From Corynebacterium glyciniphilum AJ 3170 (lineage in GTDB: Bacteria > Actinomycetota > Actinomycetes > Mycobacteriales > Mycobacteriaceae): a stretch of DNA of 64,000 nt. Position 1 is the stretch's first letter, and each line of letters starts with the position of its first letter. Shown piece by piece: positions 1 to 64,000 of this stretch. Location: the NCBI RefSeq assembly GCF_007673095.1, contig NZ_VDYZ01000013.1, positions 1 through 64,000 of the forward strand, in the 5' to 3' direction. The notes under the pieces are model-generated. The model did no database searches. It was not told where the DNA came from and worked only from the letters and a program-made list of their open reading frames with translations. Position numbers and translations under genes: made by a program.

Positions 1-60
1 CCGGTGCGACAAAAAATACTTGGTTTGTTACGCTATTGAGTTCTCAAACAACACACGCAC
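1..60 (-). promoter_or_regulatory. rRNA operon leader with boxA-like antitermination element
   Basis: Read on the minus strand, positions 52 to 31 give TTGTTTGAGAACTCAATAGC. This closely matches the boxA-containing leader found in front of 16S rRNA (and again in the 16S-23S spacer) of actinobacteria. It lies only about 330 nt downstream of tyrS and no 16S sequence precedes it, so it is read as an rrn leader rather than a spacer. The 16S gene should start just beyond the left edge of the window. The match is from memory of the family motif. Confidence 0.7.
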
Positions 61-108
61 ACAACAACCCCCACCAAAACCAGGAGGAAGCCACCGCAGC
101 TGATTCAC

Positions 109-138
109 AAGGTACACCACCAGATTACCGGGAAGCAA
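109..138 (-). promoter_or_regulatory. Possible rrn promoter
   Basis: On the minus strand TTGCTT (133-138) and TACCTT (109-114) are separated by 18 nt and lie upstream of the boxA-like leader. The fit to the sigma-70 consensus is modest and the GT-rich surroundings offer other candidates. The stretch 139-306 holds no gene that I can support. Confidence 0.25.
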
Positions 139-306
139 CCCACAGGTTAACAACCCACCACAGCCATCCAGGGCCATCCTTGCCGTCGCAACCACCAGGA
201 CAACATCCCGGCGTCTCGCTGACTCGCATCAATCTACACACACCCCCACCACACCCACAAACCACCAGGTCAGTAAGCCCGTCCGGGGCGCAGACGAGAA
301 CCAGAA

Positions 307-346
307 CGGCTGCGCCGCCACCTGGTAGCAGGTGGCGGCGCAGCCG
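307..346 (-). terminator. Strong hairpin downstream of tyrS
   Basis: Positions 307-324 and 329-346 form a perfect 18-bp GC-rich stem with a 4-nt loop. It starts 38 nt after the tyrS stop. On the minus strand it is followed by a TTCTGGTTCTC stretch rather than a clean U-run. It probably separates the arg-tyrS block from the rRNA operon. Confidence 0.75.
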
Positions 347-383
347 CACATCACGTCGTGGTCAGTAGATCCGACTACTTCTA

Positions 384-1655
384 CTACGCACCGAGAAGCC
401 TGACTCCCGCGAAACGCTTCTTACCTTTCCGCAGGACCAGCCAGTCGCCGGCAAGGAGATCAGTCTTCCCCGGTACCCATTCCGCGTCAGTGACCCGGAC
501 GTTGTTGACGTAGGCCCCACCTTCACCGATCGTCCGACGCACCGCGCCCTTTGACTTCTCCAGACCAGTGGCGAGGAACAGGTCGACGACACTCGTACCC
601 GGGGAAACCTCCGCGCAGTCGGTCTCCGACAGGGCCCCGGACAACGTCATCTCGTCGAGCTCCGCCAGTTCGGCCTTTCCGAAGAGAGCCTCCGCGGCCT
701 TCTCCACCTTCTCGACCGCCTCGGCACCGTGCACGAGTTCCGTCATCTCCCGGGCGAGGGTGCGCTGGGCTTCACGCTTGAACGGGCGCTCGGCGACTTC
801 GACAGCCAATCTGTCGAGCTCGTCCTGTCCCAGGAACGTGAACCACCGCAGGTAACGGATGACGTCAGCGTCGGCGGCATTGAGGAAGTACTGGTACCAG
901 CTGTAGGGGCTCGTCATCTCCGGATCGAGCCAGAGCTTGCCGCCACCGGTCGACTTGCCGAACTTCCTGCCCTCTGAATCCGTCACCAGAGGCACGGTCA
1001 GACCATGGACCGTCTCACCGTCGACCCGACGATTCAGGTCCACACCCGAGACGATGTTGCCCCACTGGTCCGATCCACCGATCTGCAGCCTGCAGTCGTG
1101 GGTCCGGCGGAGCTCGACGAAGTCATTGGCCTGGAGAAGCATGTAGGAGAACTCCGTGTAGGACATTCCGTCGGTCTCCAGGCGTCGCTTCACCGTGTCG
1201 CGGGCGAGCATCGTGTTCAGCCCGAAGTTCTTGCCGATGTCGCGCAGGAAGTCGATCGCCGTCATCTTCGCGGTCCAGTCGATGTTGTTCGCCGGAATTG
1301 CCGCGTTCTCACCCTCGAAGGAGACGAAACGGGCGAGTTGCTTCTTGATGCGCCCGACATTCGCCTCCACCTCCTCGACGGTGAGCATGGTCCGCTCCCC
1401 CACGTCACGGGGGTCACCGATCATGCCGGTGGCGCCGCCTGCCATGACGATGGGGGTGTGCCCCGCACGCTGGAGCCGGGCCAGCATGAGGAGGGGGACG
1501 AGGTGGCCCGCGTGAAGCGACGGGCCTGTCGGGTCGAACCCGACGTACGCGGTCGTCGGTGTGGACAGTTCTTCGCGCAGCGCGTCCAGGTCAGTGGACT
1601 GCGCGACGAGGCCGCGCCATTGCAGGTCGTCAAGGACATTGCTCTGCTCGGTCAT
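384..1655 (-). CDS. tyrS: Tyrosyl-tRNA synthetase
   Basis: Charges tRNA-Tyr with tyrosine in the cytoplasm (class I aminoacyl-tRNA synthetase). The 423-residue protein has the usual TyrS length. The HIGH signature appears as HAGH (residues 48-51) within [12 protein letters not shown], the KMSKS loop as KFGKS near residue 235, and the last 65 or so residues look like an S4 RNA-binding domain. The ATG start is preceded by an AGGA-type ribosome site. It lies downstream of the arginine operon and a Trm112-like gene, and upstream of an rRNA leader, an arrangement I recall from Corynebacterium. No anomaly was seen. Confidence 0.97.
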
Positions 1656-1690
1656 TCCTGATGGTCCTTCTGTACTTCTCGAGTGGGGGG

Positions 1691-1864
1691 TCAGTTCGTG
1701 GTCAGCGGCCAGCTGACGGCTTCGTCGGCGAGCAGGACGGGGATACCGTCCTGCACCGGATAGGCGACGTTCAGCCGTGGGTTGACCAGATACTCCCCGT
1801 GGACCTCCAGGGGTTGTTTGTCCTGGGGGCAGACGAGAATCTCGAGAAGTCGGGGATCGATCAT
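1691..1864 (-). CDS. Trm112-like (UPF0434) small zinc-ribbon-type protein
   Basis: A 57-residue protein beginning [20 protein letters not shown] and containing [17 protein letters not shown]. This is the hallmark of the Trm112/UPF0434 family, small partners that stabilise methyltransferases or accompany cell-envelope enzymes. Only one cysteine of the zinc ribbon (VCPQDK) is left, as in many bacterial members. It ends 35 nt before tyrS and starts 112 nt after argH. A TAGACT -10 box lies 7 nt before the ATG, so the mRNA is probably leaderless and may continue into tyrS. The methyltransferase partner is unknown. Confidence 0.85.
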
Positions 1865-1871
1865 GCGGGTC

Positions 1872-1877
1872 AGTCTA
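1872..1877 (-). promoter_or_regulatory. -10 box (TAGACT) of a leaderless promoter
   Basis: On the minus strand TAGACT ends 7 nt before the ATG at 1864. This places the transcription start at or next to the start codon of the Trm112-like gene, with no Shine-Dalgarno sequence between. It would allow Trm112-tyrS transcription independent of the arginine promoter. Confidence 0.5.
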
Positions 1878-1976
1878 TCCCCATGTCGGCGCCGTAGTCA
1901 GCAGAGGGTCCTGATCCCGGACCTCCGGTACGCTGCACCGAGACCGGTGACAGCCCCGGCCCGGGCTCGCCGGGAC

Positions 1977-3443
<1,467 letters not shown>

Positions 3444-4643
3444 CTACTTTCCGCCGCGGTCGCGCTTGTTGGCGATCTTCGAGGACAGGCCGTGGAGTTC
3501 GACGAAGCCCTTGGACATCGTCTGGTCGAAGGTGTCACCGGTGTCGTAGGTCGCAAGGTTGAAGTCGTAGAGGGACTCGTCGGAACGACGCCCGTTGACC
3601 ACGATCGAACCGTTGTGGAGGACCAGACGGATGTCGCCGGTCACGTGCTCCTGGGTGGACTCGATGAAGGCGTCGAGGGACCGCTTCAACGGGGAGAACC
3701 ACAGTCCGTCGTACACCTGGTTGGACCACTCGGCGTCGATTCCACGCTTGTACCGGGCGAGTTCACGCTCGATGGTCACGTCCTCGAGTGCCTCATGGGC
3801 GCGGATCAAGGTGAGTGCGCCCGGGGCCTCGTACACCTCGCGTGACTTGATGCCGATGAGACGGTCCTCCACCATGTCGAGCCGGCCCACACCCTGGGCG
3901 CCGGCACGGCGGTTCAGTTCCTCGATCGCCTCGAGCACGGTCACCTGGCGTCCGTCGATCGCGACGGGCTTGCCTGACTTGAAGGAGATGGTCAGTTCAT
4001 CCGGCGCCTGTCCCAGGGACGGCTCCTCGGTGTACGCGTAGAGGTCCTTCGTCGGCGGGTTCCACAGGTCCTCGAGGAACCCGGTCTCGACCGCGCGGCC
4101 CCACACGTTCTGGTCGATCGAGAACGGCGACGACGCCGACTGCTCGATCGGGACGTTGTTCTCCTCGGCGAAGGCGATCGCCTTGTCACGGGTCCAGGCG
4201 AAGTCACGGGCCGGAGCGATGATCTTGAGGGACGGGTCGGTGTCCATGAAGCCGACCTCGAAACGGACCTGGTCGTTGCCCTTGCCGGTGCAACCGTGGG
4301 CCACATGCGTGCCGCCGTGCTGCTGCGCTGCGTCGACCAGGTGCTTGACGATCAGCGGACGCGAGATCGCGGAGACCATCGGGTACTGCTTCATGTACAT
4401 CGCATTGGCTTTGATGGTCGGCAGGCAGTACTCCTCGGCGAACTCGTCACGGGCGTCGACGATGATCGACTCGACGGCACCGGCACCGATGGCGCGCTGG
4501 CGGACGGACTCCATGTCCTCGCCGCCCTGTCCGAGGTCGATGGACACCGCGACGACGTCACCACCGGTCATCTGCTTGAGGTACGGGATGGCGACGGTGG
4601 TGTCGAGGCCTCCGGAATAGGCGAGTACGACGCGGTCAGTCAT
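3444..4643 (-). CDS. argG: Argininosuccinate synthase
   Basis: Condenses citrulline and aspartate with ATP hydrolysis to argininosuccinate. The N-terminus has the ATP-binding P-loop AYSGGLDTT, followed by the [13 protein letters not shown] segment typical of the family. At 399 residues it is the standard short type. A 69-nt gap separates it from argR, the largest inside the operon, so an internal promoter is possible, although I see no convincing one. An AAGGA sequence lies about 12 nt before the ATG. Confidence 0.97.
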
Positions 4644-4712
4644 GGTGTTCGTCAGTCCTTTCGGATAGAGGGGGATTGAGCGGGTGTAACAGTGACATTG
4701 TGTCCCGGCTTC

Positions 4713-5252
4713 TCAGCTGAGTGTATCTGGTGGCGCGGGCTCACCGTGCACGGACGGTACCGGCGACACCGAGATCTCGTACAGGTGTTCAGCCAGCGCC
4801 CGTCCGTTGACGGGGTCGCGGGCCAGGACGAACACGGTGTCGTCGCCGGCGATGGTCGCGACGACCTCGGGGAGGTCGGACCTGTCGATGACGCTTGCCA
4901 GGTACTGCGCCGCCCCCGGCGGGGTACGCAGCACGGCTGTGTTGCCTGAGTGGTCCGTCCCGACCAGCAGCTCGACCAGGATGCGGCGCAGCCGCGCCGG
5001 TCCGTCCGCCGAGAGGTCGGTGTCCGTGGCTCCGAGGCTGTAGAACGACTGCCCGTCGGCCCGCACCTTCCGTGCTCCGAGATCGACGAGATCGCGGGAC
5101 AGGGTGGCCTGGGTGATGTCCACCCCTTCGGCGGCGAGCAGATCCTGGAGCTGACGTTGGCTGGCGACCCTGTGGGTGTCGACGAGCCTGGAGATCAGTC
5201 CCTGCCTGGCCGACCGTGTCAGGGGCGACGGTTGGTTTATCGCAGCAGCCAT
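4713..5252 (-). CDS. argR: Arginine repressor ArgR
   Basis: Arginine-responsive transcriptional repressor of the operon it sits in. It has 179 residues. The N-terminal winged helix includes [14 protein letters not shown] (recognition region), and the C-terminal oligomerisation/arginine-binding domain includes [19 protein letters not shown] and GDDT. The start overlaps the end of argF by 16 nt, indicating coupling. Its likely targets are the two boxes over the argC promoter (10553-10596). The C-terminal 20 residues are proline-rich and probably disordered. Confidence 0.95.
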
Positions 5253-6136
5253 TCCATCAGTGCCTTCTGTGCGTGGAGACGATTCTCCGCCTCGTCGAAG
5301 ACGATCGACTGCGGCCCGTCGATGACACCTGCGGTGACCTCGTAGCCGCGGTAGGCGGGCAGGCAGTGCATGAACACCGCGTCCTTGTCAGCGGTGTCCA
5401 TGAGATCCTCGTTGACCTGGAAGGGCACCAGCGCCTCAGTGTCGCGGTCCTCGTCCATACCCATCGAGACCCAGGTATCGGTGATGACGACGTCGGCCCC
5501 GGTCACGTCCGGCACGTCGGTGACCGTCAGCCGCGCGCTTGTCTCGTCCGCGCGGAGCCTGGCACGGTCGATGAACCGCTGTTCGGGCTGGAATCCTGCA
5601 GGTGCGGCGATGGTGATGTCCACCCCCGCCGTCGCGAACCCGAGCATGTAGGAGTTGGCCATGTTGTTGGCCCCGTCTCCGAGGTACACGGCCTTGAGCC
5701 CCTTCAGGTCACCCTTGTGCTGTCGGATCGTCAGCAGGTCGGCGAGGATCTGGCACGGGTGGAAGTCGTCGCACAGGGCGTTGAGGATCGGCACGGTCGC
5801 GGTTTCCGCCATGTCATGGAGATTCTGGTGGGCCCCGGTCCGCCAGACGACGGCGTCGACGAAGCGGGAGAGCACGGCACCGGTGTCCTGGTAGGACTCC
5901 TTCTTGCCCATCTGGGACTTTCCGGAATCCACGACGATCGGGTGGCCACCCAGCTGGTTGATCCCGACGTCGAAAGAGAACCGGGTGCGGGTGGAGGTCT
6001 TGTCGAACAGGACGGCGACGGACTTGTTCTTCAGACTGGTCCGGTAGGGGTCCTTGACCATCTCCATGCCGAGGTCGAGAATCTCGGCCTGTTCAGCGAC
6101 GGAGACAGCATCGTCCGCGAGGAAGTGACGGGTCAT
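5237..6136 (-). CDS. argF: Ornithine carbamoyltransferase
   Basis: Transfers the carbamoyl group from carbamoyl phosphate to ornithine, giving citrulline. Motifs seen: STRTR (carbamoyl-phosphate binding, in [11 protein letters not shown]), HPCQILAD, and the ornithine-binding loop HCLPAYRG. The length of 299 residues is slightly short at the N-terminus but all motifs are complete. The start overlaps argD by 4 nt (ATGA) and the end overlaps argR. Confidence 0.97.
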
Positions 6137-7311
6137 GACAGCAGCTCCTTGAGTGTTGCGAGGGATTCACGGACGTCGGTGTCCGTGATGGTCAGCGGAG
6201 GGACGAGCCGCAGGACGTCCGGCGATGGTTGATTGACCAGCAGGCCGGCGGTACGCGCATCGTCGGCGAGACCGGGATGTGGTTCATGCAGCACAACGCC
6301 GAGCATCAGGCCCCGTCCACGGATGTGTGAGACCGCTGCCACCGGCTCGAGTTCTGCGCGGACCAGTTTCTCCATGTCGACGACGTGACTGAGCAGGTCC
6401 TCCGTACGGATGGTGTCGATGACGGCACAGCCTGCGGCGCACGCGACAGGGTTACCGCCGAACGTCGATCCGTGCTGTCCCTTCGACAGCAGTTGTGCGG
6501 CCGGGGTGACGGCGACACAGGCACCGATCGGCAGGCCGCCGCCGAGCCCCTTGGCCAGGGTGACCACGTCCGGAGTGACGTCCTCCACCTGGTAGCCGAA
6601 CCACCTGCCGGTACGTCCCATCCCTGCCTGGACCTCATCGACGACCATGAGGATCCCGTACTCGTCGCACAGCGCGCGGACGTCGGTGAGGAAGCCCTCG
6701 GGTGCGGGAACGACTCCTGTCTCGCCCTGGATCGACTCGAGGAAGATCGCGGCGGTGTCGGCGGCGCGACCGTCCTTCTCGACGAGTGCGCGCAGCGCGT
6801 CGATGTCCCCGTAGGGGTAGAACTCCACCCCGTCGGGGAGGGGCTCGAACGGGGCCCGTTTATCCGGTTGCCCGGTCAGTGCGAGCGACCCCATGGTACG
6901 GCCGTGGAAACCGTGCTCCGCGGCCAGGACGCGGCCGCGGCCGGTCAGGCGGGTGATCTTGAACGCGGCCTCATTGGCTTCGGCGCCCGAATTGGAGAAG
7001 AACACCTGGGCTTCAGGGCCGGTCAGGTCCTGGAGCTTGCCGGCGAGTTCGATGACCCGCGGATGGGCGTGGATGTTCGAGGTGTGGCCGAGGGTGGCCA
7101 CCTGCCGTGAAACAGCGTCAACGAGGGCAGGATGGGCGTGGCCGAGTGCGTTGACGGCGATCCCCGCCAGCAGGTCGATGTACTCACGGCCCTCTGAGTC
7201 GGTGACGCGTGCGCCGGAGCCGGAGACCAGTTCCACGGCCGGCGTGCCGTAGGTCGGCATGACGGCGGATTCCCACCGTTCCTGCCAGTCAGTCCAGTCA
7301 GTGTCATGCAT
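6133..7311 (-). CDS. argD: Acetylornithine aminotransferase
   Basis: PLP-dependent class III aminotransferase converting N-acetylglutamate semialdehyde to N-acetylornithine. Motifs: [13 protein letters not shown] (phosphate binding), [13 protein letters not shown] with the PLP aspartate, and [13 protein letters not shown] with the Schiff-base lysine. The ATG at 7311 overlaps the last 8 nt of argB and has GGGAG upstream. A GTG at 7332 would lengthen it by 7 residues and is less likely. With the ATG the protein has 392 residues. Confidence 0.96.
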
Positions 7312-8239
7312 GGGGAGACTCCCAGTCGTCACGGGCGATCATCGTGCCGATACCGCCCTCGGTCATGAGCTCGAGGATCACGGAGTGTCGTTCGCGCCCG
7401 TCGATGACGTGGGCCGCGGAAACCCCGGTGCGCACCGCACTGAGGCACGCCTCCATCTTCGGGATCATCCCTGCGTCCAGGTCGGGGAGGATCTTGTCCA
7501 GTTCGTCCGGTGCGATCCTGGAGACCAGTGAGCTCTTGTCCGGCCAGTCGGTGTAGAGCCCCTCGACGTTGGTCAACACCACCAGGCGCTCGGCACCGAC
7601 CGCGGCGGCCAGGGCACCGGCCGCGGTGTCGGCGTTGATGTTGTAGACGTTGCCGTCTTCGTCGGGTGCGAAGGGCGCCACGACCGGGATCCGGCCGGCG
7701 TCGATGAGATCCATGAGAACGCTGGCGTTGACGTGCGCGATGTCACCGACCCGCCCGAGGTCGACCTCCACGCCGTCGACCGTCGCCGTGCGCTTGACCG
7801 CGGTGAACAGTCCGGCGTCCTCACCCGAGGTGCCGACGGCGAAGGGCCCGTGCTGGTTGATGAGGTTCACCAGCTCCCGTCCGACCTTGCCGAACAGCAC
7901 CATGCGCACGTACTCCATGGTCTCCGGGGTGGTGACGCGGAATCCGCCGACGAACTCCCCCGGCAGGTCGACCTTGTTGAGCATCTCGGTGATCTGGGGC
8001 CCACCACCGTGGACGACGATCGGGTGAGCACCCACCGTCCGCAGGAAAGCCATGTCAGCGGCGAAGGCGGCTTTGAGCTCCTCGTCGATCATGGCGTTGC
8101 CGCCGTATTTCACGACGACGATCTTGTCACGGTAGTGCAGCAGCCACGGCAACGCCTCAGCGAGGACGTTCGCCCTGGTGGCAGGGTCGAGGTCGGTGGC
8201 GCCGCGGTAGACGACCTTCTCGGGGTCGGGCTCGGTCAT
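7304..8239 (-). CDS. argB: Acetylglutamate kinase
   Basis: Phosphorylates N-acetylglutamate, normally the arginine-inhibited step. The protein has 311 residues, with KYGGNAM near the N-terminus, the GGGPQI nucleotide loop and a [12 protein letters not shown] segment. The open frame extends far upstream, but that extension runs antisense-like inside argJ and is low in plausibility. The ATG at 8239 (MTEPDPEK), 9 nt after argJ, is the sensible start. The N-terminal helix region suggests a feedback-sensitive type, which is an inference. Confidence 0.96.
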
Positions 8240-8249
8240 GACGGCTCCT

Positions 8250-9518
8250 CTATGAGCTGTAGGCGGAGTTGATGTGGACGTAGTCGTGCGAGAGGTCGGT
8301 GGTCCAGACCGTGGCCGTGCCCTCTCCCCCGGTGCCGAGGTCCACGAGTACGTCGATGTCGGGACCGGAGAGGTCGACGTCGCGGGCGCCGGGCGCACCG
8401 GTGGCGTTGACACAGACGGGCCGGCCGTTGAAGCTGACTGAGATCCGGTCAGGCTCCATGGAGACAGGTGCCATGCCCACCGCCGCGAGGGTCCGTCCCC
8501 AGTTGGGGTCAGAGCCGAACATCGCGCACTTGAACAGGCTGTCGCGCCCGAGGACGCGTGCCGCGACCTTCGCCTCGGCATCGGAGTCCGTGCCGGTGAC
8601 GGTGATCGACACCCGCTTGGTCACACCTTCCGCATCCGCCTGCAGCTGCTTGGCGAGATCCAGGCAGACGCTGTGCACCGCGGTGCGGAACTCCTCCTCC
8701 GACGGGGTCACTCCCGAGGCACCGTTGGCCATGAGGATCACGGTGTCGTTCGTGGAGGTGGAACCGTCGATGTCGACGCAGTCGAAGGTGACCTCCGTGG
8801 ATGCCTTGAGGGCCGGCGTGGGATCCTCGACACGTGCGTCGGTGGTCAGCACGACCAGCATCGTGGCGAGCGACGGGGCCATCATGCCCACCCCCTTGCC
8901 CATACCGCCGAGGGACCATCCGTCACCGTGGTAGACGGCCTGTTTACTGACGAGGTCAGTCGTCATGATGGCTTCGGCGGCCGCGGTGCCGGATTCCGGG
9001 GACACCGCGTCGGGACGCCGGACCTCCGTGGTCAGTGTGTCGACTCCGCTGAGGATCTTGTCCATCGGCAGGGTGTCCCCGATCAGGCCGGTGGAGCACA
9101 CCGCCACCTCCGAAGGGGCGACCCCGAGCTTCTCTGCGACGGCGTGCACCGTCGCCTCGGCGTCACGGTCACCCTGCTCACCGTTGCAGGCGTTGGCGTT
9201 CCCGGCGTTGAGGATCACCGCACGGAACGTCCCGTCGTTGTTGGCACGGGTGAGTTTCACCGGTGAGGCGACGACCCGGTTGCGGGTGAACACGGCGGCA
9301 GCCGTGTAGTCGGGCCCGTCGTTGACCACGAGGGCCATGTCCGGATTGCCCGACGGCTTGATGCCCGCAGTGGTCGACGCTGCCCGGAACCCGGTCGCCG
9401 CAGTCACGCCGAGAGCCCGGGTCGTGTTCTCGACCGCGTCAGCGTCCTCGGTGTCCCGTCCATCCGTCAGCCGGTCCGGGAAGGTGGCGGAATCGTTCGG
9501 GTCGAATTCTTCGCTCAT
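8250..9518 (-). CDS. argJ: Bifunctional ornithine acetyltransferase / N-acetylglutamate synthase
   Basis: Recycles the acetyl group from acetylornithine to glutamate and may also use acetyl-CoA. The 422-residue precursor has the autocleavage region [15 protein letters not shown] near its middle, where the threonine of ATML becomes the nucleophile of the beta chain. It also has the conserved C-terminal HINSAYSS. The first 30 residues before [12 protein letters not shown] are acidic and variable, so a later start cannot be excluded. No argA is needed in this cyclic pathway. Confidence 0.96.
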
Positions 9519-9539
9519 GGTGATGTTGTCCTCGTTCTT

Positions 9540-10553
9540 TCAGAGTCCGGCCATCGGGAGACCTGCGGTCTCGTTCCAGCCCTGGATCAGGTTCAGGCAC
9601 TGCACGGCTGCACCCGCGGTGCCTTTGGTCAGGTTGTCGATCGCACTGGTCGCCACGACGACTCCGTCGGTCACAGTGACCTGGATGTGCACCATGTTGG
9701 TTCCGACCACGCTTTTGACCTCGGGCTGCTCACCCTCGGGGAGGAGATGCAGGAACGGCTCGCCGGCGCAGAAATCCTCGTATGCGGACCGGAGCTCGGC
9801 AGCGGTCCCCTGTGCCTGCGCGGTCACGGTGGTGAGTATGCCTCGTCCGAGCGGGGCAAGGACGGGGGTGAAGGTCACGCGTGCATCACCGCCGGAGGGA
9901 AGGACCCGCCTGATGTTCTGGGCGATCTCCGGAGTGTGCCGGTGGGTACCGACCTTGTAGGCGCGGACATTGCCCATCGTCTCACCGCCGAGGAGCTCGA
10001 CAGCAGGCTTCTTGCCTGCACCTGTGACGCCGGTGACCGAAACCACGGAGACATCAGGACTCATCAGTCCGGCACTCATGCCGGGCAGCAGGGCGAGGGT
10101 GGCACCGGTCGGGAAACACCCGGGGACCGCGACGCCGCGCGCCGAGGCGATCATCGGCCGGTTTCCCGGAAGCTCGGGTATGCCGTACGGCCAGCTCCCC
10201 GGATACGTCCCCCCGTAATAGGCGTCCCAGTCCGACTCGGAAGAGAGACGCCGGTCGGCACCGCAGTCCAGGACGGCGGTGTCGCCGAGATCCAGTGATG
10301 ACGAGACCCCGTGCGGCAAGGCGAGAACAGCGACATCGTGCTTCGACAGGAGGTCCTCCGTGGTCGCCTCGACGACACGGTCCGCCAGTTGCGGGAGGCC
10401 GGGGACGAGACTGCCGAACCGCTGGCCGGCATTGGAGGCACCGGTCAGGGCGCCTATCTCGAAGTCCCGACCGTAACCCGGGTGGTTCAGGAGAAGACGG
10501 AGCGCTTCCCCTCCCGCGTATCCGCTGGCGCCTGCGACTGCAATGGAAATCAT
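9540..10553 (-). CDS. argC: N-acetyl-gamma-glutamyl-phosphate reductase
   Basis: NADPH-dependent reduction of acetylglutamyl phosphate to the semialdehyde. It starts [16 protein letters not shown] with a Rossmann GxxGxxG motif and has the catalytic cysteine in [11 protein letters not shown]. Length is 337 residues from the ATG at 10553. A GTG at 10568 would add five residues, but that region overlaps the operator and a probable -10 box. First gene of the arginine operon. The start has no Shine-Dalgarno sequence, consistent with leaderless translation. Confidence 0.96.
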
Positions 10554-10616
10554 TGTGCAAGTATGCACCGAGGAACGACGCGGCGCAAGTTATGCAGATC
10601 CTCGATTTTTATGCAT
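10553..10616 (-). promoter_or_regulatory. arg operon promoter with two ArgR-like boxes
   Basis: On the minus strand TTGCGC (10583-10588) and CATACT (10560-10565) are 17 nt apart, and the -10 ends 6 nt before the argC ATG. Two similar boxes, TGCATAACTTGCGC (10583-10596) and TGCATACTTGCAC (10555-10567), cover the -35 and the -10. A third TGCATAAAAA (about 10606-10616) lies upstream. The layout is what a repressor blocking RNA polymerase would need, and argR is in the operon. ArgR binding is inferred, not shown. Confidence 0.65.
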
Positions 10617-10653
10617 CCCGATCACGGTCCCCCCGCCACCGACACCGCGTCCG

Positions 10654-13218
10654 TCAGCCCCGCAGGGTCGCACCGACCTTCTCCGCGGCAGCCGAGACCG
10701 CCGACTCCCGGGCCTCCGACGCCTCATCCTCGGTGAGCGTGCGGTCAGGAGCACGGAACCTGAGGGTGAAGGTCAGCGACCGCTTACCCTCTCCGAGAGC
10801 ATCCGAGTGGTAGACGTCGAAGAGACGGATATGCTCGAGCAGGTCACCGGCGCCGTCTTCCAGCGCCGCCTGGACCTCGGCGGCCGGCGTCGTCTCGTCC
10901 ACGACGACGGCCACGTCCTGGTTGACAGCGGGGAACGGCGAAATCACCGGGCGGGGGAACGACTCGGCCAGCGGTAACGCGTCAAGGTTCATCTCGAGCG
11001 CCACAGTCCGCTTCGGGAGGTCCGCACGCTCACAGACCTGGGGGTGCAGTTCACCCGCGTGGCCGACGACGACGCCGTCAACGAGGATCTCCGCGCACCG
11101 TCCCGGGTGCCAGGGCAGGTACTCGGCGTTTCGCAGGCTGATCTCGACGCCCACGGCGCGGGCGACGACCTGTGCCGCGTCCAGTACGTCACTGGCTTCG
11201 AAAGCCACCGCATCGCCCCAGGTGCCGTCGAGGATCCGGTTACCTGCTGCGATCACGGACACGTTCAGGGGCTGTTCCGGCAGTGAGGACAGGAGGGTGG
11301 AGATCTCGTCCACGGAGGGCCTGGCAGCCACCGACGGCATCGGCGACGTTCCCGACTCTGCGGTCGGACGGGTAACCTGTTCCACTCCGTAGAGTGCGAC
11401 GTCGTGCTGTCCCCGGGCGATGTTGCGGCGCAGCGAATCGATCATCGAGGGCAGCAGGCTGGTACCGATCGTCGCGACGTCGCTCTCCAGGGGGTTGAGA
11501 ACCCGCACGGCCTGTCGGCGGGGATCATCGGCATCGAGTCCCCACACGTCGAAGACGTCGTTGGGGACGAACGGGCTGGGGAGTACCTCCACATAACCGT
11601 TCCAGGCCAGTGCATGTCCGACTGAGCGACGCATGCGCTGGCGCGGCGAGAGGCCACGACCGGCCGGAGCTGTCGGAACGATCGACGGAATCTTGTCGAG
11701 CCCCTCAAGACGCAGCACCTCCTCGACCAGGTCGGCCGGCATGGTGAGGTCCGGGCGCCAGGTCGGGGGCGTCACCTCGATCGCCTTGGCTCCGTTGGCG
11801 TCACGCTCTCCGGTCTCACGTACCGAGCACCCCACCTCGGTCAACCGGGAGACAGTCGTGCCCGTCGGATAGATCATTCCCGCCGTCTTACCGGGGCGCG
11901 AGGTGTGCATGTCGATGACCGGCATGTCCGGGACCTGCCCCACCAGGCTGACACCCTTCTCCACCTCGCCGCCGGCGATGCGGGTGAGCAGCGCGACCGC
12001 GAAGTCGAGCGCCGCCTCGATCACCGCGGGATCCGTACCCCGCTCGAAACGACGTGATGATTCGGAGGACAGGCGGTGACGTCGGGACGTACGCGCGACG
12101 GTGATCTGGTCGAAATGGGCAGCCTCGAAGTAGACGCTCGTCGTCGCGGCAGAGATCTCGGAGGTGGACCCGCCCATGACCCCGGCCATCGACTGGATTC
12201 CGGTCTCGTCCGAGATCACCACGTCCTCACCCGACAGGGTGCGCTCTACGCCGTCGAGGGTGGTGATCTTCTGCCCCTCGGGAGCCCGGTGCACGTGGAG
12301 GTCGCCGGTGATGCGGTCGGCGTCGAAGGCATGCATCGGCTGCCCGAGCAGGAACATGATGTAGTTCGTGACGTCGGTCGGCGCATTGACCGGACGCTGA
12401 CCGCACAGCAGGAGTTCGCGCTGCAGCCAGTACGGGGACTCTGCGTCAGCGGCGATCCCGGTGACCTTACGGATACCGAAACGCGCGCACTTCGTGTCCT
12501 CGTCGACGGTGATCTCCGGAAGGTCACCACGGTCCGTGCCGTGGGGAAGGCCCGCGAGCAGATCGGTCGGCAGGGCCGCCGCCGCGGGATCGTCGGCCGG
12601 GTCACGGAACGTCAGGGAGAAGGAACTGGCCAACTCCCGTGCCAGACCGCGGGCCGACAGCGCATAGCCCCGGTCCGGCGTGATGTTCACGTCGAAGACG
12701 GTGTCGTCGAGGCCGAGGAAGTCGCGCGCATCCTCGCCGACGACGATGCGTGGGTCTTCTGCCTCGGTACCACGGATGGCGATGATGCCTGCGGTCTGAA
12801 CCTTCGCCAGGCCCAGCTCGGCGGCAGAACACACCATGCCTTCAGACGTCCTGCCGTAGGTCTCCCGGGCGCTGATCTCGAAACCACCGGGCAGGACGGC
12901 TCCGGGCAGGGAGACGATGACGATGTCGCCCTCACGGAAGTTCCGGGCACCACAGATGATGTGCTGGAGGTCGCCGGATCCGTTGGCCGTCGCGACATTC
13001 ACGTCGCAGTAACGGATAGGCTTCTTGAACCCCTCGAGTTCCTCGATGTGCTCGACGCGTCCGAACACCAGCGGACCGGTGGTCGCTTCGATCTGCTCAT
13101 AACCTTCGGTTTCGAACCCGACACGCACGAAGCCGGCGTCCAGCTCTTCAGCGGGGACGGCGAAGGGTGCGGTGGAGGTCTTGAGAAGGCGGGTGAGCCA
13201 GGACTGTGAGATCAGCAT
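10654..13218 (-). CDS. pheT: Phenylalanyl-tRNA synthetase beta subunit
   Basis: Forms the alpha2-beta2 enzyme that charges tRNA-Phe. The 854-residue chain begins MLISQSWLTRLL and has, in order, a tRNA-binding OB-fold domain (about 45-160), the B3/B4 editing domain, a B5 domain (TGTTVSRLTEVG region), the core catalytic-like domain, and a C-terminal FDX-ACB anticodon domain (FPAVNQDVAVVVDE to the end). It follows pheS by 93 nt on the same strand and is followed by the arg promoter. Confidence 0.97.
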   Translation of the reverse strand: MLISQSWLTRLLKTSTAPFAVPAEELDAGFVRVGFETEGYEQIEATTGPLVFGRVEHIEELEGFKKPIRYCDVNVATANGSGDLQHIICGARNFREGDIVIVSLPGAVLPGGFEISARETYGRTSEGMVCSAAELGLAKVQTAGIIAIRGTEAEDPRIVVGEDARDFLGLDDTVFDVNITPDRGYALSARGLARELASSFSLTFRDPADDPAAAALPTDLLAGLPHGTDRGDLPEITVDEDTKCARFGIRKVTGIAADAESPYWLQRELLLCGQRPVNAPTDVTNYIMFLLGQPMHAFDADRITGDLHVHRAPEGQKITTLDGVERTLSGEDVVISDETGIQSMAGVMGGSTSEISAATTSVYFEAAHFDQITVARTSRRHRLSSESSRRFERGTDPAVIEAALDFAVALLTRIAGGEVEKGVSLVGQVPDMPVIDMHTSRPGKTAGMIYPTGTTVSRLTEVGCSVRETGERDANGAKAIEVTPPTWRPDLTMPADLVEEVLRLEGLDKIPSIVPTAPAGRGLSPRQRMRRSVGHALAWNGYVEVLPSPFVPNDVFDVWGLDADDPRRQAVRVLNPLESDVATIGTSLLPSMIDSLRRNIARGQHDVALYGVEQVTRPTAESGTSPMPSVAARPSVDEISTLLSSLPEQPLNVSVIAAGNRILDGTWGDAVAFEASDVLDAAQVVARAVGVEISLRNAEYLPWHPGRCAEILVDGVVVGHAGELHPQVCERADLPKRTVALEMNLDALPLAESFPRPVISPFPAVNQDVAVVVDETTPAAEVQAALEDGAGDLLEHIRLFDVYHSDALGEGKRSLTFTLRFRAPDRTLTEDEASEARESAVSAAAEKVGATLRG

Positions 13219-13311
13219 TGACGGGTGCTCGGTTCCTCTAGGTTGTTACGGGGTTGTTCCGGTGGTGTCGCAGTAGGACGTGGGCCGGGCCTGACGGGAC
13301 GCCGGCCGGAC

Positions 13312-14352
<1,041 letters not shown>

Positions 14353-14410
14353 CTAGCGCACCTCGCACTCATTGTTGTCCCGGTCGATCCCCTTTTGGAG
14401 TCGATTCAAG

Positions 14411-14419
14411 ATGATACCA
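14411..14419 (-). promoter_or_regulatory. Extended -10 promoter for pheST
   Basis: On the minus strand TGGTATCAT reads as an extended -10 element (TGn followed by TATCAT). It would start a leader of roughly 50 nt before the pheS GTG. No good -35 was found, and I see no T-box or leader-peptide structure. Confidence 0.35.
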
Positions 14420-14465
14420 ATGTCACCCGCGCACCAGGATGTCGGGCACGACCTGCGTTACACCG

Positions 14466-15353
14466 TCACGCGCCCCGGGCCACCCGTGCCGTCTCATACA
14501 GGCAGATCGCCGCTGCGGTCACGAGGTTCAGGCTCTCTGCCCTTCCACCCATGGGGACTGACACCCTGACATCCGCCAGGTCCTGCCAGTCGCCGAGACC
14601 GTGGGCCTCGTTACCGAACAGCCAGGCGATCTTCTGTCCGAGCAACGGGACGTCGCCGTCCTGCGACGCGGCGGCAGCGTCAAGGGAGATGTCTCCGTCC
14701 CCGGCGGTCGCCAGCACGGTGTAGCCACGGTCGTGGAGCAGGTCGATGACGTCGGCGACCCCCGTGTGACGCGCGACCGGGAGATGGAACAGGGACCCGG
14801 CCGAGGACCGTACGGCCTTACCCCCCTGGGGATCCACCGTCGATCCGGCGAATACGACGGAGGCTGCACCGGTGGCGTCGGCGACACGGACCAGTGCGCC
14901 GGCGTTCCCGGGCTCGGCCGTCTCCACCGGTACGGCGACCAGATCGCCCTGCACCGCCTCCGACAGGTCTACGAGCTGACTCTGGCAGAGCGCGAAGATG
15001 CCGGTGGGAGACACCGACTCCGACAGGGCTGACGCGGCACGGACGGTGATCAGATGGACACGGACTCCACGGAGATCCTCACCGGTCAGCTGGTCAAGCT
15101 GGGCACCGATACTCTCCAGGCCCTCCTCGGTGAGGTAGACCTCGACCACGTCGCCGTAGCGCAACGCCGCAGAAACGGCGTTGGCGCCCTCGGCGAGGAA
15201 GCGTCCGGCCTTCTTCCGCGCAGCGGCACGGTGCAGCTTCGCCGCGTTGACGATACGCGGTGTCCGTTCAGTGAAGGGTTCGTCAGCCATCCAGGTCCGC
15301 CAGTCGGATGCCAGAGGCCGTGCGGGGGGTGGTGCGGACGGGAGTTCAGTCAT
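14466..15353 (-). CDS. TrmH/SpoU-family 23S rRNA 2'-O-methyltransferase
   Basis: Methylates a ribose 2'-OH in RNA using S-adenosylmethionine, with a trefoil-knot fold. The SPOUT motifs are clear: EPGNAGALVRVADATG (motif 1), WLFGNEAHGL (motif 2) and VSVPMGGRAESLNLVTAAAICLYE (motif 3). An N-terminal substrate-binding domain (FLAEGANAVSAAL) precedes them. The 295-residue protein is encoded between rplT and pheS, a common position for this gene. The target nucleotide cannot be read from sequence. The ATG at 15353 has a TAGGAT -10 eight nt upstream, suggesting a leaderless mRNA. A TTG two codons earlier is less likely. Confidence 0.9.
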   Translation of the reverse strand: MTELPSAPPPARPLASDWRTWMADEPFTERTPRIVNAAKLHRAAARKKAGRFLAEGANAVSAALRYGDVVEVYLTEEGLESIGAQLDQLTGEDLRGVRVHLITVRAASALSESVSPTGIFALCQSQLVDLSEAVQGDLVAVPVETAEPGNAGALVRVADATGAASVVFAGSTVDPQGGKAVRSSAGSLFHLPVARHTGVADVIDLLHDRGYTVLATAGDGDISLDAAAASQDGDVPLLGQKIAWLFGNEAHGLGDWQDLADVRVSVPMGGRAESLNLVTAAAICLYETARVARGA

Positions 15354-15361
15354 GGTCAACG

Positions 15362-15367
15362 ATCCTA
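15362..15367 (-). promoter_or_regulatory. -10 box (TAGGAT) of a leaderless promoter
   Basis: On the minus strand TAGGAT ends 8 nt before the ATG of the TrmH-family gene at 15353, with no Shine-Dalgarno sequence. It lies just after the terminator of the infC-rpmI-rplT operon, so the methyltransferase is probably transcribed on its own. Confidence 0.5.
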
Positions 15368-15419
15368 CCGCGGCGCGGGAGCTGACCCACCGGCGAGGCT
15401 GTCCCGGTGTCCGGATACG

Positions 15420-15467
15420 CGAAAACCGCGCCGACCGCCCGTGGATCGTACCGGGCGGTGACGCGGT
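15420..15467 (-). terminator. Terminator of the infC-rpmI-rplT operon
   Basis: Positions 15425-15430 pair with 15462-15467 and 15434-15441 pair with 15452-15459, giving a 6+8 bp stem with a small internal loop. On the minus strand the stem is followed directly by TTTTC. It starts 16 nt after the rplT stop. Confidence 0.75.
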
Positions 15468-15482
15468 GGGACGCCGGCGACC

Positions 15483-15866
15483 TTAGTTGGACAGCGGCGC
15501 GTTGACGTCCGCCGGGAGGGCGGCCTTGGCTGCCTCAACCAGGGCGGTGAAAGCCTGCGGATCCGAGACGGCGATCTCGGCCAGGTTCTTCCGGTCGACC
15601 TCGATGCCTGCGAGACGCAGACCCTGGATCAGACGGTTGTAGGTGATGTCGTTCGCACGGGCGGCGGCGTTGATGCGCTGGATCCACAGCTTGCGGAACT
15701 CGCCCTTGCGGGCACGACGGTCGCGGAACGCGTAGGTCTTGGAGTGGAGGACCTGCTCCTTGGCCTTGCGGTACAGGCGGGAGCGCTGGCCACGGTAGCC
15801 GGAGGCCTCGTTGAGAATTTCGCGGCGCTTCTTCTTCGCGTTCACTGAGCGCTTGACACGTGCCAT
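15483..15866 (-). CDS. rplT: 50S ribosomal protein L20
   Basis: Binds 23S rRNA early in large-subunit assembly. It has 127 residues, starting [18 protein letters not shown], followed by the family block [17 protein letters not shown] and [19 protein letters not shown]. It has the usual length plus a short C-terminal tail ([10 protein letters not shown]). Third gene of infC-rpmI-rplT. In other bacteria L20 represses this operon by binding its leader. Whether that happens here is not visible. Confidence 0.98.
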
Positions 15867-15967
15867 GGTGGGACGTCCTTATCTTCTAGCTTCTTGATCT
15901 TCGGGAACTACCGGTGCCCCGGCGGTTCCTGGAATTACGGGTTACGAGTCGAGACGAGAGAAGGCGC

Positions 15968-16162
15968 TCAGGCCTTGCCCAGCAGACGCTTGACGCGCTT
16001 GACGTCCGCCGGTGCAACGTCCTCGGTGCCCTTGAGGCGACGGGTGCGCTTGGAGGGCTTTCCCTCCAGGAGGTGGCGACGGTTGGCCTGCTCGCGGCGC
16101 AGCTTGCCGGAACCGGTGACCTTGATGCGCTTGGCGGTGCCCTTGTGGGTCTTCTGCTTCAT
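15968..16162 (-). CDS. rpmI: 50S ribosomal protein L35
   Basis: Small basic large-subunit protein of 64 residues ([20 protein letters not shown] at the start, [18 protein letters not shown] in the middle). It sits in the invariant infC-rpmI-rplT order, 49 nt after infC and 101 nt before rplT. Typical length, nothing unusual. Confidence 0.98.
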
Positions 16163-16211
16163 CGTGGATCCTTAACTTCTTCGTGGATAGGTGCCGACCG
16201 GGGTCGGGGAA

Positions 16212-16733
16212 CTACTTCTTGCCCTTGCGGACAGGTCCCAGCACCATCGTCATATTGCGACCGTCCTGCTTTGCACGGGTCTCAACAACGCCGAACTCAC
16301 GCACATCCTCAGCCAGCCGCTCGAGCAGCCTGAAACCCAGCTCAGGGCGGGACTGCTCTCGTCCGCGGAACATGATGGTGACCTTGACCTTGGACCCCTT
16401 CTCCAGGAACCGGACCACGTTGGACTTCTTCGTCTCGTAGTCGTTGTCGCTGATCTTGGGGCGGAACTTCTGTTCCTTGACCACGGTCTGCTGCTGGTTC
16501 TTCCGAGCCTCGCGAGCCTTCTGGTCCTGTTCGTACTTGAACTTGCCGAAATCCATGATCTTGCACACGGGCGGCTTGGCGTTCGGTGCAACCTCGACCA
16601 GGTCGAGATCCGCGTCATAGGCCAGCTTGCGTGCATCGTCGATACGGACGATACCGACCTGTTCGCCACCCGGACCGACGAGTCGGACCTCGGGAACTCG
16701 AATCCGGTCGTTTATGCGAGCTTGTGCGCTGAT
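16212..16733 (-). CDS. infC: Translation initiation factor IF-3 (AUC start)
   Basis: Binds the 30S subunit, prevents premature 50S joining and checks the start codon. No ATG, GTG or TTG precedes the conserved N-terminus. The family sequence [19 protein letters not shown] begins right after an ATC codon at 16733-16731, and a good ribosome site GAGGAG lies 5 nt before it. The protein therefore starts with AUC and has 173 residues. The N-domain ([20 protein letters not shown]), the lysine-rich linker and the C-domain ([21 protein letters not shown]) are complete. Rare start codons on infC allow IF-3 to limit its own synthesis in E. coli; the same control is inferred here. Confidence 0.93.
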
Positions 16734-16980
16734 GAGAACTCCTCAGTAGCAGTGGTAGAAACGTGTACCGCGTACTGCGAGTGTTATCCCCCGGACGGCA
16801 CTTCTGTACCGCACCTCGGACGGCCGCCGGTTCTCCACGGGGTGGCGATGGGCGACCGTTCCAGTGACCCGAGCCCTGCCGGAGAGGCGGTCTCAGGTGG
16901 GAGTGACTCCACTTGCAGCCTGACATCGTTGACAGGCGGTAGTGCGCACAACACTAGCACTGCACTGCCGGACACACAAA
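16734..16980 (-). promoter_or_regulatory. infC promoter and long untranslated leader
   Basis: On the minus strand TTTGTG (16975-16980), an 18-nt spacer and the extended -10 TGCTAGTGT (16951-16959) form a plausible promoter. The leader from about 16944 to the AUC at 16733 is about 210 nt without any open frame I can support. In many bacteria the leader of this operon carries an L20 or IF-3 control structure. A specific fold was not worked out here. Confidence 0.4.
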
Positions 16981-17006
16981 CTCCGCATCCGTGGACATCT
17001 GCCTGG

Positions 17007-17012
17007 TAGTTT
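17007..17012 (+). promoter_or_regulatory. -10 box (TAGTTT) of a leaderless promoter
   Basis: TAGTTT ends 6 nt before the ATG at 17019 of the DUF2339-like gene, and no Shine-Dalgarno sequence precedes the ATG. It is divergent from the infC promoter. Confidence 0.4.
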
Positions 17013-17018
17013 TAGCTC

Positions 17019-18917
17019 ATGAACAGGATGTACACGTCCGAGGAGTCCGGGGGCCGGCCACCTGACATCGACCAGCTGCGCCGCGAACTCGAGTCGGCCC
17101 TCCTGCGCTCGGAAAAGGCGCACCACGAGACGGTGAGGATCACCACGGAACTGCTGGCCCGGCTGGACACGGCACCGACGGAACCGACAGAACCGTCGAC
17201 ACCAGCGAAAACTGAAGCACCGGCTGGGGAGGCCGACGCCACGCGACCCGAATCATGGCCCACGGCCCGGTCGGCCGGGCCCGGGCCGTTCCCTGCACCG
17301 TCGGGAGCCAGCCCCCAGGTGGAAGTATTCGGGGGCGGGGCGGAGCCGGCACCACCGGGGCCGGTCTCCAGGTTCCTGGAGGACAAGGACAAGATCACCG
17401 TCGGAGTGTCGGTGTTGGGCGCTGTCATCACCGTCATCGGACTGGTCTTTCTCGCGGTCCAGGCATTCAGCCGTGGGTGGCTCGGGCCGGCGAGCGCGGT
17501 TTCCGGGGCGGCCGTGCTCTGCCTCCTGCTGATCATCGGCGGTTTCGCGGTACACCACCGTAGTCCCCACGGTCCCACCGCACCAGCACTGATCAGTGTC
17601 GGAGTCCTCGGCATGTTCACGGACCTCTGGGTGCTGGTGTTCGGCCTCGAATGGACGAGCCCGGCACTCGGGGTTGTCCTGGTCGCAGGGATCGCTTCCG
17701 CCGGGCTCCTGACAGCCTGGTCCTGGTCGCATCAGGTTCTCGCGGTGATCCTGCTACTCGCCGGGACAGGGTTCCTCACACCGGCGGTGATCCACCTGTT
17801 GCAGGTCGCGTCGTCCTCCCGCTTTGACGCCCTGTCACTCATCGTCCTCGCTCTCATCGGCGCCGCAACCACCTGGCACCGGGAGTGGAAGGCGGTCGCC
17901 CTGTCCTCCGCCGCCGTCTTCGTTCTCGGGACAGTCGTTCTGTACGGCGACGGCCAACGGGTCACGCTTGTCGCCAGTTCACTCGTCGGGGTCGCCGTGA
18001 TGTCCTGCCTGGCATGGTGCACACCGGCGCAGCCAGCCGGTCTGTCCGCCCTGTCACGGTGGCTACCGGTGTCCACAGTCCCTGTTATCCTGCTGCTCTC
18101 CGACGGGTCGGACCATCTGTCCGTCGCCGCCACCACGGTCGCGTGCCTGCTCATCGCCGGCGGCCCGGTCGTCTATGCGGCAGCGGGGTCCGTCGTGTCG
18201 AAGATGCCGCTTCGTCCCGACGTCCCAGACCACGACGGACGCTCCCCCGCACTACGCGCGGCACTGTGCTGCGGCGTCGCCGGGATTGTCCTCGTGCTGA
18301 TGATCCGTCAGGACGACCCGTATGCCACAGCGTCACTGTGGTGGATGATCGCGCTCATCGGGGTAGCCACGATCCTGTTGCTGTTGTCGGACCGGGTGCC
18401 GGTCCCTCTGGTCTGGATTGTTTTCGCCGTGACCCTCATCTACGCCGTGCCCCGGGCGTTACCTGCCTGGGTGGACACGGACGCCTCCCCTGTCCTGATG
18501 TGGCCCGCTCTCGTCCTCACGGCCGCCCCGGGTGCACTGGCGCTGGTCTACTCGCGGCGGTTGGGTGCCACGAGAGAGATCTCACTGATCCTCGCTGCGG
18601 TGGTGCTGGTCGTGGTCACCTCAGCGCTTCCGTTGATCTTCCTGACCGCGAGTGAGTCTGACGTCGCGTTCATGGCGGGTCACCTGGTGACCTCGGTGAC
18701 ATGGATGGGGCTCGGAGTCACGATGCTCGCCCGGGACAACGGAGCGTCCGGGCTCGCACTGGCACTGCTGGCGTCGGCGAAACTGGTGTTCTATGACCTC
18801 TCGGCCCTGGCAGGCCTGATCCAGGTTGCGGTCTTCATCATCTGCGGGGCGATTCTCCTGGGTGCCGCGATTCTGCGCGAACGCAGACGGGATCACCCCG
18901 CCCCGACGTCAGAGTAG
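17019..18917 (+). CDS. DUF2339-like multispanning membrane protein
   Basis: Function unknown. The protein has 632 residues. The first 120 are hydrophilic: a predicted helix (residues 14-40, [20 protein letters not shown]), then a proline/alanine/threonine-rich linker. From about residue 125 the chain is almost entirely hydrophobic, with some 15 or more transmembrane helices and short loops. This layout matches the DUF2339 family of bacterial membrane proteins. The ATG at 17019 is preceded by a -10 box and no ribosome site; ATG at 17028 is the alternative. The 3' end overlaps the convergent uvrA by 9 nt. No catalytic motif seen. Confidence 0.75.
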
Positions 18918-21755
18918 CTCTGTGAGGAATGAGCCGGTGTGGGACGCATCCACCGCGGCGATGTCCTCCGGAGTCCCCTCCGCAACGACGGTTCCGCCGC
19001 CCGAGCCCCCCTCGGGGCCCATGTCGACGACCCAGTCCGCGGCCTTGATCACATCGAGGTTGTGCTCGATCACGAGGACCGTGTTGCCCTTGTCCACAAG
19101 ACCCTGGATGACCAGCATCAGCTTCCGGATGTCCTCGAAGTGCAGACCCGTCGTCGGCTCGTCCAGGATGTAGACGGTCCGCCCGTTGGAACGCTTCTGC
19201 AGCTCGCTGGCCAGTTTCACACGTTGGGCCTCACCACCGGACAGTGTCGTCGCTGCCTGACCGAGCCGCAGGTACCCGAGCCCGACATCGACGAGCGTGT
19301 CCAGGTAGCGGGCGATCGACGTGATCGGGGCGAAGAACTCGGCGGCCTCGTTGATCGGCATGTCCAGGACCTCGGAGATTGTCTTCCCCTTGTAGTGGAC
19401 CTCGAGGGTTTCCCGGTTGTACCGCGCGCCGTCACACACTTCACACGGGACGTAGACGTCCGGCAGGAAGTTCATTTCGATCTTCAGCGTCCCGTCGCCA
19501 CGGCAGGCCTCACACCGGCCGCCCTTGACGTTGAAGCTGAAGCGACCGGCCTTGTACCCGCGGACCTTCGCCTCGGTCGTCTCGGCGAAAAGGGTGCGGA
19601 TCTTGTCGAAGACCCCGGTATAGGTCGCCGGGTTGGACCGGGGGGTCCGACCGATCGGGCTCTGGTCCACCCGAACGAGCTTGTCGAGCTGATCGAGGCC
19701 GGTGACCTTCTTGTGGTGCCCCGGGACCTGCCGTGCACCGTTGAGCTCATTGGCGAGAACCTGTGCAAGGATGCCGTTGACAAGACTGGACTTACCGGAG
19801 CCTGACACGCCGGTGACGCAGGTCAGGACTCCCAGCGGAAAACTGGCGGTGACATTCTTGAGGTTGTTCTCCGTCGCCCCGTGCACCGTGATCGACCGCG
19901 ACAAGTCCACCTCACGTCTCTTGTCGGGGACGGCGAGGACCCGCCGCCCTGACAGGTACTGGCCGGTGAGCGATTCCTCTGCGTCGACGATGCCGTCGGG
20001 CTCCCCTTCGTAGACGATCTTCCCGCCGTACTCACCTGCACGTGGGCCGATGTCGACCAGCCAGTCGGCTGTCCTGATGGTCTCTTCGTCATGTTCCACC
20101 ACGATCAGGGTGTTCCCGAGGTCCCGAAGATGCTGAAGTGTGCTGATGAGTCGCTTGTTGTCCCGTTGGTGCAGACCGATCGAAGGTTCATCGAGGACGT
20201 AGAGCACCCCGGCAAGACCGGAACCGATCTGCGTCGCCAACCGGATACGCTGTGCCTCACCACCGGACAGGGTGGCCGCCGCACGGGACAGGTTGAGGTA
20301 GTTCAGACCGACGTCGAGGAGGAATGTCAACCGTGCCTGAATCTCCTTCAGTACCCGGCCGGCGATCATTTCGTCACGCTTCGACAGGCTCAGCCGGTCC
20401 AGGAAGTCGCTCGCAGCCTCGATACTCAGGTCCGAGACATCCGCGATCGACTTCTCGCCGAGTTCCGAACTGATCGTGACCATGCGGATCTCCGGCCGGA
20501 GACGGGTTCCCTCACAGGTGGCACACGGAACTTCCCGCATATATCCGAGATAACGTTCCTTCTGGTGCTCGCTTTCCGCCTGGTCGATCTTGCGGTGCAG
20601 GTAAGGCATGACGCCCTCGAAGGGGGCCGAATACTGGCGCGACCGGCCGTAACGGTTGCGGTAACGCACGGTGATCTCCTCGGGATGCCCGTGGAGAACG
20701 GCCTTCCGTTCCTTTTTCGTGAGTTCGGACCACCGCGTCCGCGGGTCAATGCCGATATTCTCCGCCAGCGCGGCGAGAAGCTTGTCGAAGTACTTGTGGT
20801 TCGGGCTGGATGCCCAGGGGGCGATGGCGGACAGCAGCGGTGCATCATCGTCCGGGATGATCAGCTTCTCATCGACCTCCAGGCGCGTACCGAGGCCGTC
20901 GCACACCGGGCATGCCCCGTACGGACTGTTGAAGGAGAAGCTCCGGGGTTCCAGTTCGTCGATCGCGAGCGGATGACCGTTCGGGCAGGCCATGTGTTCG
21001 GAGAACCGACGGTAACGGTTGTCGTCGGTGTCCTCGAGGCTGACGAAGTCGATGACGACACGGCCGTCCGCGAGCCGTAGGGCCGTTTCCACCGAGTCGG
21101 TGAGCCGTTGCTTCTGGGAGGACTTGACCTGGAGGCGGTCGACGATCACGTCGATGTCATGCTTGACCTGCTTTTCCAGGGTGGGCGGGTCGGAAAGCCG
21201 GTAGGTCTCTCCGTCAACGAGCACACGGGAGTAACCGTCCGAGGCCAGGTCCTCGAAGAGGTCGACGAACTCGCCTTTCCTGGTCCGTACGACCGGTGCG
21301 AGCACCTGGAACTTCAGCCCCTCCTCCATGTCCAGGATCTGGTCGACGATCTGCTGGGGCGTCTGTGCCTGGATACGTTCTCCGCATTCCGGGCAGTGGG
21401 CCACTCCTGTGCGTGCGAACAGCAGACGGAGGTAGTCGTGGATTTCGGTGATCGTTCCCACCGTCGACCGGGGGTTCCGGTTCGTCGACTTCTGGTCGAT
21501 GGACACAGCCGGGGACAGGCCCTCGATGAGGTCGACATCCGGCTTGTCCATCTGACCGAGGAACTGGCGCGCGTAGGAGGACAACGACTCCACATACCGT
21601 CGCTGCCCCTCTGCGAAGATGGTGTCGAAGGCCAACGATGACTTTCCCGAGCCGGACAGCCCGGTAAAGACGATCATCCGCTCGCGCGGCAGGTCAATGT
21701 CCACGCCCTGCAGATTGTGTTCCCGCGCTCCGCGCACGGTGAGGATCTCAGCCAC
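18909..21755 (-). CDS. uvrA: UvrABC excinuclease subunit A
   Basis: Damage-recognition ATPase of nucleotide excision repair. The 948-residue protein has two ABC ATPase modules: Walker [14 protein letters not shown] near residue 30 and [13 protein letters not shown] near 640, with signature motifs [12 protein letters not shown] and [12 protein letters not shown]. The zinc module [16 protein letters not shown] with CEVC is intact. The other zinc site has CPNGH in place of the first CxxC, as in other actinobacteria. GTG at 21755 is chosen because AAGGAG lies six nt before it; an upstream ATG at 21770 would contain that ribosome site. uvrB lies about 6 kb away. Confidence 0.97.
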
Positions 21756-21865
21756 CCGGTTCTCCTTCATGGAAGTTCGTCACTGCGTCGCCATCGTACG
21801 TGAAGGCCCCCGCGCAGTCGAACGGATAGTCGAAAACAACGGTGCCGCCGAGGTGGTGGCACCGC

Positions 21866-21871
21866 TATGGT
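21866..21871 (+). promoter_or_regulatory. -10 box (TATGGT) of a leaderless promoter
   Basis: TATGGT ends 7 nt before ATG 21879. The ATG inside the -10 box (21867) is also in frame but would require translation of promoter sequence. This supports the later start for the metallo-hydrolase. Confidence 0.5.
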
Positions 21872-21878
21872 GGGGACC

Positions 21879-22511
21879 ATGGATTCCGCACAGATCACCA
21901 CGACGACAGTAGGCCCGATGGGCAACAACTGCTACCTGGTCAGCGCCGGAGGCGACGCGCTGCTCATCGATGCGGCGGACGACGCCCGGCGACTTCTCGC
22001 AGTCGCCGCCGATGCCGGCGTACGGATCACCGATGTGCTCACCACACACCGGCACGACGACCATGTCCAGGCACTCGGCGAGATCCTCGCCGCCACCGGA
22101 GCGCGCCACCATGCCTCGGCCCAGGATGCACCGGACATTCCGGCCACCGTGGACAGAACCTGGGGTCATGATCCGGACAGCGACACCCCTGAGACCTTCA
22201 TCACCTCCTCCCCTGCCCTGGATGCTCTCGGGATGCGACTGGTTCTGCTCCGTGGCCACACGGCCGGAGGCCTGGGCGTCATCCTCCCTCAGCCCGACGG
22301 CACCGAGGATCTCTTCTCCGGGGACAGTTTGTTCCCCGGGGGAGTCGGCAAGACCGAGACGGCGGAGGACTTCACGTCATTGCTTTCCGACGTCTCACGC
22401 CGCTGTTTCAGTCTTCCCGACAGCACCCGGGTGCATCCGGGGCACGGGGACAGCACGACCATCGGCGCAGAACGTCCACATCTGGAGGAGTGGCGCGAAC
22501 GCGGGTGGTGA
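21879..22511 (+). CDS. Metallo-beta-lactamase-fold hydrolase (glyoxalase II-like)
   Basis: Zinc-dependent hydrolase of 210 residues. The metal site is visible: THRHDDH (HxHxDH), a GHTAGGLGV histidine, GDSLFPGGVGKT with the bridging aspartate, and HPGHGDST near the C-terminus. Size and motif order fit the small glyoxalase II-like class that hydrolyses thioesters or similar substrates. The true substrate is not evident. It is divergent from uvrA and convergent with the racemase gene (4 nt apart). Confidence 0.85.
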   Translation: MDSAQITTTTVGPMGNNCYLVSAGGDALLIDAADDARRLLAVAADAGVRITDVLTTHRHDDHVQALGEILAATGARHHASAQDAPDIPATVDRTWGHDPDSDTPETFITSSPALDALGMRLVLLRGHTAGGLGVILPQPDGTEDLFSGDSLFPGGVGKTETAEDFTSLLSDVSRRCFSLPDSTRVHPGHGDSTTIGAERPHLEEWRERGW

Positions 22512-22515
22512 GCCG

Positions 22516-23238
22516 CTAGTTCTGCAGCGGCCACCCTGCCATCCGCTTCGGCCGTGGCGGGGCGTACGTCCGGATCTTCGATGTGGTAAGCCCGAGGTTC
22601 ACCAGCGACTCCGCCAACTGGACGGCAGCCGCGACTCCGTCCACCACGGGTGTTCCTGTCGCAGCGCGAACCGCCTCGTCCAGTCCCGCCATTCCCCCGC
22701 AGCCCAGGACGATCACCTCGGCGCGGTCCTGCTCGACCGCGAGACTCGCCTCCTCGGCGATGGCCTCAACCGCGGCTTCTGCAGACTCCTCCAGCTGCAG
22801 CACGGACAGCCCCGAGGCCCGCACGGAGGCGCAGGTACGGTCGAGTCCCGCCAAGATTAGACGATCCTCGATGAGCGGCACGGTCCGGTCGAGTGTGGTC
22901 ACCACACTGTAGGAGCGTCCGACTAGGCTCGCGATATGGCCGGCCGCCTCGGTGATGTCGACCACCGGGACGTCCAGCATCTCCTGCAGCGCCTCTCTGC
23001 CATGCTCGCCGAAACCGGCCTGGATGACCGCGTCGAACGGTCCGTTGTACCGGGAGACCGCTTCCATCACGCCGACAGCGGCCAGGTGGCTCTCCATGTT
23101 CCCCTCGACGGATTCTGCACCGAAGCGTGGGGTCAGCGCCACGATCTCGGTACCGCCGGATGCCGCGGCCTCCGCCTGCGTGCCGATCGAGGCGGTCATC
23201 GAGGCGGTGGTGTTGACGTTAACGACGAGGATTCTCAT
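22516..23238 (-). CDS. Asp/Glu/hydantoin racemase family protein
   Basis: Cofactor-independent racemase/epimerase fold of 240 residues, starting MRILVVNVNTTASMT like hydantoin racemases. These enzymes use two cysteines. The second is present (Cys180, in LGCGGMAG), but the first, usually in an ACFGDPG-type motif, is Gly75 here (AGFGEHG). So a two-base racemase mechanism as in HyuA is doubtful, and the protein may do another reaction of the superfamily. The start overlaps the permease stop by 4 nt (ATGA), so the pair is one unit, probably handling a hydantoin, allantoin or pyrimidine-like compound (inference). Confidence 0.8.
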   Translation of the reverse strand: MRILVVNVNTTASMTASIGTQAEAAASGGTEIVALTPRFGAESVEGNMESHLAAVGVMEAVSRYNGPFDAVIQAGFGEHGREALQEMLDVPVVDITEAAGHIASLVGRSYSVVTTLDRTVPLIEDRLILAGLDRTCASVRASGLSVLQLEESAEAAVEAIAEEASLAVEQDRAEVIVLGCGGMAGLDEAVRAATGTPVVDGVAAAVQLAESLVNLGLTTSKIRTYAPPRPKRMAGWPLQN

Positions 23239-24644
23239 GCTCGCTCCTTCTGAGTGGTGGTGTCGGCGACAGCTGCGGCCTCCATGCCCGCGAGGAAGCG
23301 ACGGGAGGACGGCAGTGTCTTCATGAGCACCCAGTAAACCAGTGCCGCAGGCACAAGGCTCACGTACCATCCGACGTCGGAGAAAGGAAGGGTCGTGAGG
23401 ACACCGACGACTACGGCGACGACGGCCGCCCAGTTCACCCCACGGAACGGTCCGCGAGGATCGTAGAGTTCGGTGATGTCGAGGTACCGGCGTCGGATCA
23501 GATAGTAGTCCACGACCATGACCGCGAAGATGGGCCCCAGGAAGGCGGAGTACACCTGCACGAACGTCTGCAGGCCGTCGGCGTTCTCGTCGCGGACCAG
23601 CAGCCAGGGGAACGTCGCCGGAGCAAGCACACCCACCAGAACCGCAGCGGTGCGAAACTTTATGCGGAACATGTCCATCAGGACGTACGTGGGGGGAACC
23701 ACGTTGTTCAGGACGTTGGTGGTTACCTGGGCGAAAGCGATGAACAGGAGCGTGACGACTAGCAGCGGGGTGTTGTCGACCGCGTTGGAGAACACGTCGA
23801 TCGGGTCGACCACTCCGGTCGCCTCCGAGACCATCAGGCCGATCAGCCCCATGAACAGGGTCACGGGCAGGATCGCCGCGGTGTACAGCGAGAACATCGT
23901 CGCCGGCCCGCTGGAGGTGGAGTGTTCACGCGAGTAGTCGCTTACGTTAAGCATCATCGTGGCGTAGATGCCGAGGAAGAGCATCGTGGCTCCCCAGAAT
24001 GGCAGCCCCCAGGAGCCCTCGGCGTGCAGGCTCTCGCCGAGCTCCGCCCCGTAGCGGTCGATCACACTGAAGAACATGTACACCAGCGCGCAGAGGATGA
24101 AGACCGCACCGATGTTCTCCAGCCATTTGATGCCCTGGAAGCCTGCAACCGACAGGGCGATCTGCAGTGCCTGGAAGAGGATGAAGAACAGCACAATGTT
24201 GCTGAACCCAAAGAGGGTGTCGCTGATGGAATTGATCGCCATCGCCCCGACCCAACTCTGGAACCCATACCAGACCAGGGCGGGCAGGGCGCGGACCAGG
24301 CCGGGGATCCTCGTGCCGACGAACCCGAAGGAGCTACGAACTTGGACCATGAAAGGGATGCCCCATCGGTGGCCGGCGGCGCCGTTGATCGTCAGGCCCG
24401 CGGTGATGACCACGCACCCGATCACCATGGCCACGATGGCCTGCACAAGGTTCAGGGTGCCCACCAACGAGGATCCCATGGTAAAGGTGCCGATCGAGAC
24501 ACAGCCTCCCATCCAGGCGAAGAGGTAGGATGTCCTGCCCATGATGCGGGTCTGCTGGGGTGCAAGGGACTCCTCGCCAGCGGCCTTCCCCGCGTGGTCC
24601 GGGCCGGTCGCCGGCGAGCTCTCTGGGGTTCTCTCGTTGGTCAC
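23235..24644 (-). CDS. NCS1-family nucleobase/hydantoin permease
   Basis: Cation symporter of the cytosine-purine-allantoin-hydantoin family. The 469-residue protein has about 12 hydrophobic helices and family marks: MGGCVSIGTFTMGSS in TM1, GIPFMVQVRSSFGFVGTRIP, and PALVWYGFQSWVGAMAIN in the substrate-binding TM3 region, as in Mhp1-like carriers. Start GTG with AAGGA 7 nt upstream. Coupled to the racemase-family gene behind it, so the substrate is probably a hydantoin or ureide, but purines or cytosine are possible. Confidence 0.88.
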   Translation of the reverse strand: MTNERTPESSPATGPDHAGKAAGEESLAPQQTRIMGRTSYLFAWMGGCVSIGTFTMGSSLVGTLNLVQAIVAMVIGCVVITAGLTINGAAGHRWGIPFMVQVRSSFGFVGTRIPGLVRALPALVWYGFQSWVGAMAINSISDTLFGFSNIVLFFILFQALQIALSVAGFQGIKWLENIGAVFILCALVYMFFSVIDRYGAELGESLHAEGSWGLPFWGATMLFLGIYATMMLNVSDYSREHSTSSGPATMFSLYTAAILPVTLFMGLIGLMVSEATGVVDPIDVFSNAVDNTPLLVVTLLFIAFAQVTTNVLNNVVPPTYVLMDMFRIKFRTAAVLVGVLAPATFPWLLVRDENADGLQTFVQVYSAFLGPIFAVMVVDYYLIRRRYLDITELYDPRGPFRGVNWAAVVAVVVGVLTTLPFSDVGWYVSLVPAALVYWVLMKTLPSSRRFLAGMEAAAVADTTTQKERA

Positions 24645-24766
24645 GGTGGATTCCTTCTCGCTGAAACGTCATAGGTTTTCTTGATACCAGCACAGCATAT
24701 TTTTGTTTCGTCCTCTTTTCCCCCGGCTGAACAGACGCGACGTGCCGACATCTGTCTTCCACGGCG

Positions 24767-24772
24767 TAGAAT
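24767..24772 (+). promoter_or_regulatory. Possible -10 box (TAGAAT) for the helicase gene
   Basis: TAGAAT lies 52 nt before the ATG at 24825, giving a leader of about 45 nt that ends in an AGGAGA ribosome site. The -35 region (GCCGAC) is weak. Confidence 0.35.
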
Positions 24773-24824
24773 GGCCGTTCCTGTCGCGACGCCGACGGAA
24801 CCCGTTCAAGAGATTCAGGAGACC

Positions 24825-27119
24825 ATGAGCGCCACCTCTTCCGAGCACCCCGACATCTCCGCAGAGCAGGAACATCTCGATGCTCTGCTCGCTGTCGTCG
24901 ACGAGTCACGCGAGCGCCTCACAGACCGGATGCGCAAAGCGCAGCGTCGCCGCGCCGATATCGATCAGCCGCAGACACTCCTCGAGCGTGACCATGAGAC
25001 CTACGAGGTCGCAGGACGCCTGGACGAGTTCTCTGCCGCGGAGATCGGGCTGTTCTTCGGACGCATCGACGTCGATGACGATGACCCGGAGAACCCTGTC
25101 ACGGACATTCCCGGGGAGCCTGCCCTTGACCGCCGGTACATCGGTCGCATCGGGCTACACACCTCAGACGACGACATGCGGACCCTCCTGATGGATTGGC
25201 GGGCTCCCCTTGCCCGGCCGTTCTACCTGGCCACCACGCTTCATCCTGAAGGAGTCCACGTCCGCAGGCACATCCGGACGCGTGGTCGTACCGTAACCGA
25301 CGTCGCCGACGAGCGGCTTTCCGGCGGTTGCGACGACAGTGCCGGTGACAGGGACGGATCCGTCGCACAGGAAGGGGCCCTCCTGCATGCGGTGAACCGT
25401 GCCCGGGACCGCCACATGCACGACATCGTCGACACTATTGTCGCTGAGCAGGACCGGATCATCCGCGAGGACCACCGCGGTGTGACAGTGGTCCAGGGTG
25501 GCCCCGGCACCGGCAAAACCGCGGTCGCGCTGCACCGGACGGCCTACCTCCTGTACACGTGGCGCGAGCAGCTCTCGAACACCGGCGTGCTGATCATCGG
25601 CCCCAACCGTCGTTTCCTGGACTACATCTCACAGGTGCTGCCCAGTCTGGGTGAGACCGGCGTCGTTCTGGCCACACCTGGCTCGTTGCTGCCCGGCATC
25701 ACCGCACGCCCGCTGAGTTCGGAGTCGCTGAGCACACAGGAAGTCAAGGGGTCGTTGGAGATGCTCGAGATCCTGTCACGGGCAGTGCGCGACCTGCAGA
25801 TGGTGCCGGAGCAGCCCGTGGACTTCCTCATCGACGGTGTCACGGTGTCCCTGACTCCACAGATCGCCCGGCAGGCACGTGCGCGGGCCCGCCGGACTCA
25901 CCGCCCCCACAACCTGGCCCGCAGCCGGTTCCGGGATGCCGTGCTCGACCTCATGCGCGATGCCATGGCGGACGCCATCGGTGCCGACCCGCTCGGCGGG
26001 GAGAACCTCCTGACCACAGCCGACCGTGAACAGCTGCGCGAGGACCTGGCGGAGGAACCCGCCATCGCCGACACCGTCGACGACCTGTGGCCGGAGCTCA
26101 CCGCCGAGGAGGTGCTCTCGGGGCTCTTCAGTTCACGAGAGGCAATCGACTCGGCAGCCAGCGACTACGACGACCTGACCCGGGCATCCCTGCTCCGCGA
26201 GGATGCTCCGGATGACTGGACCGAGGCGGACGCCCCGCTGCTGGATGAGCTTGCCGAGATCCTCGGTATCGCCGGAGCCGAAGAGGCGGAGGCAGAGGAA
26301 CGTCGCCGGTGGAAATCTCAGGTGGATGAGGCGCAGGAAGCCCTCGACATCCTCAGTGGGTCGGCCTACCAGGATCTCGACGACGGTACCGACGCGGAGA
26401 TTCTCATGGCCTATGACGTCATCGACGCCGAACAACTCGCCGAACGTCAGCGCGTCCGGTCGTCGATGTCCACGGCGGAACGCGCCGCGGCTGACCGCAC
26501 CTGGGCGTTCGGACACGTCATTGTCGATGAGGCCCAGGAGCTGTCCGCCATGGCGTGGCGGATGATCTTCCGCCGCTCACCGAACCGCTGGATGACACTG
26601 GTCGGAGACCCCGCCCAGACCGGCAGCCCGGCGGGTGTCGAGGACTGGGCCACCGCACTGGAACCGTTCGTCAAGGACCGGTGGAAGCTCCACGAACTGA
26701 CGGTGAACTACCGGACGCCGGCGGACATCGCCGAGATCGCCACCCGTATCCTCGCCGAGGTCGCACCTGGTCAGGACGTTCCCGCCTGTCTCCGCGACAC
26801 GGGGAGCGGCGTCCGGGAGTTCCAGATGACCGGACTGCCGGACGCGGTCTCCAGTGCTACGGACAGTGCGGGTGAGGGGCTGGTGGGTATCATCGCCGCC
26901 CCGCAGCGTATCGCCGGCCTTGAACAGGAGTTCGCGGCAGATGCCGTGCTGGTCTCGGATGTCAACGGGGCCAAAGGCCTGGAGTTCGACGAGGTCGTGC
27001 TCGTGGAACCGGAGGAGATCGTGTCTGCCTCCCCGCAGGGGTTCAACGACCTCTACGTGGCGGTCACGCGTGCCACACAGGGTCTGAGTCTCGTCCATGA
27101 CCTGCCGTTACCCTGGTAG
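24825..27119 (+). CDS. HelD-like superfamily I helicase / RNA polymerase-associated ATPase
   Basis: 764-residue UvrD/Rep-type ATPase. An N-terminal coiled-coil arm (residues 1-55, ERLTDRMRKAQRRRADI), Walker A GGPGTGKTAVALHR near residue 226, a long helical insertion (about 330-550), Walker B VIVDEAQELS near 564, QTGSPAGVEDW, and C-terminal VSDVNGAKGLEFDEV and YVAVTRATQGL motifs. This order is typical of actinobacterial HelD, which removes stalled RNA polymerase from DNA. Start ATG with AGGAGA close by; upstream in-frame ATGs (24681, 24771) lie in promoter-like sequence. The role as an RNAP factor rather than a DNA helicase is inferred from the family. Confidence 0.85.
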   Translation: MSATSSEHPDISAEQEHLDALLAVVDESRERLTDRMRKAQRRRADIDQPQTLLERDHETYEVAGRLDEFSAAEIGLFFGRIDVDDDDPENPVTDIPGEPALDRRYIGRIGLHTSDDDMRTLLMDWRAPLARPFYLATTLHPEGVHVRRHIRTRGRTVTDVADERLSGGCDDSAGDRDGSVAQEGALLHAVNRARDRHMHDIVDTIVAEQDRIIREDHRGVTVVQGGPGTGKTAVALHRTAYLLYTWREQLSNTGVLIIGPNRRFLDYISQVLPSLGETGVVLATPGSLLPGITARPLSSESLSTQEVKGSLEMLEILSRAVRDLQMVPEQPVDFLIDGVTVSLTPQIARQARARARRTHRPHNLARSRFRDAVLDLMRDAMADAIGADPLGGENLLTTADREQLREDLAEEPAIADTVDDLWPELTAEEVLSGLFSSREAIDSAASDYDDLTRASLLREDAPDDWTEADAPLLDELAEILGIAGAEEAEAEERRRWKSQVDEAQEALDILSGSAYQDLDDGTDAEILMAYDVIDAEQLAERQRVRSSMSTAERAAADRTWAFGHVIVDEAQELSAMAWRMIFRRSPNRWMTLVGDPAQTGSPAGVEDWATALEPFVKDRWKLHELTVNYRTPADIAEIATRILAEVAPGQDVPACLRDTGSGVREFQMTGLPDAVSSATDSAGEGLVGIIAAPQRIAGLEQEFAADAVLVSDVNGAKGLEFDEVVLVEPEEIVSASPQGFNDLYVAVTRATQGLSLVHDLPLPW

Positions 27120-27129
27120 TAATGGAGGG

Positions 27130-27603
27130 ATGAGTATCTCTGACCGTGACCGTGGATTCCTCCGTCTCGCCGTCGACCAGGCCCGTGAGGCCCGCCGTGC
27201 GGGCGACGATGCTTTCGGGACCGTGCTCGTCGGGGAGAACGGTGAGGTCCTTTTCTCTGACCGCAACCGGGTGGTCTCCGACTCCAGTCCCCTGCGGCAT
27301 CCGGAGTTCACCGCAGCTGAGTGGGCCATCGCGCATCTCGACCCCCGTGAGCGGTCGCGGAGCACGGTCTACACCTCCGGTGAGCACTGTCCGATGTGCG
27401 CGGCCGCGCACGGCTGGGCCGGTCTCGGCCGCATCGTCTACGCCTCGTCGGCGAAGCAGTTCAAGGCCTGGGCCTCAGAAGACGGGCGGCCTGCCGCACC
27501 GGTCGCCTCGTTGCAGGTCCGGGACATCGTCCCCGGGATCACCGTCGACGGCCCTGACGCCGAGCTGTCCCGGGAGGTCCGGGAACTGCACCGGCCGTCG
27601 TGA
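27130..27603 (+). CDS. Nucleoside/guanine deaminase (CDA superfamily)
   Basis: Zinc-dependent deaminase of 157 residues. Zinc ligands and the proton-shuttle glutamate appear as HPEF (HxE) and EHCPMCAAA (PCxxC). The spacing and C-terminal half (IVYASSAKQFKAW) resemble bacterial guanine deaminase/GuaD-like proteins more than cytidine deaminase or TadA. It begins 10 nt after the helicase gene, and GGAGG is nearly adjacent to the ATG, so translation may be coupled or inefficient. Substrate unproven. Confidence 0.8.
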   Translation: MSISDRDRGFLRLAVDQAREARRAGDDAFGTVLVGENGEVLFSDRNRVVSDSSPLRHPEFTAAEWAIAHLDPRERSRSTVYTSGEHCPMCAAAHGWAGLGRIVYASSAKQFKAWASEDGRPAAPVASLQVRDIVPGITVDGPDAELSREVRELHRPS

Positions 27604-27604
27604 A

Positions 27605-28051
27605 CTACACCGTGTGGACGATCATCACGTCGCAGTCGGACTGACGTGCGACGTCCGCCGGCACGGATCCGAGCAGCCGTCCGGTCAGTGAGTTGATGCC
27701 GCGGTTGCCGACGATCAGCAGGTCCGCCGACTCGTCGGTGACGATGGCCATGAGGGCGTCCACCGGGGCCCCCTCCTTCACGGCGGTGGAGACTTTCGTG
27801 GCCCCCACTTCTTCGGCCGCGGCGACCGCCGCAGCCAGATTCTCCTGTGCCGGGTCCCCTCCGACCACCGTCTTCGAGTCCATCCGGATAGCTTTCACCG
27901 CCGACTCGGCGTTCTTGTAGTAGGCGCATCCGATCACCAGCCGGGCATCGAATGCCGCGGCCAGTGCTGCTGCCCGTTTCACCGCCAGGACGGATGACGA
28001 TGATCCGTCGGTTCCGACGACGATGGTCTCATAGGTGGTGCTATCGCTCAC
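27605..28051 (-). CDS. Universal stress protein (UspA family)
   Basis: Single-domain 148-residue UspA protein. It starts near ETIVVGTDGSSSSVLAVKRA and carries the ATP-binding motif GNRGINSLTGRLLGSVPADVARQSDCDVMIV (G-x2-G-x9-G-S/T), so it probably binds ATP. GTG at 28051 is chosen because AAAGGG lies six nt before it; an ATG at 28084 would add 11 residues. It is convergent with the deaminase gene (1 nt apart) and divergent from nothing; uvrB lies upstream on the same strand. Confidence 0.88.
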   Translation of the reverse strand: MSDSTTYETIVVGTDGSSSSVLAVKRAAALAAAFDARLVIGCAYYKNAESAVKAIRMDSKTVVGGDPAQENLAAAVAAAEEVGATKVSTAVKEGAPVDALMAIVTDESADLLIVGNRGINSLTGRLLGSVPADVARQSDCDVMIVHTV

Positions 28052-28101
28052 TGCCAGCCCTTTGTGATCGTGGATGGTTTCCACACGAAAGCCTACCCCA
28101 G

Positions 28102-30231
<2,130 letters not shown>

Positions 30232-30236
30232 GGAAG

Positions 30237-30821
30237 CTACACCTCGTCCCAGAATGCGTCGACCTGGGCGACCAGCGCTTCAAGGTCGCCGCTGTTGTCC
30301 AGGACGACATCCGCGGCCGCGAGCCTCGTCTGCCGGTCCACCTGTGCGGCGAGGCGACGGCGGGCGTCGTCCTCGTCCAGGCCCCGGGACTCCACGAGAC
30401 GCGCGATACGCACGTCATCGGGGGCGTCGACGACGAGAACCGTGTCGACAGTCTCGGTCTCACCGTTCTCGATGAGCAGCGGCATGTCGTAGACGACCAC
30501 GTCCCGCCCCTCCTCGGCGGCGGTGTCGAAGAGTTCTGCGGTACGGGCGCGTATGCGTGGGTGGGTGATGGCGTTGAGTCTGTCCGTGGCAGCGGTCGAG
30601 GCGAACGCCTGGCGGGCGAGCTCCGCCCGGTCGAGCCCCCCTTCCGGGGTGAGCACGCCATCGAAAGCGTCGGCGAGCTCGGCGAGCGCCGGCTGACCCG
30701 GTTCCACGATCTCACGGGCCACCTTGTCGGCGTCCACGACGAACGCGCCTTTCTGCCGGAGCCGTTCGGCCACCGTCGTCTTTCCGGAACCGATACCACC
30801 TGTCAGGCCGATAATGCGCAT
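30237..30821 (-). CDS. coaE: Dephospho-CoA kinase
   Basis: Last step of coenzyme A synthesis: phosphorylates the 3'-OH of dephospho-CoA. The 194-residue protein has the P-loop [22 protein letters not shown] and DMPLLIE segments. It lacks the GrpB-like C-terminal extension present in mycobacterial CoaE. The ATG at 30821 has a TATCCT -10 seven nt upstream and no Shine-Dalgarno, so a leaderless mRNA is likely. An upstream in-frame ATG at 30857 lies beyond that promoter. Confidence 0.95.
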
Positions 30822-30828
30822 GTCGTCA

Positions 30829-30834
30829 AGGATA
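30829..30834 (-). promoter_or_regulatory. -10 box (TATCCT) of a leaderless promoter
   Basis: On the minus strand TATCCT ends 7 nt before the coaE ATG. Transcription would begin at or beside the start codon and run through uvrB. Confidence 0.5.
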
Positions 30835-30876
30835 GCGCTGTCGGCCGGTATCGGCACCGGTCGAGGCGCGGACGGA

Positions 30877-31290
30877 TCAGGAGCCGGGCAACGGCAACGT
30901 GAGAGAGCCGGTCACTGAGCCGGTGCCGGACGACGTCAGGGCCGCCCCCGCGGCCGTGAGGCACTGGACGTTCGCTGCATTGGCGTTGGCGAAGAGATAG
31001 CGGAGTTGATTGGCGGTCTCCCGCGCCGCTGCCTCATTCGCCTCGGCCCACTGTCCGGCGAGTTCCGAGAGCCGCTGACCGATGTCAGCACAGAACGCCT
31101 GGTCTCCCGTGCCGAGATTGCGGTTGAGCAGGCTCCCCGCCGAACCGTCGACCTCCTGAAGGTCAGGCAGGTCCGGAATCGTCTCGGTCGTGTCAGCGTC
31201 GGCAGCGTTGGCAGCAGGAGCGAACACGATGGCTACGGCGAGGAGAACCGTGGCGCCTGCTGTCATCCGCCGGAAAGGAGTACGCGTCAT
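30877..31290 (-). CDS. Small secreted protein of unknown function
   Basis: 137 residues with a clear signal peptide: basic start MTRTPFRRM, hydrophobic core to about residue 25, cleavage probably after ANAA. The mature part is about 108 residues, has two cysteines (FCADIG, VQCLTA) that could form a disulfide, an alanine-rich helical middle (AEANEAAARETANQLRYLFANANAA) and a Thr/Ser/Gly-rich tail. I do not recognise the family. It is divergent from a secreted DUF4185 protein and shares its promoter region, suggesting both act in the cell envelope. Confidence 0.75.
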   Translation of the reverse strand: MTRTPFRRMTAGATVLLAVAIVFAPAANAADADTTETIPDLPDLQEVDGSAGSLLNRNLGTGDQAFCADIGQRLSELAGQWAEANEAAARETANQLRYLFANANAANVQCLTAAGAALTSSGTGSVTGSLTLPLPGS

Positions 31291-31298
31291 GCCACTGG

Positions 31299-31306
31299 AC
31301 TATAGT
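31299..31306. promoter_or_regulatory. Palindromic -10 box serving both directions
   Basis: ACTATAGT is its own reverse complement. On the minus strand TATAGT (31299-31304) ends 8 nt before the ATG of the small secreted protein (leaderless). On the plus strand TATAGT (31301-31306) would start a leader of about 44 nt before the DUF4185 gene. Neither direction has a strong -35. Confidence 0.4.
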
Positions 31307-31356
31307 CGCACTTATTCCCTTGCGTAACTTTAATGATGTTTCTTCACAGGAGCCCC

Positions 31357-32628
31357 ATGTACTCTTCCTCTCTCCGACGGGTCTCGACGGTAACCCTCAC
31401 CGCAGTGGTGACGGCAGCGACGGCGACCGTCCTCGGCACCGGCTCTGCCTCCGCCGCTCCGTGCGACACCTACGCCCCCAACCTCATCGACCGGGCGTCG
31501 GCGCTACTCAGTTCGGGGTCCGGCAGCTCCGGCAGCTCCGGTAGCTCGAGCACCTCAGGATCTCTGACGTCCTGGGCCGGCGACACACCGTGGGATCTTC
31601 CGAACGTGTCGAGCCCGACCGAGGCGATGTACATGGTGACCGGGCCGAACAGTCCGGACGAAACCCAGCGGCTGGGGTTGGCGTCCACCGACCTCGGTTT
31701 CATGTGGGATGCGGGCGCCGGCCAGACTCTCATGGCCTTCGGCGACAGCTTCGGATGCGACTCCGGTCTCAGCGGGTGGCACTCCAATGCACTGTTCTCC
31801 TCGCACGACACCGACCCCTCCGACGGGCTGTACCTCGACGGCACCGCCGACGGCGGGCGGTCCGGTGAATTCCTCCCGGTGTCCCTGAAAGAGCCCGGTG
31901 TCGAGCACACGAAGATCCCGACCTCGGGTATCGAGGTCAACGGTCGCCAGTACGTCGACTTCATGTCGGTGAAATCCTGGGGGAATGCCGGCCAGTGGAC
32001 CACCAACTACGCACAGACGGTGGAGTCCACCGACGGAGGCAAGGAATTCCTGCCTGTGGACGCGTCGACCAGGGCATCCTCCAAGGCATCCGGAGACGAC
32101 AGGATCGCCCGTGTCACCGGTGGCCGTGCGGTGGTCGACAACTTTCAGATGACCGCCCTGACCAAGCATTCGGAGAACGGGATAGACTACGTCTACGCCT
32201 ACGGCACTCCGAGCGGCCGGGACGGGGCGGCGCGACTCGCCCGCATCAGTGAGCCGACCTTCCCCGACTGGTCACGCGCCGAGTACTGGGACGGATCCCG
32301 GTGGACGGAGGACGCCACCTCCGCGGCGAAAGTCCTGGACGGGCGGGTCTCGGAGCTCTCGGTGCAGTACAACGACTACCGCGACTCATGGTTGGCGATG
32401 TACGAGTCCACCGAGGGAATCGTCCTGCGTGAGGCGGATTCCCCCACCGGACCGTGGTCGGGGAAGAAGACCGTGGTTTCCCGGCTCCAGACGCCGGACG
32501 CCTACGGTGCGTTCATGGTGCCGACGCAGGCCGCGGACGACCCGTCGCGCCTGTATTTCGTGATGACGACGTGGTCGGGCTACAACACAGCGATGCTGCG
32601 CACCGACCTGGACCGCGTGTTGGACTGA
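31357..32628 (+). CDS. Secreted DUF4185 protein, possible endo-D-arabinanase
   Basis: 423 residues: signal peptide of about 34 residues ending GSASAAP, a Ser/Gly-rich linker (about 55-75), then a DUF4185 beta-propeller domain recognised by GDSFG near residue 128, LYLDGTADG, and the C-terminal SELSVQYNDYRDSWLAMYE and AYGAFMVPTQ segments. As I recall, DUF4185 proteins of mycobacteria were shown to be endo-D-arabinanases (family GH183) that cut cell-wall arabinan. A role in arabinogalactan remodelling is therefore likely. ATG 31357 is chosen because AGGAG lies 4 nt before it; an ATG at 31333 has none. Confidence 0.8.
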   Translation: MYSSSLRRVSTVTLTAVVTAATATVLGTGSASAAPCDTYAPNLIDRASALLSSGSGSSGSSGSSSTSGSLTSWAGDTPWDLPNVSSPTEAMYMVTGPNSPDETQRLGLASTDLGFMWDAGAGQTLMAFGDSFGCDSGLSGWHSNALFSSHDTDPSDGLYLDGTADGGRSGEFLPVSLKEPGVEHTKIPTSGIEVNGRQYVDFMSVKSWGNAGQWTTNYAQTVESTDGGKEFLPVDASTRASSKASGDDRIARVTGGRAVVDNFQMTALTKHSENGIDYVYAYGTPSGRDGAARLARISEPTFPDWSRAEYWDGSRWTEDATSAAKVLDGRVSELSVQYNDYRDSWLAMYESTEGIVLREADSPTGPWSGKKTVVSRLQTPDAYGAFMVPTQAADDPSRLYFVMTTWSGYNTAMLRTDLDRVLD

Positions 32629-32640
32629 CCATTCCCCGAA

Positions 32641-32693
32641 GCAGACAGCAACCCCGGAGGTCGGTGTGGCCGACCTCCGGGGTTGCTGTCTGC
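32641..32693. terminator. Perfect 24-bp hairpin between convergent genes
   Basis: Positions 32641-32664 and 32670-32693 are exact reverse complements around a 5-nt loop. It lies between the ends of the DUF4185 gene and the thiolase gene and can act in both directions. Confidence 0.85.
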
Positions 32694-32715
32694 GGGGTTA
32701 CCGTCTGGAGTACAC

Positions 32716-34029
32716 CTAGCGCTCGATGATCGCGGTGACGCCCTGTCCACCGGCGGCGCAGATGGAGACCAGGGTCCGACCGCCGCCGTTCTGTTCGAGG
32801 GTCTTCGCGGCAGTGGCGATGATGCGGCCACCGGTCGCGGCGAAGGGGTGGCCTGCGGCCAACGACGAGCCCTTGACGTTCAGCTTCGAACGGTCGATGG
32901 CACCCAGCGGGGCGTCCAGGCCGAGACGGTCGCGGCAGTAGTCCTCGGACTCCCACGCCTGCAGGGTCGCCAGGGTCTGGGACGCGAAAGCCTCGTGGAT
33001 CTCGTAGAAGTCGAAGTCCTGGAGGGTCAGACCGTTGCGCTCCAGGAGACGCGGCACTGCGTAGGTCGGGGACATCAGCAGTCCGTCAGGGGTCAGTCCG
33101 TCACGACCGTGCAGGAAATCGACCGATGCGGTCTCGGAGTCGACCAGGTAGGCCTGGACCGGCAGGTTGTGGGCCGCTGCCCACTCCTCGGAGGCAAGCA
33201 GCACCGCAGAGGCGCCGTCGGTCAACGGGGTGGAGTTGGCTGCGGTCATGGTCGCCTGGGTGCCGTGGGCGGCGGCGTCCTTCTTACCGAAGACCGGCTT
33301 GAGCTTCGCCAGCTTCTCGACCGACGAGTCGGCGCGCAGGTTGGTGTCACGCTGGACACCGAGGAACGGGGTCACGAGGTCGTCGAAGAAGCCTTCGTCG
33401 TAGGCTGCGGCGAGCTTCTGGTGTGACTCCACTGCCAGCTTGTCCTGGTCCTCACGGGTCACGTTGAGCTCACGTGCGGTGATGGCGGCGTGATCACCCA
33501 TGGACAGGCCGGTGCGCGGCTCACCGTTCTGCGGCTGCTCCGGAGCGATCTGGGACGGACGGACCGTCCCCAGCAGCTTGACCATCTCACCGGTGGTCTT
33601 GGCGTTGTTCACCTTGATCAGGGTCTTGCGCAACTCGTCGTTGACGGCCAGCGGCGCATCGGAGGTCGTGTCGGTACCACCGGCGATGCCGGCGTCGATA
33701 CGACCAAGCGCGATGGCGTCAGCGACCTGGATGGCGGCCGCCAGGCCCGTTCCACAGGCCTGCTGAAGGTCGAAAGCGGGGGTCTGGGAGTCCAGTGCGG
33801 AGCCCAGCACGACTTCGCGGGTCATGTTGAAGTCACGGGCGTGCTTGAGGACTGCTCCGGCGACGACCATGCCCAACTGCTCGTCCTGCAGGCCGTAACG
33901 GGCGACCAGGCCGTTGATGGCCGCCGTCAGCATGTCCTGGTTGGAAGCGTTCGCGAACTCCTTGTTGGAGCGGGCGAAGGGGGTGCGGTTGCCGCCGAGA
34001 ATGGCGACCTTACGAGGCGAAGTAGTCAT
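32716..34029 (-). CDS. Acetyl-CoA acyltransferase (thiolase), FadA2-like
   Basis: Thiolase of 437 residues: forms or cleaves 3-ketoacyl-CoA. The nucleophilic cysteine is in QQACGTGLAAA, the histidine in SLAAGHPFAATGGR and the second cysteine in ICAAGGQG near the C-terminus; the EIHEAFASQ motif is also present. It is longer than standard FadA and resembles FadI/FadA2. It is divergent from a high-molecular-weight FabG and a MaoC dehydratase, the same arrangement as mycobacterial fadA2, fabG4 and htdX. Likely part of a fatty-acid chain modification or beta-oxidation module. Confidence 0.9.
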   Translation of the reverse strand: MTTSPRKVAILGGNRTPFARSNKEFANASNQDMLTAAINGLVARYGLQDEQLGMVVAGAVLKHARDFNMTREVVLGSALDSQTPAFDLQQACGTGLAAAIQVADAIALGRIDAGIAGGTDTTSDAPLAVNDELRKTLIKVNNAKTTGEMVKLLGTVRPSQIAPEQPQNGEPRTGLSMGDHAAITARELNVTREDQDKLAVESHQKLAAAYDEGFFDDLVTPFLGVQRDTNLRADSSVEKLAKLKPVFGKKDAAAHGTQATMTAANSTPLTDGASAVLLASEEWAAAHNLPVQAYLVDSETASVDFLHGRDGLTPDGLLMSPTYAVPRLLERNGLTLQDFDFYEIHEAFASQTLATLQAWESEDYCRDRLGLDAPLGAIDRSKLNVKGSSLAAGHPFAATGGRIIATAAKTLEQNGGGRTLVSICAAGGQGVTAIIER

Positions 34030-34202
34030 CTGGGTGTTTCTCCATCGTGTGTTGTCGTGTCGTCGTGGGTCGTGGTGTCGGCCAGACGTTGCCGGGAAGT
34101 CTACCGGTGCGGTTCCGTCTGGACCGGCCCCTGAATTTTTATGTAACCCCCGTCACGGAATCTTGAGACGTGGTTCGGGGTCACACACTAGGGTACAAAT
34201 GT

Positions 34203-34217
34203 GAACATACATTGTTC
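34203..34217. promoter_or_regulatory. Inverted repeat in the thiolase/FabG intergenic region
   Basis: GAACATACATTGTTC is a perfect 5-bp inverted repeat around TACAT, and the overlapping AATGT-N6-ACATT gives a second one. It lies between two divergent starts and could bind a regulator of both. No known consensus was matched with confidence; TGTGA at its left resembles only half of a GlxR site. Confidence 0.3.
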
Positions 34218-34273
34218 GGGCGTCCGTAGGTACGCTTTCGAATAACGGATCCACTACCAAGGAGTTACGAACG

Positions 34274-35611
34274 TTGTCTTCCTCCAACAAGGGCCTGCTT
34301 GATCAGGTCGTCAATTCCAGCCTCGCAGGAAAGCTCGGTGTCCCCCAGGGTGAGCCGCTGCGTCGCTACAAGAAGGGCGAGCCCGCCCTGGACGGTCCGG
34401 TGGTCATCGGCGGCGACGGCCGCGTCGCAGCAGGTGTCAAGCCGCTGCTGAGCAACGACTACCAGTTCGTCGACGGCGGCACCGACGCCAAGCGTGCCGC
34501 TCTCGTCTTCGACGCCACCGGCATCACCAAGCCGGAGGAGCTCCACCAGCTCTTCGACTTCTTCAACCCGCAGATGCGCAAGCTGCTCCCCTGCGCCCGA
34601 CTGGTGGTCATCGGCACCACCCCCGAACTGGTGAAGGACCGTGACGAGCACATCGTCCAGCGCTCCCTCGAAGGGTTCACCCGGTCAGTGGCCAAGGAAC
34701 TGCGCCGCGGTGCGACCGCACAACTGGTCTACGTCGCACCGGAGACCTCCTCTGACCTGACCGGTCTCGAATCCACTCTGCGCTTCCTGCTCTCCGGCAA
34801 GTCCGCCTTCGTCGACGGCCAGGTCATCCGGGTCTCCGCTGACGCCTCCACCGCCCCCGAGTCGTGGGATGAGCCGCTCGCCGGCAAGATCGCCGTGGTC
34901 ACCGGTGCCGCCCGCGGTATCGGTGCCGACATCGCCAAGGTTCTCGGCCGCGACGGCGCCAAGGTCATCTGCGTGGACATCCCGGCCGCCGGCGAGGGTC
35001 TCGCGGAGACCGCCAACGCGGTCAAGGGCTCGTCCCTGCCCCTGGACGTGACCGCACCTGACGCGGCAGAGAAGATCAAGTCCCACGCCGAGGAGCGCCA
35101 CGGCGGCAAGGTCGACATCATCGTCCACAACGCCGGAGTCACCCGCGACAAGCTGCTCGCCAACATGGACGAGGGCCGGTGGAACATGGTGCAGAACATC
35201 AACCTCGTCGCACCGGTACGCATCACCGAGGGGCTGCTGCAGAACGGCGGGCTCGCTGACGGCGGACGTGTCGTCGGCGTGTCCTCGATGGCCGGCATCT
35301 CCGGCAACCGCGGTCAGACCAACTACGCCACCACCAAGGCCGGCGTCGTCGGCCTCGTCGACTCCTTCTCCGAGGAACTCGCCGACAAGGGGATCACGGT
35401 CAATGCCGTGGCACCGGGCTTCATCGAGACCGCCATGACCGACGCGATGCCCTTCGGCACCCGCGAAGTGGGTCGTCGTCTCAACTCCCTGGCGCAGGGC
35501 GGCCACACCGTCGATGTCGCAGAGACCATCGCCTACTTCGCCGGCAACGCGTCCAACGCCGTCACCGGCAACACGGTGCGCGTCTGCGGCCAGAACCTGC
35601 TCGGCGCATAG
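34274..35611 (+). CDS. High-molecular-weight 3-oxoacyl-(ACP/CoA) reductase, FabG4-like
   Basis: NADH/NADPH-dependent ketoacyl reductase, 445 residues. The first 200 or so form the flavodoxin-like extra domain known from FabG4. The C-terminal half is a short-chain dehydrogenase with TGAARGIG near residue 210, NAGVTRDK, the catalytic serine of VSSMAG and YATTK near residue 352. The start is TTG with GGAG 9 nt upstream. It is followed after 15 nt by the MaoC dehydratase, so the pair reduces and dehydrates 3-oxoacyl-thioesters in turn. NADH preference of FabG4 is known for mycobacteria and only inferred here. Confidence 0.92.
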
Positions 35612-35626
35612 GAAGGAACCCTCACC

Positions 35627-36553
35627 GTGACTGTCACTTACAAGGAACTCCCCGCCATCCCCGACCTCATGGCGGAGTACAAGGGTGCCGCCAAGAACAT
35701 GGTTCCTGTGGTCGGCGCAAAGCGGTCAGCCACGAAGGACCCGTCGACGGGTTTCGAGGTCAAGGGTGTCACCATCGATATCCCCCACCTCGCCGCGTAC
35801 GCGGACGCCACCGGCCTGCGCCTGGGCAACGAGCTGCCGTACACCTACCCCTACGTGATCTCCTTCGCACTGGTGATGAAGGTGATGTCGACCGACGACT
35901 TCCCTTTCAACGCCGTCGGCGGAGTGCATCTCACCAACGTGATCGAGCAGTCCCGCCCGCTGACCGTTGACGATGTGCTGCACATCCGTACCCACGCCGA
36001 GAACCTGCGTAGGCACCGCAAGGGACTGCTGATCGACATGGTCACCGAGGTTTTCGTCGAAGGTGAGGACAGCGACACCCCGGTGTGGAGGCAGACGTCC
36101 GGCTTCCTCGCCAAGGGCGCCAAACTATCGTCCTCCGCCGACGCCACTGTGGCGGGCCGCGACGAGGACACCGGTTCCCTGTTCGAACGTCCCGATGTCC
36201 CGGAGGACCCCACACCGACGGCGACGTGGCCTGTCGATCAGGCCGGCATCAAGGTCTACGCGGACGCCTCAGGCGACAAGAACCCGATCCACGTGTCCTC
36301 ATTGGGCGCAAAGGCATTCGGTTTCCCCGCGACGATCGCCCACGGTATGTGGTCAGCGGCCCGGATCCTCAGCGGGCTGGAAGGCCTGCTGCCGGCCGCA
36401 GGGAAGTACTCGGTGGAGTTCGCCAAGCCGATCGTCCTCCCCACGAAGGTCGCGTTCTTCACGGAGAAGGACGGCGAGAACTGGAACATCCAGTTGCGCA
36501 AGGCCTCCAAACTGGAGACGCTCCACGCGATCGCAGAGGTGACGCCCGCGTAG
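35627..36553 (+). CDS. MaoC-like (R)-specific enoyl hydratase/3-hydroxyacyl dehydratase, HtdX-like
   Basis: 308 residues with two hot-dog halves; the C-terminal one carries the hydratase-2 motif YADASGDKNPIH followed by GFPATIAHGMWSA, with the catalytic Asp and His. The N-terminal half lacks this motif and is probably structural. It lies in one transcript with the FabG4-like gene, whose product makes its substrate. Homologous to Rv0241c/HtdX by layout. Confidence 0.88.
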   Translation: MTVTYKELPAIPDLMAEYKGAAKNMVPVVGAKRSATKDPSTGFEVKGVTIDIPHLAAYADATGLRLGNELPYTYPYVISFALVMKVMSTDDFPFNAVGGVHLTNVIEQSRPLTVDDVLHIRTHAENLRRHRKGLLIDMVTEVFVEGEDSDTPVWRQTSGFLAKGAKLSSSADATVAGRDEDTGSLFERPDVPEDPTPTATWPVDQAGIKVYADASGDKNPIHVSSLGAKAFGFPATIAHGMWSAARILSGLEGLLPAAGKYSVEFAKPIVLPTKVAFFTEKDGENWNIQLRKASKLETLHAIAEVTPA

Positions 36554-36584
36554 TCACCCCGTTGCCTCGCCAGCATCGTTACCG

Positions 36585-36613
36585 AGCCCCGCACACCCCC
36601 GGTGTGCGGGGCT
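36585..36613 (+). terminator. Terminator after the MaoC gene
   Basis: Positions 36585-36597 and 36601-36613 form a perfect 13-bp GC-rich stem with a 3-nt loop, 32 nt after the stop codon. It is followed by TCTGCAG, without a long U-run. Confidence 0.65.
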
Positions 36614-36660
36614 TCTGCAGTGCCGCCCCGCTCAGACGGGGGTGCCTACAGGCGGAGAAC

Positions 36661-36681
36661 GTATACTCCCTAGGGGTATAC
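36661..36681. promoter_or_regulatory. CsoR-like copper operator overlapping a -10 box
   Basis: GTATACTCCCTAGGGGTATAC is a 21-bp palindrome with only one mismatched pair. It strongly resembles CsoR operators (TACCCC..GGGGTA cores). TATACT at 36662-36667 is a good -10, so a bound repressor would block transcription of the lipoprotein and ATPase genes behind it, and copper would release it. No csoR gene is present in the window. Confidence 0.75.
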
Positions 36682-36710
36682 CGACAACCACACGGAAGGC
36701 AGGACCCCGT

Positions 36711-37295
36711 ATGACCAGACGACTGGTAACCCTGACCGCAGTTGCTCTCCTCGGCGGCGCACTGACGCTGACAGCATGCAGCTCCGACCAGAATGACAGC
36801 ACGACAACCGAAACCCCGCACGACGACGCACACATGGACGACATGGACCATATGGACCACATGGACCATCCCGCTGACGGAGGCCCCGCTCCCGAGGGCA
36901 TAACCGAGGCAGAGGACCCCGGTTATCCCGTGGGAACGGACGTCGTGCTCACGGCCGACCACATGGCAGGCATGGACGGTGCCACCGCGACCATCTCGGG
37001 GGCCTTCGACACCTACACCTACTCCGTCTCCTACACCCCCACCGACGGAGGCGAGCCGGTCTCCGACCACAAGTGGGTCGTCCAGGAGGAACTCGCCGAT
37101 GTCGGCGACGAGCGGGTGGCGGACGGCGAAACCGTCACCCTCGAGGCCGACCACATGCCGGGGATGGACGGCGCCGAGGCGACGATCGACAGCTCGACCG
37201 ATGAGACGGTCTACATGGTCGACTACGATGCCGACGGCATGACCATGACGAACCACAAATGGGTCACCGAGAGCGAGATCCGCCCGGCCGAGTAG
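36711..37295 (+). CDS. YdhK-type (DUF1541) lipoprotein with duplicated domain
   Basis: 194 residues. Lipoprotein signal peptide with lipobox LTAC (Cys23), followed by an Asp/His/Met-rich stretch (36-53, repeats of MDH). Two copies of the YdhK domain follow (about 72-128 and 138-190), each with ADHMxGMDGA and (D/N)HKWV. The Met/His-rich motifs suggest extracellular copper binding or protection. AGGA lies six nt before the ATG at 36711. It is co-transcribed with the CopB-type ATPase 32 nt downstream and lies under a CsoR-like operator. Copper function is inferred from context. Confidence 0.88.
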   Translation: MTRRLVTLTAVALLGGALTLTACSSDQNDSTTTETPHDDAHMDDMDHMDHMDHPADGGPAPEGITEAEDPGYPVGTDVVLTADHMAGMDGATATISGAFDTYTYSVSYTPTDGGEPVSDHKWVVQEELADVGDERVADGETVTLEADHMPGMDGAEATIDSSTDETVYMVDYDADGMTMTNHKWVTESEIRPAE

Positions 37296-37327
37296 CCGCT
37301 CTGAGGCCCAAGGAGGAGAACCGCGAG

Positions 37328-39403
37328 ATGCACGACCACCACACTCACCACGACGCACACACCGAACAGAGTCACGACGCACACTCTGAGCACGACGGCC
37401 ACGGCGCTCACAGCGGCCACGGCCATCACGTGGCCCAGTTCCGACGCCTGTTCTGGATCATGCTTGTCCTCGCCGTTCCCGTCGTGGCGTTCAACGACAT
37501 GTTCGCCAGCCTGATCGGATACACCCTGCCGGACACCGGGATCGTCGAATGGGTATCCCCTGTGCTCGGAACCGTCATGTACGTCTGGGGAGGACGCCCG
37601 TTCCTGACGGGCGGCAAGGACGAGATCATGTCGCGGCAACCGGGGATGATGCTGCTGATCGCGCTGGCGATCACCGTCGCTTTCATTGCCTCCTGGGGCG
37701 CAAGTCTCCACCTGTTGAGCCACGAGCTCGACTTCTGGTGGGAGCTGGCGTTGCTCGTGGTGATCATGCTTCTGGGCCACTGGATCGAGATGAGGTCCCT
37801 GGCACAGACCTCGTCTGCGCTCGATTCACTTGCCGCACTACTGCCAGACGAAGCCGAGAAGGTCGCGGAGGACGGGACAGTCTCCACGGTCTCTCCGGAC
37901 GAACTCCAGTTGCATGATGTCGTGATCGTGCGGCCGGGTGCCTCCGTTCCCGCCGACGGCACCATTGTCGACGGCTCGGCGTCCATGGACGAATCCATGG
38001 TGACCGGCGAATCAGCGACCGTCCGCCGCGACGTCGGCGACGATGTCGTCGCCGGTACCGTCGCGACCGATTCCGGCCTCCGAGTGGAGATCAGTGCCGT
38101 CGGGGACGACACCGCCCTGGCCGGTATCCGGGCGCTGGTATCCGAGGCCCAGAACTCCTCCTCACGGGCGCAACGACTCGCCGACACCGCTGCGGGATGG
38201 CTCTTCTGGTTCGCGCTCGGAGCCGCGGTCATCACGGCGGTGGTCTGGTCCGTCGCCGGACGGCCGGAGGATGCCGTGGTCCGTACGATCACCGTCCTGG
38301 TCATCGCGTGCCCCCATGCGCTCGGCCTCGCCATCCCTCTGGTGGTGTCGATCGCCACGGAACGCGCGGCGCGCTCAGGCATCCTGATCAAGGACCGGCT
38401 CGCTCTGGAATCCATGCGGTCGGTGGACACCGTCCTCTTCGACAAGACCGGGACCCTCACCCGTGGCGAACCCGCCGTCACCGGGATCGCCGTCGGCGAC
38501 GCCGGTCTCGACGAGGACCGGATTCTCTCGGTCGCGGCAGCTGCGGAAACCGACAGCGAACATCCTCTGGCCCGGGCGATCACGGGTGCTGCACAGCGTC
38601 GCGAGCTTTCTGTCCCCCGGGCAACGGACTTCTCTTCATCACCAGCCGTCGGAGTGAAGGCCACAGTGGACGGAGCCACCGTCGAGGTCGGCGGACCCTA
38701 CCTCCTTGAACAGCACGGGGCCTCTGAACTGGCCGATGCAGACCACTGGCGTGAGGAAGGTGCCATCATCCTTCACGTCCTCGTCGACGGCACGGTGGCG
38801 GGCGCACTACGGTTGGCCGATGAGATCCGTCCCGAATCATGGGAGGCGGTCGAGGAACTGCACACGCGGGGTGCACAGGTCATGATGATCACCGGTGATG
38901 CGCAGGCAGTGGCGGATTCCGTCGCCACGGAACTCGGGATCGACCGGGTCTTCGCCGGGGTCCGTCCCGAGGACAAGGCCGCGAAGGTCTCTGAGCTCCA
39001 TGACCAGGGACGGCGGGTCGCCATGGTCGGCGACGGTGTCAACGACGCCCCCGCACTCGCCGCCGCTGACGTCGGAATCGCCATCGGCGCAGGGACCGAT
39101 GTCGCGATCGGTTCAGCCGGCGTCATCCTCGCCAGCTCCGATCCCCGGTCCGTCCTGTCCGTCATCGACCTTTCGCGTGCCACGTACCGCAAGATGACCC
39201 AGAACCTCTGGTGGGCCGCAGGCTACAACCTGGTCTCTGTGCCGTTGGCCGCCGGGGTGCTTGCGCCGGTCGGCTTCGTCCTGCCGATGAGTGTGGGCGC
39301 GATCCTGATGTCGGCGTCGACGGTGGTGGTCGCGTTGAACGCCCAGTTGCTGCGCCGGGTCGACCTGCATCGGTCAGCTCCTCATGGCCGTCCAGGGGAG
39401 TGA
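37328..39403 (+). CDS. CopB-type (P1B) copper-exporting ATPase
   Basis: Membrane P-type ATPase of 691 residues. The metal-site motif in the sixth helix is CPH (VIACPHALGL, near residue 327), which marks the CopB/P1B-3 class rather than the CPC of CopA. Other motifs: TGES in the actuator domain, DKTGTLTRGE with the phosphorylated Asp near 372, SEHPLARAI, and MVGDGVNDAPAL. Instead of HMA domains the first 36 residues are extremely rich in histidine (runs such as HDHHTHHDAH), a typical CopB N-terminus. The preferred ion is usually Cu(I) or Cu(II). ATG at 37328 follows an AGGAGGAG ribosome site. Confidence 0.93.
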   Translation: MHDHHTHHDAHTEQSHDAHSEHDGHGAHSGHGHHVAQFRRLFWIMLVLAVPVVAFNDMFASLIGYTLPDTGIVEWVSPVLGTVMYVWGGRPFLTGGKDEIMSRQPGMMLLIALAITVAFIASWGASLHLLSHELDFWWELALLVVIMLLGHWIEMRSLAQTSSALDSLAALLPDEAEKVAEDGTVSTVSPDELQLHDVVIVRPGASVPADGTIVDGSASMDESMVTGESATVRRDVGDDVVAGTVATDSGLRVEISAVGDDTALAGIRALVSEAQNSSSRAQRLADTAAGWLFWFALGAAVITAVVWSVAGRPEDAVVRTITVLVIACPHALGLAIPLVVSIATERAARSGILIKDRLALESMRSVDTVLFDKTGTLTRGEPAVTGIAVGDAGLDEDRILSVAAAAETDSEHPLARAITGAAQRRELSVPRATDFSSSPAVGVKATVDGATVEVGGPYLLEQHGASELADADHWREEGAIILHVLVDGTVAGALRLADEIRPESWEAVEELHTRGAQVMMITGDAQAVADSVATELGIDRVFAGVRPEDKAAKVSELHDQGRRVAMVGDGVNDAPALAAADVGIAIGAGTDVAIGSAGVILASSDPRSVLSVIDLSRATYRKMTQNLWWAAGYNLVSVPLAAGVLAPVGFVLPMSVGAILMSASTVVVALNAQLLRRVDLHRSAPHGRPGE

Positions 39404-39408
39404 CGGTG

Positions 39409-41418
39409 CTACGGTGCGGTCGCGGCCTCCGCAGATTTCGCCGTGACCGTGATGATGTCGTCGCCGAAAGCGGCGACCGGGGCCGGCAGCCCTTCCACCG
39501 TCGAAAAACTCTTTGTGTTGACCACGATGACGGGGGTCACGGCCGAATACCCGGCATCACGGATCCGCTGGGCGTCGAACCGGATCAGGGGCGTACCTGC
39601 TGTCACTGTCTGCTTCTTCTCGACAAGGACCTCGAAGCCCGCACCGCCCATCTTCACCGTGTCGATGCCGATATGGATCAGCAGGTCGATTCCGTTGTCC
39701 AACCGTAGCCCGACGGCGTGACCGGACTTCTGGACCGTCAGAATCTTCCCGTCGTCGGGCGCCACGACCGTGTCACCCGACGGTTCGATGGCGATCCCCT
39801 GCCCGAGTGCCGCCGAGGAGAAGGCGGGGTCGTCGACCCCGGACAACGGTACGGCTCTCCCCTCGACAGGGGCGGTGACCACGGTGACCGTCCCGGGCTC
39901 CAGAGCAGACTTCGACGTTGCTGCGGCAAGATCTGACTCCGGTGCCCCGCGCCCCTCACCGTCGGCACCGCCCTCCTTCTCGCGCTCGGCGGCGAGTCCT
40001 GCGAGAACCTCCGCTTTCTCGTCCTTACCCCGGTAGTCGAAGAAGACGACCAGCAGCATCGAGGTGAAGAACGCGGCGGCGATACCGATGAGGTATCCGC
40101 CCCACGGGTCCATGGCGGGGAAGGTCAGCAGAGAGGTGAACACGAAGGCACTTGCCTTGACGTCGAAGAACCCGATGATGACGCCGCCGACCAGACACCC
40201 CGGCAGCAGCCGGACGTAGGTCTTCTTGAACCTCAGCAGGACACCGTAGAGCGACGGTTCCGAGATGCCCCCGAACAGACCGGCCATCAGACCACCCAAC
40301 GACACCTGTCGCATCCCCCTGTTCTTCTCGCGGAAGGAGATGAACAGGACCCCTGCCACGACACCGAAACAGGCGAAGTTCCAGGCCCCCATCGGCCCCT
40401 GGATGAAGTCGTAGCCGAGGGTGGCGATGTTCTGGATCATGATGGCGTTGAGCGGCCAGTGCAGACCCAACGGCACCAGGAAAGGGTACAGCAGCGGGAT
40501 GATCACCGCGAGGATGAACGGCGAGACCCCATTCAGCCACAGCAGGAAATCCGAGATACCGTTCCCGATGCCGATACCGAACGGTCCCAGGAGGAATGCC
40601 GTGGCCGGGATCATGATCAACAGGGAGAAGAACGGAACGAAGACCATCTGGACCGCCGCGGGAATGATCTTCTTCAGCCCCTTCTCCACCCAGTACAGCC
40701 CGATGGCAGCGATCAACGGCGGGAAGACCTGTGAGGAGTAGTCGTTGAGCACCAGCGGAATGCCGAAGATGTGGACGGTCTCCCCTGCATCTCCGAGTGA
40801 GAGGAACTCCGGCGTCAGAAGCGCCGCCGGGATGGCGGCCCCGACCCACTCGTTCGCGCCCAGCTTCCGCGCCGCGGTTGCGCCGATCATGATCGGGAGG
40901 AAGTAGAAGACCGACCGCCACATCGCATGCAAGAGGACGTAACCGTCAGGCTGGTCCGCCATGTCGGCCCGGAAGTCCTGCATGTTGAAGGTGTCTGCCA
41001 GCACGAGCATCGTGATGATCAGGGACGCACCCAACAACGCCCACAGCACCGGGCGGAAGGTGTCTGAAAGGAATTCGAAGCAGTAGTTGACCCAGTCGTA
41101 CCGGCCGCGGACCCCGCCGTACTCCTTCTTCGACGAGGACCTCGCCCCCGCCTCGGTGTCCCCCATCCCGGGCTCCTTGACGATGGCGTTGTAGTAGTCG
41201 GCGACCCCTCCCCCCATCACCACCTGGAGCCCGGTACTTCCCTGTTCGACGACACCGAGGACGGCCGGATCACTGTCGAGTGTGTCCTTGTCCACTTTCG
41301 AACGGTCGACCAGGTCGAAGCGGAGTCGTGTTGCGCAGTATGTCAGTGAGGAGACGTTGTCCGCTCCTCCGATCTCCCGGAGGATGTGCCGGGACGTTTC
41401 TGTGGTCGCAGAGGCCAT
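39409..41418 (-). CDS. ptsG: Glucose-specific PTS permease EIIBCA
   Basis: Imports glucose and phosphorylates it. 669 residues in the order IIB (1-90, phosphocysteine Cys28 in LTYCATRLRF), IIC (about 125-480, ten or so membrane helices, e.g. RPVLWALLGASLI and GGISEPSLYGVLLRF), a charged linker, and IIA (about 520-650, active His582 in LIHIGIDTV). It resembles remembered C. glutamicum PtsG over its whole length, including SSKKEYGGVRG and the IIC helices, so a glucose rather than sucrose or beta-glucoside specificity is assigned. ATG 41418 matches the PtsG N-terminus; an upstream ATG would start before the promoter. It ends 5 nt from the convergent copB-type gene. Confidence 0.92.
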   Translation of the reverse strand: MASATTETSRHILREIGGADNVSSLTYCATRLRFDLVDRSKVDKDTLDSDPAVLGVVEQGSTGLQVVMGGGVADYYNAIVKEPGMGDTEAGARSSSKKEYGGVRGRYDWVNYCFEFLSDTFRPVLWALLGASLIITMLVLADTFNMQDFRADMADQPDGYVLLHAMWRSVFYFLPIMIGATAARKLGANEWVGAAIPAALLTPEFLSLGDAGETVHIFGIPLVLNDYSSQVFPPLIAAIGLYWVEKGLKKIIPAAVQMVFVPFFSLLIMIPATAFLLGPFGIGIGNGISDFLLWLNGVSPFILAVIIPLLYPFLVPLGLHWPLNAIMIQNIATLGYDFIQGPMGAWNFACFGVVAGVLFISFREKNRGMRQVSLGGLMAGLFGGISEPSLYGVLLRFKKTYVRLLPGCLVGGVIIGFFDVKASAFVFTSLLTFPAMDPWGGYLIGIAAAFFTSMLLVVFFDYRGKDEKAEVLAGLAAEREKEGGADGEGRGAPESDLAAATSKSALEPGTVTVVTAPVEGRAVPLSGVDDPAFSSAALGQGIAIEPSGDTVVAPDDGKILTVQKSGHAVGLRLDNGIDLLIHIGIDTVKMGGAGFEVLVEKKQTVTAGTPLIRFDAQRIRDAGYSAVTPVIVVNTKSFSTVEGLPAPVAAFGDDIITVTAKSAEAATAP

Positions 41419-41466
41419 GTGTCGTTCCGCCTTGGTGAGGTGAAAGGGGGTGCGTCGCCCGGGTCG

Positions 41467-41487
41467 GGTGACGTCCTCCACATCATA
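41467..41487 (-). promoter_or_regulatory. ptsG promoter with GlxR-like site
   Basis: On the minus strand TATGAT (41482-41487) is a good -10; a weak -35, TTATCT, lies 17 nt upstream. Directly downstream, TGTGGAGGACGTCACC (41467-41482) fits the GlxR/CRP pattern TGTGA-N6-TCACA at 8 of 10 positions. A protein bound there would repress, as GlxR does on C. glutamicum ptsG. The leader is about 55-60 nt, with AAGGCGGA before the ATG. Confidence 0.5.
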
Positions 41488-41530
41488 GAACTTCACCATG
41501 AAAAAGATAAGGTCCCCGGACACAGCAGAA

Positions 41531-41566
41531 GACCCGGCCCACCCCGGGAACGGGGTGGGCCGGGTC
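41531..41566 (-). terminator. Terminator of rpsA
   Basis: Positions 41531-41546 and 41551-41566 form a perfect 16-bp GC-rich stem with a 4-nt loop, 24 nt after the rpsA stop. It separates rpsA from ptsG. Confidence 0.8.
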
Positions 41567-41590
41567 AGTACCGCAGCTCAGGCGACGGTA

Positions 41591-43057
41591 TTACTCACCG
41601 GAACCGGCGAGCTTCTCGCGCAGAGCGGCGAGCTGCTCGTCGGACGCCAGGGAGCCGGCGTCGGAGGTGGTCTCCTCGACAGCGGCGGCCGGCTTGTCCG
41701 AGTTGCTGGAGTAGGAGCCGTTGTCGGCGGCCTCGTCAGCTTCGGCAGCCTGGGCACGGTGGCGCTCGATCTGTGCGGCGTGCATCTTGTGACGACGCTC
41801 AGACTCGGCGTAACGAGCCTCCCAGGCCTCACGCTGCTCGTCGAAGCCTTCCATCCACTCGTTGGTCTCCGAGTCGAAGCCCTCCGGGAAGATGTAGTTG
41901 CCCTGCTCGTCGTAGGAGTCGGCCATACCGTACTTGGACGGGTCGAACTCCTCGGCGAAGTCCTCGTCGGCCTGCTTCAGCGACAGGGAGATACGACGAC
42001 GCTCGAGGTCGATGTCGATGACCTTGACCATGAGCTCCTGGCCGACGGTGACGATCTGGTCCGGGACATCCACGTGGCGCTCGGCCAGCTCGGAGATGTG
42101 GACCAGGCCCTCGATGCCCTCCTCGACGCGGACGAAAGCGCCGAACGGAACCAGCTTGGTGACCTTGCCCGGGACGATCTGACCGATCGCGTGGGTCCGG
42201 GCGAAGACGCGCCACGGGTCCTCCTGGGTGGCCTTCAGCGACAGGGACACGCGCTCGCGGTCCAGGTCGACGTCGAGGACCTCGACGGTGACCTCGTCAC
42301 CGACGGTGACAACCTCGGACGGGTGGTCGATGTGCTTCCAGGACAGCTCGGAGACGTGCACCAGGCCGTCGACACCGCCGAGATCGACGAAGGCGCCGAA
42401 GTTGACGATGGAGGACACGACACCCTTGCGGACCTGGCCCTTCTGCAGCTGGTGCAGGAACTCGGAGCGGACCTCGGACTGGGTCTGCTCGAGCCATGCG
42501 CGGCGGGAGAGGACGACGTTGTTGCGCTGCTTGTCGAGTTCGATGATCTTGGCCTCGATCTCCTGGCCGATGTACGGCTGGAGGTCGCGGACGCGACGCA
42601 TCTCGACGAGGGAGGCGGGGAGGAATCCGCGCAGACCGATGTCCAGGATGAGGCCGCCCTTGACGACCTCGATAACGGTACCGGTGACCGGCTCGTCCTT
42701 CTCCTTGAGCTCCTCGATGGTGCCCCAGGCGCGCTCGTACTGTGCGCGCTTCTTGGACAGGATCAGGCGGCCTTCCTTGTCCTCCTTGGTGAGGACCAGG
42801 GCGTCGACCTCGTCGCCGACCTCGACGACCTCGCCGGGATCGACATCGTGCTTGATGGACAGCTCGCGGGAGGGGATGACACCCTCGGTCTTGTATCCGA
42901 TGTCAAGCAGGACCTCGTCGTGGTCGACCTTGACGACGGTACCTTCAACGATGTCACCGTCGTTGAAGTACTTGATGGTGGCGTCGACTGCGGCGAGGAA
43001 ATCCTCAGCGGAGCCGATGTCGTTGACGGCTACCTGAGGAACGTTGTTGGTGGGCAT
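41591..43057 (-). CDS. rpsA: 30S ribosomal protein S1
   Basis: Binds mRNA on the small subunit. 488 residues with four S1 RNA-binding repeats (about 35-105, 123-190, 205-275, 290-360; e.g. GDIVEGTVVKVDHDEVLLDIG and GAFVDLGGVDGLVHVSELSW), then an acidic, alanine/serine-rich tail. This four-repeat form is usual for actinobacteria. The start ATG gives MPTNNVPQVAVNDIGS, the expected N-terminus. Strong codon bias, as for a highly expressed gene. Many leaderless mRNAs in this window would not depend on S1 recruitment. Confidence 0.97.
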   Translation of the reverse strand: MPTNNVPQVAVNDIGSAEDFLAAVDATIKYFNDGDIVEGTVVKVDHDEVLLDIGYKTEGVIPSRELSIKHDVDPGEVVEVGDEVDALVLTKEDKEGRLILSKKRAQYERAWGTIEELKEKDEPVTGTVIEVVKGGLILDIGLRGFLPASLVEMRRVRDLQPYIGQEIEAKIIELDKQRNNVVLSRRAWLEQTQSEVRSEFLHQLQKGQVRKGVVSSIVNFGAFVDLGGVDGLVHVSELSWKHIDHPSEVVTVGDEVTVEVLDVDLDRERVSLSLKATQEDPWRVFARTHAIGQIVPGKVTKLVPFGAFVRVEEGIEGLVHISELAERHVDVPDQIVTVGQELMVKVIDIDLERRRISLSLKQADEDFAEEFDPSKYGMADSYDEQGNYIFPEGFDSETNEWMEGFDEQREAWEARYAESERRHKMHAAQIERHRAQAAEADEAADNGSYSSNSDKPAAAVEETTSDAGSLASDEQLAALREKLAGSGE

Positions 43058-43175
43058 ATGTGAAGTTGCTCCGAGACGGATTGTTCTTAGTGATGGACAG
43101 GGGGCACCGTTCCACCAGCGTTCAGTGTGACGGCACCGTCGCGCGCCTGCGGACAGACGGTTAACGGACTGTAGG

Positions 43176-44276
43176 CTACACGACCCCTCCGAGCTGTGCA
43201 AATACCGTCTGGGAGAACTCCTCCGTGCCCACTCCCGCAGCCCCTGCGAGATCCGGTGTCGGAGAGTGGGTCAGAGCATGCCGGACCGCGGCAGCGAGAG
43301 CGTCCCCCGCCTCGGCGTAGCCGAGGTGACTGAGCATCATGGCGGCGGAGTTCATGATGCCGGCGGGGTTGGCGACGCCACGACCGGCGATGTCGGGAGC
43401 CGACCCGTGGGCCGCCTGGGCCATCACCGCCCGGTCTCCGGCGTTGATACTGCCTGCCGCCCCCAATGAACCACCCAGTGCCGCAGTCAGGTCCGAGAGA
43501 ATGTCCCCGAACATGTTCTCCGCCACGATCGTCCGGTGCCGTTCCGGACGGACGACAAGATCGGCACACAGGGCGTCGATGTGCACCGGCAGCAGCTCCA
43601 CCCCGGTCTCGGCGGCCATGGCCTCCGCCTCGTCCAGGTACATCCCGGACGTCCGGGCCAGAACGTTGGCCTTGTGAGCGACAGTGAGCGGCCCCCCTCT
43701 TTCAGCGGCGACACGGCCGGCACGCCGGACGATCCTGCGCACTCCCTGCCGGGTGAATGTGCCGATCGCCAGTGCGACATCCGGCGTGACCATCACATCT
43801 CCCGTCCCGGCGTACATGTTGCGGTCGGCATACAGCCCCTCAGTGTTCTCCCGCACAACCACCAGGTCCATCCCGGGTGCGACAGCACCGGGCAGACCAC
43901 GGACGGGACGGATGTTCGCCCACAGGTCCCCGCGGACCCGCAGTGCCGCCGACGGGTTCTGCTGCTCCCTCGCCTCGGGCGGGTAGGAGGCGTTGTCATG
44001 GGGGCCGAGGACCCAGCCGTCCAGCCCCGCGACAGCGGACCATGTCTCATCAGGGAGGATCTGTCCTGTCTTCCTGAAAGCCTCCCGTCCGACGAGGAGC
44101 GGCACCCACTGCACCGTGTACCCGCCGAAGTGGTGGAGGGCGGTGGTGGTGGCGGTGACCGTGGGATCCACGATCTCCGGGCCGATCCCCTCACCGGGCC
44201 AGTACCCCAACGTCAGCGCGTGCTTCCGGGAACTCTTCGGGGAGCTCTTCCGGGAACTCTCAGTCGTCATACTCAC
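43176..44276 (-). CDS. Isocitrate/isopropylmalate dehydrogenase family protein
   Basis: NAD(P)-dependent beta-decarboxylating dehydrogenase of 366 residues. Recognised by GYWPGEGIGPEI at the N-terminus, ANIRPVRG, VVVRENTEGLYAD, TVAHKANVL with the catalytic lysine, AENMFGDILSDL and the HGSAPDIAGRGVANPAG cofactor loop. Substrate is uncertain: no leu or citric-acid-cycle genes lie nearby, and WVLGPHDNASYPP in place of the usual GAVGxP region speaks against classic LeuB. Start GTG at 44276 is proposed because TAGGAT ends 8 nt before it; ATG 44270 is the alternative. Confidence 0.82.
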   Translation of the reverse strand: MSMTTESSRKSSPKSSRKHALTLGYWPGEGIGPEIVDPTVTATTTALHHFGGYTVQWVPLLVGREAFRKTGQILPDETWSAVAGLDGWVLGPHDNASYPPEAREQQNPSAALRVRGDLWANIRPVRGLPGAVAPGMDLVVVRENTEGLYADRNMYAGTGDVMVTPDVALAIGTFTRQGVRRIVRRAGRVAAERGGPLTVAHKANVLARTSGMYLDEAEAMAAETGVELLPVHIDALCADLVVRPERHRTIVAENMFGDILSDLTAALGGSLGAAGSINAGDRAVMAQAAHGSAPDIAGRGVANPAGIMNSAAMMLSHLGYAEAGDALAAAVRHALTHSPTPDLAGAAGVGTEEFSQTVFAQLGGVV

Positions 44277-44284
44277 GACGCACC

Positions 44285-44290
44285 ATCCTA
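44285..44290 (-). promoter_or_regulatory. -10 box (TAGGAT) of a leaderless promoter
   Basis: On the minus strand TAGGAT ends 8 nt before the GTG at 44276 of the dehydrogenase gene, with no Shine-Dalgarno sequence. Confidence 0.45.
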
Positions 44291-44345
44291 GGCGACCGGA
44301 CACGCGTCCCGCGCGCAGGTTTCACCCTCCCCCGGAGAATCCGGA

Positions 44346-44351
44346 TACGAT
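44346..44351 (+). promoter_or_regulatory. -10 box (TACGAT) of a leaderless promoter
   Basis: TACGAT ends 7 nt before the GTG at 44359 (GTGAATGAC). This decides the DUF368 start in favour of GTG rather than the ATG at 44350, which overlaps the -10 box. Confidence 0.45.
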
Positions 44352-44358
44352 GACGCCC

Positions 44359-45360
44359 GTGAATGACAACACCCCCCGCCCAGACCAGACAGACGTCCAC
44401 CCGCCTGCGTTCGAACGAACACCCCTGAATCCGGGGACCGTGGTCTTCAACTTCGTCCGTGGTGGCCTGATCGGTTCCGCTGAGCTCGTCCCCGGTATCT
44501 CCGGCGGGACGGTCGCCCTGGTCACCGGCGCCTACGAGAGGGTGCTCCACAACGCCAACCGCCTTCTGGACGCGCTGAAGGCGTTTGCCACTGACCGGGC
44601 CGAAGGTGCCCGGCGGTTCAAGGCCGTGGACTGGACCATGCTGCTTCCCATGGCGGTCGGAATGGTCGCCGTGGTGTTCGCGTTGGCGGGCGTCCTCGGC
44701 TCCTTCGTGGAGGACCATCCGGTTCCCGCCAAGAGCCTGTTCCTCGGCATGGTCGCGGTCTCCGCTGTGGTACCGCTGCTGATGATCGACACCACCGACC
44801 TGAAACGTCGCCTCCCGGCAGCGGTTCCCCTCTTCATCGTCGGCGCACTGTTCACCTTCATCGCGACAGGTTTCTCCTCGTCGACGAATCCTGACCCGAA
44901 CCTCCTGCTGGTGTTCATCGCTGCTGCTGTCGCGGTGTGTGCGCTGATCCTCCCCGGTGTCTCAGGGTCGTTCTTCCTCTACGCGATCGGCATCTACTCG
45001 GCGACCCTGACCGCTGTCAGCGACCTGGACGTGACCTACATCCTCGTCTTCGGTCTCGGCGCGCTGACCGGGCTCGTGCTGTTCGTGCGGGTGATGGAGC
45101 ACCTCCTGACCAAGCACCGCACCCTGACCCTGTTCACGATGACCGGCATGCTGCTGGGGTCACTGCGTGCTCTCTGGCCGTGGCAGGATGAGGACGCCGG
45201 AATCCAGGCGCCCGGTGACCAGGCCGGACTCGCGCTGGGACTGTTCGTCCTCGGTGCTGCCGTCGTCACCGCCATGGTCGTCTTCGAACAGGTCACGAAA
45301 CGCCGCCGGACGCAGGACCACTCCTCACGTCCCGACAGGTCCTCCGGTCGGCTTCCCTGA
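44359..45360 (+). CDS. DUF368 membrane protein, probable polyprenyl-phosphate transporter
   Basis: 333 residues with about 8-10 hydrophobic helices. It has the DUF368 signature SAELVPGISGGTVALVTGAYERVL near residue 37 and its internal repeat CALILPGVSGSFFLYAIGIY. As I recall, DUF368 proteins (PopT) were shown to return undecaprenyl phosphate across the membrane for reuse in cell-wall synthesis. In this bacterium it could recycle decaprenyl or undecaprenyl phosphate. The hydrophilic first 30 residues are variable. Confidence 0.85.
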   Translation: MNDNTPRPDQTDVHPPAFERTPLNPGTVVFNFVRGGLIGSAELVPGISGGTVALVTGAYERVLHNANRLLDALKAFATDRAEGARRFKAVDWTMLLPMAVGMVAVVFALAGVLGSFVEDHPVPAKSLFLGMVAVSAVVPLLMIDTTDLKRRLPAAVPLFIVGALFTFIATGFSSSTNPDPNLLLVFIAAAVAVCALILPGVSGSFFLYAIGIYSATLTAVSDLDVTYILVFGLGALTGLVLFVRVMEHLLTKHRTLTLFTMTGMLLGSLRALWPWQDEDAGIQAPGDQAGLALGLFVLGAAVVTAMVVFEQVTKRRRTQDHSSRPDRSSGRLP

Positions 45361-45379
45361 TCCTGGTGGGCCGGAGGCC

Positions 45380-45385
45380 TAGCAT
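45380..45385 (+). promoter_or_regulatory. -10 box (TAGCAT) of a leaderless promoter
   Basis: TAGCAT ends 6 nt before the ATG at 45392. The six intervening bases are all G, so a purine-rich pairing role is also conceivable. Confidence 0.4.
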
Positions 45386-45391
45386 GGGGGG

Positions 45392-46099
45392 ATGATCGCT
45401 GTCACCGACCAGTTCTGGCCCCAGGTGGGTCTGCTGCTGCTCGCCTTCGCGCTGAGCACGGTAGTGGGGGTGGAACGGCGTCTGCGTGGACACAACGGAG
45501 GCCCCGGCACACTGGCCATCGTCGGAACCTCGTCGGCCTTGTTCGTGATGTTGAGCAAGTACGGTTTCGCGGATGTCGTCTCCGACCAGACCAGTTACGA
45601 TCCGTCACGGGTGGCGGCATCCGTGGTGTCGGGGATCGGTTTCCTCGGTGCCGGGCTGATCCTCACCCGCCGTGGTGCCGTCGTGGGCCTGACCACGGCC
45701 GCGTCCGTATGGGAGGTCGCCGCGATCGGGGCCTCTGCCGGGGCCGGGCTCTGGACGCTTGCCGTCGCGGTCACGGTGCTCCACATGGTGATCACCTTCG
45801 GGCTACGTCGACTGTCACGGCTGCTCCCCGGCCCCCACAGTCACGTCCTGGTAGAGGTCACCTACGACGACGGCCGGGGGCTGCTACGGGTGGTGCTGAC
45901 CTCCATCACCGGAAGCGGCTGGACAATCCGTCAGGTGCACCAGGAGCACACGACCACGCCCGACGGGCACGACGACCGTCCTGCCACCGTCACCCTCGAG
46001 CTTGTCGGGCGCCACCGCGCCGACGCCCTGGTGACCTCACTGTCCGGTATGGACGGGATTCGACGGGTGGAGATCCTGTCGAGCGGCGATCTGGAGTAG
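45392..46099 (+). CDS. MgtC/SapB family membrane protein
   Basis: 235 residues. The N-terminal 145 form the MgtC membrane domain with four or five helices and the conserved VVGVERRLRGHNGGPGTLAIVG, GIGFLGAGLI and GLTTAASVW segments. A soluble ACT-like C-terminal domain follows (about 150-235). MgtC proteins affect Mg2+ adaptation, ATP synthase activity and survival in host cells of other bacteria. The role here is unknown. It is convergent with polA (6 nt apart). Confidence 0.9.
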   Translation: MIAVTDQFWPQVGLLLLAFALSTVVGVERRLRGHNGGPGTLAIVGTSSALFVMLSKYGFADVVSDQTSYDPSRVAASVVSGIGFLGAGLILTRRGAVVGLTTAASVWEVAAIGASAGAGLWTLAVAVTVLHMVITFGLRRLSRLLPGPHSHVLVEVTYDDGRGLLRVVLTSITGSGWTIRQVHQEHTTTPDGHDDRPATVTLELVGRHRADALVTSLSGMDGIRRVEILSSGDLE

Positions 46100-46105
46100 G
46101 TTCCG

Positions 46106-48814
46106 TCAGTGCCCGGCGGCCTCCCAGTTCGCACCGGTGCCGGTCGACACGTCCAGCGGGACCCTCAGTTCGGCGGCACCGTCCATCTGTTCCTGAAGCA
46201 ACGTCGTCATCTCCTCGAGTTCCCCGTCGACAACCTCGACGACGAGTTCATCGTGGACCTGCAGCAGCACCCGCGAGGCCATGCCGCGTCTGGTCATCTC
46301 GCGGTCCACCCGCACCATCGCACGTTTGATGATGTCCGCCGCTGTCCCCTGGATCGGAGCATTGAGTGCGGCACGTTCAGCATTGTCGCGCGCGACCCGG
46401 TTGGTGGAGTTGAGCTCGGGAAGATAGCGTCGACGCCCGTAGAGTGTCTCGGTGTAACCGTCCTCCCGTGCCTGGTCCACAACCTCGTCGAGATACTTCT
46501 TGACCCCGCCGAAGCGTTCGAAATAGGTGTCCATGATCTTCTTCGCCTCACCGGCGGCGATATTCAGCTGCTGGGACAGGCCGAAGGCACTCAGACCGTA
46601 GACGAGCCCGTAGCTCATCGCCTTGACCCGCCGGCGCAGTTCCGGGGTGACCTCGTCCACCGGGACGTCGAAGACCTTCGAACCGACGTAGTTGTGCAGG
46701 TCCTCGCCCTGTCGGTAGGCCTCGATGAGACCGGGGTCCCGGGAGAGGTGCGCCATCACGCGCATCTCGATCTGGGAGTAGTCCGCCGTCAACAACGTGG
46801 TGTACCCAGCCCCCACCTGGAAGGCACCACGAATATGGCGACCGGCCTCGGTACGGACCGGAATGTTCTGCAGATTGGGTTCAGCCGAGGACAGGCGCCC
46901 CGTCGCAGCACCGCGCTGATTGAAGGTGGTGTGAATCCGCCCGTCGTCCGCCGTCGCTTCAATGAGGCCGTCGATGGTGGTCTTCATCTTCTGGTACTCA
47001 CGGTGGGCCATGAGGTGGCTGAGGAACGGGTGCCCGGTCTGCGCCGTCAGCTTCTCGAGTTCGCCGGCTGCGGTGGAGTAACCGGTCTTGGTCTTCTTCG
47101 TCGTGGGCAGACCGAAGTCCTCGAAAAGCACCTTCTGCAGCTGCTTCGGGCTCGACAGGTTCAGTGATTCATCGCCGGCCAGTTCACGGGCGGCCGAGAC
47201 TTCCTCGGAGATGCGGTCCGCGTAGTTGTCCGAGAGTTCCTGCAGGGCCGGTCGGTCGACGGAGATTCCGTAACTCTCCATCCTCGCCAGAATCGTCGCC
47301 AGGGGCACCTCAAGGTCGAGGTAGAGCTCCATCGCGCCGATGTCGGCGAGCTCCGGGGTGAGGGAGGTGACGAGTTCGCACACAGCCTGGGCCCGAGCGA
47401 GCGTCGAGGCGCCTTCAGCGAGTTCATGTCCGGCATGGCGCTGCAGGACGTCGGCCAGCCCGGTGGACCGGACGTCGGGACGCAGAAGGTAGGCGGCCAG
47501 AGCGGTGTCGTGTTCGACCCCGTCCAACGCCACCCCGGCTCCGTTGAGCATGTGCCAGGACCGTTTGGAATCATGCAGCCACTTCGCCGCCGAGGCATCG
47601 GCGAGATATCCCAGTAACGCCTTCTCATCCTTCGGGTCCTGATCCGACAGGTCGATCTGCACGGCGTGGAGGACCCCGTCCTCCCCCGTCACCGGGTCAA
47701 GCAGGACAACCTGGTCAGCATGTCCCCCGAAGGGCGTCCCTTCGCCGCTGACCTCAACGACCAGTGGTCGGTTGACCGACGCATCGCCGTGACTGCGTCC
47801 GTCCTTCCACCCGGCGCGGTCGGTGAGCCATTTCGCCAGTTTGCCGTCGGCAAGATCGTCGACTGTGAGCTCAACTGCTGCGCCGTCCTCGAACTCGATA
47901 CCCATCACGCGGAATGTCCGGTTACGCAGGTTCGCACCGAACTGCAACGAGTCGAAGAGACTGCCCGCCTCGGAGGCGTCGACCGCCGCAGGCCGCAACG
48001 CCGACAGCGGGTCGCCGTCGCTGCCGAGGTCGCCGAGGTCGAGGTCCCGGACCATCTCCGTGACCTTACGGGCGAGGATCACGTTGTCGATGTTGTCCCG
48101 GAGTGATTCCCCGACCTTGCCGCCGAAGTCGTCGATGTGCTCGATGACTGCATCCAGACTGCCGTACTTGCTGATCCACTTCTGGGCTGTCTTCGGACCG
48201 ACACCGGGGACCCCGGGCATGTTGTCGGAGGTGTCTCCACGCAGTGAGGCGAGGTCCGGGTACTGCGTCGGGGTGACACCGTACTTCTCCTCCACCCGGG
48301 CCGGGGTGAACCGGTCGAGTTCTGAGACTCCACGGAGGGTGTAGAGCACCGTGACGTCATCGTTGACGAGCTGGAGACTGTCCCGGTCGCCGGTGCAGAT
48401 CACGGTGTGCATGCCTGCCTCCGCGCCACGGCAGGACAACGTGGCGATGATGTCGTCGGCCTCATAGGACTCCTTGGTCAGGGTCCGGATGCCCAGTGCC
48501 TGGAGCGCCTCCTGGATCAACTCGACCTGGCCACGGAACTCCTCCGGTGCCGGTGGCCGCTGCGCCTTGTAGGCGGGCAGGTCCTTCTCACGGAACGTCG
48601 GCCCCGACAGGTCGAATGCCGCCGCGATATGTGTCGGCTTCTCCGTCTCGACCAGTCCGAGGAACATACCGAGGAAGCCGTACACGGCGTTGGTGTACTG
48701 TCCCCCGGTCGTGGAGAAGTTCTGGGCCGGCAGTGCGTAGAACGCCCGGAACGCCAGTGAATGCCCGTCGAGCAACAGGAGGGTGGGACGCCCGTCCCCG
48801 GAGTTGTCTGTCAT
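46106..48814 (-). CDS. polA: DNA polymerase I
   Basis: 902 residues: 5'-3' exonuclease domain (1-300; LLLDGHSLAFRAFYAL, YEADDIIAT, TSDNMPGVPGVGPKTA), a degenerate 3'-5' exonuclease-like domain (about 310-500) and the polymerase domain with motif A DYSQIEMRVMAHLSRDP, the O-helix KAMSYGLVYGLSAFGL and motif C QVHDELVVE. The metal-binding acidic residues of the proofreading domain are not recognisable, as in other actinobacteria, so proofreading is probably absent. ATG at 48814 has AGGAAGG upstream. A second ATG 36 nt earlier lies in a short direct repeat. Confidence 0.97.
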   Translation of the reverse strand: MTDNSGDGRPTLLLLDGHSLAFRAFYALPAQNFSTTGGQYTNAVYGFLGMFLGLVETEKPTHIAAAFDLSGPTFREKDLPAYKAQRPPAPEEFRGQVELIQEALQALGIRTLTKESYEADDIIATLSCRGAEAGMHTVICTGDRDSLQLVNDDVTVLYTLRGVSELDRFTPARVEEKYGVTPTQYPDLASLRGDTSDNMPGVPGVGPKTAQKWISKYGSLDAVIEHIDDFGGKVGESLRDNIDNVILARKVTEMVRDLDLGDLGSDGDPLSALRPAAVDASEAGSLFDSLQFGANLRNRTFRVMGIEFEDGAAVELTVDDLADGKLAKWLTDRAGWKDGRSHGDASVNRPLVVEVSGEGTPFGGHADQVVLLDPVTGEDGVLHAVQIDLSDQDPKDEKALLGYLADASAAKWLHDSKRSWHMLNGAGVALDGVEHDTALAAYLLRPDVRSTGLADVLQRHAGHELAEGASTLARAQAVCELVTSLTPELADIGAMELYLDLEVPLATILARMESYGISVDRPALQELSDNYADRISEEVSAARELAGDESLNLSSPKQLQKVLFEDFGLPTTKKTKTGYSTAAGELEKLTAQTGHPFLSHLMAHREYQKMKTTIDGLIEATADDGRIHTTFNQRGAATGRLSSAEPNLQNIPVRTEAGRHIRGAFQVGAGYTTLLTADYSQIEMRVMAHLSRDPGLIEAYRQGEDLHNYVGSKVFDVPVDEVTPELRRRVKAMSYGLVYGLSAFGLSQQLNIAAGEAKKIMDTYFERFGGVKKYLDEVVDQAREDGYTETLYGRRRYLPELNSTNRVARDNAERAALNAPIQGTAADIIKRAMVRVDREMTRRGMASRVLLQVHDELVVEVVDGELEEMTTLLQEQMDGAAELRVPLDVSTGTGANWEAAGH

Positions 48815-48853
48815 GTGACCTTCCTGCATGTCCGTACACGTGTCTGTCATGTG
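48805..48853. repeat. 13-bp direct repeat around the polA start
   Basis: TGTCTGTCATGTG occurs at 48805-48817 and again at 48841-48853, 36 bp apart. Each copy contains an ATG in the polA frame (on the minus strand CACATGACAGACA). Only the inner copy has a ribosome site. It is probably a small duplication. Confidence 0.7.
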
Positions 48854-48902
48854 TCGGACACACTTCTCGTGGTGGCTACGGCGGTTGGAGTCATGCCCCG
48901 GC

Positions 48903-48908
48903 TATTCT
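48903..48908 (+). promoter_or_regulatory. -10 box (TATTCT) of a leaderless promoter
   Basis: TATTCT ends 7 nt before the ATG at 48916 of the TetR-family gene and no Shine-Dalgarno sequence is present. Confidence 0.5.
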
Positions 48909-48915
48909 AGTCGCC

Positions 48916-49566
48916 ATGAGTGACCAGACAGAGAGTATCCCGGGCGAACCGGCCTTCCCGCACGACGCCGAGCCGCAGACCTCGGCACGGCGGCGGGCGG
49001 AGGAGACACGGGTGAGCATCCTCGAACGTGCGAGGACCGCGTTCAACCAGCGCCCCTACAGTGAGGTGTCACTCAAGGACATCGCCAATGACGTCGGTGT
49101 CAGTGCCCCGCTGATCATCAAGTACTACGGGACAAAGGAGAACCTCTACGAGGCCCAGCTTGATTTCACCGAGGCAGCCGAGCGTCTGAACAACGTGGCA
49201 TTCGCCGAAATGGGGACCCACCTGGCGCGACTGGCGGTGACGTCTGCCGACGACAGCCCCAATTCGCTGGTGCGCAAACTGGCCGATGCCGGCGGAAACC
49301 GGCATATCGTCGACGCCCTCGGGAAGGTCTTCCGCCGACAGGTCGTCGCCCCGGTGCTAGAGAGGGTCGCGGCAGAGTCTCTCGACCAGTCGTCCACCGA
49401 CGCGGAGATGCGCGCGGAGGCGGCGATGTCGATGGTCATCGGACTTGCGCTGATGCGCAGGCTGGTCACCCAGGAGTATTTCCATGACGCCGACGTGGAC
49501 GCATTCGTGGAGTACTACGGCGGCCTGATCCAGTGCGTCCTCGACGGTGCGGACGCCACACCGTGA
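48916..49566 (+). CDS. TetR-family transcriptional regulator
   Basis: 216 residues. The N-terminal helix-turn-helix (about 40-75) reads VSLKDIANDVGVSAPLIIKYYGTKENLYEA, the typical TetR pattern with lysine and tyrosine in the recognition helix. The C-terminal ligand-binding half has no recognisable specificity. A charged 30-residue extension precedes the helix-turn-helix. It is divergent from polA and upstream of tRNA-Leu; no obvious target operon adjoins it. I could not identify an operator palindrome in the 100-nt polA/tetR gap. Confidence 0.85.
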   Translation: MSDQTESIPGEPAFPHDAEPQTSARRRAEETRVSILERARTAFNQRPYSEVSLKDIANDVGVSAPLIIKYYGTKENLYEAQLDFTEAAERLNNVAFAEMGTHLARLAVTSADDSPNSLVRKLADAGGNRHIVDALGKVFRRQVVAPVLERVAAESLDQSSTDAEMRAEAAMSMVIGLALMRRLVTQEYFHDADVDAFVEYYGGLIQCVLDGADATP

Positions 49567-49594
49567 CTCCTTTCCCGGTACCGCCTACCCCGTG

Positions 49595-49624
49595 TTGTCC
49601 GCGGTAACACCTCTGCCGTATGAT
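49595..49624 (+). promoter_or_regulatory. tRNA-Leu promoter
   Basis: TTGTCC (49595-49600) and TATGAT (49619-49624) are 18 nt apart; the tRNA begins 11 nt after the -10. A good sigma-70-type promoter by eye. Confidence 0.65.
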
Positions 49625-49635
49625 TCCCGGGGTCG

Positions 49636-49720
49636 GCCCTGGTGGCGGAATTGGCAGACGCGCTGCACTCAAAATGCAGTGTCTTCGGGCGTGTGGGTTC
49701 GAGTCCCACCCAGGGCACCA
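49636..49720 (+). tRNA. tRNA-Leu (anticodon CAA)
   Basis: 85 nt. The acceptor arms GCCCTGG and CCAGGGC pair, followed by A and an encoded CCA (49718-49720). The anticodon loop CTCAAAA gives anticodon CAA (49670-49672), flanked by CTGCA/TGCAG. The D-loop has TTGGCAGACG, the T-arm GTGGGTTCGAGTCCCAC, and the long variable arm TGTCTTCGGGCGT is typical of leucine tRNAs. Reads UUG codons. Confidence 0.97.
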
Positions 49721-49723
49721 CAC

Positions 49724-49757
49724 AACCCCGCCGGTCTCTACGGAGTCCGGCGGGGTT
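49724..49757 (+). terminator. Terminator of tRNA-Leu
   Basis: Positions 49724-49734 and 49747-49757 form a perfect 11-bp stem with a 12-nt loop, beginning 3 nt after the tRNA CCA and running into TTTCT. It also lies just before the convergent phosphoesterase stop at 49781. Confidence 0.85.
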
Positions 49758-49780
49758 TCTGCGTTACACGGGGTGCGGCT

Positions 49781-50368
49781 TCACCGACGTACGAGTGCCG
49801 CCAGGTCGTCTTTCCTCGCCGGCCGCATCCCCCACGCGTCGAGACTGACGCAGAGTTGCAGTGTCCCGGACGTCGAGTAGCTGACGTTGTCAGTGGAATG
49901 GGTGTGCCCGTGGATGACAGGTGCACCGCAGTCCCTCGGCCGCCACTGGACGTGGCGGTCCGGACTCGTATGGTCGCCGTCATAGGGGAAGTGGTTGACG
50001 ACCGCCCTTCGTCCCTCGATCTTGAGGGTCATCGCCGATGAGACCGTGTCAAACGTGCGGAGGAAGCGGGAGTGGCCGGTCAGGGACCGGGCATGCATCG
50101 GATGGACGGCGTCGTGATTTCCGGCCAGCAGGTGGAGCCGTGCCCCGGTGGCGTCGCGCACGTCCGCCAGCAGGTGCAGCGCACGGTCCTCCTGGTCAGG
50201 TATGCCCGAGGAGATGTCACCGAGGACGAAGAGGCGGTCGCCCGGCACCAGGGCGCCTGTCAGGTTCCGGAACAGGACCGCATCGTGGTCCGCAGTGGTG
50301 GCGAATCCCCTCGCCGTAGCCGGGGTGAGGTGTCCGAAGTGCGGGTCCGCCGTAAACCAGTCCGTCAT
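49781..50368 (-). CDS. Calcineurin-like metallophosphoesterase
   Basis: 195 residues with every metal motif of the superfamily: DPHFGH (residues 8-13), LGDISSG, AGNHD, HFPY and HGHTH. Size and the HFPYDGDHTSPDRH segment resemble small phosphoesterases often found near phage or accessory genes. Its substrate (nucleotide or phosphoester) is unknown. The ATG at 50368 has TACCAT seven nt upstream, so a leaderless mRNA is likely. Confidence 0.88.
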   Translation of the reverse strand: MTDWFTADPHFGHLTPATARGFATTADHDAVLFRNLTGALVPGDRLFVLGDISSGIPDQEDRALHLLADVRDATGARLHLLAGNHDAVHPMHARSLTGHSRFLRTFDTVSSAMTLKIEGRRAVVNHFPYDGDHTSPDRHVQWRPRDCGAPVIHGHTHSTDNVSYSTSGTLQLCVSLDAWGMRPARKDDLAALVRR

Positions 50369-50375
50369 TCATTCC

Positions 50376-50381
50376 ATGGTA
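50376..50381 (-). promoter_or_regulatory. -10 box (TACCAT) of a leaderless promoter
   Basis: On the minus strand TACCAT ends 7 nt before the phosphoesterase ATG at 50368, with no Shine-Dalgarno sequence. Confidence 0.45.
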
Positions 50382-50460
50382 CTTGCTCCACCGATACGCT
50401 ACATTGGGTGGGCAAACTGTCGGGAGTCGCCCGGCGCGCTATTTCCCCAGGAGGAAAACC

Positions 50461-50607
50461 GTGGACCTTCCCATCGCTGAAGCTGTCGAGACCTCTGGCG
50501 CCTACGCGTCCAACGCACTGTTCATCGCGGGATCGGTCCTGTCGTCGCCGGTCGGTCTCATCGGCGACCTGGGGTCTTTCTTCAGTTCATTCCTGCCGCG
50601 TTTCTGA
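50461..50607 (+). CDS. Short amphipathic protein, possible mycomembrane porin-like peptide
   Basis: 48 residues, MDLPIAEAVETSG to the C-terminus FFSSFLPRF. The GTG start is preceded by the strong ribosome site AGGAGGAAAACC. There is no signal peptide; residues 18-48 are hydrophobic and rich in Ser, Gly and Phe. Size, the lack of a signal peptide and composition recall corynebacterial PorA/PorH channel peptides (45-57 residues), but I see no direct sequence match. It is convergent with the glutaminase gene (5 nt) and divergent from the phosphoesterase. An own promoter (TACATT near 50401) is possible. Function is not established. Confidence 0.65.
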   Translation: MDLPIAEAVETSGAYASNALFIAGSVLSSPVGLIGDLGSFFSSFLPRF

Positions 50608-50612
50608 CGGGC

Positions 50613-51872
50613 CTACTGGTCGTCGATCTCCGCTGCTGTGGTGGCCACTGTGGTCCCGTCCTCGAACCTCCGCTTTCCGAGGACGTTGTTCGGGTCGACG
50701 ACGGCGACCTTCTTGCCGTTCTCCCGGATCCGGCGCAGCCCTTCCTTCACCATGCGACGTCCGACCGGGTTGCTCTCGGTGACCCGTCGGGCGTCGATGA
50801 TCACCCGTGGTGTGGTGATGTCCTGGTTCTCCGCGGCTGTCAGGAATTCCTCGGCACCGGAGAAGTCGAGGCCACCCTGCAGACGGAACACCGTGGTCCT
50901 GCCGCGGGTCCGGATGCCACGCACCGAACTACCCTTACGGGTCACCGCGGACATCAGGTGCAGCCCCATGTCCTCGGACAACGCCCGGAAGATCTTCGCG
51001 CCCCGGACACTGTTCCCCGATTCGTCGAGGCGCGGTGAGAAGGTCGCGATCCCCAACTGTCCGGGCAGGGTTCCCATCAGACCGCCCGCGACCCCGGACT
51101 TCGCCGGAATACCTACGCTGGCCATCCATCTCCCCGCTCCGTCGTACATCCCCGCCGACGCCATCACCGCCTGCACCTGCCGGCACACCAACGGTTTCAG
51201 GATCCGTTCACCGGTGAAAGGTTGAATCCCGCCGAGTGCGAGAGTCGCCCCCATCACCGCCAGGTCCTTGACGGTGACCCGGATCGCACACTGCCGGGTG
51301 TAGCTGGCCACGGCATCCTCCGCGGAATCCACGATGACGTCGTAACTGCGCAGCATGTGGGCCAGTGCCAGGTTGCGGTCGGCGGTACCGGTCTCGGACT
51401 CCGTGACATTCTCGTCCACGGTGAGTTGACGCCCCGCCAGCCGGGAGAAGTAGTCCACGATCACCTCAACCCGGTCGTCGACCGACGAGTCCTCCCCGTT
51501 GATGAGCTGATTGACCGCGATGGCTCCCGCATTGATCATCGGGTTGACCGGGCGGTGGGTCCTGCCGTCGAGGGAGAGCTCGTTGAAGGCCTCGCCGGAC
51601 GGCTCCATGCCCACCGTCTCGATCACCTTCTCCACCCCGCAGTCCTGCAGTGCTGCGGCGTAGGCGAAGGGCTTGGAGATCGACTGCATGGTGAACTCGC
51701 GCTCATCGTCACCGACGCTGTAGATCCATCCCTGGTTGGTGCACATGGCCAACGCCAGCGGTGTGGGGTCCGCCTTCGCGAGCTCAGGGATATAGTCCGC
51801 TACCGCCCCGTCATCGTCGTCTCGGACTTGGTCAAGAATGTCATTGAGATAGTCTTCGACGAGAGAATCCAT
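50613..51872 (-). CDS. glsA: Glutaminase with C-terminal STAS domain
   Basis: Hydrolyses glutamine to glutamate and ammonia. The catalytic part (about 1-305) is a serine-dependent, beta-lactamase-like glutaminase with the SxxK motif SISKPFAY, NPMINAGAI, and VGIPAKSGVAGG. Residues from about 320 to 419 form a STAS domain (TVFRLQGGLDFSGAEEFLTA, PRVIIDARRVT), which may sense nucleotides or partner proteins. Such fusions occur in actinobacteria. ATG at 51872 has TAGTCT eight nt upstream and no Shine-Dalgarno. It is divergent, by 44 nt, from an amino-acid ABC transporter that may import its substrate. Confidence 0.92.
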   Translation of the reverse strand: MDSLVEDYLNDILDQVRDDDDGAVADYIPELAKADPTPLALAMCTNQGWIYSVGDDEREFTMQSISKPFAYAAALQDCGVEKVIETVGMEPSGEAFNELSLDGRTHRPVNPMINAGAIAVNQLINGEDSSVDDRVEVIVDYFSRLAGRQLTVDENVTESETGTADRNLALAHMLRSYDVIVDSAEDAVASYTRQCAIRVTVKDLAVMGATLALGGIQPFTGERILKPLVCRQVQAVMASAGMYDGAGRWMASVGIPAKSGVAGGLMGTLPGQLGIATFSPRLDESGNSVRGAKIFRALSEDMGLHLMSAVTRKGSSVRGIRTRGRTTVFRLQGGLDFSGAEEFLTAAENQDITTPRVIIDARRVTESNPVGRRMVKEGLRRIRENGKKVAVVDPNNVLGKRRFEDGTTVATTAAEIDDQ

Positions 51873-51880
51873 GGGGCCCG

Positions 51881-51909
51881 AGACTAACAGAATCCGGCGC
51901 CGATATACT
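51881..51909. promoter_or_regulatory. Face-to-back divergent leaderless promoters
   Basis: On the minus strand TAGTCT (51881-51886) lies 8 nt before the glutaminase ATG. On the plus strand TATACT (51904-51909) lies 7 nt before the ATG of the binding protein at 51917. Both -10 boxes sit in a 44-nt gap, so each -35 zone falls on the other gene's promoter or coding start. Polymerases should compete, linking the two genes. Confidence 0.5.
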
Positions 51910-51916
51910 TCCCCCC

Positions 51917-52879
51917 ATGACACCCCACTCCGTTCCGCGACCGGGCAGATCCGCCCGTAAGGTCGGCTCGGTCCTGGGGGCCCTGATGATCTCGGCGTCC
52001 CTGGCGGCCTGCGTCACCAACGAGGAGTCCGGTAATCCCGACGGTTGGGTCGACACCCTACCCGATCCCGTTCCTGCCCTCCAGGAACTGCTCCCCCAGG
52101 AGTACCGCGACTCCGGACACATCTCGGCCTCGACCAACCCGACATTCCCGCCCAACCAGTTCAAGGATCCTTCCGGGAACATCATCGGCTTCGAGGTGGA
52201 TCTGGTCCGCGCCGCCGGTGCCGTCCTGGGGGTGGACGTCGGTTTCCAACAGCAGGACTTCAACCTGATCCTGCCGTCGATCAACGCCGGCACCGTGGAC
52301 ATCGGCACGTCCGGGTTCTCCGACACCGAGGAGCGCCGGCAGTCCTATGATTTCGTGGACTTCTACACGTCGGGCATTTCCTGGGCGACGACGCCGGGCA
52401 AGACGGTTGACCCGTCCGATGCCTGCGGTCTCACCGTGGCGGTTCAGAAGGGGACCTACTCCGACACCGACGATGTGCAGGTCAAGTCCGATCAGTGTGT
52501 CGCCGCCGGTCGCCCGGCAATCAACAAGCTGGTCTACGACTCCGCCAATGCCGCGGCAAACGCCACGGCATTAAAGCGTGCCGACGCGATGAGTTCCGAC
52601 TCCGCGGTCACCGACTACGCCATCCAGTTGTCCGACGGGAAACTGGTCCCTGCGGGGGGCGCCTTCGACACCACGCCTTTCGGTTGGGCGTTCGCCAAGA
52701 ACTCCGACCTCATCCCCGCATTCGCGGCAGCGCTGGAGTTTCTGATCACCTCCGGCCAGTACGAGGAGATCCTCGAGCCGTGGGGCCTGACCGACGGCGC
52801 CGTGGACGCCGTGACCGTCAACACGCAGGACTATCCCCTCCCTGCCGCAGCATCCGCCGACGAAGGAGCGACTTCATGA
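51917..52879 (+). CDS. Amino-acid ABC transporter substrate-binding lipoprotein
   Basis: 320 residues. Lipoprotein signal with ASLAAC (lipid-modified Cys near residue 32), then a bacterial extracellular solute-binding family 3 domain: TNPTFPPNQFKDPSGNIIGFEVDLVRA near residue 73, ERRQSYDFVDFY, GLTVAVQKGT, and the GAFDTTPFGWAFAKNSDLIPAF hinge region. This family binds polar amino acids. Opposite a glutaminase gene, so glutamine or glutamate is a fair guess. The stop overlaps the permease start by 4 nt. Confidence 0.92.
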   Translation: MTPHSVPRPGRSARKVGSVLGALMISASLAACVTNEESGNPDGWVDTLPDPVPALQELLPQEYRDSGHISASTNPTFPPNQFKDPSGNIIGFEVDLVRAAGAVLGVDVGFQQQDFNLILPSINAGTVDIGTSGFSDTEERRQSYDFVDFYTSGISWATTPGKTVDPSDACGLTVAVQKGTYSDTDDVQVKSDQCVAAGRPAINKLVYDSANAAANATALKRADAMSSDSAVTDYAIQLSDGKLVPAGGAFDTTPFGWAFAKNSDLIPAFAAALEFLITSGQYEEILEPWGLTDGAVDAVTVNTQDYPLPAAASADEGATS

Positions 52880-53877
52880 GCGACCACCCCCGGGCGCAGC
52901 AACGTACCCGCCCGACCGACAACGACGTCGTCCCTCTGCGCCACCCCGGCCGGGTCATCGCATCGGTGATCCTGCTGATCCTGGTCGCCCTCTTCGTGTG
53001 GGACGCGGCACACAACGACGCCTACGGCTGGGGAACCTACGCCTCCTACCTCTTCGACACGCGCATCGCGGAAGCGGCGCTGCACACACTCGCGCTCACC
53101 GTCCTGGCCATGATCGTCGGTGTGGTGCTGGGAGCGGTCCTGGCGGTCCTGCGGATGTCACCCAACCCGGTGACCAGCGGCATCGCCTGGCTCTACCTCT
53201 GGATCTTCCGTGGCACCCCGGTGTATGTGCAGCTGGTGTTCTGGGGTCTTCTGGGCGCGATCTACCAGACGGTGAACCTCGGATTCACCGAGGTCTCACT
53301 GGAGTCGGTGCTCTCCAATTTCTTCTGGCTCGCCGTGATCGGCCTGGGCCTGAATGAATCTGCCTACATGGCGGAGATCGTCCGCGCCGGCATCCAGGCC
53401 GTCCCTGAAGGACAGTCCGAGGCGTCGAAGGCGCTGGGCATGACGTGGTGGCAGAACATGCGGCGCACCGTGCTCCCCCAGGCCATGCGGATCATCATCC
53501 CCCCGACCGGCAACGAGCTGATCAGTCTCCTGAAGACCACCTCACTGGTGATCGCCCTGCCCTACGCCGGTGAGCTCTACGGACGGTCCATGGACATCGC
53601 CTACGCCATGTTCGAACCGGTCCCGATGCTGCTCGTCGCCGCGACCTGGTACCTGGTGATTACCTCGATCCTGATGGTCGGCCAGCACTACCTGGAGCGC
53701 TTCTACTCCCGTGGGTCCTCCCGGGCGCTGACCAGCCGGCAGCTTGCCGCACTCACCGACGCAGAGGGGTTGCCCCCGCTGAACATCACCGTGGAGGACC
53801 CCGGCAACCCACGCACCGGTGCTGCGCCGACCGACAGTGGACACGACAGCGGAAACAACAAGGAGAACGGTCGATGA
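52876..53877 (+). CDS. Amino-acid ABC transporter permease
   Basis: 333 residues, six or so transmembrane helices. N-terminal 35 residues hydrophilic, then the His/Glu/Gln permease domain (about 70-290) with FRGTPVYVQLVFWG and the EAA loop EASKALGMTWWQNMRRTVLPQAMRIIIPP that docks on the ATPase. The C-terminal 45 residues form a soluble tail rich in Pro, Asp and Ser. It overlaps both neighbours by 4 nt (ATGA), so the three transporter genes are translated together. A single permease suggests a homodimer. Confidence 0.93.
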   Translation: MSDHPRAQQRTRPTDNDVVPLRHPGRVIASVILLILVALFVWDAAHNDAYGWGTYASYLFDTRIAEAALHTLALTVLAMIVGVVLGAVLAVLRMSPNPVTSGIAWLYLWIFRGTPVYVQLVFWGLLGAIYQTVNLGFTEVSLESVLSNFFWLAVIGLGLNESAYMAEIVRAGIQAVPEGQSEASKALGMTWWQNMRRTVLPQAMRIIIPPTGNELISLLKTTSLVIALPYAGELYGRSMDIAYAMFEPVPMLLVAATWYLVITSILMVGQHYLERFYSRGSSRALTSRQLAALTDAEGLPPLNITVEDPGNPRTGAAPTDSGHDSGNNKENGR

Positions 53878-54653
53878 GCCCCCAGCCCGCCACCCCGATG
53901 ATCGCCGTCAAGGACGTGTGGAAACGCTACGGACGACTTGACGTCCTCAAGGGCATCGACCTGGAGGTTCCCGCCGGCGGGGTCACCTGCCTCATCGGCC
54001 CCTCCGGTTCCGGAAAGTCCACGCTGCTGCGGTGTGTCAACCACCTGGAGAGCATCGACGCAGGACGCATCGAGGTCAACGGGGACCTCATCGGATACCA
54101 GGAGCGCAACGGTCGTCTCCACCAGATCTCCGAGCGTGAGGCCTCCCGCCAACGCGCCGACATCGGCATGGTCTTCCAGCAGTTCAACCTGTTCACCCAC
54201 CGCACCGTGCTCGCCAACATCATCGAGGCCCCGGTGAAGGTCAAGGGGATCCCGAAGGCGGAGGCAGAGGCCACCGCCCGTGAGCTGCTGTCGATGGTCG
54301 GCCTGGCGGACAAGGCTGATGCATGGCCCGTCCAGCTGTCCGGCGGCCAGCAGCAGCGGGTGGCGATCGCCCGCGCCCTGGCCATGAAACCCAAGCTGAT
54401 GCTCTTCGACGAGCCGACCTCCGCCCTGGACCCGGAACTCGTCGGCGAGGTCCTCAACGTGATGCGGCGTCTCGCGGACGACGGTATGACCATGCTGGTG
54501 GTGACCCACGAGATGGGTTTCGCCCGGGAGGTGGCGGACGAGGTGGCCTTCATGGACGGCGGACGCATTGTCGAGCACGGCCCGGCCCGTCAGGTGATCA
54601 CCGATCCCCGACAGGAGCGCACCCGGTCCTTCCTGTCGAGCATCCTCGACTGA
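53874..54653 (+). CDS. Amino-acid ABC transporter ATP-binding protein
   Basis: 259 residues with Walker A GPSGSGKSTL, Q-loop QQFNLF, signature LSGGQQQRVAIARAL, Walker B LMLFDEPTSALDPEL and the H-loop THEM. Closest in style to GlnQ/polar amino-acid ATPases. The insert YQERNGRLHQISEREASRQR between Walker A and the Q-loop is seen in several actinobacterial members. Last gene of the three-gene transporter unit. Confidence 0.95.
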   Translation: MSPQPATPMIAVKDVWKRYGRLDVLKGIDLEVPAGGVTCLIGPSGSGKSTLLRCVNHLESIDAGRIEVNGDLIGYQERNGRLHQISEREASRQRADIGMVFQQFNLFTHRTVLANIIEAPVKVKGIPKAEAEATARELLSMVGLADKADAWPVQLSGGQQQRVAIARALAMKPKLMLFDEPTSALDPELVGEVLNVMRRLADDGMTMLVVTHEMGFAREVADEVAFMDGGRIVEHGPARQVITDPRQERTRSFLSSILD

Positions 54654-54675
54654 CAGGTGTCCGGGGACGTCGCCC

Positions 54676-55062
54676 TCAGGGGCGGATGTCGACGTGCCAC
54701 GGCACCCGTGGGGTGCCGGGGTCGTCGAGGACCTGCTGGAACAGCTGTTCGGCAGGCTGCTTGTCCCGGGTGACCAGAACATCGGACAACCGGGCGGTCA
54801 GTGCACTGATACTGCCGTCATGCCTGGTCACGTCCACCGTGATGGTCGCAGGCTCCGGGGCCTGTCCGGCGTTCTCTGCGTCGTCGGCGAATCCGTAGTC
54901 ACGCCACACCTCCTCGAGACTGCTGTCGGCCGCAGTTCCGGTCGACACCTCCAGGTCGGCGGTGAGAACCTCGGCGTTGAGGTCCAGCAGGTGGCGGACA
55001 TCGTCGACGATGCTGTCGCGCTGGTCGGCGGTGGAAAGGATCTTGAACACGATCTGAGGCAT
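54676..55062 (-). CDS. Conserved protein of unknown function
   Basis: 128 residues, acidic, without signal peptide or membrane segment. It begins MPQIVFKILSTADQRDSIV, has a central EEVWRDYGFADDAENAGQ, and ends TPRVPWHVDIRP. I do not recognise the family. The ATG at 55062 gives the sensible N-terminus; a GTG two codons earlier is possible. It is convergent with the ABC transporter and divergent from the GalT-like gene, with a 64-nt gap. No catalytic motif was seen. Confidence 0.65.
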   Translation of the reverse strand: MPQIVFKILSTADQRDSIVDDVRHLLDLNAEVLTADLEVSTGTAADSSLEEVWRDYGFADDAENAGQAPEPATITVDVTRHDGSISALTARLSDVLVTRDKQPAEQLFQQVLDDPGTPRVPWHVDIRP

Positions 55063-55111
55063 GGGCACCAGTAAAGCACTGACTCGCTCCCACGGCCAGG
55101 GTCCGAGCGAC

Positions 55112-55117
55112 TACTGT
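55112..55117 (+). promoter_or_regulatory. -10 box (TACTGT) of a leaderless promoter
   Basis: TACTGT ends 9 nt before the GTG at 55127 of the GalT-like gene, without a Shine-Dalgarno sequence. It supports the GTG over the upstream ATG at 55061. Confidence 0.4.
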
Positions 55118-55126
55118 TGGGTAACT

Positions 55127-56491
55127 GTGATCGGCCACTCCTCCATCTCCCCAGCACCGGTGCCCCCGCTGACGACACTGCCGGACGGCACCATCAAACA
55201 AGTCAACCCGTTCTCCGGGACGGAAGTGTGGACCGTGCCCAGTCGCGGTCACCGTCCCGTCCGGGAACGTCCCGAGGACGTCTTCGACATCACCGACGAC
55301 AACCGTGACAACCAGACCGATTTCGGGATCGCCGATCTGCTCAGAACCACTCCTGAGAAGGCCCGGATGGTCATCGACGACAACGGTGACCCCCGCATCC
55401 TGCGCGGCCTCACCGTCTCCGACCTCTCCGAGACTGATCCGCTGTTCCGACGCGTCGCGAACCTCTACGAGATCCTGACCTACGACTACTGGCTGGTGAA
55501 CTACGGGCACCGGATGGACGCCACCGCGGCCCGTCACATGGCCGAGTACCTCTCCGAGCCGGAGGGACGGGAGCACGTCGAACGTCTCCTACGTATCCGG
55601 ATGGAAGCCGCCGGGCGTCCCGCCGACGAGATCGAGGCACTGTTCACCGGGGACAGGGCCGTCCAGAGTGTCAATGAACTCGGGGGGCCGTTGTTCGGCG
55701 GCGGTCATGACATCATCCTCGCCCGCGACCACTACGTCCCCGGTGCCACCCGGAGTGACCAGCTGCTCAGCTCCGGTGAGATGAGCTGGTCGGACCACCG
55801 GCTCTACATCGCCTTCACCGTCGACGCGATGGACCGGCTCTACCGGGCGAACCCGTACGTCCGCTACGTCGCGGCCTTCCAGAACTGGCTGGAGCCCGCC
55901 GGTGCGTCGATCGAGCACCTGCACAAGCAACTCGTGGCCATCGACGAGCACGGTCTGCAGAATGAGACGGAGATCGCCCAGGTCCGGGCGAACCCGAACA
56001 TGTACAACCAGTGGGCGGTGGACTACGCCGGGCACCACAACCTCATCGTCGCCGAGAACGACCACGCCGTCGCATTCGCAGGATTCGGTCACCGGTGGCC
56101 CACACTCGAGGTCTTCTCCCGCTCCGGCACCACCGAGCCCTGGCTGATCAGCGGTGAGGAACGCGACGCAATGGCCGACCTCGTCCATGCCTGCCATGTG
56201 GCCGCCGGACCGCACATGCCGTCCAACGAGGAGTGGCTGCACCGGCCTCTGGACGTCGACGTCCCGATGCCGTGGCGCATCATGATCAAGTGGCGTGACT
56301 CCACCATGGCCGGGTTCGAGGGAGGGACGAAGATCTTCATCAACACCCTCAGCCCGGCGGGTCTGAAGGCCAAGGTCCTCGCGCGCCTCGAGGACGCCCG
56401 TGACCAGGGTCGACTGGCACCAGGCATCCGGCTCGGCGACGAGATCGACTTCCAACGCAACTCCCTGCGGTACAACCCGGCGGTCCGGTAG
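55127..56491 (+). CDS. GalT-like (DUF4921-type) nucleotidyltransferase-fold protein
   Basis: 454 residues. The region GASIEHLHKQLVAI near residue 265 resembles the HxHxQ/H active-site loop of galactose-1-phosphate uridylyltransferase and the HIT superfamily, and PFSGTEVWTVPSRGHRPV near the N-terminus matches the DUF4921 proteins of corynebacteria. One of the usual HIT histidines is replaced (HLHKQ instead of HPHSQ), so nucleotidyl transfer by a covalent histidine may still occur but is unproven. No gal genes lie nearby. It is 15 nt upstream of the amidohydrolase gene. Confidence 0.72.
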   Translation: MIGHSSISPAPVPPLTTLPDGTIKQVNPFSGTEVWTVPSRGHRPVRERPEDVFDITDDNRDNQTDFGIADLLRTTPEKARMVIDDNGDPRILRGLTVSDLSETDPLFRRVANLYEILTYDYWLVNYGHRMDATAARHMAEYLSEPEGREHVERLLRIRMEAAGRPADEIEALFTGDRAVQSVNELGGPLFGGGHDIILARDHYVPGATRSDQLLSSGEMSWSDHRLYIAFTVDAMDRLYRANPYVRYVAAFQNWLEPAGASIEHLHKQLVAIDEHGLQNETEIAQVRANPNMYNQWAVDYAGHHNLIVAENDHAVAFAGFGHRWPTLEVFSRSGTTEPWLISGEERDAMADLVHACHVAAGPHMPSNEEWLHRPLDVDVPMPWRIMIKWRDSTMAGFEGGTKIFINTLSPAGLKAKVLARLEDARDQGRLAPGIRLGDEIDFQRNSLRYNPAVR

Positions 56492-56492
56492 C

Positions 56493-56498
56493 TAGAAT
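56493..56498 (+). promoter_or_regulatory. -10 box (TAGAAT) of a leaderless promoter
   Basis: TAGAAT starts 1 nt after the stop of the GalT-like gene and ends 8 nt before the ATG at 56507. The amidohydrolase can thus be made from its own transcript. Confidence 0.45.
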
Positions 56499-56506
56499 TG
56501 TCCCCC

Positions 56507-57739
56507 ATGAGTAGCAGCGGGATCGCGGAGTTCATCGACAACCACGGTGTCGACCTGTCCTGGGCAGGCGACTTCTACACCTGGATGCATCAGCATCCTG
56601 AACTCAGTGAACACGAGGAGCAGACGGCCGCGCACATCCTGCAGCGCCTGGAGTCACTCGGAGCCGAGGTGACCTCGGGTATCGGGGGACACGGGATCAC
56701 TGCGGTGTGGCGCAACGGCGACGGCCCGACCGTGCTCTACCGGGCCGACTTCGATGCACTGCCGGTGACCGAGGACACCGGTGCCCCCTATGCCTCCCAG
56801 AACCCGGGCGTGATGCACGCCTGCGGGCACGACGTGCACACCACCGCCCTGATGAGTCTGTGCGAGATCATGGACGCCCGGCAGGACGCCTGGTCCGGCA
56901 CGTTCATCGCCCTGTTCCAGCCGGCGGAGGAGGTGACCCGCGGGGCGACCTCCATGATCGAGGACGGGCTGGCTCAGCGGATCCCCGCCCCAGACGTCTG
57001 TCTCGGGCAGCATGTGATGCCAGGACCGGTCGGGACGGTCTTCTCCGCCGCCGGCCCGGTCATGGCCGCCTGCGACACCATCACGGTGACGCTGCACGGG
57101 GTCTCGTCACATGCCTCAGCACCCCACAACTCGATCGACCCGACGTTCCTCGCCGCCATGATCGTGGTCCGACTCCAGGGCATCGTGGGCCGTGAGGTCG
57201 CCGCGGACGACTTCGCGGTGGTCTCGGTGGGGACGCTCACCGCCGGCCACACGAACAACACCATCCCCGACACCGCGACCCTCGTGCTCAACTGCCGTTT
57301 CTACGACACCGGGGTGCGGGACCGCACCTATGCGGCCATCGAGCGGGTGATCCAGGCTGAGTGCACGGCATCCGGGACACCACAGCCCGCCGATATCGTC
57401 TACTCGGCCCGCGGGGAGCTCACCGACAACGACAGCACCGTGCACGAGACCGTCCGCCCGGTCTTCGACGCCGTGTTCGGCGACCGGTCACAGGACGCGT
57501 CGCGGTGGACAGCGTCAGAGGACTTCTCCGAGATTCCGCGGCACTTCGGGGTCCCCTACGAATTCTGGCTGACCGGGTGCACCGACCGGGACGAGTGGGC
57601 TGCCGCGGTGACCGCTGACCGGGTGGCACAGGACATCCCCGGGAACCACTCGCCGCACTTCCTGCCCGCGGCCGGCACCGTGGGTGCCGCGACGCGGTCC
57701 GCCGTCGCCGGAGTGCTGGCCTACCTCTGGCGCTCCTGA
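56507..57739 (+). CDS. M20D-family amidohydrolase
   Basis: Metal-dependent aminoacylase/amidase of 410 residues. Motifs: MHQHPELSEHEEQT, MHACGHDVHTTALM with metal-binding Cys and His, PAEEVTRGATSMIEDG with the catalytic Glu, HGVSSHASAPHNSIDP in the dimerisation domain, and a C-terminal NHSPHFLP metal histidine. The family removes acyl or indole-acyl groups from amino acids (hippurate hydrolase, IAA-amino-acid hydrolase). Substrate unknown. Confidence 0.9.
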   Translation: MSSSGIAEFIDNHGVDLSWAGDFYTWMHQHPELSEHEEQTAAHILQRLESLGAEVTSGIGGHGITAVWRNGDGPTVLYRADFDALPVTEDTGAPYASQNPGVMHACGHDVHTTALMSLCEIMDARQDAWSGTFIALFQPAEEVTRGATSMIEDGLAQRIPAPDVCLGQHVMPGPVGTVFSAAGPVMAACDTITVTLHGVSSHASAPHNSIDPTFLAAMIVVRLQGIVGREVAADDFAVVSVGTLTAGHTNNTIPDTATLVLNCRFYDTGVRDRTYAAIERVIQAECTASGTPQPADIVYSARGELTDNDSTVHETVRPVFDAVFGDRSQDASRWTASEDFSEIPRHFGVPYEFWLTGCTDRDEWAAAVTADRVAQDIPGNHSPHFLPAAGTVGAATRSAVAGVLAYLWRS

Positions 57740-57760
57740 CCCCGCCCCGGGGCGGGCCAG

Positions 57761-58657
57761 TCAGGCCGTCGGGACCGCCGGACGCCCCAGGAAATCGTCC
57801 ATGGCAGACCAGTCCCGCCGTGCCTGCTCCGTCCCCCGGTGCAGCGAGTCACGCAGGACGTCGACCTTGCGCTCCGTGGAGCTCACCGGCGCCTCGTCCT
57901 CCGGGAAGTGGAGGAACGCCCGCCCGGCCCGCTCCAGCGCGTACAGGCGGTCCATCGTGGCGTTGTAGCGGATGTGGCGGGTGACGAGGGCCTCCGCCAC
58001 CGCCGGGTACCGGCGCAGCAGGGTGCGCCACACCTTCGTCTTGCCCATCGGTGGTTTCACATAGCCCCGTGGGTGGGTCAGGACGGCGAAGAACTGGTCG
58101 TACCCGTCCGCGAGCGCGGCCTCCAGAGGAATGCCACCCGACGGGCCCAGCGCGCCGTCGACATAGGGTACCCCGTCGATGCGGGGCACGGGCATCGCGA
58201 AAGGGATCGTCGAGGACGCCCTGACCCGGTCCATCAGTTCCGCACCGGAGGTGATGTCCTCACGCCCCCAGTAGACCGGGTCGCCGTTGTCGGCCCGGGT
58301 GGCGCAGATACGGAACTCCGTGTCCCCGTCGAGGACCTGCCGGGCATCGTACGGACGAGGAAGGTCAAGGGTAGGCGCCTGACCGTAGATGTATTCCGCG
58401 TTGAAGTAGCCCTTCCCCCGCAGCAGCCACGTCCAGCCACCGAAGTGCGGGTCCGTCGCGAAGTCGACGAAACTGTGGCGCAGTCGGTCCCGTTCACCAC
58501 TGAGGTAGCTGACCAGGTGTGACGCACCGGCCGACACTCCCCCGACCCAACCGAACCGGACGTCGTGTTCCATGAGGACATCCATGGTTCCGGCGCTGTA
58601 GGAGGCCCGCATGCCCCCACCCTCCAGCAGCAGTGCGGTGTCGCGTGCGTCGATCAT
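57761..58657 (-). CDS. Patatin-like phospholipase family protein
   Basis: 298 residues. Oxyanion motif EGGGMRASYSAG at residues 12-23, nucleophile elbow GVSAG (in WVGGVSAGASHL) and the catalytic Asp of YVDGALGPSGGIP. It resembles the YjjU/RssA-type bacterial patatins without membrane segments. It probably hydrolyses a lipid ester; the substrate is unknown. An AAGGAGG site is about 11 nt upstream of the ATG. It follows pyk on the same strand after a 57-nt gap. Confidence 0.88.
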   Translation of the reverse strand: MIDARDTALLLEGGGMRASYSAGTMDVLMEHDVRFGWVGGVSAGASHLVSYLSGERDRLRHSFVDFATDPHFGGWTWLLRGKGYFNAEYIYGQAPTLDLPRPYDARQVLDGDTEFRICATRADNGDPVYWGREDITSGAELMDRVRASSTIPFAMPVPRIDGVPYVDGALGPSGGIPLEAALADGYDQFFAVLTHPRGYVKPPMGKTKVWRTLLRRYPAVAEALVTRHIRYNATMDRLYALERAGRAFLHFPEDEAPVSSTERKVDVLRDSLHRGTEQARRDWSAMDDFLGRPAVPTA

Positions 58658-58714
58658 CTGCGGTCAGGCCTCCTTCGCCTCTGTCAGCTACGTCAATTCC
58701 GGGATGTACCGCCC

Positions 58715-60130
58715 CTAGGCGGTGTCCTCCCCGAGAAGGTGCACGTGGATCATGTTGGTGTTTCCCTCGGTGCCGGGGGGCGAGCCTGCCACGATGACGA
58801 CCGCGTCCTCGCGGGTGAAGCCGGCCTGTCCCAGCAGGATCGAGTCCACCTCCTGCATGATCTCGTCGGTGGTGGACACCTCATTGGTCAGGTAGGACTC
58901 CGCGCCCCAGGTCAGGGCGAGCTGATTGCGGACCTCCTGGGACGGGGTGAACACCAGCAGCGGCAGGTCTGAGCGTAGACGTGCGACACGGCGGGCGGTG
59001 TCACCGGAGGCGGTGAAGGCGATCAGGGCACGGGCGTTGAGCCGCTCGCCGATGTCCTTGGCGGCGAAGCTGATCACACCGCGCTTGGTGCGCGGAACGT
59101 GGGACAGCGGAGGAACCTCACCGTCGATCTCGGCGGCGGTGACGATCCGGGACATGGTCTTGACCGTGTCCACCGGGTACTTGCCGACGGAGGTCTCGCC
59201 GGAGAGCATGACGGCGTCGGCACCGTCGAGCACCGCATTGGCCACGTCGGATGCTTCGGCGCGGGTGGGGCGGGAGTTCTCGATCATCGAGTCCAGCATC
59301 TGGGTGGCGACAATCACCGGCTTGGCGTTCTCGCGGGCGATCTGGACCGCCCGCTTCTGCACCAGGGGCACCTCTTCCAGCGGGACCTCGACACCGAGGT
59401 CACCGCGGGCGACCATGATGGCGTCGAAGGCGAGGATGATCGGCTCGAGAGCGTCGACGGCCTCCGGCTTCTCGAGTTTCGCGATGACGGGCACGCGCCG
59501 ACCCACCTCATCCATGATCTCGTGGACGAGCTCGACGTCCGCCGGTGAGCGGACGAAAGACAGTGCGATGACGTCGGCACCCATGGTCAGGGCGAAACGC
59601 AGGTCTGCGATGTCCTTCTCCGAGAGCGCGGGAACGGAGATGTTCATCCCCGGCAGGGACACACCCTTGTTGTTGGAGACGGGGCCGCCTTCGACGACCT
59701 CGCACACGACGTCGTTCCCCTCGACGGACTTGCAGACGAGCCCGACCTTCCCGTCGTCGACGAGCAGCCGGTCGCCGGGACGGGCGTCCCTGGCGAGCTG
59801 CTTGTAGGTCGTCGACACGCGGTCGTGGGTGCCGGACACGTCGTCGACGGTGATCCGGATCTCCTCGCCGGTCTCCCAGTAGGTCTTCTCCTCGGCGAAA
59901 CGGCCGAGCCGGATCTTGGGGCCCTGCAGGTCGGCGAGCACACCGACCGAGCGGCCGGTCTCCTCCGCGGCCTGGCGGACCCACTCATAGTTCTGCTGGT
60001 GATCCGCGTGCTCACCGTGCGAAAAGTTCAGCCGGGCGACATTCATCCCCGCCAGAACGAGTTCACGGATTTTGTCCGCGGAGGCCACTGCCGGGCCCAG
60101 GGTGCATACGATCTTGGTGCGTCTACTCAC
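58715..60130 (-). CDS. pyk: Pyruvate kinase
   Basis: Converts phosphoenolpyruvate and ADP to pyruvate and ATP, the last glycolytic step. 471 residues: RRTKIVCTLGPA, ARLNFSHGEH, KLEKPEAVDAL with the catalytic lysine, MVARGDLGVEVPLEEVP, MLSGETSVGKYP and a C-terminal regulatory domain. Start is GTG with TATCCT seven nt upstream and no ribosome site, so the mRNA is probably leaderless although the gene lies after lgt. Confidence 0.97.
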   Translation of the reverse strand: MSRRTKIVCTLGPAVASADKIRELVLAGMNVARLNFSHGEHADHQQNYEWVRQAAEETGRSVGVLADLQGPKIRLGRFAEEKTYWETGEEIRITVDDVSGTHDRVSTTYKQLARDARPGDRLLVDDGKVGLVCKSVEGNDVVCEVVEGGPVSNNKGVSLPGMNISVPALSEKDIADLRFALTMGADVIALSFVRSPADVELVHEIMDEVGRRVPVIAKLEKPEAVDALEPIILAFDAIMVARGDLGVEVPLEEVPLVQKRAVQIARENAKPVIVATQMLDSMIENSRPTRAEASDVANAVLDGADAVMLSGETSVGKYPVDTVKTMSRIVTAAEIDGEVPPLSHVPRTKRGVISFAAKDIGERLNARALIAFTASGDTARRVARLRSDLPLLVFTPSQEVRNQLALTWGAESYLTNEVSTTDEIMQEVDSILLGQAGFTREDAVVIVAGSPPGTEGNTNMIHVHLLGEDTA

Positions 60131-60137
60131 CTGTCCG

Positions 60138-60143
60138 AGGATA
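60138..60143 (-). promoter_or_regulatory. -10 box (TATCCT) of a leaderless promoter
   Basis: On the minus strand TATCCT ends 7 nt before the GTG of pyk, in the 33-nt gap after lgt. It gives pyk its own promoter. Confidence 0.5.
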
Positions 60144-60163
60144 ACCCCGTCCCCCGGTGCCCG

Positions 60164-61075
60164 CTACTGCAGGGTCGGCTCCTCGTCCGTCCCTGCGTCC
60201 GTCTCAGCGGCGGGTCCGGCGACGTACTCGGGGGTTTCCCGAGTCCGTGAGCGCGTCACGACGAACAGGACGACGGCACCGATGAACACCACGGCGGACA
60301 CCACGCTGTTGATCCGGATGTCACCGAAGACGGTCGTCGCAGCGTCGGTGCGGATCAGTTCGATGAAGAAGCGGCCGAAGGTGTAGCCGGCCACGTACAG
60401 CATGAACACCCGTCCCCCGCCGAGCCGGAACCGACGGTCGGCGACGACCAGCAGCACCACGACCAGCAGGCTCCACAGCAGTTCGTAGAGGAACGTGGGC
60501 TGCACGGTGGCCAGGACGAACCCGTCCGAGACACCGTTCATCTGGTCGATGTTGCCGTTCTCGTCGACCCGGCGGTAGATCTCCAGCGCCCACGGCGCGT
60601 CAGACTCCCCGCCGTACAGCTCCTGGTTGAACCAGTTGCCCAGACGCCCGATGGCCTGGGCAAGCAGGATCGGCGGGGCCACGGCGTCGGCGAAGGGCGC
60701 CAGCGGCACCTTCTTGTAGGCCAGGATGGCCCACACCGCGAGCCCGCCGCCGAGTACCGCGCCCCAGATGCCTAGACCGCCGTTGGTGATCTTGAAGGCG
60801 TCGACCCAGTTCCGCCCCTCACCGAAGTAGAGGTGGTGGTCGGTGATGACGTGGTAGATCCGGCCACCGATGATGCCTGCGGGCACGGCGGCGATCGCAC
60901 TGTCGATCACGGTCTCCGCACGTCCTCCCCGCGCGACGTAGCGACGCACGGTCCAGTACACCGCGACGACGATGCCGAGCAGGATGCACAGGGCGTAGGC
61001 ACGGACCGCCACCGGTCCGAGGTGCCACACACCCTGCGGAGGCGACGGGATGGCGGCGAGGATGTCGGTGGTCAC
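60164..61075 (-). CDS. lgt: Prolipoprotein diacylglyceryl transferase
   Basis: Adds diacylglycerol from phospholipid to the lipobox cysteine of prolipoproteins, in the membrane. 303 residues, seven or so helices, with the Lgt signature [13 protein letters not shown], the HV(I)TDHH and GGLGIWGAV segments, and a short hydrophilic C-terminal tail. The GTG start overlaps the trpA stop by 4 nt (GTGA). It would process the two lipoproteins encoded in this window. Confidence 0.95.
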
Positions 61076-61845
61076 CGGCGGACCCCCTCGTAGAGGTCCG
61101 AGGCCAGTGTCTCCAGGGCCGCCGTTCCTGACGCCGCCGCTGAGATCAGGGCGGACCCGACGATGACCCCGTCGGCGTACTCGGCGATTGCGGCGGCGTG
61201 GTCCCCGGTCTTCACCCCGAGGCCGACGGCGACGGGCAGGTCCGTGGCGGCGCGGGTCCGGGCCACAAGATCCCGGGCGTCGGCGGAGACGTCGTCCTGT
61301 GCACCGGTGACACCCATGTGCGACTGCGCGTAGATGAATCCACCACCGGCCTTGACGGTGAGGTCCAGGCGTTCGGGTGTGGTGGACGGTGCGACGAGGT
61401 AGACGTTGTCGAGTCCGTTGGTCCTGCACGCGTCATTCCACCGCGCCGACTCCTCGGGCAGAAGGTCCGGGATGATCGACCCGAGTCCACCGGCGGCGGC
61501 CAGCTCCTCGGCGAACCTCTCCGGGCCGTACTGCAGGATCGGGTTCCAGTAGCTCATGATGACGGCGTCACCACCGGCGTCGGTGATGGCACGGACCACG
61601 GTGAAGGTGTCCTTCACCCGGAAACCGGCGTCGAGTGCGGTCGTCGCCGCCTCCTGAATCGTCGGGCCGTCCATCATCGGGTCGGTGAACGGGATCCCGA
61701 CCTCGATGAGGTCGGCGTAGCGGGACAACGTGGTCACCAGCTCCACGGATGCCTCGGCCGTCGGGTAGCCCGCGGGGAGATAGCCGACGAGTGCCGCCCG
61801 GCCCTCGTCCCTGGCTCCGGAGAAGATGTCGGACAGTCTGCTCAT
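61072..61845 (-). CDS. trpA: Tryptophan synthase alpha chain
   Basis: Cleaves indole-3-glycerol phosphate to indole and glyceraldehyde 3-phosphate. 257 residues; the catalytic Glu and Asp lie in [16 protein letters not shown], and the phosphate loop in [12 protein letters not shown] and GVIVGSALI. The usual GF(V)YxVSxxGxTG loop is altered to [16 protein letters not shown]. The start overlaps trpB by 4 nt. Lies between trpB and lgt as in other actinobacteria. Confidence 0.96.
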
Positions 61846-63194
61846 CGGTTGTTCTCCTCGTCCAGTGCCTCACCCTGTTCCTCGTCCGACTGCTCGGGGT
61901 GCATGCCGAACCAGGTCGCGGCGGTGTCGACGTCCTTGTCACCGCGACCGGAGACGTTGACGATGAACAGTGGGCGCTCCCTGTGCTCCGTGGTCCGGGT
62001 CCCGTCGGCGTACTGTGCACCGACCTTCACCGCCAGTGCGACGGCATGGGCGGACTCGATCGCCGGGATGATGCCCTCGGTACGGGTCAGCAGACGGAAA
62101 GCCTCCATGGCCTCGGTGTCCGTGACAGGCAGGTACTCGGCCCTCCCCTGGGTGGCCAGGAAGGAATGCTCGGGGCCTACCCCGGGGTAGTCCAGTCCCG
62201 CGGAGATGGAGTGCGACTCGGTGATCTGGCCGTCCTCGTTCTGCATCAGTGCGGCGAAGGCCCCCTGGAAGACTCCTTCCGACCCCACGGTGATCGGTGC
62301 GGCGTGCCGGCCCGTCTCGACACCGTCGCCGCCGGCTTCAGCTCCGATGAGCTCAACCCCCTCGTCGTCGATGAAGGGGTGGAACAGCCCGATGGCATTC
62401 GATCCGCCTCCGACGCAGGCCATGACCGCGTCCGGCAGGCGTCCCGCCCCGGCGAGGATCTGCGCACGGGCCTCCACACCGATGATGCGCTGCAGGTCGC
62501 GCACCATCTCGGGGAACGGGTGGGGTCCGGCGGCGGTGCCGAAGCAGTAGTAGGTGTCATCGGCGTGGGACACCCAGTAGCGCATCGCCTCGTTGATGGC
62601 GTCCTTCAGCGTCGCTGACCCCACCGTCACCTCGATGACCTCGGCGCCGAGGAGCCGCATCCGGGCGATGTTGAGGGCCTGGCGCCGGGCGTCCACCTGA
62701 CCCATGTAGATCCGGCAGTCCAGGCCGAGCAGCGCGCAGGCGGTGGCGGTGGCCACACCATGCTGGCCGGCACCGGTTTCGGCGATGACGTTCGCCTTGC
62801 CCATGCGCTTGGCCAGCAGAACCTGACCGAGGACGTTGTTGATCTTGTGCGACCCGGTGTGGTTCAGGTCCTCCCGCTTGAACCACACGTCGGCACCGAC
62901 GGCGTCGGAGAACCGGGCGCCGTAGTACAACGGCGACGGACGTCCCGTGTAGGTGCGGTGCAGGTCGTCGAGCTCGTCGAGGTACTCCTGGTCCGCACGC
63001 GCCTTAGCCCAGGAGTCCTGGATCTCCTCGATGACGGCCATCAGTGCTTCAGGAATGTACCGTCCGCCGTAGTTTCCCCAGTGACCGTTGTCGTCCGCGT
63101 CGTGCGCCGTCGGCACGGCGAGGACCTCCCCCGCAGTGGGCAGGTTGAGCGTGTTCTTGAAGTCACTCTTGTCGTTCCCGGATGGTGTACTCAC
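61842..63194 (-). CDS. trpB: Tryptophan synthase beta chain
   Basis: PLP enzyme that joins indole and serine to tryptophan. 450 residues, with the PLP lysine in [21 protein letters not shown], the phosphate cup GGGSNAIG, and the YPGVGPEHS loop. The C-terminal 40 residues form an acidic tail ([17 protein letters not shown]) beyond the usual end. GTG start; TACAGT lies 8 nt upstream, so an internal promoter after trpC is possible. Confidence 0.96.
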
Positions 63195-63202
63195 ACCCAG
63201 GA

Positions 63203-63208
63203 ACTGTA
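63203..63208 (-). promoter_or_regulatory. Possible internal -10 box (TACAGT) before trpB
   Basis: On the minus strand TACAGT ends 8 nt before the trpB GTG, in the 30-nt gap after trpC. It would allow trpBA-lgt transcription separate from upstream trp genes. Confidence 0.35.
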
Positions 63209-63224
63209 CCTTACGTGCCCCCGG

Positions 63225-64000
63225 CTACTTCGGGTCCGGTCGGAACGCGGGGTGCTGTCCGGCGGCGACGAGGGCGCGGCACGCCTGTCCCGGGTTGGCG
63301 GCGGTCACCAGTCCTTCACCGACCAGGATCGCATCGGCCCCGGCGGTGGCGTAGGCCTGCATGTCGGTGGTGTTGCGCACCCCGGATTCGGCGATCTTGA
63401 TGACGGAGTCCGGCAGCTGGGGAACGATCCTGCTGAACACCCCGGGATCAACCTCGAGGGTCTTCAGGTTACGGGCGTTGACACCGATCACCGAGGCGCC
63501 CGCGGCGAGCGCACGCTCGGCCTCCTCCTCGGAGTGGACCTCCACCAGCGCGGTCATCCCCAGCGACTCGGTGCGGTCCAGCAGGGCGGCGAGCCGGTCC
63601 TGTTCCAGTGCCGCGACGATGAGCAGGACGACGTCGGCACCGTGGGCCCGGGCCTCGTGCACCTGGTACGGGTTGACGGTGAAGTCCTTGCGCAGCAGCG
63701 GGACGTCGACCGAGGCCCTGACCTTGTCGAAGTCGGCCAGTGAACCGCGGAACCGGCGCTCTTCGGTGAGACAGCTGATCACCGCTGCACCGTTGGCGGC
63801 GTAGGCGCTGGCCAGAATCTCGGGCTCGGGGATGTCGGCGAGATGTCCCTTCGACGGGCTGGCCCTCTTGACCTCGGCGATCACGCTCACGTCGGAGCCA
63901 CCCAGTGCCGCGCGGGCGTCGAGGGCGGGCGGCATGTCCCGGGACATCGCCTTGATCTCGGCGAACGGGACCGCGGACTCGCGCCGCGCGGTGTCCTCGA
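63225..64000 (-). CDS. trpC: Indole-3-glycerol-phosphate synthase (5' end outside window)
   Basis: Closes the indole ring from carboxyphenylaminodeoxyribulose phosphate. The visible 258 codons include [13 protein letters not shown] with the catalytic lysine, [30 protein letters not shown], and IAESGVRN. The frame stays open past the ATG at 63947 to the window edge, reading [10 protein letters not shown], which matches the normal TrpC N-terminal region, so the real start lies beyond 64000. It ends without a TrpF domain, so this is a monofunctional TrpC, unlike the TrpCF fusion of C. glutamicum. Confidence 0.95.

Follow-up and report, generated by a model that had tools for sequence, protein, structure and literature searches.

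Channels of the mycolic-acid outer membrane (the mycomembrane) have been characterised in a few Corynebacterium species only, and the main channel genes are described as lying between groEL2 and ppk2 (PMC3792995, PMC5944148). In PorA of C. glutamicum, S15 is given as the residue mycoloylated by MytC, and a published model gives the protein two helices whose linker contains S15 (PMC11927696). Homo-oligomeric channels are reported for PorACj (C. jeikeium, 40 residues) and PorACur (C. urealyticum) (PMC3792995, PMC5944148). ProtX of C. glutamicum is another small protein, mycoloylated at Ser37 according to one report, which gives corynomycolate additions of about 478-530 Da (PMC5310785), and presented in another as a mycomembrane protein without a recognisable signal sequence; the latter source calls the route by which signal-less porins cross the plasma membrane still unclear (PMC12632848).

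The window, that is, the whole stretch of 64,000 nucleotides that was analysed, holds a gene for a 48-residue peptide that can be compared with each of these. Like PorA (45 residues), the peptide is short, has at most one basic residue, is negatively charged, signal-less, and (by prediction) helical, and it has a stretch resembling the LS(S/G)xGLIG which in PorA surrounds the mycoloylated S15. PorA differs in belonging to the groEL2-ppk2 locus and in having two modelled helices against the one predicted here; moreover, most PorA sequences have a C-terminus of LIGL type, which is missing from the peptide, and the peptide has no PorH gene alongside. With PorH of C. glutamicum (57 residues) it has in common the MDL start, the negative charge, and the helical character, whereas there is no C-terminal Ser equivalent to S56 of PorH. 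PorACj and PorACur are likewise single small, signal-less, helical peptides, and in their case one such peptide suffices for a channel. PorACj also has a ribosome site of its own (AGGAG), as the peptide has, but lies between groEL2 and ppk2. ProtX is by description likewise small and signal-less, but it is mycoloylated on its penultimate Ser.

A small gene under natural selection

The reading frame is a real gene, which natural selection has preserved in a few Corynebacterium species. A preliminary description of this DNA had placed a 48-residue frame with a strong ribosome site here, and the coordinates as well as the site (Table 1) proved exact; four of the five closest orthologues have AGGAGG as well, and the fifth has AGGAGA. 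A longer reading of 74 residues from a TTG at 50383 was rejected because the upstream frame differs between species and no extension is conserved. The CGCTACATTGG block ahead of the gene is a candidate promoter element, judged from its conservation and its -10-like hexamer. A sigma-70 consensus scan of positions 50300-50750 on both strands returned neither promoters nor terminators; the scan is insensitive and missed the peptide gene's own promoter as well.

Table 1: Features at and around the peptide gene (positions in the window).
Feature	Position	Strand	Remarks
tRNA-Leu	49636-49720		upstream of the peptide gene
calcineurin-like metallophosphoesterase	49781..50368	-	divergent from the peptide gene; Pfam matches under curated cut-offs; context only
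conserved CGCTACATTGG block with -10-like TACATT	50397..50407	+	identical in 5 of 5 aligned species
Shine-Dalgarno AGGAGG	50449..50454	+	6 nt ahead of GTG
48-aa peptide gene MDLPIAEAVETSGAYASNALFIAGSVLSSPVGLIGDLGSFFSSFLPRF	50461..50607	+	GTG start, 48 codons, TGA stop; orthologues, purifying selection, predicted helix 5-42
glsA glutaminase (Pfam PF04960)	50613..51923	-	convergent with the peptide gene, whose stop is 5 nt away; context only

Clear orthologues (E<1e-10) occur in 7 of 242 Corynebacterium genomes: that of the window (G000), Corynebacterium sp. CNJ-954 (G163), C. glyciniphilum AJ 3170 (G066), G177, C. kalidii (G084), G019, and Candidatus C. faecigallinarum (G047). Conservation in related genomes had been set beforehand as a check, and since orthologues exist beyond the strain of origin, the gene is not confined to it. 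Sixteen positions, including the start, are invariant across the seven orthologues. The dN/dS ratios of the five closest ones range from 0.05 to 0.30 in 10 pairwise comparisons, one of which comprises 3 substitutions only. The DNA of the region is 93.8% identical to that of CNJ-954, 90.2% to that of C. glyciniphilum, and 84.6% to that of C. kalidii.

Twenty other Corynebacterium genomes matched at E<=0.1, their best E being at least 0.002, and were judged chance. The weak matches in G126, G202, G137, and G088 were rejected; they are 45-residue frames which run antisense to an aminotransferase-like gene in G126 and lie in near-identical DNA in the other three. Among 401 genomes outside the genus, sampled across the family, there was no convincing match. 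Profile matches in other genera at E 0.002-0.008 are most likely chance. They include three at E 0.002-0.004 from another genus of the family, in G537 (loci L169 and L172) and G303 (L170); the frames concerned count 121 codons in two cases and 670 in the third, and these matches too are probably chance. The window peptide has no match in Pfam, NCBIfam, PHROG, or PADLOC, and the best match among solved structures (E 0.08) was taken as chance. Published descriptions of the family were not found by title or abstract start in a search whose coverage leaves out most of the subscription literature. The peptides form a clade-restricted micropeptide family without described function.

By coordinates, glsA adjoins the peptide gene closely and in convergent orientation in all seven carriers. 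In G047 the 1.1 kb around the peptide contain no metallophosphoesterase gene, and there is no operon partner beside the peptide gene. Past glsA, at about 51917-54653, is a set of genes recognised by eye as an amino-acid ABC transporter. In four non-carriers (G216, G233, G121, and G203) tRNA-Leu(CAA) and a TetR-like gene come immediately after glsA, with no peptide. In the glsA tree, the seven carriers and these four non-carriers make up one supported group of 11, within which the carriers form two clades and the non-carriers a third; the branching order of the three is not resolved by the tree, and the carrier label requires two changes. From the tree and the peptide-free loci it follows that the gene is either old in the group or has one or two gains or losses behind it, at the site on the tRNA side. 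The stretch from glsA to tRNA-Leu(CAA) is variable: it holds the peptide and the phosphoesterase in the window (49636-50613), nothing in the four sister genomes, and the peptide without the phosphoesterase in G047 (loci L116, L117, L118, and L123). The glutaminase itself shows a C-terminal STAS-like domain with weak Pfam matches under cut-off.

Relatives of the peptide exist outside this chromosomal place. The window peptide as query retrieved 54-codon frames in G163 (E 0.035) and G066 (E 0.046). Their E-values of 5e-18 and 9e-18 in a later profile follow by construction, because that profile already contained both paralogues. A profile built independently, from the seven orthologues without the paralogues, finds them at E 9e-6 and 2e-5 when scaled to a whole genome, and it finds a second copy on the CNJ-954 contig at E 5e-5 and a start-less remnant at E 0.014. 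The match spans residues 20-46, with GS.LSSP.GLIGDL...LP in common. One copy is encoded on plasmid pCgly1 as a 50-residue protein annotated as hypothetical (WP_158407422.1), 213 nt upstream of a serine protease gene on the same strand. The two copies on the CNJ-954 contig are surrounded by a protein of the cutinase family and by three of trypsin type, one of which stays below the Pfam cut-off; the signal peptides of these proteins were judged by eye. A search of plasmids with a paralogue gave one relative, that on pCgly1, and with the window peptide matches at E=5 only; viral contigs searched with a paralogue gave none. Between them, L062 (CNJ-954 contig C21, 4719-11898) and L063/L078 (pCgly1) thus show the paralogues amid secreted trypsin-like proteases and a cutinase, and the CNJ-954 contig looks island-like and has transposase-like frames (by eye).

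Likeness to the described porins and the state of their locus

The traits of small mycomembrane proteins are present in the peptide: it is short, poor in basic residues, negative, predicted to be alpha-helical, and signal-less by eye. The absence of a signal peptide, noted in the preliminary description, agrees with what is visible in the N-terminus MDLPIAEAVETS, likewise by eye. The hydrophobic Ser/Gly/Phe-rich half that it mentioned is the C-terminal one (8 S, 5 G, and 5 F in the 48 residues of the whole peptide), and the size near that of PorA and PorH is borne out, as their lengths given above show, with a charge that is also near. The window peptide has one basic residue and a net charge of -3; family members have 0-1 Lys/Arg and -3 to -4, compared with net charges of -4 in PorA, -8 in PorH, and between -4 and -6 in four porins of the groEL2 locus (the G121 sequence entering this comparison, alignment A4, and the small-porin search with 42 of its 46 residues). 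The maximum 19-residue Kyte-Doolittle mean is 1.58-1.87 in six family members, compared with 1.26 in PorA and 1.08 in PorH.

AlphaFold2, applied to nine family members, predicts a single helix over residues 5-42 with a mean pLDDT of 82 and a pTM of 0.38. The amphipathic character claimed earlier holds modestly: the hydrophobic moment of the window peptide exceeds that of shuffles (p=0.038), and p<0.05 is reached in just two of the six family members computed. On the predicted helix, invariant residues are biased to one face, both in nine sequences (R=0.59, p=0.030), where the paralogues carry indels inside the helix, and in the seven orthologues (R=0.46, p=0.038); the conservation moment has p=0.050. 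This one-face lean is suggestive only. S25 is invariant in all nine family sequences, and the residue matching S28 is Ser in eight; the exception, G047, has no Ser at 28 or 29 and reads VIAAPFG instead of VLSSPVG.

Membership in the PorA or PorH family was addressed with profiles. PorA-like frames had been picked by a pattern requiring Ser-Leu or Ser-Ser and a Leu-rich end, and PorH-like frames likewise by pattern. The PorA set counts 25 rows (24 of 30 PorA-like frames plus one more), of which profile A5 takes 18; the PorH set has 18 rows. The small-porin set has 14 (four in alignment A4, one cut to a later Met), its likeness to PorACj being one of locus and size, and matches PorH by profile at 88.6% and E 3e-6. 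Profile A5 detects PorA at E<1e-4 in 10 of 40 genomes, some of which are sources of its rows. Against the peptide it gave no match at E<=1 in any of the seven carriers; the sole match in a carrier, at E 0.74 in G047, falls in an unrelated 417-codon frame. In A5, which joins very divergent PorA-like proteins from groEL2-ppk2 loci, S15 and L40 are the only invariant columns, an invariance that is partly by construction because the selection pattern favours Ser and Leu.

In hhalign, the family scored 14.6 against PorA (E 0.017, probability 2.6%, 17 columns). No column shuffle reached this score in a first 100 and 6 did in a further 400 (6/500 overall), so that the larger test weakened the claim of PorA-likeness. 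The score against PorH was equalled by 9 of 100 shuffles and that against the small groEL2-locus porins by 16 of 100, and the family with its columns reversed scored 15.6 against the latter, above the real 14.6 against PorA. The stretch LSSPVGLIGDL of the window peptide resembles the LSSxGLIGxx around S15 in several PorA rows. Ten of the 25 PorA rows and 5 of the 8 family rows contain the motif LS[SGND]x(1,2)G[LIVF][LIVF], which also arises in 1,670 of 200,000 shuffled versions of the window peptide. This resemblance is a lead and not homology. Of the profile search proposed in advance, then, the PorH score lies within noise, the PorA profile does not match, and what stands is a weak shared stretch with PorA. 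A PorA/PorH label is not supported, given the different locus, the missing PorA profile match in the seven carriers, and the absence of PorH from carriers (0 of 7 in a search at E<=0.01 that was positive in 31 of 242 genomes); judged by these comparisons, neither name ought to be given to the family.

At the usual porin locus, the groEL2-ppk2 gap measures 166 nt in the genome of the window and contains no porin frame, the peptide gene being located beside glsA instead. Gaps of 165-177 nt without a porin frame are found in five of the seven carriers (the own genome, G163, G066, G177, and G084). The carrier G047 and the sister species G216, G233, and G121 have a porin-like frame of 37-46 residues between groEL2 and ppk2; the locus of G019 was left out, since ppk2 is matched there from residue 121 onwards only, in a 186-codon frame that probably marks a contig end. 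The profile of small groEL2-locus porins found none elsewhere in the five empty-gap carriers, where its best E-values, 0.008-0.095, fall in frames of 334-356 codons. These five carriers represent one clade and therefore one event at most.

A wider survey of the gap covered 93 of 236 ppk2-bearing genomes in a non-random choice (33 chosen or best-scoring, and 60 hand-picked down the list); 14 of the 93 stretches, several of them holding PorA-like frames, were dropped because groEL2 lay outside. An empty gap, defined as shorter than 370 nt and without a porin-like frame, was found in 23 of 79 judged stretches and in 18 of 73 non-carriers, so that such a gap is no rarity and loss of the groEL2-linked porin is not tied to the peptide. 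These 18 short porin-free gaps in non-carrier Corynebacterium genomes include L249, L263, L251, and L215. Among the 56 longer gaps, six (L203, L211, L216, L219, L230, and L231) appear by eye to be without a porin-like frame, and the frame filter may therefore miss porins.

Possible functions of the peptide

The genome of the window contains eight PF00756 matches above cut-off, a family that is unspecific by itself since it is also above cut-off in 11 of 14 control genomes. In a tandem pair at C437, one member combines an Esterase domain with LGFP repeats, which we take to be the build of mycoloyltransferase A; this assigns the A type only, and MytC is not assigned.

Taking together the build and charge of the peptide, the mycoloyltransferase A-type protein, and a porin locus that is empty in five carriers out of seven, the best single reading is a family of porin-like mycomembrane helices, which we prefer tentatively and which means working like the known porins rather than belonging to them. 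The gene would then encode a helical envelope peptide working like PorA, PorH, and PorACj. It would be exported without a signal peptide and would sit as a self-associating helix in the mycolic-acid outer membrane, probably anchored via O-mycoloylation of a Ser of GSVLSSP (S25, S28, or S29), and might form or support a permeability channel. The conserved gene, predicted helix, porin-like composition and charge, restriction to a few related Corynebacterium species, and empty porin locus count in its favour, and so do the lack of PorH in all carriers, the one-face lean of the invariant residues, the stretch resembling that around S15 of PorA, and the paralogues beside secreted proteases and a cutinase. 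Against it are the failure of the PorA profile, the low hhalign probability with its higher-scoring reversed control, the case of G047, which lacks Ser 28/29 yet keeps a porin-like frame at the groEL2 locus, the modest amphipathicity and high hydrophobicity, the want of an operon partner, the empty gaps in non-carriers, and the single clade to which the five empty-gap carriers belong. The candidate mycomembrane channel peptide proposed in the preliminary description is partly supported: the conserved, signal-less, predicted helical product of porin-like size and charge is retained, and a PorA/PorH family label finds no support. A further step, namely, that the C. glyciniphilum clade lost its groEL2-linked porin and that the glsA-linked family, also plasmid-borne, supplies the mycomembrane channel instead, seems to us unlikely.

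The main rival, which follows closely and which we regard as possible, places the product in the plasma membrane: a micropeptide that spans it once as a helix and serves to regulate or stabilise some membrane protein. Many bacterial micropeptides act in this way. The hydrophobicity, which exceeds that of PorA and PorH, suits a plain membrane helix, as do the one predicted helix and the sole Arg near the C-terminus; in G047 the rest of the peptide is kept without a Ser at 28/29, and the ABC transporter set lies beyond glsA. However, neither gene directly next to the peptide encodes a membrane protein, glsA being convergent and the phosphoesterase absent beside the G047 peptide, and the paralogues lie among secreted enzymes. 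These same paralogues, on a plasmid and on an island with transposase-like frames and adjoining secreted proteases, recall a leaderless peptide that is secreted and either surface-active or bacteriocin-like, for which a signal-less Gly/Ser/Phe-rich helix would also be suited. Such a role is improbable, as the net negative charge with 0-1 basic residues is unlike that of most membrane-lytic peptides, no immunity or maturation gene is recognisable directly adjoining (ORF lists of the window and of L062, by eye), and the gene, which keeps its chromosomal position in seven species, was apparently inherited vertically.

The preliminary description had also named a toxin-like peptide as an alternative. 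A type I toxin, i.e., a small hydrophobic peptide silenced by an antisense RNA, would agree with the size, the hydrophobicity, and the plasmid-borne paralogue on pCgly1, and is more improbable still: the ribosome site is strong, the gene has long been conserved at one place, PADLOC has no match, and no promoter or terminator was found on either strand of 50300-50750, the last being a weak point because the scan misses the gene's own promoter. Least tenable is a spurious frame without product. The frame is indeed short and matches no family, but the low dN/dS of all ten pairs, a reading frame conserved in seven species, and a pCgly1 homologue that is an annotated gene (WP_158407422.1) leave it hardly any probability.

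If the glsA-linked family did take over from a lost groEL2-linked porin, the peptides would constitute an unrecognised and partly mobile family of minimal helical porins. A separate family with a plasmid copy would show that the porin content of a cell can change through plasmid transfer, and it would provide an independent substrate for the study of the export route and of the rules of O-mycoloylation. Should the product prove to be a micropeptide of the plasma membrane, the gene is an ordinary one, specific to its clade. As for porin genes at their usual place, the porH-porA pair is tandemly duplicated between groEL2 and ppk2 at L227 (G012), and both PorA copies are identical.
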